From IMG/VR virus record IMGVR_UViG_3300025132_000163, positions 1-32,089 of that record: a stretch of DNA of 32,089 nt; one strand, given 5' to 3'. Shown here in pieces: positions 1 to 32,089 of this stretch. Position 1 is the stretch's first letter; every line of letters starts with the position of its first letter. A program made the position numbers and the translations under genes. This DNA is from a virus. Under the pieces are notes generated by a model, which was given only the letters and a program-made list of their open reading frames with translations, was not told the origin of the DNA and made no database searches.

Positions 1-2019
1 GGAATATCGGGAATTACAAATGCTGCATTAATTTTAAAAGATGTTACCACTCCTTACACTTATATGACCTTTAGAGGAGGATATGTAGGAATCGGAACAG
101 CTTCGCCTACTAATAAATTATTTGTAACAGCTAGTACAGCAGGAGATTATGCAGGTTTTATTGAAAATACTAATAGTACAAATGGATATGGTTTACTTGC
201 GAGAACAGCAAACACTGGAACTTCATCTTATGCTTTTGCAGCAAGAGCTGGTTCTAGTGATATTTTTGTAGTAAGAGCAGATGGAAACGTAGGAATAAAT
301 ACAATTTCGCCTACAGCTAGATTACACATAACAGAACAAGCTGAGAGTAATTATTTCTTAAAATTACAAGGTACATATGGTACTGGAAATGTTTATGGAT
401 TTAGAACAAATGGTGCTAATTCTGAAGTATTATCTTTATTTGATTTGACTGTTGGTAACAGAATTGCAGTTCATGGTAACACTGAACATTCATTTGCAAC
501 AGGTGGAACTACGAGGCTATTAATAGACAGTTCAGGAAATGTAGGAATAGGTATAGCTCCTGTAAGTGGTGCAAGATTAACTTTAGGAACAGGCGCAGTT
601 GCAAATGAAATATTAAGTTTTGCTCCAGCTACAGGTGGAAATGCTGAATTAAGAAACACATCTTCTACTGGAACATTTACTTTTACTAATAGCAATGGTT
701 CAAGTGAAAATTTGCGAATAGACAGTTCTGGAAATGTTGGAATAGGAACAACTTCGCCTAATTCATATAGTAATCAAACAGTTTTAACAATTAACGGTAG
801 TACTTATGGTCGTTTAGATTTAGAAAGCGGTGGTACTCTTAGAAGTTCATTATTTTCACAAGCAGCAAATACAACTTTAGCTATTTCTACTGGATTTTTT
901 ACTATTGATGTTGGTTCAGAAAGATTAAGAATTGATACTTCAGGTAATGTAGGAATCGGAACTACTTCGCCTGACGAAAAATTAGATATTACAGGTGGAT
1001 ATTTAAAATTTAATGGAGGAGATTATGGTATAAAAGGTTCTGCTGGATTAACTTATTATGCAACAAGTGAACATTATTTTTATACTGGTGGCACAGAAAG
1101 AATCCGTATAACATCTGGGGGTTATACACAAATAAAAGCAAGTGGAGGTTCTTCAAGATTATATTTAGAAGGCACAAGTGGCACACATTTTTTAACAGGA
1201 ACATCAGGAGGTGATTTTGGCATATATAATGATACTGCTAGTTCTTATAGAATGTTTATTAACAGTTCAGGAAATTTAGGAATCGGAACTACTTCGCCTG
1301 AAAAAAACTTAAGTATAGGTAGTTCACAAGCAGACGGTATTCAATTTAATTATGATACAACTAATAATTATAGAAATCAAATATTAAATTATTGGAATAG
1401 CAATACTGATACTAGAATGGATTTTAATATTGCTAGAACAAGCGGTCAGACACCTGAGACTATAATGTCTGTAGGTTATGGAAATAATGTTGGTATCGGA
1501 ACAACTTCGCCTGGGGCTAAATTAGATATAGACGCTGGAGGTGCTTATGCGTTATCTATTGATTCTACTCAGCGATATTTAATGGAGTTTGCTAGAAGTG
1601 GTGCTTCTGAGTGGTGGATAGCTGTTGATGGCGGTAAATTTATACTACACGAAAATGGAGTTGCTGACCAGTTTGATATGTCTGGTGGAACAGGAACATT
1701 CCGTGGGGATGTAGTAGCTTATGGCTCACCCTCTGATATACGATTAAAAGAAAATATAAAACCTATTGAATCAGCTTTAGATAAGGTTAGTAAATTAGAA
1801 GGTGTTACATTTGACTGGAAAAAATCAGACAGCATATTAGACATAAAAAAAGATATAGGTTTTATAGCACAAGATGTTCAAAAAGTTGTGCCAGAACTTG
1901 TAAGACAAAATGATAATGGTATGCTTTCAATGAGACATCAAGGTATGACACCAATATTACTTGAAGCAATAAAAGAATTAAAAGCAGAGATAGAAGAACT
2001 TAAAAAACAAATTAAGTAA
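1..2019 (+). CDS. Tail fibre, C-terminal part with S74 intramolecular chaperone (gene cut by window edge)
   Basis: The reading frame is open from base 1 and ends at TAA 2017-2019, giving 672 residues here. It is a beta-rich fibre with at least seven repeats of the type S-G-N-V-G-I-G-T-T-S-P, spaced irregularly. The last ~95 residues are a peptidase S74 chaperone: the motif SDIRLKENI (from about base 1732) carries the Ser and Lys of the self-cleavage dyad, and a C-terminal coiled coil (AIKELKAEIEELKKQIK) should trimerise. By family knowledge the chaperone trims itself off after folding the trimer. The N-terminal part is the open gene at 29997-32089. Gly is mostly GGA here and the TCG codon recurs in each repeat, unlike the rest of the genome, suggesting that this half was acquired by recombination. 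Confidence 0.9.
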   Translation, partial: GISGITNAALILKDVTTPYTYMTFRGGYVGIGTASPTNKLFVTASTAGDYAGFIENTNSTNGYGLLARTANTGTSSYAFAARAGSSDIFVVRADGNVGINTISPTARLHITEQAESNYFLKLQGTYGTGNVYGFRTNGANSEVLSLFDLTVGNRIAVHGNTEHSFATGGTTRLLIDSSGNVGIGIAPVSGARLTLGTGAVANEILSFAPATGGNAELRNTSSTGTFTFTNSNGSSENLRIDSSGNVGIGTTSPNSYSNQTVLTINGSTYGRLDLESGGTLRSSLFSQAANTTLAISTGFFTIDVGSERLRIDTSGNVGIGTTSPDEKLDITGGYLKFNGGDYGIKGSAGLTYYATSEHYFYTGGTERIRITSGGYTQIKASGGSSRLYLEGTSGTHFLTGTSGGDFGIYNDTASSYRMFINSSGNLGIGTTSPEKNLSIGSSQADGIQFNYDTTNNYRNQILNYWNSNTDTRMDFNIARTSGQTPETIMSVGYGNNVGIGTTSPGAKLDIDAGGAYALSIDSTQRYLMEFARSGASEWWIAVDGGKFILHENGVADQFDMSGGTGTFRGDVVAYGSPSDIRLKENIKPIESALDKVSKLEGVTFDWKKSDSILDIKKDIGFIAQDVQKVVPELVRQNDNGMLSMRHQGMTPILLEAIKELKAEIEELKKQIK

Positions 2020-2543
2020 TGGCAGTACCTACAAGTGGTAGTATAGAGATGTTAAAACTAGCTAGGGAAAGAAAAGGTTTTGGTTATACATCAAGCGGAA
2101 CAATAACAAGCCCTATACATTTATCAGATTTATCAAGATTAAGTGGCGGTAATACAAGCGGTTCTGGTACTAGTTACCCAGCTGTAAATTTATTAAATCC
2201 ATCGACAAGTAGACCAGATGGTTCTAATCCACAATCAATGAGTGAATTTAGGGGTTATGAACAGAATTTAGCAAGGGCAGCTTTTCAATTTATTTTCAGT
2301 GCATCAAGTTCTTCAAGTTCATGTATAGCTGGTTTTCCATCAGGCGTAGAATATTATCACACCGATGGCAACAATCAATACCCTAGTGCATTAGATGGGA
2401 CATTTTTTGCCTACACAACAGCAACAGGATTTACACCAGTTAGTGCTGGATTTTATCAAGTATTTGACACTAGTGGTTTTAGCACAAATAAATTCATACA
2501 AACAAATTCAAGTGGTGCAATAATTGGTGGGGGTAATTGTTAA
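2019..2543 (+). CDS. Small virion/tail-appendage protein, hypothetical
   Basis: 174 residues; the ATG shares its A with the fibre stop (TAATG), so it is translationally coupled to the fibre gene. The N-terminus MAVPTSGSIEMLKLARER resembles the start of many short phage structural proteins encoded next to tail fibres. The rest is rich in Ser, Gly and Thr, with a run of eight residues that are nearly all Ser at about 93-100, then a short aromatic C-terminal domain ending GGGNC. No enzymatic motif is visible. Position and composition suggest a tail-fibre-associated or receptor-contact protein; this is inference. Confidence 0.6.
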   Translation: MAVPTSGSIEMLKLARERKGFGYTSSGTITSPIHLSDLSRLSGGNTSGSGTSYPAVNLLNPSTSRPDGSNPQSMSEFRGYEQNLARAAFQFIFSASSSSSSCIAGFPSGVEYYHTDGNNQYPSALDGTFFAYTTATGFTPVSAGFYQVFDTSGFSTNKFIQTNSSGAIIGGGNC

Positions 2544-2553
2544 TTTAATTTAT

Positions 2554-2561
2554 TAAATTTG
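2554..2561 (+). promoter_or_regulatory. TAnnTTTG promoter-like box
   Basis: TAAATTTG, a perfect match to the Bacteroidota -7 element, lying 22 bases before the ATG at 2576, directly after the previous stop. Confidence 0.45.
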
Positions 2562-2575
2562 TAAAAAATAATATT

Positions 2576-2905
2576 ATGGCTAACCAATACGATTGGCACA
2601 TCAATCAATTAGATGCAAAAATTAAGCAAGATGATAAAGACAATGTTATATATACAGTGCATTGGACTTATATAGCAAAGGATGATTCTGAACCCGATAA
2701 ATATATAGCATCATCAATAGGCACATATAGTGTCGAATATAAAGAAGGTGAAGATTTTATTGAATATGCTGACTTGAAAAAATCTGATGTTGTTGGATGG
2801 CTAGAAGCTGGTATTGATGTCGATTCAATGAAAACAAGTTTAGATAATCAAATAGCTTTACAAAAAAACCCAGTGGATGAGTATTTACATCCAGATTGGT
2901 CTTAA
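2576..2905 (+). CDS. Small phage protein, DUF7936-like
   Basis: 109 residues. The pattern WHINQLDAK ... NVIYTVHWTY ... G(T)YSVEY ... EYADLKKSDVVGWLEAG ... LDNQIALQKNP, with a final Trp, recalls a widespread family of ~100-residue phage proteins (listed in my memory as DUF7936; not verified). The function of that family is unknown. It lies between fibre and tail-tube genes, so a virion or tail-assembly role is plausible. The 32-base leader holds a promoter-like box. Confidence 0.6.
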   Translation: MANQYDWHINQLDAKIKQDDKDNVIYTVHWTYIAKDDSEPDKYIASSIGTYSVEYKEGEDFIEYADLKKSDVVGWLEAGIDVDSMKTSLDNQIALQKNPVDEYLHPDWS

Positions 2906-2922
2906 AATTTAATTAATATATT

Positions 2923-3162
2923 ATGGCAAAACTCGAAGAAAAACAATTACAAGAACTACAACAATCAATAGCAAAACCTCAGCAAATAGCTCAAGAAATA
3001 GGCATGAGGGTAATTGCATATAAATCAATTGATGACCTAGTGCAACAATGGAATGATGCACAAAAAGACCAACAAGATAAATTAAAGAAAATTGAGGATG
3101 AACATGGCAAAGGTCAGATTGATATTAGCACAGGCGAAATAACTCCTTTGAGTGAGGAATAA
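2923..3162 (+). CDS. Small charged protein, hypothetical
   Basis: 79 residues, rich in Gln, Lys and Glu and mostly predicted helical/coiled coil. The end, GKGQIDISTGEITPLSEE, resembles the C-termini of small proteins often found beside tail or head genes of Bacteroidota phages. It starts 17 bases after the previous gene, and its stop overlaps the ATG of the tail-tube paralogue (TAATGG), so it is in the same operon. Function not recognised. Confidence 0.55.
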   Translation: MAKLEEKQLQELQQSIAKPQQIAQEIGMRVIAYKSIDDLVQQWNDAQKDQQDKLKKIEDEHGKGQIDISTGEITPLSEE

Positions 3163-3623
3163 TGGCACTTATAAATGCCAGTAGTTTTTTACTTGTAAAG
3201 GACCAAACTGTTATTGGTCATTCTAAAGAAGCTAATATTTCTTTACAATTAGATTTACCTGATGCCACTACAAAAGAGAGTGGTGGTTTTGCAGAATATT
3301 TGCCATGTATTAGAGGTGGCTCAATATCTGCATCAGGACTTACTGATTATACAGACACACTTAACTTTAAAGAGTTTACGAGTTACATAATTACTAAGGC
3401 AATCAACACTTATTATTTTCGTGACCCTGATGATGCAACAGGCACAATATATAGAGGTGATGGTTTTGTGACATCAGTTGATGAAACTGCTGACAATGAA
3501 ACTATAACTGAATTTAATTTAGAAATAACTTTGTCTGGACCAATAACAGTTGGTAATCAAAATAATTGGGAAAATATATTTCAGTTTTGGGAAAATATTT
3601 CAACTAATTGGGAAAACACCTAA
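3162..3623 (+). CDS. Tail-tube protein paralogue 1 (TP901-1 type)
   Basis: 153 residues. It shares with the next gene the block LDLPDATTKESGGFAEY ... IRGGSISASGLTDYTD (residues ~30-64), typical of TP901-1-family major tail proteins, which polymerise into the tail tube. Its C-terminus carries an extra ~20 residues in which W-E-N occurs three times (NNWENIFQFWENISTNWEN), absent from the second copy. One of the pair is probably the main tube subunit; this one could be a minor tube, tube-end or decorating variant. No promoter box is seen before it. Confidence 0.75.
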   Translation: MALINASSFLLVKDQTVIGHSKEANISLQLDLPDATTKESGGFAEYLPCIRGGSISASGLTDYTDTLNFKEFTSYIITKAINTYYFRDPDDATGTIYRGDGFVTSVDETADNETITEFNLEITLSGPITVGNQNNWENIFQFWENISTNWENT

Positions 3624-3636
3624 ATTTTTTTATTTG

Positions 3637-3644
3637 TATATTTA
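3637..3644 (+). promoter_or_regulatory. Promoter-like box before major tail protein
   Basis: TATATTTA followed by CAAAAAATTTA, resembling the boxes before 19551 and 22647. It is 38 bases before the ATG at 3675, further than the usual 22-26, but in the only gap between the two tail-tube paralogues. Confidence 0.4.
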
Positions 3645-3674
3645 CAAAAAATTTAATCTAAAATATATAAAAAA

Positions 3675-4088
3675 ATGGCAGTATTTAATGGAACAAATTT
3701 ATTGTTAAAAGCTATTACAAGTGGTGGTACATTAGCAACTATTGGTCACACAACATCAGCATCAATGTCTCTAAGTATGGACACACCTGATGCAACTACA
3801 AAAGATTCATCAGGATTTTCTGAATTTATTGGTGGTGTTAGAAGTGGTGAGATTTCTTTTGAGGGCTTAGTTGACCATACTGATGCAGCTGGTTCTGATG
3901 CAATTTCTGGTTACTTAGTTGCTAGAACTAAAATTGACTGGTCATTTTCAACTGGCACATCTGGTGATGAAATTTATTCAGGAAGTGGATTCATTTCTAG
4001 TTGTGAAATTTCAGCTGAAATGGAATCACCTGTAACATATTCAGGCACAATAACAATTACTGGAACTATAACTCAAGGTACAAACTAG
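3675..4088 (+). CDS. Major tail (tube) protein, TP901-1 type
   Basis: 137 residues with the family block MDTPDATTKDSSGFSEF ... VRSGEISFEGLVDHTD (about residues 35-72) and a C-terminal beta domain ending in ITITGTITQG. By family, it forms the hexameric rings of the siphovirus tail tube. It has its own leader with a promoter-like box and is followed by a hairpin (4107-4155) before the chaperone gene, the expected arrangement for a highly expressed subunit. It is the more compact member of a tandem pair with 3162-3623. Confidence 0.8.
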   Translation: MAVFNGTNLLLKAITSGGTLATIGHTTSASMSLSMDTPDATTKDSSGFSEFIGGVRSGEISFEGLVDHTDAAGSDAISGYLVARTKIDWSFSTGTSGDEIYSGSGFISSCEISAEMESPVTYSGTITITGTITQGTN

Positions 4089-4106
4089 AGTTTAATAAAA
4101 TATAAA

Positions 4107-4155
4107 AGGCACATGGGTGAAAATTTATGGGTGGTAAAAAAATAACCATGTGCCT
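4107..4155 (+). terminator. 10-bp hairpin with T run: possible attenuator before the G/GT gene
   Basis: AGGCACATGG (4107-4116) pairs perfectly with CCATGTGCCT (4146-4155) around a 29-base loop, followed after four bases by TTTTT (4160-4164). It could partially terminate transcription after the major tail protein. The loop and right arm hold a near-copy of codons 13-20 of the next gene (see findings). Confidence 0.5.
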
Positions 4156-4169
4156 CTAATTTTTACATT

Positions 4170-4544
4170 ATGGCAAACAAGAAAAGGGGTTACTACACTA
4201 TAAAAATGGGTGGTAAAAAAAGGACCATGCATTTTTCAATGAACTTTTGGTCAAACTTTACAGATGACTTAAATATTTCTCTAGACAAACTCGGTGATAT
4301 ATTTACTGATGGTGTTTCATTATCAACCATTAGGTCATTAATATATTCTGCATTATTAGCAAATGACCAAGAAAATAAATTACTAATTGATTATGATAAA
4401 TTTGATGTTGGTGTTTGGATGGAAGATTTAGAAGCTGATGACTTAGACAAAATAGTTGCAGCAATGATGCAATCTAGAATACTTGGCAATGATTTAAATG
4501 CTGGTATGGCTAGGAATGTTAAGCAATCTACAAAGGGAAAGTAA
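4170..4544 (+). CDS. Tail assembly chaperone, short form (lambda G-like)
   Basis: 124 residues, read to the TAA at 4542-4544. It has the acidic, helical character of siphovirus tail-assembly chaperones and lies exactly between the major tail protein and the tape measure, where the G/GT pair is encoded. The last sense codons are GGA AAG, forming the lambda-type slippery heptamer GGGAAAG directly before the stop. By analogy the short form is made by most ribosomes and helps to load tail-tube subunits on the tape measure; a minority shift frame to make the GT product. Confidence 0.8.
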   Translation: MANKKRGYYTIKMGGKKRTMHFSMNFWSNFTDDLNISLDKLGDIFTDGVSLSTIRSLIYSALLANDQENKLLIDYDKFDVGVWMEDLEADDLDKIVAAMMQSRILGNDLNAGMARNVKQSTKGK

Positions 4545-4885
4545 ACACCCAGCTGACTTGGGATTCACTCATTGATTATTATGTGGGTCAAGCTGGGGTC
4601 ACACCAAATCAATTTTGGTTAAACACTTGGAAAGAGAATCATTTACAAGGCGAATCATGGCAACTACAAGAGAATTTAGAGTGGGAAAGAATTAGATATT
4701 TATGCACCATGATTTATAATGTGAACTGTCAGAAAAAATCACAAATGATTAGACCTGACAAATTATTCCCATTACCACAGGATGTATATTTAGAAAGAGG
4801 CAAACCACAATCTACAAAAGAACAAATGGAAGCATTTGAAAAAGCAGTTAGTAAAACTAAATTTGACAAAAAACTAGAACTTTAA
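4170..4885 (+). CDS. Tail assembly chaperone, -1 frameshift product (lambda GT-like)
   Basis: Ribosomes slipping -1 on GGGAAAG (4535-4541) continue with GTA at 4541 and read 114 more codons to the TAA at 4883-4885, giving about 238 residues. The upstream part of the -1 frame has no stop between the slip site and 4583 and encodes protein-like sequence (NTQLTWDSLIDYY), which an independent GTG start at 4583 would not explain. The T part is aromatic-rich (FWLNTWKENHLQGESWQ). In lambda the T domain binds tail-tube subunits. Expected ratio of short to long form is high; this is inference. Confidence 0.8.
4535..4562 (+). promoter_or_regulatory. Programmed -1 frameshift signal: GGGAAAG plus downstream stem-loop
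   Basis: The heptamer G GGA AAG (4535-4541) is in the correct phase and identical to the lambda G/T slippery site. It overlaps a second possible heptamer, A AAG GGA (4532-4538). The zero-frame stop follows immediately. Six bases downstream CCCA (4548-4551) can pair with TGGG (4559-4562) around a 7-base loop, a short stimulatory hairpin at the usual distance. Confidence 0.8.
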
Positions 4886-4892
4886 TTATTTG

Positions 4893-4900
4893 TATTTTTG
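4893..4900 (+). promoter_or_regulatory. TAnnTTTG promoter-like box before tape measure
   Basis: TATTTTTG, 23 bases before the ATG at 4916; the context TATTTTTGTGATAAA is almost the same as the box before the fibre gene (29974, TATTTTTGTAATAAA). Confidence 0.5.
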
Positions 4901-4915
4901 TGATAAATCTAAAAT

Positions 4916-7585
4916 ATGGCAGATAATAAATTAAGGTTTTTTCTTACAGGTGATTCAAAACAGTTTCAACAATCATTAACTCAAGCAGAAAATAAACTAA
5001 AAGCATTTGGTTCAAAAATGCAATCAGTTGGTCGAAGCATGACTATGTTTGCTGCACCTGTTGTCGCAGCTGGTGCTGCATCTATCAAGATGGCAGCTAG
5101 TTTTGACAAGTCAATGACTAAGATTAAAACTTTGGTTGGTGTTGCAGCTAATGAGGTTGATAGCATGAGAGCTGGTGTCATGAAAATGGCAAAAGATACT
5201 GGGTCTAGTGCTGATGAAGCAGCTGAAGCATTATTCTTTATTACATCAGCTGGTATAAAAGGTGATGAAGCCATGAAAGTTTTAAATGCATCTTTAAAAG
5301 CTAGTGCAATTGGACTTGGTGAAGTAGCTACTGTTGCAGATAGTGCAACCTCAGCCATGAATGCTTATGGTTCAGAAAACCTATCAGCCACTATGGCAAC
5401 AGATGTTTTAACAAACTCTGTTAGATTAGGTAAATTATCGAGTGAGGAATTAGCTGGTTCTCTTGGTCAAGTAATACCAATAGCATCTAATTTAGGTGTG
5501 CAATTTCACGAAGTTGGTGCGACATTAGCAGCCATGTCTAGGACAGGTACGAATGCTGCAACAGCATCAATGCAGCTTAAAAACATATTAATTTCTATTT
5601 TAAAGCCATCAAAAGAAGGTGCAGACCAACTTGCAGCCATGGGGTTGTCTAGTCAAAAATTAAGGCAGCAAATTAAAGATGAAGGACTGCTAAGTGTTTT
5701 GACAACATTGAAAGGTAGGTTTGAAGAAAATGAGGATGCACAAGCTAAGGTGTTTGGAAGTTCAAGAGCATTAATGGGTGTCATGGACCTTTTAGGTAAA
5801 GGTTTTAAAGATACCGAACAAATATTTGCTAGTATGGCAAAGAGTGCTGGTGTTACAGCCGAAGCATATGATGAATTGCAAAATAGTGCTGAGTTTAAAC
5901 TTAGAAAATCTATGGTGCAAGTCAAAGAAACTTTTAGGGAAGTTGGTGCTACATTGTTAGAAGCATTACTACCAGCCATACAAAGTGCATCAGAATTTAT
6001 TGTAAAATTATTAAAAGGGTTTAATGGATTGAGTGATAATACAAAAACTTTTTTAGGAATAGTAACAATGTTAGCGACTGCATTAGGACCATTGCTTATA
6101 GTTTTTGGTTCTCTAATTACATCAGTCGGCACTATAATTGGTGCAATAAAAAGCTCAACAATTGCAATGAAACTTTTAAATCTTGCAATGTCTGCTAATC
6201 CAGCAATTAAGTTTGCTACAATAATATTAGGTGCAGCAGCAGCTTTATTCAAATTAGGCAAGGCAAGGAAGGAAGCTCAAATGGAAGCATTAAACAAAGA
6301 GCTTAATGATTTAAGTATTGAAGATGCTGAAAAAAGATTAGCCAGTTTAAGCACAACATTGGCAGCTAACACTAAAATTATTGATGACAATAATAAATTA
6401 TCATTTACAAGAAGAAAACACCTATTAGAAGATGCTGATGGTAACAGAGTTGCAACAAGAAAAATTGTCAGCAAAAATAAAGCAATGGGCAATGAAATTC
6501 AAATGCTCAAAGAAATCATACAGAAGAAAAAAGACATGGCAAAAGCAGATGAAGAAATTGCCAACATAACAACATTAGGAACAACCACTGGTGGTGGTGG
6601 TGGTGGTACTGGAACAAGTGGTCCAACACCTGAGGACATTGCAAAACAAACAGCAGCTGCGTTATTAACTACAAAGAAAAAACAATTTGATGCTGAAATT
6701 GCTGCAACAAAATCACACTACAATAATCTTATAAAACTAAATGAAGGTAATGGTGAAATTGTCAAACAGCTAGAAATATCAAAAAATGAAAAGCTAAAAC
6801 AGATTAATGATGGCTACAATGCAGATGATATAAGAGCTAAAGAAAAACACGAACAAGATAAAGCTGCATTAAAAACTGCAATTGAGGATGCATCAGCAGT
6901 CACAGATGAACAAAGAAAAGCATTAGAGGTTCAAAGAACTCAGGAATTTTATGACAAATTAATATTACAAGCAAAAGAATTTGGATTTAATACAGATGCA
7001 TTAGTTGCTGCTAGAGCAGAAAAAATTAAAGAACTTGGTGAGACACTTAACGAAACAACAAAAGAATTTACTGAAACCCAAAAATTAATGGGTGAAGGTC
7101 TTGAATCAGTTTTTCAAGGTATTGGTATTTCAATTGCTGAATCTATGGGTGGTGCTGGTTCTGCATTATCTGGTTTTTTAAGTACATTTTTATCAGGTGC
7201 TATGCAATTTGTAGCAGCATCATTAGCACAATCATTAGGTCTTGCTGTTACTGCTGCTGGTCAAAGTTCATTAGACAAAGGACCTTTTGCTGCATTTGTT
7301 TTACCAGCTTTAATTGCTGGTACTACTGCTGCTGTAAGTGGTGCATTTAAAAAAATACCAAAGTTCGCAAGTGGTGGTATTGTTAGCACACCAACAATGG
7401 GTTTAATGGGTGAATATCCAGGTGCTAGAAGCAATCCTGAGGTTATTGCACCATTAGATAAATTAACTGGTATGTTAGGTGGCACACAATCCAATGTTCA
7501 AGTTGGTGGTGAGTTTAAATTAAGAGGTCAAGATTTAGTGGTGGCTTTACAAAGAGCCGACAGAAACAGAGAAAGAATTAAGTAA
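4916..7585 (+). CDS. Tape measure protein
   Basis: 889 residues. The N-terminal half matches the TP901-type tape-measure core: DSKQFQQSLTQAENKLKAFG, then FDKSMTKIKTLVG and the SSADEAAEALFFITSAG block (residues ~60-110). Hydrophobic helices lie at about 375-412 and 425-450, and again at ~745-785. A six-glycine linker (about 560-566) separates this from a charged coiled-coil region. By family it sets tail length and is threaded through the tube, then helps DNA entry. At ~0.15 nm per residue the length suggests a tail of roughly 130 nm; this is an estimate. Its stop overlaps the next ATG (TAATG). Confidence 0.9.
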   Translation: MADNKLRFFLTGDSKQFQQSLTQAENKLKAFGSKMQSVGRSMTMFAAPVVAAGAASIKMAASFDKSMTKIKTLVGVAANEVDSMRAGVMKMAKDTGSSADEAAEALFFITSAGIKGDEAMKVLNASLKASAIGLGEVATVADSATSAMNAYGSENLSATMATDVLTNSVRLGKLSSEELAGSLGQVIPIASNLGVQFHEVGATLAAMSRTGTNAATASMQLKNILISILKPSKEGADQLAAMGLSSQKLRQQIKDEGLLSVLTTLKGRFEENEDAQAKVFGSSRALMGVMDLLGKGFKDTEQIFASMAKSAGVTAEAYDELQNSAEFKLRKSMVQVKETFREVGATLLEALLPAIQSASEFIVKLLKGFNGLSDNTKTFLGIVTMLATALGPLLIVFGSLITSVGTIIGAIKSSTIAMKLLNLAMSANPAIKFATIILGAAAALFKLGKARKEAQMEALNKELNDLSIEDAEKRLASLSTTLAANTKIIDDNNKLSFTRRKHLLEDADGNRVATRKIVSKNKAMGNEIQMLKEIIQKKKDMAKADEEIANITTLGTTTGGGGGGTGTSGPTPEDIAKQTAAALLTTKKKQFDAEIAATKSHYNNLIKLNEGNGEIVKQLEISKNEKLKQINDGYNADDIRAKEKHEQDKAALKTAIEDASAVTDEQRKALEVQRTQEFYDKLILQAKEFGFNTDALVAARAEKIKELGETLNETTKEFTETQKLMGEGLESVFQGIGISIAESMGGAGSALSGFLSTFLSGAMQFVAASLAQSLGLAVTAAGQSSLDKGPFAAFVLPALIAGTTAAVSGAFKKIPKFASGGIVSTPTMGLMGEYPGARSNPEVIAPLDKLTGMLGGTQSNVQVGGEFKLRGQDLVVALQRADRNRERIK

Positions 7586-9555
7586 TGGCATATGGTGTTA
7601 AATTTCGTTTAGAATTTTCTGATGACAATCTTAAAGGTAAAAAGGTTGAAATCTTAAAAGATGGTTATACAGGTAGTGTGCTAGAACTTATAGGCACAGA
7701 TAATCCTGTTGAAATTGATTGGGAAGGTGATGATGATTTCTATAATCCAATTGTAGGGTCAACTTGTACTATAAATTTATACGATACAGATACCTGTAAT
7801 TATGATGATTTTTATACAGCAGATGAACGAGAATATAAGGTCAAAGTATCTTATAAAGATGGTAGTAACAATTATCAAACATATTGGGAAGGATGGTTGT
7901 TGGTTGACCGATTTAGGGAAGCTGTTTTGACAAAACCATATCCAATAAGTTTAAGTGCCTATGATGGTCTTGGTAGTTTAAGGGGTTTTACAGCACCTAT
8001 TGACTTGACATCAACTGCATTTAAGGATTTAATGTATTACATAACAAACATCTTAAATAATATAAATTTAGGTTTTGACATTCATATTGCTAATGATATA
8101 CAAAAAGATGGTGCAAGTGGTTCTGACCATACTATATATGACCAGTCAAGTTTATCACCAAATGCATTTTTACAAAATGGTGAAAAATTAAGAACAGCAA
8201 AAGATGTATTAGAACAAATATTAAGATTTACTAATGCCAAAATATTTCAAAGTTATGGCAAATGGTATATAATAAATAACTCTAGTTACAGTGAACAATC
8301 TGTAAAAGATTCATCAGCTACAACAGCAAATGGTGGCACAATACCAACAGGCATTAGAGCAGCAGAAACTACATCTTTACAAAATAATGGTACTGAATCT
8401 ATTAAATATTTTATTTATAATTCAAGTGGTGTTTATCAATCTACAAGTACAGTTGATATTTTACAAACTGTGCCGAGTGATTTACAACCATTGGGTGCTA
8501 ATTTAACTAAAGAATATCTAAGACCACTTAAAGAATTTTCAATTGATGTTGAAGTTGGTGACAATTTTTTTGACACAAACAGATTTAGTAATGGTCATTT
8601 TGAACATGCTGCAACTGGATTTACTTTAACAAATTCAACAATTGATTCAACATTTTCGTTTAAAGGTGATAGGTCATTAAAAAGTACAAGCATATCGTCA
8701 ACAGCTAATGGTACATCTGCTATTTTAGTTAACTCAACAGGTCTTGATGTACCTGGTGGCAATACAGCTCAAGCTGACACATTTTCATTAAATGTTTTTA
8801 TGGATAGTACAAGTGGTAATACCAGAGGATTTAGGTGGCAAATAAGATTAGTTGGTCAAGGTCCTGGTGCTGGTGCTGACCAATACTGGTCAGAAAATTC
8901 AAGCAACTGGGTTGGTAGTGATACTAAAAACGAGGTTGAAATTACAACTAATCAAAGGTGGAAAAAATTTAGTTTTAATCTTGACAGTTATCCAGGTGGT
9001 AGTTGGTTGGCTTTTATAACTATTTATGGTGCTTATCAAACAACATCAACATCAGGTTTTACTGCTATTAATTTTGATAGTTTGTCATTAGAATTTAAAA
9101 GTATTGATAGTAATAATAACAGAACTGATTTTTTTGCAAAGTTTGATTTGCTACAATTTATAAGAAAACGAACTGCTGATTTATCTGGTGTCTTAAATAT
9201 GGATGGTGTCTATTTAACTAATGATAAATATGGCAGAATTTCTGGTAATTTTTTTAGGTCAAGGGACAAAACAAACTATCTAAAAAGTATTGAAAAAATA
9301 GTAAGTCAACAGGTCATAAATGATTACAGAGATTTTGTAGTCAGGTACGAGGGTGAGTTATATAATAATAATAATGACCCCATAGGTCCACATAATAAAG
9401 TGTGGATTAATTTTGGTACAACAGTATTACAAGAGCCAGTCAGTTGTTATATTGATGGTATGAATTACAATGTCAAAAGAAATTTGTATAATGTAGTAAT
9501 GCATGTGCCAAATCAAAATGATGATGAAACCTCAGATTTTATCACAAAATTTTAA
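7585..9555 (+). CDS. Distal tail / baseplate protein with a carbohydrate-binding-like insert
   Basis: 656 residues, coupled to the tape measure by a TAATG overlap, the position of distal-tail and hub proteins in siphoviruses. The N-terminal ~130 residues (VKFRLEFSDDNLKGKKVEIL ... YEGWLLVDRF-like) are a beta-rich tail module seen in Bacteroidota phages. Residues ~326-505 look like a jelly-roll carbohydrate-binding module: NRFSNGHFEHAATGFT at its start, GDRSLKS near the middle and a closing INFDSLSLEF strand. The C-terminal part returns to a hub-like fold. Likely roles are tail-tip assembly and contact with host surface glycans. The binding-module assignment rests on pattern only. Confidence 0.6.
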   Translation: MAYGVKFRLEFSDDNLKGKKVEILKDGYTGSVLELIGTDNPVEIDWEGDDDFYNPIVGSTCTINLYDTDTCNYDDFYTADEREYKVKVSYKDGSNNYQTYWEGWLLVDRFREAVLTKPYPISLSAYDGLGSLRGFTAPIDLTSTAFKDLMYYITNILNNINLGFDIHIANDIQKDGASGSDHTIYDQSSLSPNAFLQNGEKLRTAKDVLEQILRFTNAKIFQSYGKWYIINNSSYSEQSVKDSSATTANGGTIPTGIRAAETTSLQNNGTESIKYFIYNSSGVYQSTSTVDILQTVPSDLQPLGANLTKEYLRPLKEFSIDVEVGDNFFDTNRFSNGHFEHAATGFTLTNSTIDSTFSFKGDRSLKSTSISSTANGTSAILVNSTGLDVPGGNTAQADTFSLNVFMDSTSGNTRGFRWQIRLVGQGPGAGADQYWSENSSNWVGSDTKNEVEITTNQRWKKFSFNLDSYPGGSWLAFITIYGAYQTTSTSGFTAINFDSLSLEFKSIDSNNNRTDFFAKFDLLQFIRKRTADLSGVLNMDGVYLTNDKYGRISGNFFRSRDKTNYLKSIEKIVSQQVINDYRDFVVRYEGELYNNNNDPIGPHNKVWINFGTTVLQEPVSCYIDGMNYNVKRNLYNVVMHVPNQNDDETSDFITKF

Positions 9556-9580
9556 ACTTTTTTCTTTTCCTGTTTGCTAC

Positions 9581-9612
9581 GGGGTATTCTCTTTTAATTA
9601 GGGGAGTACCCT
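9581..9612 (+). terminator. Putative terminator at end of tail operon
   Basis: GGGTATTCTC (9582-9591) pairs with GGGGAGTACCC (9601-9611), about ten pairs including two G-T, with an A/T loop; a weak T-rich tail (TATTTTAAT) follows. It separates the tail genes from the replication region. Confidence 0.55.
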
Positions 9613-9622
9613 ATTTTAATGT

Positions 9623-9662
9623 AAAATATTTTTTATTTATTAAAATAATTTTTTTATATTTA
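9623..9662 (+). promoter_or_regulatory. Promoter with upstream AAAATATTT block, replication operon
   Basis: AAAATATTT at 9623-9631 lies exactly 32 bases (start to start) upstream of TATATTTA at 9655-9662. The same pair with the same spacing occurs before 16687, and nearly so before 24695. The ATG of the HTH gene follows 26 bases after the start of the box. Confidence 0.5.
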
Positions 9663-9680
9663 CTGGCTAAACTTAAAACT

Positions 9681-9869
9681 ATGTTTAAATATTATTTTGA
9701 TGAAGACCGAAAAAAACTAGGTCTCAAAAAAAATGTTGTTGCTAGTATGTTAGAATGTACTATGCCAACATTACAAAGCAGATTGGAAAACCCTGGCACA
9801 TTTACAGTTGCCGAAATTAAGATATTAAAAGATAATGGGTTTGAACAATCTATGAATCGTTTAATTTAA
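9681..9869 (+). CDS. Small HTH DNA-binding protein (Cro-like)
   Basis: 62 residues. The helix-turn-helix reads KLGLKKNVVASMLECTMPTLQSRLENPGTFTVAEIKIL: helix 2 KNVVASML, turn, recognition helix TMPTLQSRL, then the NPG.FT.AE.. pattern common in phage regulators. It is the first gene after the class-I promoter and heads the recombination/replication operon, so it may autoregulate this promoter. No lysogeny partner is present, so a Cro-like timing role is the simplest view. 15 bases separate it from the ERF gene. Confidence 0.65.
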   Translation: MFKYYFDEDRKKLGLKKNVVASMLECTMPTLQSRLENPGTFTVAEIKILKDNGFEQSMNRLI

Positions 9870-9884
9870 AATCAACAAACATTT

Positions 9885-10307
9885 ATGAAAATTTATCAAA
9901 AACTGTTTAAGTTGCAGCAAGAGATTGGTGCAATTCCAAAGGAAAATAAAAATTCATTTTTTCCTAATCACACTTATTTTGACATTAACGAATTGATTAG
10001 AAAATTAGTTCCGATATTATCAAAGTATAAACTATTGTTATTACAACCAATAGTAAAGAATGAAGTATATGCAATAATTCAAGACACCGAATCGGAAGGT
10101 CGAATTGTTAGCAGCATACCATTGCCTGAAATACAAGACCCACAAAAAATAGGTGGTGCAATTACTTATTATCGTAGATATGCTTTAGTGTCATTATTGG
10201 GATTACAAGCCGAAGATGATGATGGTAATACAGCAACAGGCAGAACAAATCAAAGAGTAAAATCAAATCAAAAATTAAATCAAAAATCAAATCAATTTAA
10301 ATTATAA
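9885..10307 (+). CDS. erf: ERF-family single-strand annealing protein
   Basis: 140 residues. The diagnostic ERF block DPQKIGGAITYYRRYALVSLLGLQAEDDDGN lies at about residues 84-115, with IYQKLFKLQQEIGAIPKENKN at the N-terminus as in other members. ERF proteins form rings and anneal complementary single strands in phage recombination. This one is short for the family; the usual C-terminal region is reduced to a basic, Asn/Gln/Lys-repetitive tail (NQKLNQKSNQ) encoded by imperfect AAATCAA repeats. It is paired with the RecE-like nuclease at 11169, forming an exonuclease-annealase recombination module. Confidence 0.85.
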   Translation: MKIYQKLFKLQQEIGAIPKENKNSFFPNHTYFDINELIRKLVPILSKYKLLLLQPIVKNEVYAIIQDTESEGRIVSSIPLPEIQDPQKIGGAITYYRRYALVSLLGLQAEDDDGNTATGRTNQRVKSNQKLNQKSNQFKL

Positions 10308-10312
10308 TTATT

Positions 10313-10567
10313 ATGGCAGATTACGAACACAAAGCTGGTAATGGTTCTATATTCAAGAATCAATACAAAGAAAACGAAAACCAACCTGACTATAAAGGTT
10401 CAATCAAATTACAGGATGGTGCTGACAAGGAATTGGCAGCATGGGTTAAGCAAGATAAAAATGGAAATTCATTTTTGTCATTGTCAATTAGCGACCCTTA
10501 TATTAAAAAAGATGAACCACAACAGTCCACTCAAAGCAATGCAAAAGTGGATGATTTACCTTTTTAA
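10313..10567 (+). CDS. Small SSB-like / DUF736-like protein with SSB-type C-terminal tail
   Basis: 84 residues. The N-terminal pattern GNGSIFKN ... PDYKGSIKL ... AAWVKQDKNGNSFLSLSI resembles the small OB-like DUF736 group (from memory). The protein then has a linker rich in Gln and Ser and ends in K-V-D-D-L-P-F, the acidic, Phe-terminated tip by which bacterial SSB recruits partner proteins. It directly follows the annealase gene and ends at a terminator. I infer a phage single-strand-binding or annealase cofactor that can dock host SSB-binding enzymes. The overlapping +2-frame reading (10341-10574) is a shadow. Confidence 0.6.
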   Translation: MADYEHKAGNGSIFKNQYKENENQPDYKGSIKLQDGADKELAAWVKQDKNGNSFLSLSISDPYIKKDEPQQSTQSNAKVDDLPF

Positions 10568-10589
10568 ATCGTAGCAAAAAGGGAAAGAG

Positions 10590-10615
10590 GGCAGCCATTT
10601 GGTTGCCTTTTTTTT
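10590..10615 (+). terminator. Rho-independent terminator after ERF/SSB-like operon
   Basis: GGCAGCC (10590-10596), loop ATTT, GGTTGCC (10601-10607; one G-T pair), then eight T (10608-10615). On the opposite strand the same hairpin is preceded by A8 and followed by CTCTTTCCCTTTTT, so it could also stop the minus-strand RNA proposed at 10641-10750. Confidence 0.85.
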
Positions 10616-10640
10616 GTTTTACAGTTAAATGCTAAAATCA

Positions 10641-10750
10641 ATTCTAAGCTGTCTTAGGTTCGATTTAAGCGACTTTGGCTGTTCTGGCATATACTAGCAT
10701 CAAAAATCTGAGAAAGTGCATTAAACGAAAATCCCCCCTGTAAATATTTT
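10641..10750 (-). ncRNA. Candidate small RNA, copy A of a two-copy inverted element
   Basis: Read on the - strand this aligns without gaps to 29813-29922 (+) at about 76 of 110 positions. It starts with TATTTACAG, like the phage promoter edges, then GGGGGG, and carries ATGCCAGAA, AAAGTCGCTTA and a hairpin CTAAG-ACAG-CTTAG. No reading frame is shared by the two copies. The gap 10616-10820 holds nothing else apart from the promoter for 10821. A DNA role (origin, packaging or recombination site) is not excluded. Confidence 0.55.
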
Positions 10751-10797
10751 TTGTTTTTTAAAGTATTTTTTTAAATGAAAAAATTATTATATATTAG
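10742..10797 (+). promoter_or_regulatory. Promoter region before 10821
   Basis: AAATATTTTTTG (10742-10753) and AAAGTATTT (10760-10768) resemble the upstream block of the other class-I promoters; TATATTAG (10790-10797) is a variant -7 box 31 bases before the ATG at 10821. It abuts the minus-strand start of the small-RNA candidate, so transcription may be divergent. Confidence 0.4.
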
Positions 10798-10820
10798 TTT
10801 TTATAATTAAAAATTAAATT

Positions 10821-10988
10821 ATGGCAGAAAACAAACACAATGCAATAGAAAATCAAGTCATGGACTATTGCAGAAAAAAAATCGAAAAAGAAAAAGAAGT
10901 TTTAAATTATATTGAAACTCACAAATCAATAATAAAAGAGCTTGGTTATGAAATCAAAAAAAAAGAATTACCTGACATATCTAAATGA
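10821..10988 (+). CDS. Small charged protein, hypothetical
   Basis: 55 residues (MAENKHNAIENQVMDYC ... KKKELPDISK), rich in Lys and Glu and mostly helical. It begins at ATGGCA after an A/T leader, as do most genes here. It is the first gene after the promoter at 10790 and overlaps the next frame. Function unknown; its position ahead of recombination genes suggests an early accessory or host-takeover role (inference). Confidence 0.6.
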   Translation: MAENKHNAIENQVMDYCRKKIEKEKEVLNYIETHKSIIKELGYEIKKKELPDISK

Positions 10989-11172
10989 TAATTATTTTTA
11001 TGAAATTGGATTTGAAAAAAAGGAAAGTAAATTAAAAGATTTAAAAATGAAAAAAAGACAATATAGAAGCAATCAAGGTCGCAGCCCAAAACAAGAATGT
11101 GAAACACAAAAACTTTATTTCATTTGTGTGATTGGGCTTATATTAATAGTAATTTATTTGATATTAAAATGA
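10948..11172 (+). CDS. Small single-span membrane protein, hypothetical
   Basis: 74 residues from ATG 10948; a shorter start at 11047 gives 41 residues (MKKRQYRSNQGR...). The C-terminal 20 residues (FICVIGLILIVIYLILK) form one membrane helix, preceded by a basic stretch, so the N-terminus is probably cytoplasmic. The longer start overlaps the previous gene by 41 bases but the region before 11047 still reads like protein (YLNDNYFYEIGFEKKES). Its stop overlaps the ATG of the nuclease (ATGA). Function unknown. Confidence 0.5.
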   Translation: MKSKKKNYLTYLNDNYFYEIGFEKKESKLKDLKMKKRQYRSNQGRSPKQECETQKLYFICVIGLILIVIYLILK

Positions 11173-11936
11173 TAATACAAAAAGACAGTAATGACATTTA
11201 CCACAGCCATGATTCAATTTCTGCAAGTGGTTTAAAAACAATAGCACAGTATGGTATTGAATATTATTTAACACAAACACATACTGAATCTGAAGCAATG
11301 AAATTAGGCACAGCTATCCACACAGCTATTTTAGAACCTGATACCTTTTTTGACATTTACGAAATTATGACAGAAAAGTTTGATTTAAGAACTAAGATTG
11401 GTAAAGCAAAAAAATTAGAGTTTGAGGAAAAGGCAAAGGGAAAAATTGTTTTACAAAAGGACCAGTATCATGTTATTAAAAATTTAATGAAGCGAGTTGA
11501 CACTAATTCTCTAGCTAAAAAATATTTAAAAGGCGAAAAAGAATTATCACATTATTTAGAATATGAAGGTATGACAGTTAGAGTTAGACCAGATGTTGTT
11601 AATCATGTAGAAGGTTTTATTGCTGATGTTAAAAAAACTAGATTGACAGCATCCGACAAAGATTTTGCTAAAGTAGTTAGACAATTTGGCTATCATATCC
11701 AGGCAGCATTTTACATGGATATGCTTGGTGTTGATACATTTAGGTTTATTGTGTGTGAGGACAAACCACCATATACAATTGTTGTTCATGCATTGTGTGA
11801 TGAATCTATTGAAAAAGGTCGCAAAGCATGGAAGGAAGCATTTGAACAATGGAAAAATTATAAATTAACTGGACAGATAACATCTTATCAACCTAGAGAT
11901 GTTGCAGATGATGGTGCATTCTTAATAAGAATATAA
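11169..11936 (+). CDS. RecE/DUF3799-like PD-(D/E)XK exonuclease
   Basis: 255 residues. I choose ATG 11169 (overlapping the previous stop as ATGA) rather than the GTG/ATG-less extension upstream, because MIIQKDSNDIYHSHDSISASGLKTI matches the family N-terminus. Family motifs: LGTAIHTAILEP with His51; VRVRPDVV with Asp142; ADVKKTRLTAS with Asp153 and Lys155; then QFGYHIQAAFYMD. These are the metal-binding and catalytic residues of the RecE/Cas4-like fold. It degrades dsDNA ends to give single strands for the ERF annealase at 9885. The next ATG shares its stop (TAATGG). Confidence 0.85.
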   Translation: MIIQKDSNDIYHSHDSISASGLKTIAQYGIEYYLTQTHTESEAMKLGTAIHTAILEPDTFFDIYEIMTEKFDLRTKIGKAKKLEFEEKAKGKIVLQKDQYHVIKNLMKRVDTNSLAKKYLKGEKELSHYLEYEGMTVRVRPDVVNHVEGFIADVKKTRLTASDKDFAKVVRQFGYHIQAAFYMDMLGVDTFRFIVCEDKPPYTIVVHALCDESIEKGRKAWKEAFEQWKNYKLTGQITSYQPRDVADDGAFLIRI

Positions 11937-12340
11937 TGGAAAAATATTTAAAAATTGTTAATAAACATTTTGGACTAGATATTACTGTTAGAACCAGAAA
12001 ATTTGAATATGTTTTTGCTAGGGCATGTTACTATCATTTATGTAGAAGATTTGGTGCATTTTCATTAAGCCAAATTGCTAGGTCAGTTAATAAAAATCAT
12101 GCCACAGTTATTCATGGTATAAGAGAGTTGCCCTATATGATTAAACATGATGATACATTACTAAAAAAGTATAATTCATTAATTAGTAAATTTGATGTTA
12201 GCATGTGTATTCAAGACAACTCAATGAATGTAGAAACTCTGGTCAGAGATTATAACTTTTTATTATTAGAGAATGATAAATTAAGGGGTGAAAATGCTGA
12301 ACTAAAAGAACTTATTTACAAATTAGCTGATATAGATTAA
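11936..12340 (+). CDS. DnaA domain-IV-like DNA-binding protein with C-terminal coiled coil
   Basis: 134 residues. Residues 20-65 match the DnaA C-terminal DNA-binding domain: RKFEYVFARACYYHLCRRFG, SLSQIARSVNKNHATVIHGI, where NHATVIH corresponds to the DnaA-box-reading D-H-S/T-T-V motif. The ATPase domain of DnaA is absent. The C-terminal ~45 residues (LLLENDKLRGENAELKELIYKL) form a coiled coil, likely for dimerisation. It sits between recombination and replication genes and could recognise DnaA boxes on the phage origin or host chromosome, or modulate host DnaA (inference). Confidence 0.7.
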   Translation: MEKYLKIVNKHFGLDITVRTRKFEYVFARACYYHLCRRFGAFSLSQIARSVNKNHATVIHGIRELPYMIKHDDTLLKKYNSLISKFDVSMCIQDNSMNVETLVRDYNFLLLENDKLRGENAELKELIYKLADID

Positions 12341-12348
12341 TTTTTCTT

Positions 12349-12356
12349 TAATTTTA
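12349..12356 (+). promoter_or_regulatory. Promoter-like box before VRR-NUC gene
   Basis: TAATTTTA followed by TAAGAAAATTT, 25 bases before the TTG start at 12374; near-identical to the box before the protease gene (22624). It supports the TTG as the true start. Confidence 0.4.
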
Positions 12357-12373
12357 TAAGAAAATTTTAAACA

Positions 12374-12745
12374 TTGGCTAATCCATATTATAAATATTTA
12401 GGTAACGAGGACAGATTACAACACAATGTGATGAAATATATTAGCTTACAATATCCAACAGCTTTATTTACACACATACCCAATGAGGGTAAACGAACTA
12501 AATTTGAGCAGTTTAAATTAAAATACCTGGGCACTAAAGCTGGTGTGCCTGATGTGATGATATTCACACCAAACAAAAACAGAAATGGATTAGCAATTGA
12601 ATTAAAAGCTGGATATAATAAACCAACTGACAATCAAAAATTATGGTTATCGTTGTTAAGTAATGTTAATTGGTCAACACATTGGAGTAAAGATTTTGAT
12701 GAATGTAAAACAATAATTGATAAATACTTTAATGATGAGATTTAA
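12374..12745 (+). CDS. VRR-NUC domain nuclease
   Basis: 123 residues starting at TTG, which is chosen because the only later ATG (residue 20) would remove the conserved N-terminal helix (EDRLQHNVMKYISLQYP) and because of the upstream box at the standard distance. Motifs: THIPNEGKR, AGVPDVMIF with Asp60, and LAIELKAG with Glu76 and Lys78, then TDNQKLWL. VRR-NUC proteins are PD-(D/E)XK nucleases acting on branched or flap DNA; in phages they often accompany replication genes and may resolve junctions before packaging. Confidence 0.85.
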   Translation: MANPYYKYLGNEDRLQHNVMKYISLQYPTALFTHIPNEGKRTKFEQFKLKYLGTKAGVPDVMIFTPNKNRNGLAIELKAGYNKPTDNQKLWLSLLSNVNWSTHWSKDFDECKTIIDKYFNDEI

Positions 12746-12992
12746 TAATTCAAGGTCAATATATTTCCACGAACCAACACAAAAAGTTAGATGGACAACA
12801 ACTTGTAGTGAAAATTTTAAAATTAATTATACTTATGTGGGTGAAGCGACTGAAAATGAATTTAATATTTTAGTCGACTTATTATGGTTTTTACATGGTG
12901 AAAATGATATGACTTATGATGAGTTCTATAATGTATTTCAAGAACTAAGGTTTTTTTGTGATAAGGTTATGGGACTTGTTGATGAAGAATAA
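12732..12992 (+). CDS. Hypothetical protein, aromatic-rich
   Basis: 86 residues from ATG 12732 (or 85 from the adjacent ATG 12735), overlapping the nuclease by 14 bases. The sequence is rich in Trp, Phe and Tyr (RSIYFHEPTQKVRWTTT, LLWFLHGENDMTYDEFYNVFQELRFF) and ends in acidic VDEE. It has no recognisable motif. The close overlap and the 3-base gap to the initiator gene place it in the replication operon. Confidence 0.65.
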   Translation: MMRFNNSRSIYFHEPTQKVRWTTTCSENFKINYTYVGEATENEFNILVDLLWFLHGENDMTYDEFYNVFQELRFFCDKVMGLVDEE

Positions 12993-12995
12993 TTT

Positions 12996-13844
12996 ATGAA
13001 ATACAACAAAATTATTAAACCTACCAAATTTGATAGGTTCACTAATGTGCCCAATTATATCTTTAGGCATAAAGGAATTTCTATTGGTGCAACTGGATTA
13101 TATGCCTGGATGTTTAGTCACAGGCATGACCAACAAATTACAGTTGAATTTATGATTAATCATTTTAAGGAATCTAAGTCAGCTGTTAGAGCTAAATTAA
13201 ATGAGCTTATAGACAAAGGTTATGTTGACAGAATTAGAGTTTATGATAATGGCAGAATAAAAGGTTATAATTATAAATTAAAAGCTAAAGCTAAAAAGCT
13301 AGAAACCGAAAAGCTAGAGACAGAAAACCTGGCTCTAGAAAATCAGCCACAAAGTAATACTAATAATAATATATATAATATAAGTAATACTAATACAGAT
13401 TCTATTTTGCCTCATTTTATTAAATTATTTGACAAAAGATTTCATCCAACAACTAAAGCACAAAAGCAAAGATGGTTGACTATATTAGACCAGCTGCAAA
13501 GATTGGATAAATACGATTTGAGAGAGGTTTATAAAATCTGCAAACATATTAGACAAAAAGATTTTTGGAAAACTCAATTGCTTAGTTTGCCAAAACTTAG
13601 AAACCCAGACAAAAATGGTGACAAATGGATTAATAGATTTGAAGCTATTTACAAAAATGACCATAAACCAAGTGCATATAAAAAGATTAAAGATTTAATT
13701 GAATTTAAATTATATACAGATGTTGATGGTCAAGAAAAACTAGGTGCTGTTACTAAATTAACTAAGTTAAACCAATATAATCTAACACAGGTTTTAAGTG
13801 GTGGCGAAATATTACAAGTAATTAAATATTTAAAAAATGAGTAA
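12996..13844 (+). CDS. Replication initiator / helicase-loader protein (DnaD/O-like)
   Basis: 282 residues. Residues 1-95 form a winged helix typical of phage replication proteins (FTNVPNYIFRHKGISIGATGLYAWMFSH ... SKSAVRAKLNELIDKGYVDR). A hydrophilic linker (~96-140: KLETEKLETEN, then Asn/Thr/Ser-rich) follows, then a DnaD/DnaT-like C-terminal domain (RQKDFWKTQLLSLPKLRNPDKNGDKWINRF). In lambda-like phages such proteins bind origin repeats inside their own gene and load the helicase. The linker-coding DNA (13282-13395) shows repeats and an A/T-only stretch fitting this. Its last 8 bases overlap the next gene. Confidence 0.7.
   Translation: MKYNKIIKPTKFDRFTNVPNYIFRHKGISIGATGLYAWMFSHRHDQQITVEFMINHFKESKSAVRAKLNELIDKGYVDRIRVYDNGRIKGYNYKLKAKAKKLETEKLETENLALENQPQSNTNNNIYNISNTNTDSILPHFIKLFDKRFHPTTKAQKQRWLTILDQLQRLDKYDLREVYKICKHIRQKDFWKTQLLSLPKLRNPDKNGDKWINRFEAIYKNDHKPSAYKKIKDLIEFKLYTDVDGQEKLGAVTKLTKLNQYNLTQVLSGGEILQVIKYLKNE
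13282..13395 (+). other. Candidate replication origin inside the initiator gene
   Basis: Four AAGCTA hexamers at 13282, 13288, 13296 and 13311 are followed by an A/T-only stretch bounded by two perfect 14-bp direct repeats, AAGTAATACTAATA, at 13352-13365 and 13382-13395. The order iterons then A/T-rich unwinding region within an initiator linker matches the lambda origin layout. The repeats also encode repetitive protein, which is the alternative explanation. Confidence 0.4.
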
Positions 13845-14229
13845 GTGGATTAGAAACAGCAAACAAGTAAAACAATCTATCGATTTTTATGGTATTGGTA
13901 ATGATAAAATTCATCCAACCGATATTGATGCTGTATTAGAATTTAACAATGAGGCATTAATATTATTTGAAGTTAAAAAGATTAACAATAAATTACCAAC
14001 TGGTCAAAGATTATTATTAGAGAGATTAGTAAACTCTTGGCATACAGAAAAATCAATAGCACTTGTTGTCAATCATAATTTCAAGAATGATGACAAAGAC
14101 ATCCCATTAGCTAAATGCTGGGTTTGTGGTTATTATTATAAAGAAATGTGGTTTAGTTGTAATGAACCATTAAAAAAACAATTAAAAAAAATACTAAACA
14201 AATGGAATATATCAAAAATGCAATTATAA
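13837..14229 (+). CDS. PD-(D/E)XK nuclease-fold protein, resolvase-like
   Basis: 130 residues. The pattern HPTDIDAVLEFNNEALILFEVKK has Asp29/Asp31, Glu45 and Lys47 in the order and spacing of PD-(D/E)XK nucleases, followed by the helix PTGQRLLLERLV. A Cys pair (CWVCGYYY) near residue 90 may be structural. It overlaps the initiator gene by 8 bases and precedes the primase-helicase. A role in replication-intermediate processing is likely; the exact substrate cannot be read from the sequence. Confidence 0.65.
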   Translation: MSKWIRNSKQVKQSIDFYGIGNDKIHPTDIDAVLEFNNEALILFEVKKINNKLPTGQRLLLERLVNSWHTEKSIALVVNHNFKNDDKDIPLAKCWVCGYYYKEMWFSCNEPLKKQLKKILNKWNISKMQL

Positions 14230-14360
14230 AAATTTTTAAGATTAGAGCTAATCAAAATTATGTCTTAATAATTCCAAAAAAATTTAAAAATAAAAAGAAA
14301 TATTTAAAATTTATAAAAAAAACTAATACATTTATAACAACAAATGTGAAATATGATTGA
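14202..14360 (+). CDS. Small Lys-rich protein, hypothetical
   Basis: 52 residues (MEYIKNAIIKIFKIRANQNY ... TTNVKYD), very basic. The frame overlaps the previous gene by 28 bases and the primase start by 8, and fills what would otherwise be an unexplained 120-base gap. IFKIRANQNYVLIIPKKF looks like a small beta hairpin. Composition is extremely A-rich, so chance cannot be excluded. Confidence 0.45.
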   Translation: MEYIKNAIIKIFKIRANQNYVLIIPKKFKNKKKYLKFIKKTNTFITTNVKYD

Positions 14361-16029
14361 AAAATTACAACAACTTGGAATACAATTAAAAAGAAATACT
14401 GGCAATGTAAAAACTAAATGTCCTAAATGTTCTCACAATAGGAAAAATAAAAGTGATTTATGTTTGTCTGTTAATATTGATGAAGGTCTTTACAATTGTC
14501 ACAACTGTGGCTGGAATGGTAATGTTAAATTTCAGCAGAAAAAAGATTATGTATTACCACCGAAAACTAATATAAACTTAACTGACCGAGTTGTTAAATG
14601 GTTTGGCAATAGAAATATAACTGAGCCAACATTGGCACACTATAAAATAGGTGAATCAGTTGAGTTTATGCCACAGGTTCAAGCAAAAAGAAAATGTATA
14701 AACTTTAATTATTATCGTGATAATGTAATTGTCAATGTAAAATATCGTGATGGTCAAAAAAACTTTAAACTTGTAGGTGGTGCTGAATTAATATTTTATG
14801 GTTTAAACAATATTAAAGATGTTGAAAAATGTTATGTGGTTGAAGGTGAAATGGATGCTTTAAGTTTACATGAAGCTGGATTATATAGTGTTGTATCTGT
14901 TCCTAATGGTGCATCAAAAGGCAATCAAAGATTAGATTACTTAGATAATTGTTTTGAATATTTTGAAAACAAAAAAGAAATAATATTATGTACTGACAAT
15001 GATGATGCTGGTCTAGCTTTAAGAAACGAATTAGCTAGAAGGTTTGGCACATATAGATGTAAATATGTAGATTTTAGTGATTACAATGATGCTAATGAGG
15101 TTTTAGTAAGTAAAGGTCCTGAGTATTTAAGAAACATAATTAAAGATGCTAAGGATTTTCCATTAGAAGGTGTGATTGATATTAATTCTATTTGGCAAAA
15201 TGTATTAAGCTATAATGAAAATGGCATTGAAAATTATGATATTGGTTTGCCTGGTGCATTAGAGTTTTTTAAATTACAATTTGGTGAATGGTCGATAGTT
15301 TCAGGCATACCGAATAGCGGTAAATCAGATATTCTTGACCAGCTATTATGTAATGTGTCAACTAAGCATAATTTTAGATGTGCAATGTTTTCACCAGAGA
15401 GCTTTCCATATGAAGGACATATAAAAAGAATAGCTGATAAACTAATGTCAAAGAATTGTAATGCTGATGATTTAAATAGTGTCAAACATTTTATTGAACA
15501 GCATTTTTATTGGATTAAAATTGACTTAGAAAACCTAACACTAAAAGGCATACTAAATGAATTTAGACAATTAGTTTTTCAAAAGGGAATAAACATTTGT
15601 GTGATTGACCCATGGAATATGTTAGACCACTCAGCTCAAAGAGATTACAGCTATATTGGTAGGGAATTATCTCAAATTACACAATTCTGCCAACAAACAA
15701 ATACTCATGTATTTTTAGTTGCACACCCTAGAAAAATTGAAAGCGAAGGTGGTCAATATAAAAAAGTTACTATGTATGATATTAGTGGTTCATCTGACTT
15801 TTTTAATAAAACATACAATGGTATAATATGTCACAGAAACATAGGTCAAAAAACAAAATATGGTAGTGATAGTGTTACAATATTTATAGAAAAAATAAAA
15901 AGAAAATCTAATGGTCAATTAGGTTCATTTGAAATAGCACCTGACTTTAAAAATGGTGGTGTTTATAAAGAAATTAATATGCGAGACAAAGGCATAACAA
16001 TAATCAAAGATGAAAAATTACCTTTTTAA
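14353..16029 (+). CDS. Primase-helicase (T7 gp4-like)
   Basis: 558 residues. A zinc finger at the N-terminus has Cys23, Cys26, Cys49 and Cys52 (KCPKCSH ... YNCHNCGWNG). A TOPRIM primase domain follows: VVEGEMDAL near 162-170 and LCTDNDDAG near 212-220 supply the acidic metal ligands. The RecA-like helicase domain has Walker A SGIPNSGKSD (Lys ~324), Walker B NICVIDPW (Asp ~419) and a later THVFLVAHPRK sensor region. It should unwind and prime at the phage fork, using the host polymerase since none is encoded. The C-terminus ends in D-E-K-L-P-F, similar to an SSB tail tip and to the end of the 10313 protein. Confidence 0.9.
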   Translation: MIEKLQQLGIQLKRNTGNVKTKCPKCSHNRKNKSDLCLSVNIDEGLYNCHNCGWNGNVKFQQKKDYVLPPKTNINLTDRVVKWFGNRNITEPTLAHYKIGESVEFMPQVQAKRKCINFNYYRDNVIVNVKYRDGQKNFKLVGGAELIFYGLNNIKDVEKCYVVEGEMDALSLHEAGLYSVVSVPNGASKGNQRLDYLDNCFEYFENKKEIILCTDNDDAGLALRNELARRFGTYRCKYVDFSDYNDANEVLVSKGPEYLRNIIKDAKDFPLEGVIDINSIWQNVLSYNENGIENYDIGLPGALEFFKLQFGEWSIVSGIPNSGKSDILDQLLCNVSTKHNFRCAMFSPESFPYEGHIKRIADKLMSKNCNADDLNSVKHFIEQHFYWIKIDLENLTLKGILNEFRQLVFQKGINICVIDPWNMLDHSAQRDYSYIGRELSQITQFCQQTNTHVFLVAHPRKIESEGGQYKKVTMYDISGSSDFFNKTYNGIICHRNIGQKTKYGSDSVTIFIEKIKRKSNGQLGSFEIAPDFKNGGVYKEINMRDKGITIIKDEKLPF

Positions 16030-16031
16030 TT

Positions 16032-16382
16032 ATGAATAAAACAGAATATAAACAAATCAGAAAAGAGCTTTTAGAATTATGTGAAAAAATAATGAATCAA
16101 AAGCAACCTGAATATACTAATGATAATCAGGATGTACTACATAATTTTAAATCAACAGCAAAAAGATTAAATCTTAAACCTAGTGAAGTGTGGGGTGTGT
16201 TTTTAGATAAGCACATACAAGCTATATTAAGTCATGCTGGTAATCCTGACATGCATCAAGCAGAACCTATTGCATCAAGATATGCTGATGCCATTAATTA
16301 TTTATTATTAGGGTTTGCATTGCATATTGATAATATGAAATTACAACATGAAGATTTAAAATTAATTTATAGGAGTTTATGA
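16032..16382 (+). CDS. All-alpha phage protein, MazG/DUF6378-like architecture
   Basis: 116 residues starting two bases after the primase-helicase stop. The pattern EYTNDNQDVLHNFKSTAKRL ... VWGVFLDKHIQAIL ... EPIASRYADAINYLLLGFAL, with a final R/DAxNYLLL helix, resembles helical phage proteins of the DUF1599/DUF6378 type (from memory), some linked to nucleotide metabolism. No catalytic EExxE motif of true MazG is obvious. A nucleotide-pool or DNA-modification accessory role is possible. Its stop overlaps the next ATG (ATGA). Confidence 0.5.
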   Translation: MNKTEYKQIRKELLELCEKIMNQKQPEYTNDNQDVLHNFKSTAKRLNLKPSEVWGVFLDKHIQAILSHAGNPDMHQAEPIASRYADAINYLLLGFALHIDNMKLQHEDLKLIYRSL

Positions 16383-16594
16383 ATATATATTTAAATGCAA
16401 AATCCTGGTGCATAAACAATGGTGTTAAAATTTATATTGTGCCAATTAGAAATCGAAAAGAATGTTATATTGAGGTTGATGACAATGGTAAAATTACCAG
16501 GTCACCTGTAACATATAGGAATCAAAGCATTGCAAGTGATAAAATTTGGGACTTAAATCTGCACATTTACAGGGAAAACAATAAAAAAACATAA
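16379..16594 (+). CDS. Hypothetical protein
   Basis: 71 residues, ATGA overlap with the previous gene, last gene of the replication operon. The middle (VKIYIVPIRNRKECYIEVDDNGKITRSPVTY) reads as three or four beta strands. No family recognised. The gap after it (16595-16686) contains the promoter for the next gene and no clear terminator. Confidence 0.6.
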   Translation: MNIYLNAKSWCINNGVKIYIVPIRNRKECYIEVDDNGKITRSPVTYRNQSIASDKIWDLNLHIYRENNKKT

Positions 16595-16611
16595 AAAATA
16601 TTAAAAAAAAC

Positions 16612-16651
16612 AAAATATTTCTTTGATTTTAAAGTTTTTTATATATCTTTG
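16612..16651 (+). promoter_or_regulatory. Best Bacteroidota-type promoter in the window
   Basis: TTTG (16622-16625), an 18-base spacer, and TATCTTTG (16644-16651) match the TTTG / TAnnTTTG consensus of Bacteroidota. The upstream AAAATATTT (16612-16620) is 32 bases (start to start) before the -7 box, as at 9623. The start codon is at 16687. Confidence 0.75.
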
Positions 16652-16686
16652 GTATAACTAATTTATACTAATTAATAATATATAAT

Positions 16687-17925
16687 ATGAAAAATTTAAA
16701 AACATACGAAAGAAAATTACAAAACAACTTTTTTAAAAACACTTATAAAAGAGGTGAAAATGCACTTGACTTTGATAAGTTTGACACACAAATTTCTGCT
16801 CTTAATGATTTAATAGAAGGTGCAACACTTACAACTACTAATGATGATGTTGACACTACTATTCTTTATAAAAAAGATATTAGCATTGGTCAATTTTTGA
16901 TTGATAATGGTGTCTTGAAAAACATAAGTAAAAAAGATTTAAGAATAGGCAGATATGTTAAAAACAATGGCAACAGTAATCTATATCTTCAAAACACAAA
17001 AAATGTTGTTGATTTTATTATGCATAATGCTGTTACCAACATGCAAAATAATATTGATGCTAGAATAAAAAAAGCAAATGTTTTAATTGACAATATCAAC
17101 AAAGATAAATCAGATGCAGAATTTTATGTTGAATCATCTGAATCATCAATGATTTTACAGTTTCATTCAAGTGATTTTAGTGAATCAATGTGGACTAAAA
17201 AAGATTCTTATGAGACAACAAAAATGCTTAAAAAGGATTTTCAATATAGAAATCAAAATGCTAAAAAATTTGAATTAACTATATATTTAAAAATACCTGT
17301 TACAAAAATTAAATTAGGTATCAAAAACATCTTTGATTCATATCATAAATGTTATAAAAATATGGATTTATTAAACCTTTGTGAATTAACTTACAACACA
17401 ACTTGGAATCAAAATAAAGCTACATATGTGACAAAATACACACCTAGATTTAATAATCATCATGTAGGTATTTCTTGTCACAATACTTACAATTGGAGAG
17501 AAATCAGTTTTAAATTATTTGTTGAAAGGGCTTTAACTAAAAGTAAATATTATTATAATAATCATATTTCTGAAATACAAGCTGCTGAGGAAGCTGCTGC
17601 TCAAGAAGTTAGAAAACAAAAACAAGAGGAGTTAGCTATAAAAACTGTTACAGATAATTTTAATGGATGCATAAAAATGTACAATGAAGTTAATATTACA
17701 GCTATCACATCATTTACTGAAGCTGGATTAAATCAAGCTGATGGGTTCTCAACACTAACTTGTGCATCAGTCACAAATGAATTAGGTAATAAAATACTGT
17801 TATCAATCTCACAAGCTAAATGTGGCATCATTGAGGTCTTAGGATTTATTAATCCTGAAGCAAATAGATTTGTTGACCAGGATGTAATTAAAGATATGTT
17901 TAATCAAACATCTGTTATTATGTAG
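16687..17925 (+). CDS. Unknown 412-residue protein, monocistronic
   Basis: 412 residues with no family I recognise. The N-terminal ~100 residues are charged (YERKLQNNFFKNTYKRGENALDF). The middle (about 150-265) is beta-rich with many aromatic residues and a Cys/His scatter. A short Ala/Glu/Gln-rich coiled coil lies at ~295-320 (IQAAEEAAAQEVRKQKQEEL). The gene has its own strong promoter and its own strong terminator, unlike the overlapping genes around it, and separates replication from packaging genes. This is the layout of an independently expressed early or accessory gene. A host-takeover, DNA-binding or anti-defence function are all possible; none is shown by the sequence. Confidence 0.75.
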   Translation: MKNLKTYERKLQNNFFKNTYKRGENALDFDKFDTQISALNDLIEGATLTTTNDDVDTTILYKKDISIGQFLIDNGVLKNISKKDLRIGRYVKNNGNSNLYLQNTKNVVDFIMHNAVTNMQNNIDARIKKANVLIDNINKDKSDAEFYVESSESSMILQFHSSDFSESMWTKKDSYETTKMLKKDFQYRNQNAKKFELTIYLKIPVTKIKLGIKNIFDSYHKCYKNMDLLNLCELTYNTTWNQNKATYVTKYTPRFNNHHVGISCHNTYNWREISFKLFVERALTKSKYYYNNHISEIQAAEEAAAQEVRKQKQEELAIKTVTDNFNGCIKMYNEVNITAITSFTEAGLNQADGFSTLTCASVTNELGNKILLSISQAKCGIIEVLGFINPEANRFVDQDVIKDMFNQTSVIM

Positions 17926-17954
17926 TATAATTTAGTTTTTTACACACAGGTGAT

Positions 17955-17982
17955 AGGAGGTTTTCGGACCTCCTTTTTTTTT
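17955..17982 (+). terminator. Strong rho-independent terminator after 412-residue gene
   Basis: AGGAGGT (17955-17961), loop TTTCGG, ACCTCCT (17968-17974), then a run of nine T. The stem is perfect with seven pairs. Confidence 0.92.
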
Positions 17983-17985
17983 GTT

Positions 17986-17993
17986 TAAATTTG
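17986..17993 (+). promoter_or_regulatory. TAnnTTTG box before terminase operon
   Basis: TAAATTTG, a perfect -7 match, ends only four bases before the ATG at 17998. If used, the terminase mRNA would be leaderless or nearly so. Confidence 0.4.
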
Positions 17994-17997
17994 TCAA

Positions 17998-18354
17998 ATG
18001 AAATCGGACAAATCGGACACTATAAAAAAGAAACTCATACATGCCTTAGAAACTAATTTAGGCATTGTTACAGCTGCTTGTAAACAAGCTGGGATAGCTA
18101 GGTCCACTTACTATGAATGGTACAGTTCTGACAAAGAATTTAAAAAAGCTGTTGATGATGTAAGTGACCAGACATTAGATTTCGTTGAATCTAAACTACA
18201 TGAGAAAATAAAAGATGGTGATACCACCAGCATTATATTTTACTGCAAAACAAAAGGCAAGAAAAGAGGTTATGTTGAAAGGCAAGAAATAAAACATGAT
18301 GCAGATATTAAAAGCAAACTGATTGAATGGAAACCAGCCAAAGACAAAGAATAG
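17998..18354 (+). CDS. terS: Terminase small subunit
   Basis: 118 residues. An N-terminal helix-turn-helix (NLGIVTAACKQAGIARSTYYEWYSSDKEFKKAVDD, residues ~20-52) is followed by a helical oligomerisation segment (TLDFVESKLHEKIKDGDTTSIIFYCKTKGKKRGYVERQEI), the standard layout of HTH-type small terminases that recognise the packaging site. It overlaps the large subunit by 28 bases, so the pair is co-translated. Confidence 0.85.
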   Translation: MKSDKSDTIKKKLIHALETNLGIVTAACKQAGIARSTYYEWYSSDKEFKKAVDDVSDQTLDFVESKLHEKIKDGDTTSIIFYCKTKGKKRGYVERQEIKHDADIKSKLIEWKPAKDKE

Positions 18355-19505
18355 AACAATATTGCAATAAACAGTTTTACGAAGCATTAGAATCAAATCA
18401 AAGATTAAAGATATTCCAAGGTGGTTCTAGGTCTGGTAAAACATATTCTATTATGCAATACTTATTGTATTTAATTACAGTCACAAAAGAACCATTGGTT
18501 ATTAGTGTTATAAGAAAAACCCTACCAGCATTGAAAAGGTCGGTTCTAAGGGACTTTTTAATAATATCTAAGGATACTGGCATATATTGGGATGGCATCT
18601 TTAATAAAGCCGAAAATACATTTAGCTACAATGGACATACATTAGAGTTCTTTTCAGCTGATGATTCACAAAAGATTAGAGGGTCTGCAAGGGACATTGC
18701 CTGGCTTAATGAAGGCAATGAATTATTGTTAGAGGAATACAGGCAGATAGCAATGAGAACCAGGACCAATATCATTATTGACTTTAACCCATCTGACCCT
18801 GTACATTGGATTTATGATTTAAGTGAAAGAGATGATGCTGATTTATTTTTATCTACATACAAAGACAATAAGTTTCTACCAATACAATTAGTAAAAGAGA
18901 TTGAACGATTAAAAGCAAAAGACCCTGACTATTGGAGAGTGTATGGCTTAGGACAAAAAGCTGTATTTAGTGAACGACAAATATTTAGGGACTGGCAATA
19001 TATTCCTTATAGTGAGTTTCCTGAATTAGATGACTGGGGTGTTGGTATTGACTTTGGATTCTCACAAGACCCATGTGCAATTGTATTAGCTGGTAAAAAG
19101 AATGATAAGATTTATGTACATGAATTATGTTACCAAAAAGGTATGACTAATAGAGACATTGCAGAGTTTCTTAAATCAAACAATTACAATCAATATCTAT
19201 GTTATTATGATTCAGCAGAACCTAAAAGTGGTGAGGAGTTAAGACAAATGGATATATGGGCTAAACCAGCAATTAAGGGTCAGGGGTCAATCAATGCTGG
19301 TATATCATTGTTGAAAGAGTTTGACATTATTGGTTCATTAGAATCAAAGAATCTACAAAAAGAACAACAGGCATATTTATATGAACAATTAAAAGATGGC
19401 ACAATTATTAATAAACCATGTGATAAAAATAATCATTTGATGGACTGCCTGAGATATTTAATTTATTCAAAGTACAAAAATCGTAATGACTTTTTTGTTA
19501 TATAA
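18327..19505 (+). CDS. terL: Terminase large subunit
   Basis: 392 residues. ATPase: Walker A GGSRSGKT at 32-39, Walker B IAWLNEGNE with Glu129 as the catalytic carboxylate. RNase H-like nuclease: Asp242 in GIDFGF, Asp295 in YYDSAEP, Asp373 in NHLMDCLRY. This is the Terminase_3/6 (phage PBSX-like) type that cuts and packages the concatemer. The start at 18327 lies inside terS; the alternative would lose the segment before Walker A. Followed by a 45-base gap with a promoter-like box. Confidence 0.95.
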   Translation: METSQRQRIEQYCNKQFYEALESNQRLKIFQGGSRSGKTYSIMQYLLYLITVTKEPLVISVIRKTLPALKRSVLRDFLIISKDTGIYWDGIFNKAENTFSYNGHTLEFFSADDSQKIRGSARDIAWLNEGNELLLEEYRQIAMRTRTNIIIDFNPSDPVHWIYDLSERDDADLFLSTYKDNKFLPIQLVKEIERLKAKDPDYWRVYGLGQKAVFSERQIFRDWQYIPYSEFPELDDWGVGIDFGFSQDPCAIVLAGKKNDKIYVHELCYQKGMTNRDIAEFLKSNNYNQYLCYYDSAEPKSGEELRQMDIWAKPAIKGQGSINAGISLLKEFDIIGSLESKNLQKEQQAYLYEQLKDGTIINKPCDKNNHLMDCLRYLIYSKYKNRNDFFVI

Positions 19506-19525
19506 AATAAGAATTTATTATTTTG

Positions 19526-19533
19526 TATTTTTA
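19526..19533 (+). promoter_or_regulatory. Promoter-like box before portal
   Basis: TATTTTTA followed by CAGAAAATTTT, 25 bases before the ATG at 19551; shares TTTACAGAAAATT with the box at 22624. Confidence 0.45.
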
Positions 19534-19550
19534 CAGAAAATTTTATATTA

Positions 19551-21791
19551 ATGGCATCATTCTTTGAAAGGTTTAAAAATCTTATTGTAAAAAACACACA
19601 ACAAACAGCCAAAGAATATAATCAAGCTATTTATAATTATCTGGGTCAAAGTGTTGTATGGAATCCTGAAAATGATGATAATTATATAAATGAAGGTTAT
19701 AGGAAAAATGCGACTGTTTATTCAATCATAAATCTAATTGCTAAAGCTGCATCATCAGTACCTATTTGTGTTTATCAAAAGGTAAATGAGAATGAGCTAA
19801 AAAGATATAAAGCCATGACAAGTGGAATGGTTGATAGCACAATTATCCAAAAAGCTAACATGATTAAAAAACATGCTTTAGTTGAATTAGAACACACAGA
19901 TTTACATGCATTACTTGAACGACCTAATCCAGCACAATCATATGCTTCCTGGATTACAGAATTAGTTGCATTTGGTAAACTTACAGGCAACAGATATATC
20001 TATGGCATTGGTCCTGATACTGGTGACAATGTAGGTAAATACAAAGAATTATATGTAATGCCATCACAGATTATGGAAGTTATTTCTGGTGGTATCATAG
20101 AACCAATAAAAGAATATAGAGTTGAATACAATGGTCAATATTCTATTGCAGCTGATTTGATATGTCATATAAAAGATTTTAACCCATACTATGATGGTAG
20201 TGGTTCACACCTTTATGGTCAATCACCACTTAAAGCTGGATTCAGAGCAATGACTACAAACAATGAAGCATCTGAAACTGGTGTTAAGTATTTACAAAAT
20301 CAAATGGCTAGAGGTGTCTTGATGAGTGAGGAAGGTGATTTAAATGAGGTCCAGGCACAACAATTAAAAGATAAGTTTAGGTCTAATTATCAATCAAGTA
20401 ATAATGCTGGTGATGTAATTATAACACCAAAGAAATTATCATGGGTAAACTTTGGATTATCTGCATCTGACCTTTCATTAATAGAACAATACAATGCATC
20501 AGTTAAAGACCTTTGTAATATCTATAATGTCCCAGTACAATTATTAAACAATACTGATTCATCAACATACAATAATCAAAAGAGTGCTAAGGCAGCATTA
20601 TATCAACATGCAGTAATGCCTGAACTATATAAAATTAGAGATGAATTAAATAGATGGTTAGCACCTAAGTTTGGTGAAAAGATTTACATTGATTTTGATT
20701 TTTCTGTAATACCAGAATTGCAAGAGGACATGGACAAAGTTGTTGCTCAAATGACACAGGCATGGTGGTTAACACCAAATGAAAAAAGAGCAGCAATGAG
20801 TTATGCTGAAGAAGATAATGATGCATTAAATGATTTTTATGTACCAGCTAATTTATTGCCAGTAAGTGGTGAAGATGTTGATTTACCAGAGCCACAATTA
20901 CCAGCCAAGGATGATGAAGATGATATGGAAAAAATGCATGTTAATTATGAGGTTGTAAATAAAGATAGTATTAGAGGTTTTGAAGATGCTTACACAACAC
21001 AACAAGAAGCTGAATCTAGAGCTAGAGAATTAGGTGGTTCAGGTTATCACACACACCAATATGATGGTGAAACAATATACATGCCATTTGAAACTCATGA
21101 GGAATATGAGGAAGCGGTAAAAAGATACCATGATGATGAAGATGAACAAAAACAAGTAAGTGCTAGAGTTGAAAAGGCACTAAAAAAAAAAGTAGCAGAC
21201 CACAATGCGAGTGTTAGTGCTGCAAGTAAAAAGACATCATTAGGTACTTTAAAAAAAGTATTTAAAAGAGGTGTTGGTGCATACAACACAAATCCACAAA
21301 GTGTTAGACCAAATGTTTCTAGTCCTGACCAATGGGCAATGGCTAGAGTTAATTCATTCCTTTATGCTTTAAAGAATGGCAAATTTAGGTCTGGCAAACA
21401 CGATACAGATTTATTACCAGAAGGTCATCCAATGAGTTCTAAAAAAGAACAAAAGCAAGAAGGTTATTCTGACTATCCACAATCTGCAACTAACAATGCT
21501 AGAAGGGTAAAAAACTGGATTGAAAAACATGGCAGAAACGAGGTTGATGGTATGACCGAAGTTGGATTAGCTAGAATGAATCAATTGATAGCTAGAGAAA
21601 CATTATCATTATCAACACTAAAAAGAACTTTTAGTTTTTTATCTAGAACAAAGGGTGGTGGTTATAATAAAATAAATCCTGATTATGCTGACACACCATG
21701 GAAGGACAAAGGTTATGTTGCCTTTTTAGGATGGGGTGGTCAAAGCATGTTGTCTTATGCTGAAAGAAAATTAAATCAATTAGATGAGTAA
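19551..21791 (+). CDS. Portal protein with a ~300-residue C-terminal extension
   Basis: 746 residues, against about 400-450 for an ordinary HK97-type portal. Residues 1-~430 are the portal: NATVYSIINLIAKAASSVP, FGKLTGNRYIYG, SNNAGDVIITPKKLSWV and the SSTYNNQKSA segment are typical. After an acidic linker (DDEDDMEK) come three short modules also seen as add-ons in other phage head proteins: GYHTHQYDGETIYMPFETHEEY (~498), a RVNSFLYALKNG...DTDLLPEGHP block (~597) and an NARRVKNWIEKHGR...PWKDKGYVAFLGWGG block (~660-730). Their function is unknown; fusion to the portal would place one per subunit, 12 per capsid. Overlaps the next gene by 8 bases. Confidence 0.9.
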   Translation: MASFFERFKNLIVKNTQQTAKEYNQAIYNYLGQSVVWNPENDDNYINEGYRKNATVYSIINLIAKAASSVPICVYQKVNENELKRYKAMTSGMVDSTIIQKANMIKKHALVELEHTDLHALLERPNPAQSYASWITELVAFGKLTGNRYIYGIGPDTGDNVGKYKELYVMPSQIMEVISGGIIEPIKEYRVEYNGQYSIAADLICHIKDFNPYYDGSGSHLYGQSPLKAGFRAMTTNNEASETGVKYLQNQMARGVLMSEEGDLNEVQAQQLKDKFRSNYQSSNNAGDVIITPKKLSWVNFGLSASDLSLIEQYNASVKDLCNIYNVPVQLLNNTDSSTYNNQKSAKAALYQHAVMPELYKIRDELNRWLAPKFGEKIYIDFDFSVIPELQEDMDKVVAQMTQAWWLTPNEKRAAMSYAEEDNDALNDFYVPANLLPVSGEDVDLPEPQLPAKDDEDDMEKMHVNYEVVNKDSIRGFEDAYTTQQEAESRARELGGSGYHTHQYDGETIYMPFETHEEYEEAVKRYHDDEDEQKQVSARVEKALKKKVADHNASVSAASKKTSLGTLKKVFKRGVGAYNTNPQSVRPNVSSPDQWAMARVNSFLYALKNGKFRSGKHDTDLLPEGHPMSSKKEQKQEGYSDYPQSATNNARRVKNWIEKHGRNEVDGMTEVGLARMNQLIARETLSLSTLKRTFSFLSRTKGGGYNKINPDYADTPWKDKGYVAFLGWGGQSMLSYAERKLNQLDE

Positions 21792-22611
21792 ACAATGGAA
21801 ACAAGATTACGAAAAGCAATTATCATTAGCTGAGAAATCTATATTACCAATGGTTAGAAAATTTTATGAATCTAACTACAATAAAGGGGTTGACAATTTC
21901 ATAACATTTGGTGACACTAATTATGCATCATTATTTAAATATGGTGATTTAGAAAAATTATACATTGATATGTATGAAACTGTTGCAATGAGATTTGCAA
22001 AATGGTATGCCAGGTATTTTGATAAGTATGAGCAAAAAGGTACTGACCCAAATAAATTTATTACAATATGGCTTATAGCATTTAACAATTATGCTAAACA
22101 AAATGCTGCAACTAATGTTGTATTAGTTAGTGGTACTGCAAAAAAAAGTTTAGTTAAGATTACACAAAGATTAATGAGTGACCCAAATTTTGCAACTACT
22201 GGTGCTGATGAAAAAGCTAGAATATTAAGAAAACAATTTAAAAGATATTCAAGATACCAAGCATTAAGATTAGTTAGAACAGAATCAGCTAGAGCTGGTA
22301 ATTATGGTATTGAACAAAGTGCAATGAAAGTATATGCTGGAAGGCAAATGAAAAAAAGATGGATGACATCAATGGATGGCAGAGAGAGAGCTTGGCATGG
22401 TGCTGCAAATGGTCAGGAAGTTGATTTTGACAAACCATTTTTGGTAGGTGGTGAATATATTAAAAGACCTGGTGAAGGTAGTGCAAGGAATGTTGTCAAT
22501 TGTAGATGCTCAATGTTTCCTTTTCCAGTACCAGAACCAGCTAATCCTTTTGCTAATTTAGGTGCATTGTCTGCTGCATTGATTGCTGGTGATTCTCTGA
22601 CAACTGACTAA
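21784..22611 (+). CDS. Head morphogenesis protein, Mu gpF / SPP1 gp7-like
   Basis: 275 residues. The C-terminal half shows the phage MuF signature: KRWMTSMDGRERAWHGAANGQ, then VDFDKPFLVGGEYIKRPGEGSARNVVNCRCS, with the terminal N-C-R-C. These minor capsid proteins bind the portal and act in early head assembly or DNA exit. The N-terminal ~180 residues are helical. Its start lies within the end of the portal gene, consistent with stoichiometric assembly. Confidence 0.88.
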   Translation: MSKQWKQDYEKQLSLAEKSILPMVRKFYESNYNKGVDNFITFGDTNYASLFKYGDLEKLYIDMYETVAMRFAKWYARYFDKYEQKGTDPNKFITIWLIAFNNYAKQNAATNVVLVSGTAKKSLVKITQRLMSDPNFATTGADEKARILRKQFKRYSRYQALRLVRTESARAGNYGIEQSAMKVYAGRQMKKRWMTSMDGRERAWHGAANGQEVDFDKPFLVGGEYIKRPGEGSARNVVNCRCSMFPFPVPEPANPFANLGALSAALIAGDSLTTD

Positions 22612-22623
22612 TTAAAAAATTAG

Positions 22624-22631
22624 TAATTTTA
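22624..22631 (+). promoter_or_regulatory. Promoter-like box before prohead protease
   Basis: TAATTTTA followed by CAGAAAATT, 23 bases before the ATG at 22647. It could drive protease and major capsid protein together. Confidence 0.45.
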
Positions 22632-22646
22632 CAGAAAATTATAATT

Positions 22647-23324
22647 ATGAATTTTATTTACAAAGCAGCACCACTTGGTGAATTATCTGACTATGATGAA
22701 AAGAACTCAATCGTAAAAGGTTATGGTTCTTATTTCGATAATAAAGATGCAGATGATGATGTAATTATGAGAGGTGCATATCAGAAAACAATTAAAGAGA
22801 ATGGCGAAAGGGTCAAATACTTATACCAGCATAATATGATGCAACCTATTGGGAAAATGAATGAGTTGTATGAAGATGAAAAGGGGTTGGTATTTGTAGC
22901 CGAAGTGCCTAAAACACAACTAGGTAAAGATGTAATCGAGCTAATGAAAGCTGGTGTGATTACAGAAAACTCTGTCGGAATATTACCTATCCAAAAAGAG
23001 GACAAAGGTGATTACAGAGAATTAAAGGAAGTAAAATTGTTTGAGATTTCAGCTGTAACATTAGCTGCAAATGACCAAGCAAAAATAATGGATGTCAAAG
23101 GTTCTATAATAATTGATGACATTTATAAAAGATACGATACACTTTGTAAGTTAATTCGTAAAGGAAACATCTCGGATGAGATGGGATATGCCATAGAGGC
23201 AGAAATATACAAACTTAAATCTTTATTCATTGATGCTACTCAGCCAGTTATTGAAACTACTGAGCCAGTCGAACAAAAATCTGAGTTTGATGTTTATAAA
23301 TATTTGTTGAATAATTTAAAATAA
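22647..23324 (+). CDS. HK97-type prohead protease (peptidase U35)
   Basis: 225 residues. The core has KGYGSYFDNKDADDDVIMRGAYQKTI, catalytic His62 in YLYQHN, catalytic Ser109 in ENSVGILP and Glu133 in EISAVTLAAN, matching the His-Ser arrangement of the HK97 protease. It removes scaffold segments from capsid proteins and itself. A ~70-residue C-terminal helical tail (KLIRKGNISDEMGYAIEAEIYKL onward) may be a capsid-targeting or scaffold segment. It is 11 bases from the major capsid gene. Confidence 0.92.
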   Translation: MNFIYKAAPLGELSDYDEKNSIVKGYGSYFDNKDADDDVIMRGAYQKTIKENGERVKYLYQHNMMQPIGKMNELYEDEKGLVFVAEVPKTQLGKDVIELMKAGVITENSVGILPIQKEDKGDYRELKEVKLFEISAVTLAANDQAKIMDVKGSIIIDDIYKRYDTLCKLIRKGNISDEMGYAIEAEIYKLKSLFIDATQPVIETTEPVEQKSEFDVYKYLLNNLK

Positions 23325-23334
23325 TTTCTATAAA

Positions 23335-24543
23335 ATGGAAGAAAATGTAAAAAATCAGCTTGACCAATTAGGAAACATCATTGATGAAAAGATTGAGAAA
23401 GCTACTGGACAAGCACTAGAAAGTGCTTCTGGTAAGGCAGATTCAGCTCTTAAAGGAGAGATTGATAACCTTACTAAAAAATTTAACGAAAGATTTGATT
23501 CGTTTGAAGTTGAAAACAAAAAAATGTTTGAAAAAAAGAATGAATCTAAAAATTTCAAAACTAATTTGACTAAAGCACTTAACGAAGGTGCTATTGACAA
23601 TCTAGTAAAGGGCAATACAAATGCTGCTGCATTTGAGATTAATGCATATCTGCAAAAAAATGATATGACCATGAATGCCGATTTCAGCGGTGAAGTCGTA
23701 CCAGCTGATAGAGTACCAGGATTTAAATTCGACCCTAACAGACCACAGAACATGAGACAAATCATTCCTAATGGTTCGACTGGTTCTGATGTTGTTAGAT
23801 TCGTAAAAGAATCAGGATATTCTAATGGTGCTGCTGCTAAAGCTGAGGGTGCAACTCTTGGTCAAACAGATTTTGATATGACAGCTAGTTCTGTAAATGT
23901 TGAGAAGATTGGAACATACCTTAGAATTTCTGAGGAAATGTTGGCTGATACTGCTCAACTTACAAGCTACATCTCAAACAGAGTACCAGCTAAACTTTTA
24001 GAAGTTGAAGATGACCAAATCTTAGGTGGTAATGGCTCTTCACCAAATCTAAATGGTTTATACAATTCAGGTACTAACTTTGACACATCATCTAATGGTG
24101 CATTTTATCAATCAGTTGATAATGCAAATGAGTTTGATGTACTTGTTGCTGCAATCAATCAGTTAGCATTGTCTAACTACAAGCCAAACTATATTCTTTT
24201 AAATCCAACTGACTTTCATAAAATCCTATTATTAAAGGATAGCCAGTCAAGATATTTAAAAGACCAAGTTTATGCTGGATTACAACCATCATTTATGGGT
24301 GTGCCTGTAATAATTAACAATGAAGTTAATTCAGGTTCATTTTTATGTGGTGACTTTAATTCTTGTCAATTATGGATTAGAGAAAACTTATCTGTATCAT
24401 TCCATAGAGAAGATGGAACGAACATCAGAGATGGTTTCGTAACTGTAAGATGTCAAGAGAGAGTAGCACTTGCTACTTACTTACCATTAGGTATAATTGA
24501 TGGTACATTTAGCACAGCTAAAACAGCACTAGAGACACCGTAG
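23335..24543 (+). CDS. Major capsid protein, HK97 fold
   Basis: 402 residues. Residues ~1-110 are a charged coiled coil (NQLDQLGNIIDEKIEKATG ... FNERFDSFEVENKKMFEKK), the delta-domain scaffold expected to be removed by the protease. The HK97 core follows: GEVVPADRVPGF, RFVKESGYSNGAAAKAEGATLGQ, VEKIGTYLRISEEMLADTAQL, and the P-loop/A-domain segments YKPNYILLNPTDFHKILLLKDSQSRYL and FMGVPVIINNEV. Gly and other codon usage here is less biased than neighbours (more CTT, TTC), as expected of a highly expressed gene. Followed by a terminator. Confidence 0.95.
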   Translation: MEENVKNQLDQLGNIIDEKIEKATGQALESASGKADSALKGEIDNLTKKFNERFDSFEVENKKMFEKKNESKNFKTNLTKALNEGAIDNLVKGNTNAAAFEINAYLQKNDMTMNADFSGEVVPADRVPGFKFDPNRPQNMRQIIPNGSTGSDVVRFVKESGYSNGAAAKAEGATLGQTDFDMTASSVNVEKIGTYLRISEEMLADTAQLTSYISNRVPAKLLEVEDDQILGGNGSSPNLNGLYNSGTNFDTSSNGAFYQSVDNANEFDVLVAAINQLALSNYKPNYILLNPTDFHKILLLKDSQSRYLKDQVYAGLQPSFMGVPVIINNEVNSGSFLCGDFNSCQLWIRENLSVSFHREDGTNIRDGFVTVRCQERVALATYLPLGIIDGTFSTAKTALETP

Positions 24544-24572
24544 TAATACGATTTTTATTGCTTATTAATAAT

Positions 24573-24600
24573 AAAGGGGAATTAATTTTCCCCTTTTTTT
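24573..24600 (+). terminator. Rho-independent terminator after major capsid gene
   Basis: AGGGGAA (24575-24581), loop TTAATT, TTCCCCT (24588-24594), then a T run to 24600; the stem can extend by A-T pairs. Confidence 0.9.
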
Positions 24601-24635
24601 ATATCTGTAAACTAAAAAAATATTGAGCATTACAA

Positions 24636-24674
24636 AAAATATTTTTTATTTTAAAAATAATTTTCATACATTAG
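24636..24674 (+). promoter_or_regulatory. Promoter of the tiny-gene cassette
   Basis: AAAATATTT (24636-24644) lies 31 bases (start to start) before TACATTAG (24667-24674), a variant -7 box. The whole ~40-base block aligns with the promoter at 9623-9662. The first ATG is at 24695. Confidence 0.45.
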
Positions 24675-24694
24675 CCAAACTAAATAACATTATT

Positions 24695-24799
24695 ATGAAA
24701 AAACTACTAGAGAGAATTATTTTGAGTGATGCATTTGTAAGGATATTTGTCTATGCCTGTGCATTGCTCTTTTGTATAATATTTAGTATTGAATTTTAA
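24695..24799 (+). CDS. Tiny membrane protein, hypothetical
   Basis: 34 residues (MKKLLERIILSDAF then VRIFVYACALLFCIIFSIEF). A basic N-terminus and one membrane helix are visible. It is the first of five tiny overlapping genes between the major capsid gene and the connector genes. Length makes it easy to dismiss, but promoter, tight packing and membrane helix support it. Confidence 0.5.
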   Translation: MKKLLERIILSDAFVRIFVYACALLFCIIFSIEF

Positions 24800-24801
24800 T
24801 T

Positions 24802-25005
24802 ATGGATTGGATATTAACAAAAAACATGGATTTATTATTTGATAATACTTACACAGTTGAATACTGGTATTTATACAATGGTGATGACTATGATTATTTT
24901 CACGAAACAGTCAAAGCTGCAAACTCAAATGAGGCAATAGAAAAGGTAAAAAAAATAGCACCAAGGGGTGCAAAGAAATTTAGCATTTATAAATATGGCA
25001 AGTAA
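24802..25005 (+). CDS. Small acidic/aromatic protein, hypothetical
   Basis: 67 residues (MDWILTKNMDLLFDNTYTVEYWYLYNGDDYDYFHE ...). A possible shorter start is Met9. The second half, VKAANSNEAIEKVKKIAPRGAKKFSIYKYG, looks like a helix-strand module as in small proteins that add Asn/Glu-rich charged surfaces. Two bases separate it from the preceding gene; the next gene overlaps it by 11 bases. Function unknown; small size and acidic patch would fit a host-factor or defence inhibitor, which is speculation. Confidence 0.55.
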   Translation: MDWILTKNMDLLFDNTYTVEYWYLYNGDDYDYFHETVKAANSNEAIEKVKKIAPRGAKKFSIYKYGK

Positions 25006-25108
25006 AGACACATTATTGCACACAATAAAAGTAAATAGAAGATTAAGGAAACTTAAAGAAAGTTTAGCTAAAAGTAAAAAACAAAAAACAATAGCAAATG
25101 AAAAATAG
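24995..25108 (+). CDS. Tiny basic protein, hypothetical
   Basis: 37 residues, very basic (MASKDTLLHTIKVNRRLRKLKESLAKSKKQ...), predicted helical. It starts at ATGGCA within the end of the previous gene and overlaps the next by 11 bases. Could bind nucleic acid; not shown. Confidence 0.45.
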   Translation: MASKDTLLHTIKVNRRLRKLKESLAKSKKQKTIANEK

Positions 25109-25241
25109 AAAATTATCTTATTATTTAGGTGGCATTTTATTATTATTGTGTTTAAGGTCAATGCTAATTATAGATGACTTATTAACAGCTCTAGTGTTTG
25201 TAATACTAGGCACATCAGTATTATTTTATGGCACTAGGTAA
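25098..25241 (+). CDS. Tiny two-helix membrane protein, hypothetical
   Basis: 47 residues with two hydrophobic segments (YYLGGILLLLCL and LLTALVFVILGTSVLFY) joined by a short RSMLIIDD turn. The hairpin topology resembles small holins or membrane-active accessory proteins, but the lysis genes lie elsewhere. It overlaps both neighbours. Confidence 0.5.
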   Translation: MKNRKLSYYLGGILLLLCLRSMLIIDDLLTALVFVILGTSVLFYGTR

Positions 25242-25386
25242 AAACGACATTGTGGATGATTGTGAGCTATTTGTAAATAGCATCATAGGAGAGGAATGGC
25301 ACAAATTTCCAGCTGTAAAAAAAATGGTTATATTAAAAAAATATGCAGAAATACAAGAGATTGTAAAAAAGAACTATTTTCAATAA
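25228..25386 (+). CDS. Small protein, hypothetical, last of tiny-gene cassette
   Basis: 52 residues (MALGKNDIVDDCELFVNSIIGEEWHKFPAVKKMVILKKYAEIQEIVKKNYFQ), helical and mixed-charge. ATG lies within the previous gene's last codons. The terminator at 25418 closes the cassette. Confidence 0.5.
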   Translation: MALGKNDIVDDCELFVNSIIGEEWHKFPAVKKMVILKKYAEIQEIVKKNYFQ

Positions 25387-25417
25387 TAGTGTTATTTGGT
25401 TAATTAGTTGTTAGGAG

Positions 25418-25446
25418 AGGGGTTGTTAATTCAACCCCTTTTTTTT
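25418..25446 (+). terminator. Rho-independent terminator closing tiny-gene cassette
   Basis: AGGGGTTG (25418-25425), loop TTAATT, CAACCCCT (25432-25439), then eight T: a perfect eight-pair stem. Confidence 0.92.
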
Positions 25447-25459
25447 ATTTTTATTAACT

Positions 25460-25834
25460 ATGAATGGTAATCAGAAAGGGTGCTTCGCTGAATACCATTT
25501 CGCAACAACAGCTATTAAACAGGGATTTAATGTGTCTATGCCATTATTAGATTCAAGCATGTATGATTGCATTTTAGAAAAAAATGGTAAGCTCTTTAAG
25601 TTCCAGGTAAAATATCTAGGTGCGAATAGGTATAAGCATGGAAGGTCCATACAAATAGTTTTAAAAAGAACAGGCACACCTACATATGATTCTAAATATG
25701 TAGATTACTTTGCATTATGGAGTGAGGAATATGATGGTTTTTTTATTATAAAAAATGATGGGCAAAAATCTTTAAGATTATCATTATATAATAAGTATAA
25801 AGAAAATTTTAATAACTTTGCATGTATTTCATAA
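25460..25834 (+). CDS. PD-(D/E)XK endonuclease (PDDEXK_5-like), isolated
   Basis: 124 residues. The pattern NQKGCFAEYHFATTAIKQGFNVSMPLLDSSMYDCILE ... LFKFQVKY has Glu11, Asp36 and the Q49-V-K51 form of the E-x-K motif that is usual in the PDDEXK_5 / resolvase-like group. The gene lies alone between two terminators inside the head module, as free-standing homing endonucleases and late-acquired genes often do. A junction resolvase is the other possibility. No promoter box is evident in the 13-base gap after the upstream terminator, so transcription may depend on read-through. Confidence 0.65.
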   Translation: MNGNQKGCFAEYHFATTAIKQGFNVSMPLLDSSMYDCILEKNGKLFKFQVKYLGANRYKHGRSIQIVLKRTGTPTYDSKYVDYFALWSEEYDGFFIIKNDGQKSLRLSLYNKYKENFNNFACIS

Positions 25835-25841
25835 ATGTTGT

Positions 25842-25881
25842 AAAGTGTCGCTAAGGTAAAATGTAGTGGCACTTTTTTTTT
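25842..25881 (+). terminator. Rho-independent terminator after isolated nuclease
   Basis: AAAGTGTCGCTA (25842-25853) pairs with TAGTGGCACTTT (25864-25875), 12 pairs with two G-T, followed by a T run to 25881 that merges into the next promoter box. Confidence 0.88.
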
Positions 25882-25888
25882 ATCTTTA
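25881..25888 (+). promoter_or_regulatory. Promoter-like box before connector operon
   Basis: TATCTTTA followed by CATAAAATTT, 25 bases before the ATG at 25906, directly behind the terminator. Confidence 0.5.
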
Positions 25889-25905
25889 CATAAAATTTAA
25901 AAATT

Positions 25906-26139
25906 ATGGGAGTAGTAAAAATCAAACTAAAAAAAGATTTAGACAACAATGGTCAGATTATTAAAGCTGGTGAAGTTGTAGAAATTTTATCAATTCATTT
26001 AGACAAATATGTTGATGGTGGATTAGGTGAGCCAGTTTCAAAAGAATCTAAACCAAAAGTTAAAAAAGAAGCAAAAGTTGTAAAAGAAACAAAAGAACTT
26101 AAAATGGATTCTAAAGAAACTAAAAATGAGGCAAAATAA
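25906..26139 (+). CDS. Small head-associated protein with Lys/Glu tail, hypothetical
   Basis: 77 residues. The N-terminal ~45 residues (VKIKLKKDLDNNGQIIKAGEVVEILSIHLDKYVDGGLGEPV) look like a compact beta domain found in short proteins near phage capsid genes; the rest is a disordered Lys/Glu/Thr repeat (KEAKVVKETKELKMDSKETKNEAK). It overlaps the connector gene by 14 bases. A head decoration or completion role is possible. Confidence 0.5.
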   Translation: MGVVKIKLKKDLDNNGQIIKAGEVVEILSIHLDKYVDGGLGEPVSKESKPKVKKEAKVVKETKELKMDSKETKNEAK

Positions 26140-26635
26140 AATTAATTCAACAACTGGGTCTGAAATTGTTACAGCATCAGAGTTTAAAACTTATGCTAGA
26201 ATAAATTATACTGATGATGATACAATGATTGCTAAGATGTTAGTTCAAGCCAGAATATGGTGCGAGAACTATATATCTAGGGACATTGTAGCTAAAAACA
26301 GAACTTATTATTTAGATGAAACTCAAGGTGTTTTTGATTTACCATTTGGTCCTGTTGCTAGTATTTCATCAGTCACAATTGATGGGGTTGCAAATACAGA
26401 TTATACAACTCCAGGATTAGACAATGAAACTGTTGATATTGATGGTGCTGGTGATAAGGTTAAGGTCACTTACATTACAGCTGGGTTAGATGATAATTTA
26501 TTGCAACAGGCAGTATTACAATTAGCAGCAACCTATTATGATAACAGACATGATTATGTTGTCGGCAAAGCAGTTAGCGAAGTACCATCATCTGTCAAAG
26601 ATGTTTTAAATTCTTATAAAAATATGTTTATATGA
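26126..26635 (+). CDS. Head-tail connector protein (HK97 gp6 / phiE125 gp8-like)
   Basis: 169 residues. VTASEFKTYARINYTDDDTMIAKMLVQARIWCENYISRDI is the signature N-terminal helical bundle of the gp6-like connector, followed by FDLPFGPVASISSVTIDGV and a C-terminal helix. By family it forms the ring below the portal. The first ~15 residues before VTASEF may be a non-native extension; ATG 26126 is the only ATG nearby. It overlaps the next gene by four bases (ATGA). Confidence 0.85.
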   Translation: MRQNKINSTTGSEIVTASEFKTYARINYTDDDTMIAKMLVQARIWCENYISRDIVAKNRTYYLDETQGVFDLPFGPVASISSVTIDGVANTDYTTPGLDNETVDIDGAGDKVKVTYITAGLDDNLLQQAVLQLAATYYDNRHDYVVGKAVSEVPSSVKDVLNSYKNMFI

Positions 26636-26964
26636 ATCCAGGAATGATGCGAAATAAAATTGTTTTTTTCACACCATCAAAATCAGCTGATGGTTATGGT
26701 GGTTTTACAAGTAGTGGCAATTCAACATCTGCAACATTTTTTGCTCATGCTGTTGAAAAGAGTGGTAGTATTGAAACCAAAGATGGTAAACAAAATTATT
26801 ACAGAGAAATTGAAATAACTTTTCGCAGAGATGCATTTGGTACTGGTAGTGCTATTGGTAAAAAATTTACTGTTGATGGTGCTGGTTTTTATAGAGTTAA
26901 TAATTATTTTAACATTTTACACAATGATGAGTACACTACTATTGTAGGTACATTAGAACCATAA
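26632..26964 (+). CDS. Head closure / head-tail joining protein
   Basis: 110 residues of the SPP1 gp16 / HK97 gp7-like family: MMRNKIVFFTPSKSADGYGGF at the start, then a beta barrel with WATVE-like centre (ATFFAHAVEKSGS) and RVNNYFNILHNDEYTTIVG at the end. It stops DNA leakage after packaging and provides the tail docking surface. Stop and next ATG overlap by one base (TAATGG). Confidence 0.8.
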   Translation: MNPGMMRNKIVFFTPSKSADGYGGFTSSGNSTSATFFAHAVEKSGSIETKDGKQNYYREIEITFRRDAFGTGSAIGKKFTVDGAGFYRVNNYFNILHNDEYTTIVGTLEP

Positions 26965-27323
26965 TGGCACAGTTTTCAGCACATATAAGGAATGCAGATG
27001 TAAAGAATTTCAATCGTATAACATCTAATCTAAAAAAATATAGTGACAATGATTTTTATAATGTTCTACAAAATGGTGCATCTAAAATAGTTTTAAAAGC
27101 CAAAACAAGAGTGCCTGTAAAAACTGGTGACCTTAGAAGGTCCATTGGTGTTGATGGTGACAAAAGAAATATAATTATAAAAGCTGACATGAATTATGCT
27201 GGTTATGTAGAATTTGGCACACAAAGACAAAAGGCAAAACCATATTTTTTTAATTCAATAAGGCAAGGAATAAGAATAATAAAAAGACAAGCATCAGAAA
27301 AACTTAGAAAAATATTAAGATGA
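26964..27323 (+). CDS. HK97 gp10-like neck / tail completion protein
   Basis: 119 residues with the family core KAKTRVPVKTGDLRRSI ... YAGYVEFGTQRQKAKPYFFNSI. Members act at the head-tail interface. It lies in the standard order connector, closure, gp10, terminator. Overlaps the next gene by four bases. Confidence 0.85.
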   Translation: MAQFSAHIRNADVKNFNRITSNLKKYSDNDFYNVLQNGASKIVLKAKTRVPVKTGDLRRSIGVDGDKRNIIIKADMNYAGYVEFGTQRQKAKPYFFNSIRQGIRIIKRQASEKLRKILR

Positions 27324-27760
27324 GAGAGGCAATGCACCACATACGAGCAAAGATTTATACAGCACTCAATGGCAATGTAACATTAGATAGTGCTAATGTG
27401 CCTATTTATAATAGAGTGCCAATGGATGCATCCTATCCATATATTTGGATTTATTCTTTAAGCACAGATGAAGTTGACCAAAATGCTGAAAAATTTAATA
27501 TGGAATGTGTTACAAGGATTGAATGTGTTACAAGATTTGATTCAGATGTCGGTGGTGATTTGGATGCCAACCTGTTAGTAAATTCTGTTGTATCTTTGCT
27601 GAGAACTAGGAGTGCTGGATATTTTGATTTGAGTGCTAATAATTTTTCAGTTTATACATCAACAGTCGAAAGTATAAACTACATTCAAGAAGATGAAAGT
27701 GACCACACCTATTTTAGAGGCATTATAGAATTATCTAATAGAGTTGAACAAACAAGTTAA
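27320..27760 (+). CDS. Tail terminator-like protein (DUF3168 type)
   Basis: 146 residues. MREAMHHIRAKIYTALNGN, PIYNRVPMDASYPYIWIYS and DANLLVNSVVSLL are the pattern of DUF3168 tail-completion proteins, which cap the tail tube. Residues ~62-73 read ECVTRI-ECVTRF, encoded by an 18-bp tandem duplication (27503-27538, 16 of 18 bases identical) within a strand that should face the ring interior or a loop. Its stop overlaps the next ATG (TAATG), leading directly into the lysis genes. Confidence 0.75.
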   Translation: MREAMHHIRAKIYTALNGNVTLDSANVPIYNRVPMDASYPYIWIYSLSTDEVDQNAEKFNMECVTRIECVTRFDSDVGGDLDANLLVNSVVSLLRTRSAGYFDLSANNFSVYTSTVESINYIQEDESDHTYFRGIIELSNRVEQTS

Positions 27761-27921
27761 TGGTACAAATGAATGACATAAAATTATATTTAATGAACTC
27801 AGCAGCATTTGCTATTTCAATGGCTGACTGGATTGTGGATTTATTAAGAATAACACTACTGGTTGTTACAATAGTATATACAGTTTTAAAAATAAAAAAA
27901 ATCAATGGCAAAAAAAATTAG
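27760..27921 (+). CDS. Small membrane protein, holin-like candidate
   Basis: 53 residues (start ATG 27760 by TAATG coupling, or Met4). Residues ~27-46 (VDLLRITLLVVTIVYTVLKI) form a membrane helix followed by a basic tail (KKINGKKN). It overlaps the next gene by 17 bases. First gene of the lysis block; could be a holin, antiholin or spanin component. Confidence 0.55.
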   Translation: MVQMNDIKLYLMNSAAFAISMADWIVDLLRITLLVVTIVYTVLKIKKINGKKN

Positions 27922-28213
27922 TGAGGAAACCGAAGTAAAACTGGATTTGAAAACCATAGGTATTATCATAGCTGGTACAGTATCACTTGCAAGTATGTGG
28001 TTTACATTACAAGGTGATATACAAGATTTAAATAATAAGATTGATAATTTTAGTGGTGATGAGTTTGTAGAAAAAATGGAGTTTAAATTAAAAGATGAAT
28101 TGATTAGGGCAAATGTTATTCAAATAGAAAAATCAACTGAGGTTTTAAAAGAAGATATTGAGGAAAATAAAGAATCAATAAAAAAATTAGAAGATAAAGT
28201 TTATAGAAGATGA
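27905..28213 (+). CDS. Membrane-anchored coiled-coil protein of lysis block
   Basis: 102 residues: a membrane helix at ~17-36 (TIGIIIAGTVSLASMWFTL) followed by a long coiled coil (DIQDLNNKIDNF ... KEDIEENKESIKKLEDKV). The layout resembles inner-membrane spanins or the hemolysin XhlA-type lysis accessory proteins. It overlaps the next gene by four bases. Family not certain. Confidence 0.6.
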   Translation: MAKKISEETEVKLDLKTIGIIIAGTVSLASMWFTLQGDIQDLNNKIDNFSGDEFVEKMEFKLKDELIRANVIQIEKSTEVLKEDIEENKESIKKLEDKVYRR

Positions 28214-28563
28214 AACATTTAATTTTTATAATATTTATTTTGTTTGTTTCAGCAATTACAAATGCTCAAGACCTGACCTTATTGCATATAAATTCTGAAT
28301 GGAACTCTGACAATGATTATAAACATCTGAGACAGATTCAAGGTGTTAAAATATTAAAAGTAAAATTAGAGGACCAGTCACCAGCACTTAAAAGTCAAAT
28401 CAAATCAGTACCTACAATTATTTTATACGATAGTAAAACACAAAGACCGAAAGGTCAATGGGCAGCTGATTTATCATTCAAGTTAGAAGTTAACCCAAGT
28501 GAAATCCAAGAATGGATTAATAGGGCAAAAATGCAAGTGTCAAGAAGGTCAAGCACAAATTAA
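28210..28563 (+). CDS. Secreted thioredoxin-fold protein lacking the CxxC site
   Basis: 117 residues. A signal peptide (MKHLIFIIFILFVSAITNA, likely cut after Ala19) is followed by a thioredoxin-like core: beta strand LTLLHINSEW, strand VKILKVKLE, helix PALKSQI, then SVPTIILYD with the cis-Pro at 68, and a final helix (PSEIQEWINRAK). At the place of the W-C-x-x-C active site it reads W31-N-S-D-N, so both cysteines are replaced and no redox activity is expected. It lies directly before the endolysin, so it probably acts in the periplasm or envelope. Role unknown. Confidence 0.65.
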   Translation: MKHLIFIIFILFVSAITNAQDLTLLHINSEWNSDNDYKHLRQIQGVKILKVKLEDQSPALKSQIKSVPTIILYDSKTQRPKGQWAADLSFKLEVNPSEIQEWINRAKMQVSRRSSTN

Positions 28564-28569
28564 TAAATT

Positions 28570-29046
28570 ATGATTAGTAAACATATTTCTGAAAAAGAAG
28601 CAACCAAATCGGTTACTGCTTTAAGATTAGGAATTGACAATACTCCTAATGGTGATGCAATAGCTAATATGAAACAATTAGCAGAGAAAGTATTTGAACC
28701 ACTAAGAGAATGGGTCGGTGGTCCAATAAAAATCAACAGCATGTACAGGTCACCAGCTCTTAATGAAGCTATTGGTGGTTCATCAAAATCACAACATTGT
28801 TGTAAAGGTGGTGCAGCTGCAATAGATATTGATGACATTTATGGTTATAAAACTAACAAAGAGATGTTTGAATGGATTAAAGATAATTTAGATTTTGACC
28901 AAATGATTTGGGAATTTGGTGATGCAACTGAGAATCCAGATTGGGTGCATGTTAGTTATGTTAGTGAAGATAAAAATCGTAACAGAATTTTAAAAGCTGT
29001 TAGAGATGATGGTAAAACAAAGTATATTGATATAACTAATGCCTAA
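28570..29046 (+). CDS. Endolysin, peptidase M15 family
   Basis: 158 residues. M15_3-type zinc peptidase: GPIKINSMYRSPALNEAIGGSSKSQH with His76, Asp86 in AAAIDID, Glu115 in IWEFGD and His127 in WVHVSYV. These are the expected zinc and catalytic residues. Spacing His76 to Asp86 is ten residues, three more than the common HxxGxAxD form, with a Cys-Cys-Lys insertion. No signal peptide, so it needs a holin for export. It should cut peptide crosslinks of peptidoglycan. TAATG overlap with the next gene. Confidence 0.88.
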   Translation: MISKHISEKEATKSVTALRLGIDNTPNGDAIANMKQLAEKVFEPLREWVGGPIKINSMYRSPALNEAIGGSSKSQHCCKGGAAAIDIDDIYGYKTNKEMFEWIKDNLDFDQMIWEFGDATENPDWVHVSYVSEDKNRNRILKAVRDDGKTKYIDITNA

Positions 29047-29183
29047 TGGATTTTGGATTTGCTTTAATACCGAATGGCATATTATTAGGAATAGAATATT
29101 ATCCTTTTGAGGGTGATGAAGAATATAGTGAATTAAATATTTATTTACTAATTTTGATAATACATATAAGAGTTTATATATGA
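29046..29183 (+). CDS. Small membrane protein, hypothetical
   Basis: 45 residues (MDFGFALIPNGILLGIEYYPFEGDEEYSEL then NIYLLILIIHIRVYI). TAATG coupling to the endolysin and ATGA overlap with the holin candidate support translation. A hydrophobic C-terminal helix and an acidic middle are visible. Function unknown; similar short genes sit in this place in related phages, probably as lysis accessory proteins. Confidence 0.55.
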   Translation: MDFGFALIPNGILLGIEYYPFEGDEEYSELNIYLLILIIHIRVYI

Positions 29184-29641
29184 GCAAACCTAAAAAAAGT
29201 TTCAAGGATTCAACAGTTGGTAAATTATTATTTGGTGCTGCAAGTATTGTGTCGCCACAATTAGGTGCTGTATTAAATGGTGTTGTTTCACCTAAAGATG
29301 CAATTGCTGAAATAACAAAAGCAAAAATACCAAATGAAGATAAAATAAAATTACAACAATTAATTTTTGAGCAACAAAATAAAGAGATGGAAGAAATCTC
29401 TAATAGATGGTTAGCTGATGCAAATAGTGACTCCTGGCTTTCTAAAAATGTCAGACCATTGGTTTTAGTTTGGTGTATTGTTGTTTTTAGTTTTGCTGGA
29501 TTATTAGACAGCATTGACAATGTGCCATTTCACATAAATGAAGTTTGGAATGATACTTTTGAAAAGGTTATGATGGCTGTTGTGTTAGCATACTTTGGTG
29601 GTAGAACAACCGAAAAAGCAACAAGCATGTTTAAAAAATAA
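29180..29641 (+). CDS. Holin candidate, GTA_holin_3TM-like
   Basis: 153 residues. The second half has the family pattern EEISNRWLADANSDSWLSKNVRPLVLVWCIVVFSFAGLLDSI, then KVMMAVVLAYFGGRTTEKATSMF, with membrane helices at ~97-116 and ~130-145. An N-terminal amphipathic segment (KLLFGAASIVSPQLGAVLNGVV) may be a third. It should form the pore releasing the M15 endolysin. TAATGG overlap with the next gene. Confidence 0.75.
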   Translation: MSKPKKSFKDSTVGKLLFGAASIVSPQLGAVLNGVVSPKDAIAEITKAKIPNEDKIKLQQLIFEQQNKEMEEISNRWLADANSDSWLSKNVRPLVLVWCIVVFSFAGLLDSIDNVPFHINEVWNDTFEKVMMAVVLAYFGGRTTEKATSMFKK

Positions 29642-29772
29642 TGGCAAAAAGAGCTGGGTATATTCACTATATAAAACCAAAAAAAAAGCGACCTGGTGTT
29701 CATTCTAAAAATGCAAGTAAAGGTCAAAATGGTTACAAAAAAAAGTATGTTGGTCAAGGCAAAAAGCACTAA
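29641..29772 (+). CDS. Tiny basic phage protein with K-K-R-P-G-V-H motif
   Basis: 43 residues, about one third Lys/Arg (MAKRAGYIHYIKPKKKRPGVHSKNASKGQNGYKKKYVGQGKKH, split here as start, RPGVH core and YVGQG end). Comparable short proteins with an RPG-H-K-K/S core and a C-terminal Y-x-G-Q-G are frequent in marine and Bacteroidota phages. Function unknown. It is the last gene before the 224-base gap. Confidence 0.6.
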   Translation: MAKRAGYIHYIKPKKKRPGVHSKNASKGQNGYKKKYVGQGKKH

Positions 29773-29812
29773 TTATTGATTTTAGATAATTAAAAAATTC
29801 TTTAAAATTTAA

Positions 29813-29922
29813 AAAAAATTTACAGAGGGAAATCTATCCTAATGGATTTTCAGAGATTTTGAATGTTAGTAATTGCCAGAAACACTAAAGTTGCTTAGAA
29901 GCCACCTAAATGCCTTTAAAAT
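29813..29922 (+). ncRNA. Candidate small RNA, copy B of a two-copy inverted element
   Basis: Aligns to the - strand of 10641-10750 at about 76 of 110 positions without gaps. It begins AAATTTACAG then AGGGAAATC; contains nested pairing AAATCT...AGATTT around ATCC-TAAT-GGAT, then TTGCCAGAA, AAAGTTGCTTAG and CCTAAATGCCTTTA. The ATG present (29832) meets a stop after six codons, so no peptide is conserved. The rest of the gap 29773-29996 is A/T-rich and shows only the promoter box for the fibre gene. Confidence 0.55.
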
Positions 29923-29973
29923 GGATATTGTAATTTTGTACAAAAACGATAAAAAAGGCAAAAAAATAAACAT

Positions 29974-29981
29974 TATTTTTG
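29974..29981 (+). promoter_or_regulatory. TAnnTTTG promoter-like box before fibre gene
   Basis: TATTTTTG followed by TAATAAAAT, 23 bases before the ATG at 29997; close copy of the tape-measure box at 4893. Confidence 0.5.
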
Positions 29982-29996
29982 TAATAAAATAATTCT

Positions 29997-32089
29997 ATGG
30001 GTACTACATTAACTGGCAAAAGAGTTCAAAATACTTACGATTCACTTTTAAAATTATCGGACAATGACAACCTAACTGGTGTCGCAAAAATAGTGGGTGA
30101 TGGCTTAGGAAACAACTCACCAATTTATTTAAGCACAACCCAAGTTGGGATTGGTGTGACACCCAGTTTTGAGTTTCATACCAACTCACATGCCAAGATT
30201 GGTGGTAATTTAATTGTTGGTGGTAATCTAACAGTTGATGGTACAACTACAATTGTTGATTCGACAGTTGTTGCTATTGGTGACAACATGATTGAATTAG
30301 CAAAAGATAATGTTGCTAATGTAAAAGATATTGGATGGTATGGCACAATTAATTCAAGTGGTGAAAAATATGTTGGAATGTTTTATGATGCATCAGATGG
30401 CATTACAGTACCAACATTTAGAATTGGATTAGGCACATCTGAGCCAGGTTCGACAATGACAATAACTACAAAAGGCAAATTAGTTATTGGTGCATTAGAT
30501 GCAACCACAGGTGTTTTTAGCGGTCAAGTAACGATACCAGCTACACCAGTTTCAAGTACAGATGCAGCTAGTAAGGGTTATGTTGATGCACAAATAACAG
30601 CTCAAGATTTAGATATAGCTGGTGATAGTGGAACAGGTGCGGTTGATTTAGATTCACAAACATTTACTATTGCTGGTGGCACTAATGTAACAACATCTGT
30701 AAGTGGTCAAACAGTTACAATAAACTCAACAGGTAGTATAGATGGTAGCGGAACAGCTAATGATATTGTCATGTGGCAAGATTCTGACACTTTAACTGAT
30801 GCACCTATTGCTATTTCTGGTAATAATGCAACTTTTGCTGGTAATATAAGTGTAGCCACGAATGTTAATGTTGAGGCAAGTAGTGGTTATGGTTTTTTAG
30901 AGGTTGGTGGGCCGAGTGGTGGTTATATAGATTTAAAAAAGCCATTTAGTGATGATTATGATTTAAGATTAATAACCGCTACAGATAGTGAAATAACAGC
31001 ATCAGGTATTTTAAAATTAAATGCTAGTAATACACTTAATTTAACATTAAATGGTGCTAATGCAACCTTTGCTGGTAGTGTTACTGCAAATTCTTTAACA
31101 GTAGATGATATAACCATCGATGGTAGCACTATATCAGACAGTAGCGCTTTAACAATAAGTAGTGGTGATGATATTACAATAGATGCCGACTCTGATATTA
31201 ACTTAGATGCTAATGGTGCAGATATAAGATTTAAAGATAACGGAACTGCTTTTGTTGAATTTAATTCATCTACTGGAACAACTTTTTCAGGTAATATTGC
31301 AACAACAGCAGATAAAAGAATATCAGTAGGCACTTGGGATAATTCTGCTTTCACAGGTGGTAATGCTTATGGTTTTAGTGTTACATCATCATTACCATTA
31401 TTACATTTAACTGAAAGTGACCAAACAAACAAAAAAGGTTATGTTGGATTATCGGGTGGTAGTATGTATGTTGGTGGGTTAATATCAAACTTATATTTAC
31501 AATCAGGTGCAAGTGGTACAACAGCACTAACTATTGATTCATCACAAAATGCAACTTTTGCAGGTAGTGTTACCGCAAGTTCTTTTATAAAATCTGGCGG
31601 CACATCATCACAATATTTAATGGCTGATGGTAGTGTTAGTACAGGTGGTTTTGTTGATGGTAGTGGTACTGCAAATGATGTGGCAATGTGGTCGGATAGT
31701 GATACATTAACAGACGCACCTATTGCTATAAGTGGCAATAATGCAACTTTTGCAGGGAATGTAACAATAGGTGATAATAGTGCTAGTGAAATATTTTTAG
31801 CATTTAATTCTTCATCAACAGATTTTGCTTTAGGTGCTAATGGCAGTAATTTTATGATTGGCACAAGCTCTGATTTAGATACTGGTAATTTAATAACTTT
31901 ATCAGGTGCAAATGGTCGATTAGGAATCGGAACAACATCGCCAATAGTACCAGTTCACATTGTTGGTACTGCTGTAAATAATCCCTCTAATGGTAATGGG
32001 GGTTATGAAGTAATGCAGGTATTTGATGATACCTCTTATGCAACTGGAGTAGGTGGTGGAATTGGTTTAGGTGGAAAATTTAATTCAAG
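29997..32089 (+). CDS. Tail fibre, N-terminal part (runs off right window edge)
   Basis: 697 complete codons, open to the window end. The N-terminus (MGTTLTGKRVQNTYDSLLKLSDNDNL then GNNSPIYLSTTQVGIG) is a virion-attachment segment seen in fibres of marine phages. It is followed by beta repeats such as SATFAGSVTANSL, a DAASKGYVDAQI segment (phage fibre repeat), and two copies of a 36-residue module (30741-30848 and 31656-31763). Near the right edge GRLGIGTTSP repeats begin and continue in frame type into bases 1-2019. Joined, the fibre would be about 1370 residues ending in an S74 chaperone. It determines host recognition. Confidence 0.88.
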   Translation, partial: MGTTLTGKRVQNTYDSLLKLSDNDNLTGVAKIVGDGLGNNSPIYLSTTQVGIGVTPSFEFHTNSHAKIGGNLIVGGNLTVDGTTTIVDSTVVAIGDNMIELAKDNVANVKDIGWYGTINSSGEKYVGMFYDASDGITVPTFRIGLGTSEPGSTMTITTKGKLVIGALDATTGVFSGQVTIPATPVSSTDAASKGYVDAQITAQDLDIAGDSGTGAVDLDSQTFTIAGGTNVTTSVSGQTVTINSTGSIDGSGTANDIVMWQDSDTLTDAPIAISGNNATFAGNISVATNVNVEASSGYGFLEVGGPSGGYIDLKKPFSDDYDLRLITATDSEITASGILKLNASNTLNLTLNGANATFAGSVTANSLTVDDITIDGSTISDSSALTISSGDDITIDADSDINLDANGADIRFKDNGTAFVEFNSSTGTTFSGNIATTADKRISVGTWDNSAFTGGNAYGFSVTSSLPLLHLTESDQTNKKGYVGLSGGSMYVGGLISNLYLQSGASGTTALTIDSSQNATFAGSVTASSFIKSGGTSSQYLMADGSVSTGGFVDGSGTANDVAMWSDSDTLTDAPIAISGNNATFAGNVTIGDNSASEIFLAFNSSSTDFALGANGSNFMIGTSSDLDTGNLITLSGANGRLGIGTTSPIVPVHIVGTAVNNPSNGNGGYEVMQVFDDTSYATGVGGGIGLGGKFNS
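30741..30848 (+). repeat. 36-codon fibre repeat, copy 1
   Basis: Encodes DGSGTANDIVMWQDSDTL followed by TDAPIAISGNNATFAGNI; paired with 31656-31763. Synonymous differences are many while the protein is almost unchanged, so the duplication is old and under selection. Confidence 0.85.
31656..31763 (+). repeat. 36-codon fibre repeat, copy 2
   Basis: Encodes DGSGTANDVAMWSDSDTL followed by TDAPIAISGNNATFAGNV, differing from copy 1 at only four residues. Confidence 0.85.

Follow-up and report, generated by a model that had tools for sequence, protein, structure and literature searches.

The window, a virus record of 32,089 bp, carries plus-strand genes that include those for a tape measure protein, an Erf-like annealing protein, an ssb-like protein, an exonuclease VIII-like protein, a DnaD-like loader, a primase-helicase, terminase, portal, protease, capsid, endolysin and holin. 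With the gene set chosen from the list of open reading frames (ORFs), the two largest intergenic gaps measure 253 and 224 nt (the next are 135 and 125 nt), and each holds one copy of a repeat. This setting had been noticed from the letters alone in an earlier annotation (the sequence-only reading). The gap with copy A is bounded by the ssb-like gene (10313-10567) and a 55-codon gene at 10821, the one with copy B by a 43-codon gene (29641-29772) and a tail-fibre-like gene at 29997. The 43-codon gene codes for a small basic protein and stands directly after the portal gene in many relatives (such as L056, L061 and L077), so that this gene has moved. The tail-fibre-like ORFs at the window ends (1-2019 and 29997-32087) have internal repeats of 37-118 nt. 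The features of the two gaps are listed below. Column numbers refer to alignment A1, which comprises 15 elements and 152 columns and is gapless; the sequences were cut to equal length, which favours gaplessness.

10590..10615, plus strand: hairpin and T-run, terminator-like, at the end of the ssb-like gene (from the sequence; L047 has a similar hairpin without copy A)
10608..10752, minus strand: copy A, the whole homologous cassette (nhmmer E 2e-37 with a seed that included copy A; site empty in L047)
10625..10676, minus strand: conserved arm of copy A, A1 columns 77-128, shared with host gyrB upstream regions (alignment A1; host matches)
10677..10712, minus strand: 36-bp centre of copy A, between the inverted arms (spacing test)
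10713..10726, minus strand: left half of the inverted repeat of copy A, A1 columns 27-40, with its partner at 10663-10676 (spacing test, pair counts)
29812..29955, plus strand: copy B cassette (nhmmer E 1.4e-35 with a seed that included copy B; sites empty in L025, L046 and L047)
29837..29850, plus strand: left half of the inverted repeat of copy B, A1 columns 27-40, with its partner at 29887-29900 (pair counts)
29851..29886, plus strand: 36-bp centre of copy B (spacing test; the second-best spacing for this copy)
29887..29938, plus strand: conserved arm of copy B, A1 columns 77-128 (alignment A1; host matches)
29974..29981, plus strand: TATTTTTG, a TAnnTTTG-type promoter box of the fibre gene, downstream of copy B (similar box in L025 and L046)

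Aligned without gaps, 10641-10750 (minus strand) and 29813-29922 (plus strand) are identical at 75 of 110 positions, practically the figure of about 76 that had been reported. The next-best ungapped match of either copy within the window is 54/110. Identity near the random level would have spoken against the repeat according to the sequence-only reading; the extended local alignment scores 96, against a maximum of 44 among 2000 dinucleotide-shuffled pairs, and blastn within the window gives E 6e-16. A profile search, with a seed that included both copies, places the homology at 10608-10752 (minus) and 29812-29955 (plus). The TTTACAG edges are present at both copies. The reported hairpin at 10590-10607 also exists. 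It had been proposed as a possible stop for a minus-strand transcript of copy A; with eight T after it, it is best read as the plus-strand terminator of the ssb-like gene.

An 18-codon frame (MHFLRFLMLVYARTAKVA) runs through copy A at 10665-10721 (minus strand), and its 18 codons are kept in L044. Protein coding was rejected, since an ORF of this type is lost in copy B (which stops after six codons), L002 and L005 while the nucleotides are kept; the absence of a conserved frame had been described correctly. A transposable MITE was rejected as well, as matching TTTACAG/CTGTAAA ends were seen only in copy A of the window and in a near-identical contig. The same holds for an integration site, as TAAAGTNGCTTAAAACG is found in 0 of 395 Bacteroidota genomes.

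The pattern of the longest shared blocks occurs in 8 viral contigs. Four of these have it at the A position and three at the B position; the remaining one, L005, is another phage, with its element between terminase and the next gene. Among portal relatives, the genes on either side were mapped at 80 loci. The B site is empty in L025, L046 and L047, where the fibre gene stands behind its own promoter-like box, and the A site is empty in L047 as well. Each copy is therefore a cassette. Because the relatives that lack copy B keep the promoter-like box of the fibre gene, copy B is not needed as a leader of that gene. Matches in genome contigs L009-L020 and in the viral contig L021 were rejected, as their flanks are unlike those of the A/B family; the matches of L019 and L021, the only two of this set that were ORF-checked, each lie inside an ORF.

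Related elements are found in unrelated phages. A 17-nt core common to L005 and L007 occurs in 74 viral stretches (the same letters reversed: 9), and 61 of the 72 newly fetched core loci overlap no ORF of at least 60 aa. One group accounts for 38 of 75 core loci, with the core 27-30 bp past a gene of some 140 codons. In this group (L103, L141 and about 36 similar contigs), that gene is on the opposite strand and a variable hairpin lies upstream. Upon profile search, clear relatives are L104/L112, L005, L142, L156 and two copies in L154; these contigs came from the core search, which did not itself pick up the second L154 copy (E 7.8e-14). Among named phages, Tenacibaculum phage pT24 has two elements (a count that leaves out a third place at 58,968), and the crAss-like phage cr131_1 has one, beside a tmRNA call. 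In cr131_1 (L177, 1534-1897), this call is 6 nt behind the element match; permuted tmRNA, at less than the gathering score, is the best match that Rfam gives at this place. BLAST matches to LP65, Semele, a microvirus and a Shewanella phage (E 0.2-3) were excluded from membership. In Lactobacillus phage Semele (L178, about 1650), TGTTCCACGTGAAACA, a parS-like site, is close to a run of GCTTAAAACG repeats.

The conserved arm also occurs in host genomes, just upstream of gyrB. Two models were used: R1, built from 21 phage elements and including a hand-made helix, and a phage profile without the helix. The seed of the latter came from the core pattern, so its E-values are inflated at core-selected loci. 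Applied to 395 Bacteroidota genomes, R1 gave 9 matches at E <= 0.001, and five of these, among them five of the best six, adjoin gyrB (L187, L188, L189, L191 and L192). The gyrB genes were identified by NCBIfam with best E below 1e-200; the bit scores stay under the curated cut-offs since the loci contain only part of the gene. A second search covered 41 genomes from the family to which G240, one of the matched genomes, belongs; here, 13 of 15 matches at E <= 0.01 adjoin gyrB (the exceptions are L296 and L297). With one locus common to both searches, there are 17 distinct gyrB loci, and the element is on the strand opposite to gyrB in all 17. The genes on the other side of the first five loci differ (asnB twice, a histidine kinase, two without a family), so the element is linked to gyrB itself.

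The phage profile recovers these loci independently of the helix. In 1.06 Mb, it matched L187 (E 3.4e-7), L189 (1.7e-6), L191 (1.6e-5) and L188 (3.7e-5), followed at lower rank by L193 (5.6e-4), L190 (0.002), L194 (0.01) and L192 (0.011), the last one a gyrB locus; the reversed profile matched nothing at E <= 1 in the same 1.06 Mb. It matches 17/17 gyrB loci with E 6e-9 to 0.0015. The match to host DNA is about 50 bp long (profile columns 76-142 at most), and the arm AAAGT..CTTAAA(A)CG..AAA..CTTAAAT..ATTTT, also about 50 bp, occupies the same columns in copy A, copy B and the host gyrB loci. A 15-mer, TTTTAAGCSACTTTT, occurs at 50 places in 6 genomes; among 30 fetched loci with this 15-mer, those that score with the phage profile are five beside gyrB, from four genomes, and one other at E 0.1. 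The R1 matches away from gyrB are L190, L193, L194 and L195, and three of these also match the phage profile in the search that covered the 17 gyrB loci (L190, E 2.6e-4; L193, 7.5e-5; L194, 0.0014). L190 and L193 (1501-1617), both weak matches to the phage element, look like one shared non-gyrB locus in two genomes, between two genes. In an even draw of 61 genomes from the phylum, 32 had a GyrB match at E <= 1e-60, and 30 loci were fetched. R1 matches only two of these at E < 0.05 (L196, which is the L188 locus, and L200), so the gyrB element is confined to part of the phylum.

Two inverted arms, about 36 bp apart, are a feature of the A/B family and of some others. Mean arm complementarity is best at spacing 36 both in the A/B family and in the named phages as a set (31 hand-picked representatives were compared in groups and 29 in a pool; not used were L108, L109, L118, L125 and L170, none of which overlaps an ORF of 60 aa). 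For 17 loci chosen by the core alone, the mean is again best at 36 (6.12 of 16; the 95% level of shuffles is 5.65), and six of these loci form one group (L102, L103, L116, L128, L129, L163) that prefers 37-38. For single elements, the spacing is 36 in pT24 (79,984) and cr131, and 38 in the second pT24 copy; copy B has a complementarity of 9 at spacing 36 and of 10 at spacing 26. The five profile-related families as a group have best spacings of 15 and 67, with 36 among the best in L104 only. In the host gyrB set, the dyad spacing is 42-43, as opposed to 36 in the phage A/B family. Thus, only the arm is common to phage and host.

Conserved columns and A/T tracts of the phage elements recur every 9.5-10 bp. 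For conservation, the peak is at 9.4-9.5 bp and there is hardly any power at 10.5 (p only 0.06 under a stricter block-and-gap shuffle), and the A/T power at 10.5 is 3.5, compared with a 95% null level of 2.1. For the host arm (17 loci), the A/T period peaks at 10.0 bp, a strength reached in 0 of 2000 column permutations, which ignore blockiness; its A/T power at 10.5 is 11.8.

We consider it close to an even call that both copies act via DNA gyrase or DNA supercoiling, as elements of double-stranded DNA about 130-145 bp long, with gyrase binding as the predicted part. A narrower proposal is possible, and we make it more hesitantly: Bacteroidota phages may carry host gyrB control DNA as a movable gyrase-recruiting site, in this way copying a gyrase-level sensor. 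The starting point is the phased arm common to phages and hosts, which in hosts lies upstream of gyrB. This arm would be bound by gyrase or, less likely, by a gyrB regulator. In the host, binding would feed back on gyrB and so control the gyrase level. In the phage, gyrase would be drawn to the phage genome, or the next gene or promoters would be coupled to supercoiling, a role that may be likened to gyrase recruitment by the strong gyrase site (SGS) of phage Mu.

Gyrase had been considered before the host gyrB result, because its motif has a 36-bp centre and phased arms. The Topo-Seq motif of E. coli gyrase has a 36-bp centre, two arms of 47 bp and a period of 10.75 bp (PMC6379681). Its centre, its flanking arms and its helical alternation of A/T and G/C may have counterparts in the element, where the A/B family has a centre of equal length and the period is 9.5-10 bp. 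One GyrA C-terminal domain wraps 48 bp (PMC12393610), which is similar to the arm length. The Mu SGS and the element are both intergenic phage DNA with phased A/T tracts and TTAAAACG-like steps (TTTTTTAAAACGCG, ATTTTTAAACCGG, TATTTAACGG). In the Mu SGS, the right arm is the important one (PMC10052514); the element likewise has one shared arm. The two differ in that the Mu SGS is a single central copy, whereas the element, only a candidate gyrase site, has one or two copies and inverted arms. By inspection, the distances of the A/T tracts from the cut in the Mu SGS differ from those from the dyad in the element. Furthermore, it is the element, unlike the Mu SGS, that is shared with host DNA upstream of gyrB. 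Because its period and A/T-tract positions fit E. coli and Mu only loosely, we refrain from classing the element as a strong gyrase site, even though it would work like one. In supercoiling-dependent control of topoisomerase genes (PMC4770202), the control DNA is beside the topoisomerase gene, as it is here; that system concerns topoisomerase I, whereas the element is upstream of Bacteroidota gyrB and is carried by phages. A full-text literature search returned, in the titles and abstract openings among the matches listed, no such element in Bacteroidota phages or upstream of gyrB.

Some results weigh against gyrase as the partner: the phage and host deviations in period and dyad spacing, the block-and-gap p of 0.06, the other best spacings in the profile-related families and in six of the core-chosen loci, the tract positions unlike those of Mu, the matches away from gyrB (L190, L193, L194), the low count in the even draw, the parallel orientation of copy B and cr131, and the covariation described below. 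Another protein could also bind at gyrB. The arm would then be an operator for a host DNA-binding gyrB regulator other than gyrase, and the phages would use this operator for their own genes or for titration. We regard this as unlikely, though it accounts for several observations. The host elements are at a regulatory distance from gyrB, with the core 142-224 nt from the ATG in the loci measured. The consensus of the 17 host loci (L187 and L285-L295 among them) has a conserved palindrome, TTATCAACA(T/A)TTGTTAATTA, which separates the arm from the promoter side of gyrB and may bind DnaA or a regulator. By naive ORF calls, both flanking genes are opposite to the element in 7 of 15 phage loci (L005, L132, L136, L138, L141, L156, L173), as at gyrB. 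Copy A, both L154 copies and L005 are upstream of, and opposite to, the next gene, which is again the gyrB geometry. The copy B and cr131 elements are parallel to their neighbouring genes; given this orientation of copy B, it is not certain that the element acts purely at promoters. Against an operator, the palindrome is absent from copies A and B, a phased arm of 50 bp is long for a simple operator, and copies in unrelated phages, including a crAss-like phage, would require a widely conserved factor.

The sequence-only reading had preferred a small-RNA family. Its family stands, as a real, non-coding, two-copy family that is also found in other viruses; its RNA is the weaker reading, as a DNA site fits better. 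In such a small RNA, the two arms would pair into a stem that closes a 36-nt loop, a short hairpin would follow the core, and an A/U hairpin would stand at the 3' end; this structured RNA of the phage would act in trans, and a divergent relative of it would lie upstream of host gyrB. We consider this improbable. When a helix was drawn manually from L002 and L044, 92.6% of its cells were paired in the A/B family and its covariation score was 0.181; one shuffle in 500 reached each of these values, and the best slid version had 62% paired. Over 21 elements, the helix has 6 pairs with changes on both sides (1/500 shuffles) and 13 such cells (0/500). Such covariation is easier to explain by RNA than by DNA, but the helix was drawn from the same sequences, and the 3 both-side-change pairs of the A/B family were reached in 315/500 shuffles. 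RNAalifold predicts 0 consensus pairs for 15 elements and a weak 9-pair fold (-1.73 kcal/mol) for the A/B family. An arm duplex test over 38 elements gave a mean z of -0.28, and an RNA stem common to every family was rejected.

The short hairpin behind the core gives a better fold when its halves are matched than when they are re-dealt (-2.47 vs about -1.79, reached in 1 to 4 of 400; 3 to 8 of 400 for 30 loci; the test was run on 30 and 28 elements). However, a control segment 18 nt on was also low (9/400), and the hairpin is not conserved at gyrB, where re-dealt halves were as good or better in 237/300. A box, AATTTT?(G/AC), is found at -85..-45 in 9 of 25 elements, compared with 0-4 of 24-25 in other windows of the same strand and 3/25 on the other strand; this pattern was chosen after examples were seen. 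The canonical TAnnTTTG is found upstream of 0/25. A search of Rfam 15 gave no match at gathering score and sub-threshold matches only, in agreement with the claim that no named RNA family matches. RNA anti-CRISPRs (Racrs; PMC10651486) are, like the element, small units carried by phages; the core of the element, unlike Racrs, is nearly constant across unrelated phages. A guide-RNA mimic was dropped because the layout is alike by eye only. The fold, covariation, arm-spacing and phasing results do not by themselves settle DNA versus RNA. It is the A/T-phased arm at gyrB, together with the missing consensus pairs, that makes the duplicated DNA site, named as an alternative by the sequence-only reading, the better fit.

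A replication origin or a DnaA-controlled site copied by phages is very improbable. The host spacer has TTATCAACA, which resembles a DnaA box, and the repeats are iteron-like. However, TTATCAACA is absent from copies A and B, and over 20 sampled stretches there is no GC-skew switch at the G240 element. An origin was rejected because a distance of about 0.4 Mb or more separates dnaA and the element in 3/3 genomes.

We thus return to gyrase and supercoiling: the A/B element more likely steers the host supercoiling machinery than makes a small RNA. If true, the one or two copies per phage genome would attract gyrase or let phage promoters read supercoiling. Few strong gyrase sites are named in the gyrase-site papers considered (Mu, a Mu-like prophage, pSC101 and pBR322). 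It should also be noted, as a caution, that two-copy intergenic repeats of phages need not be small RNAs. With a family that reaches across unrelated phages and is linked by its sequence to gyrB, both the control of gyrB in Bacteroidota and the hold of phages on host supercoiling would become directly testable.
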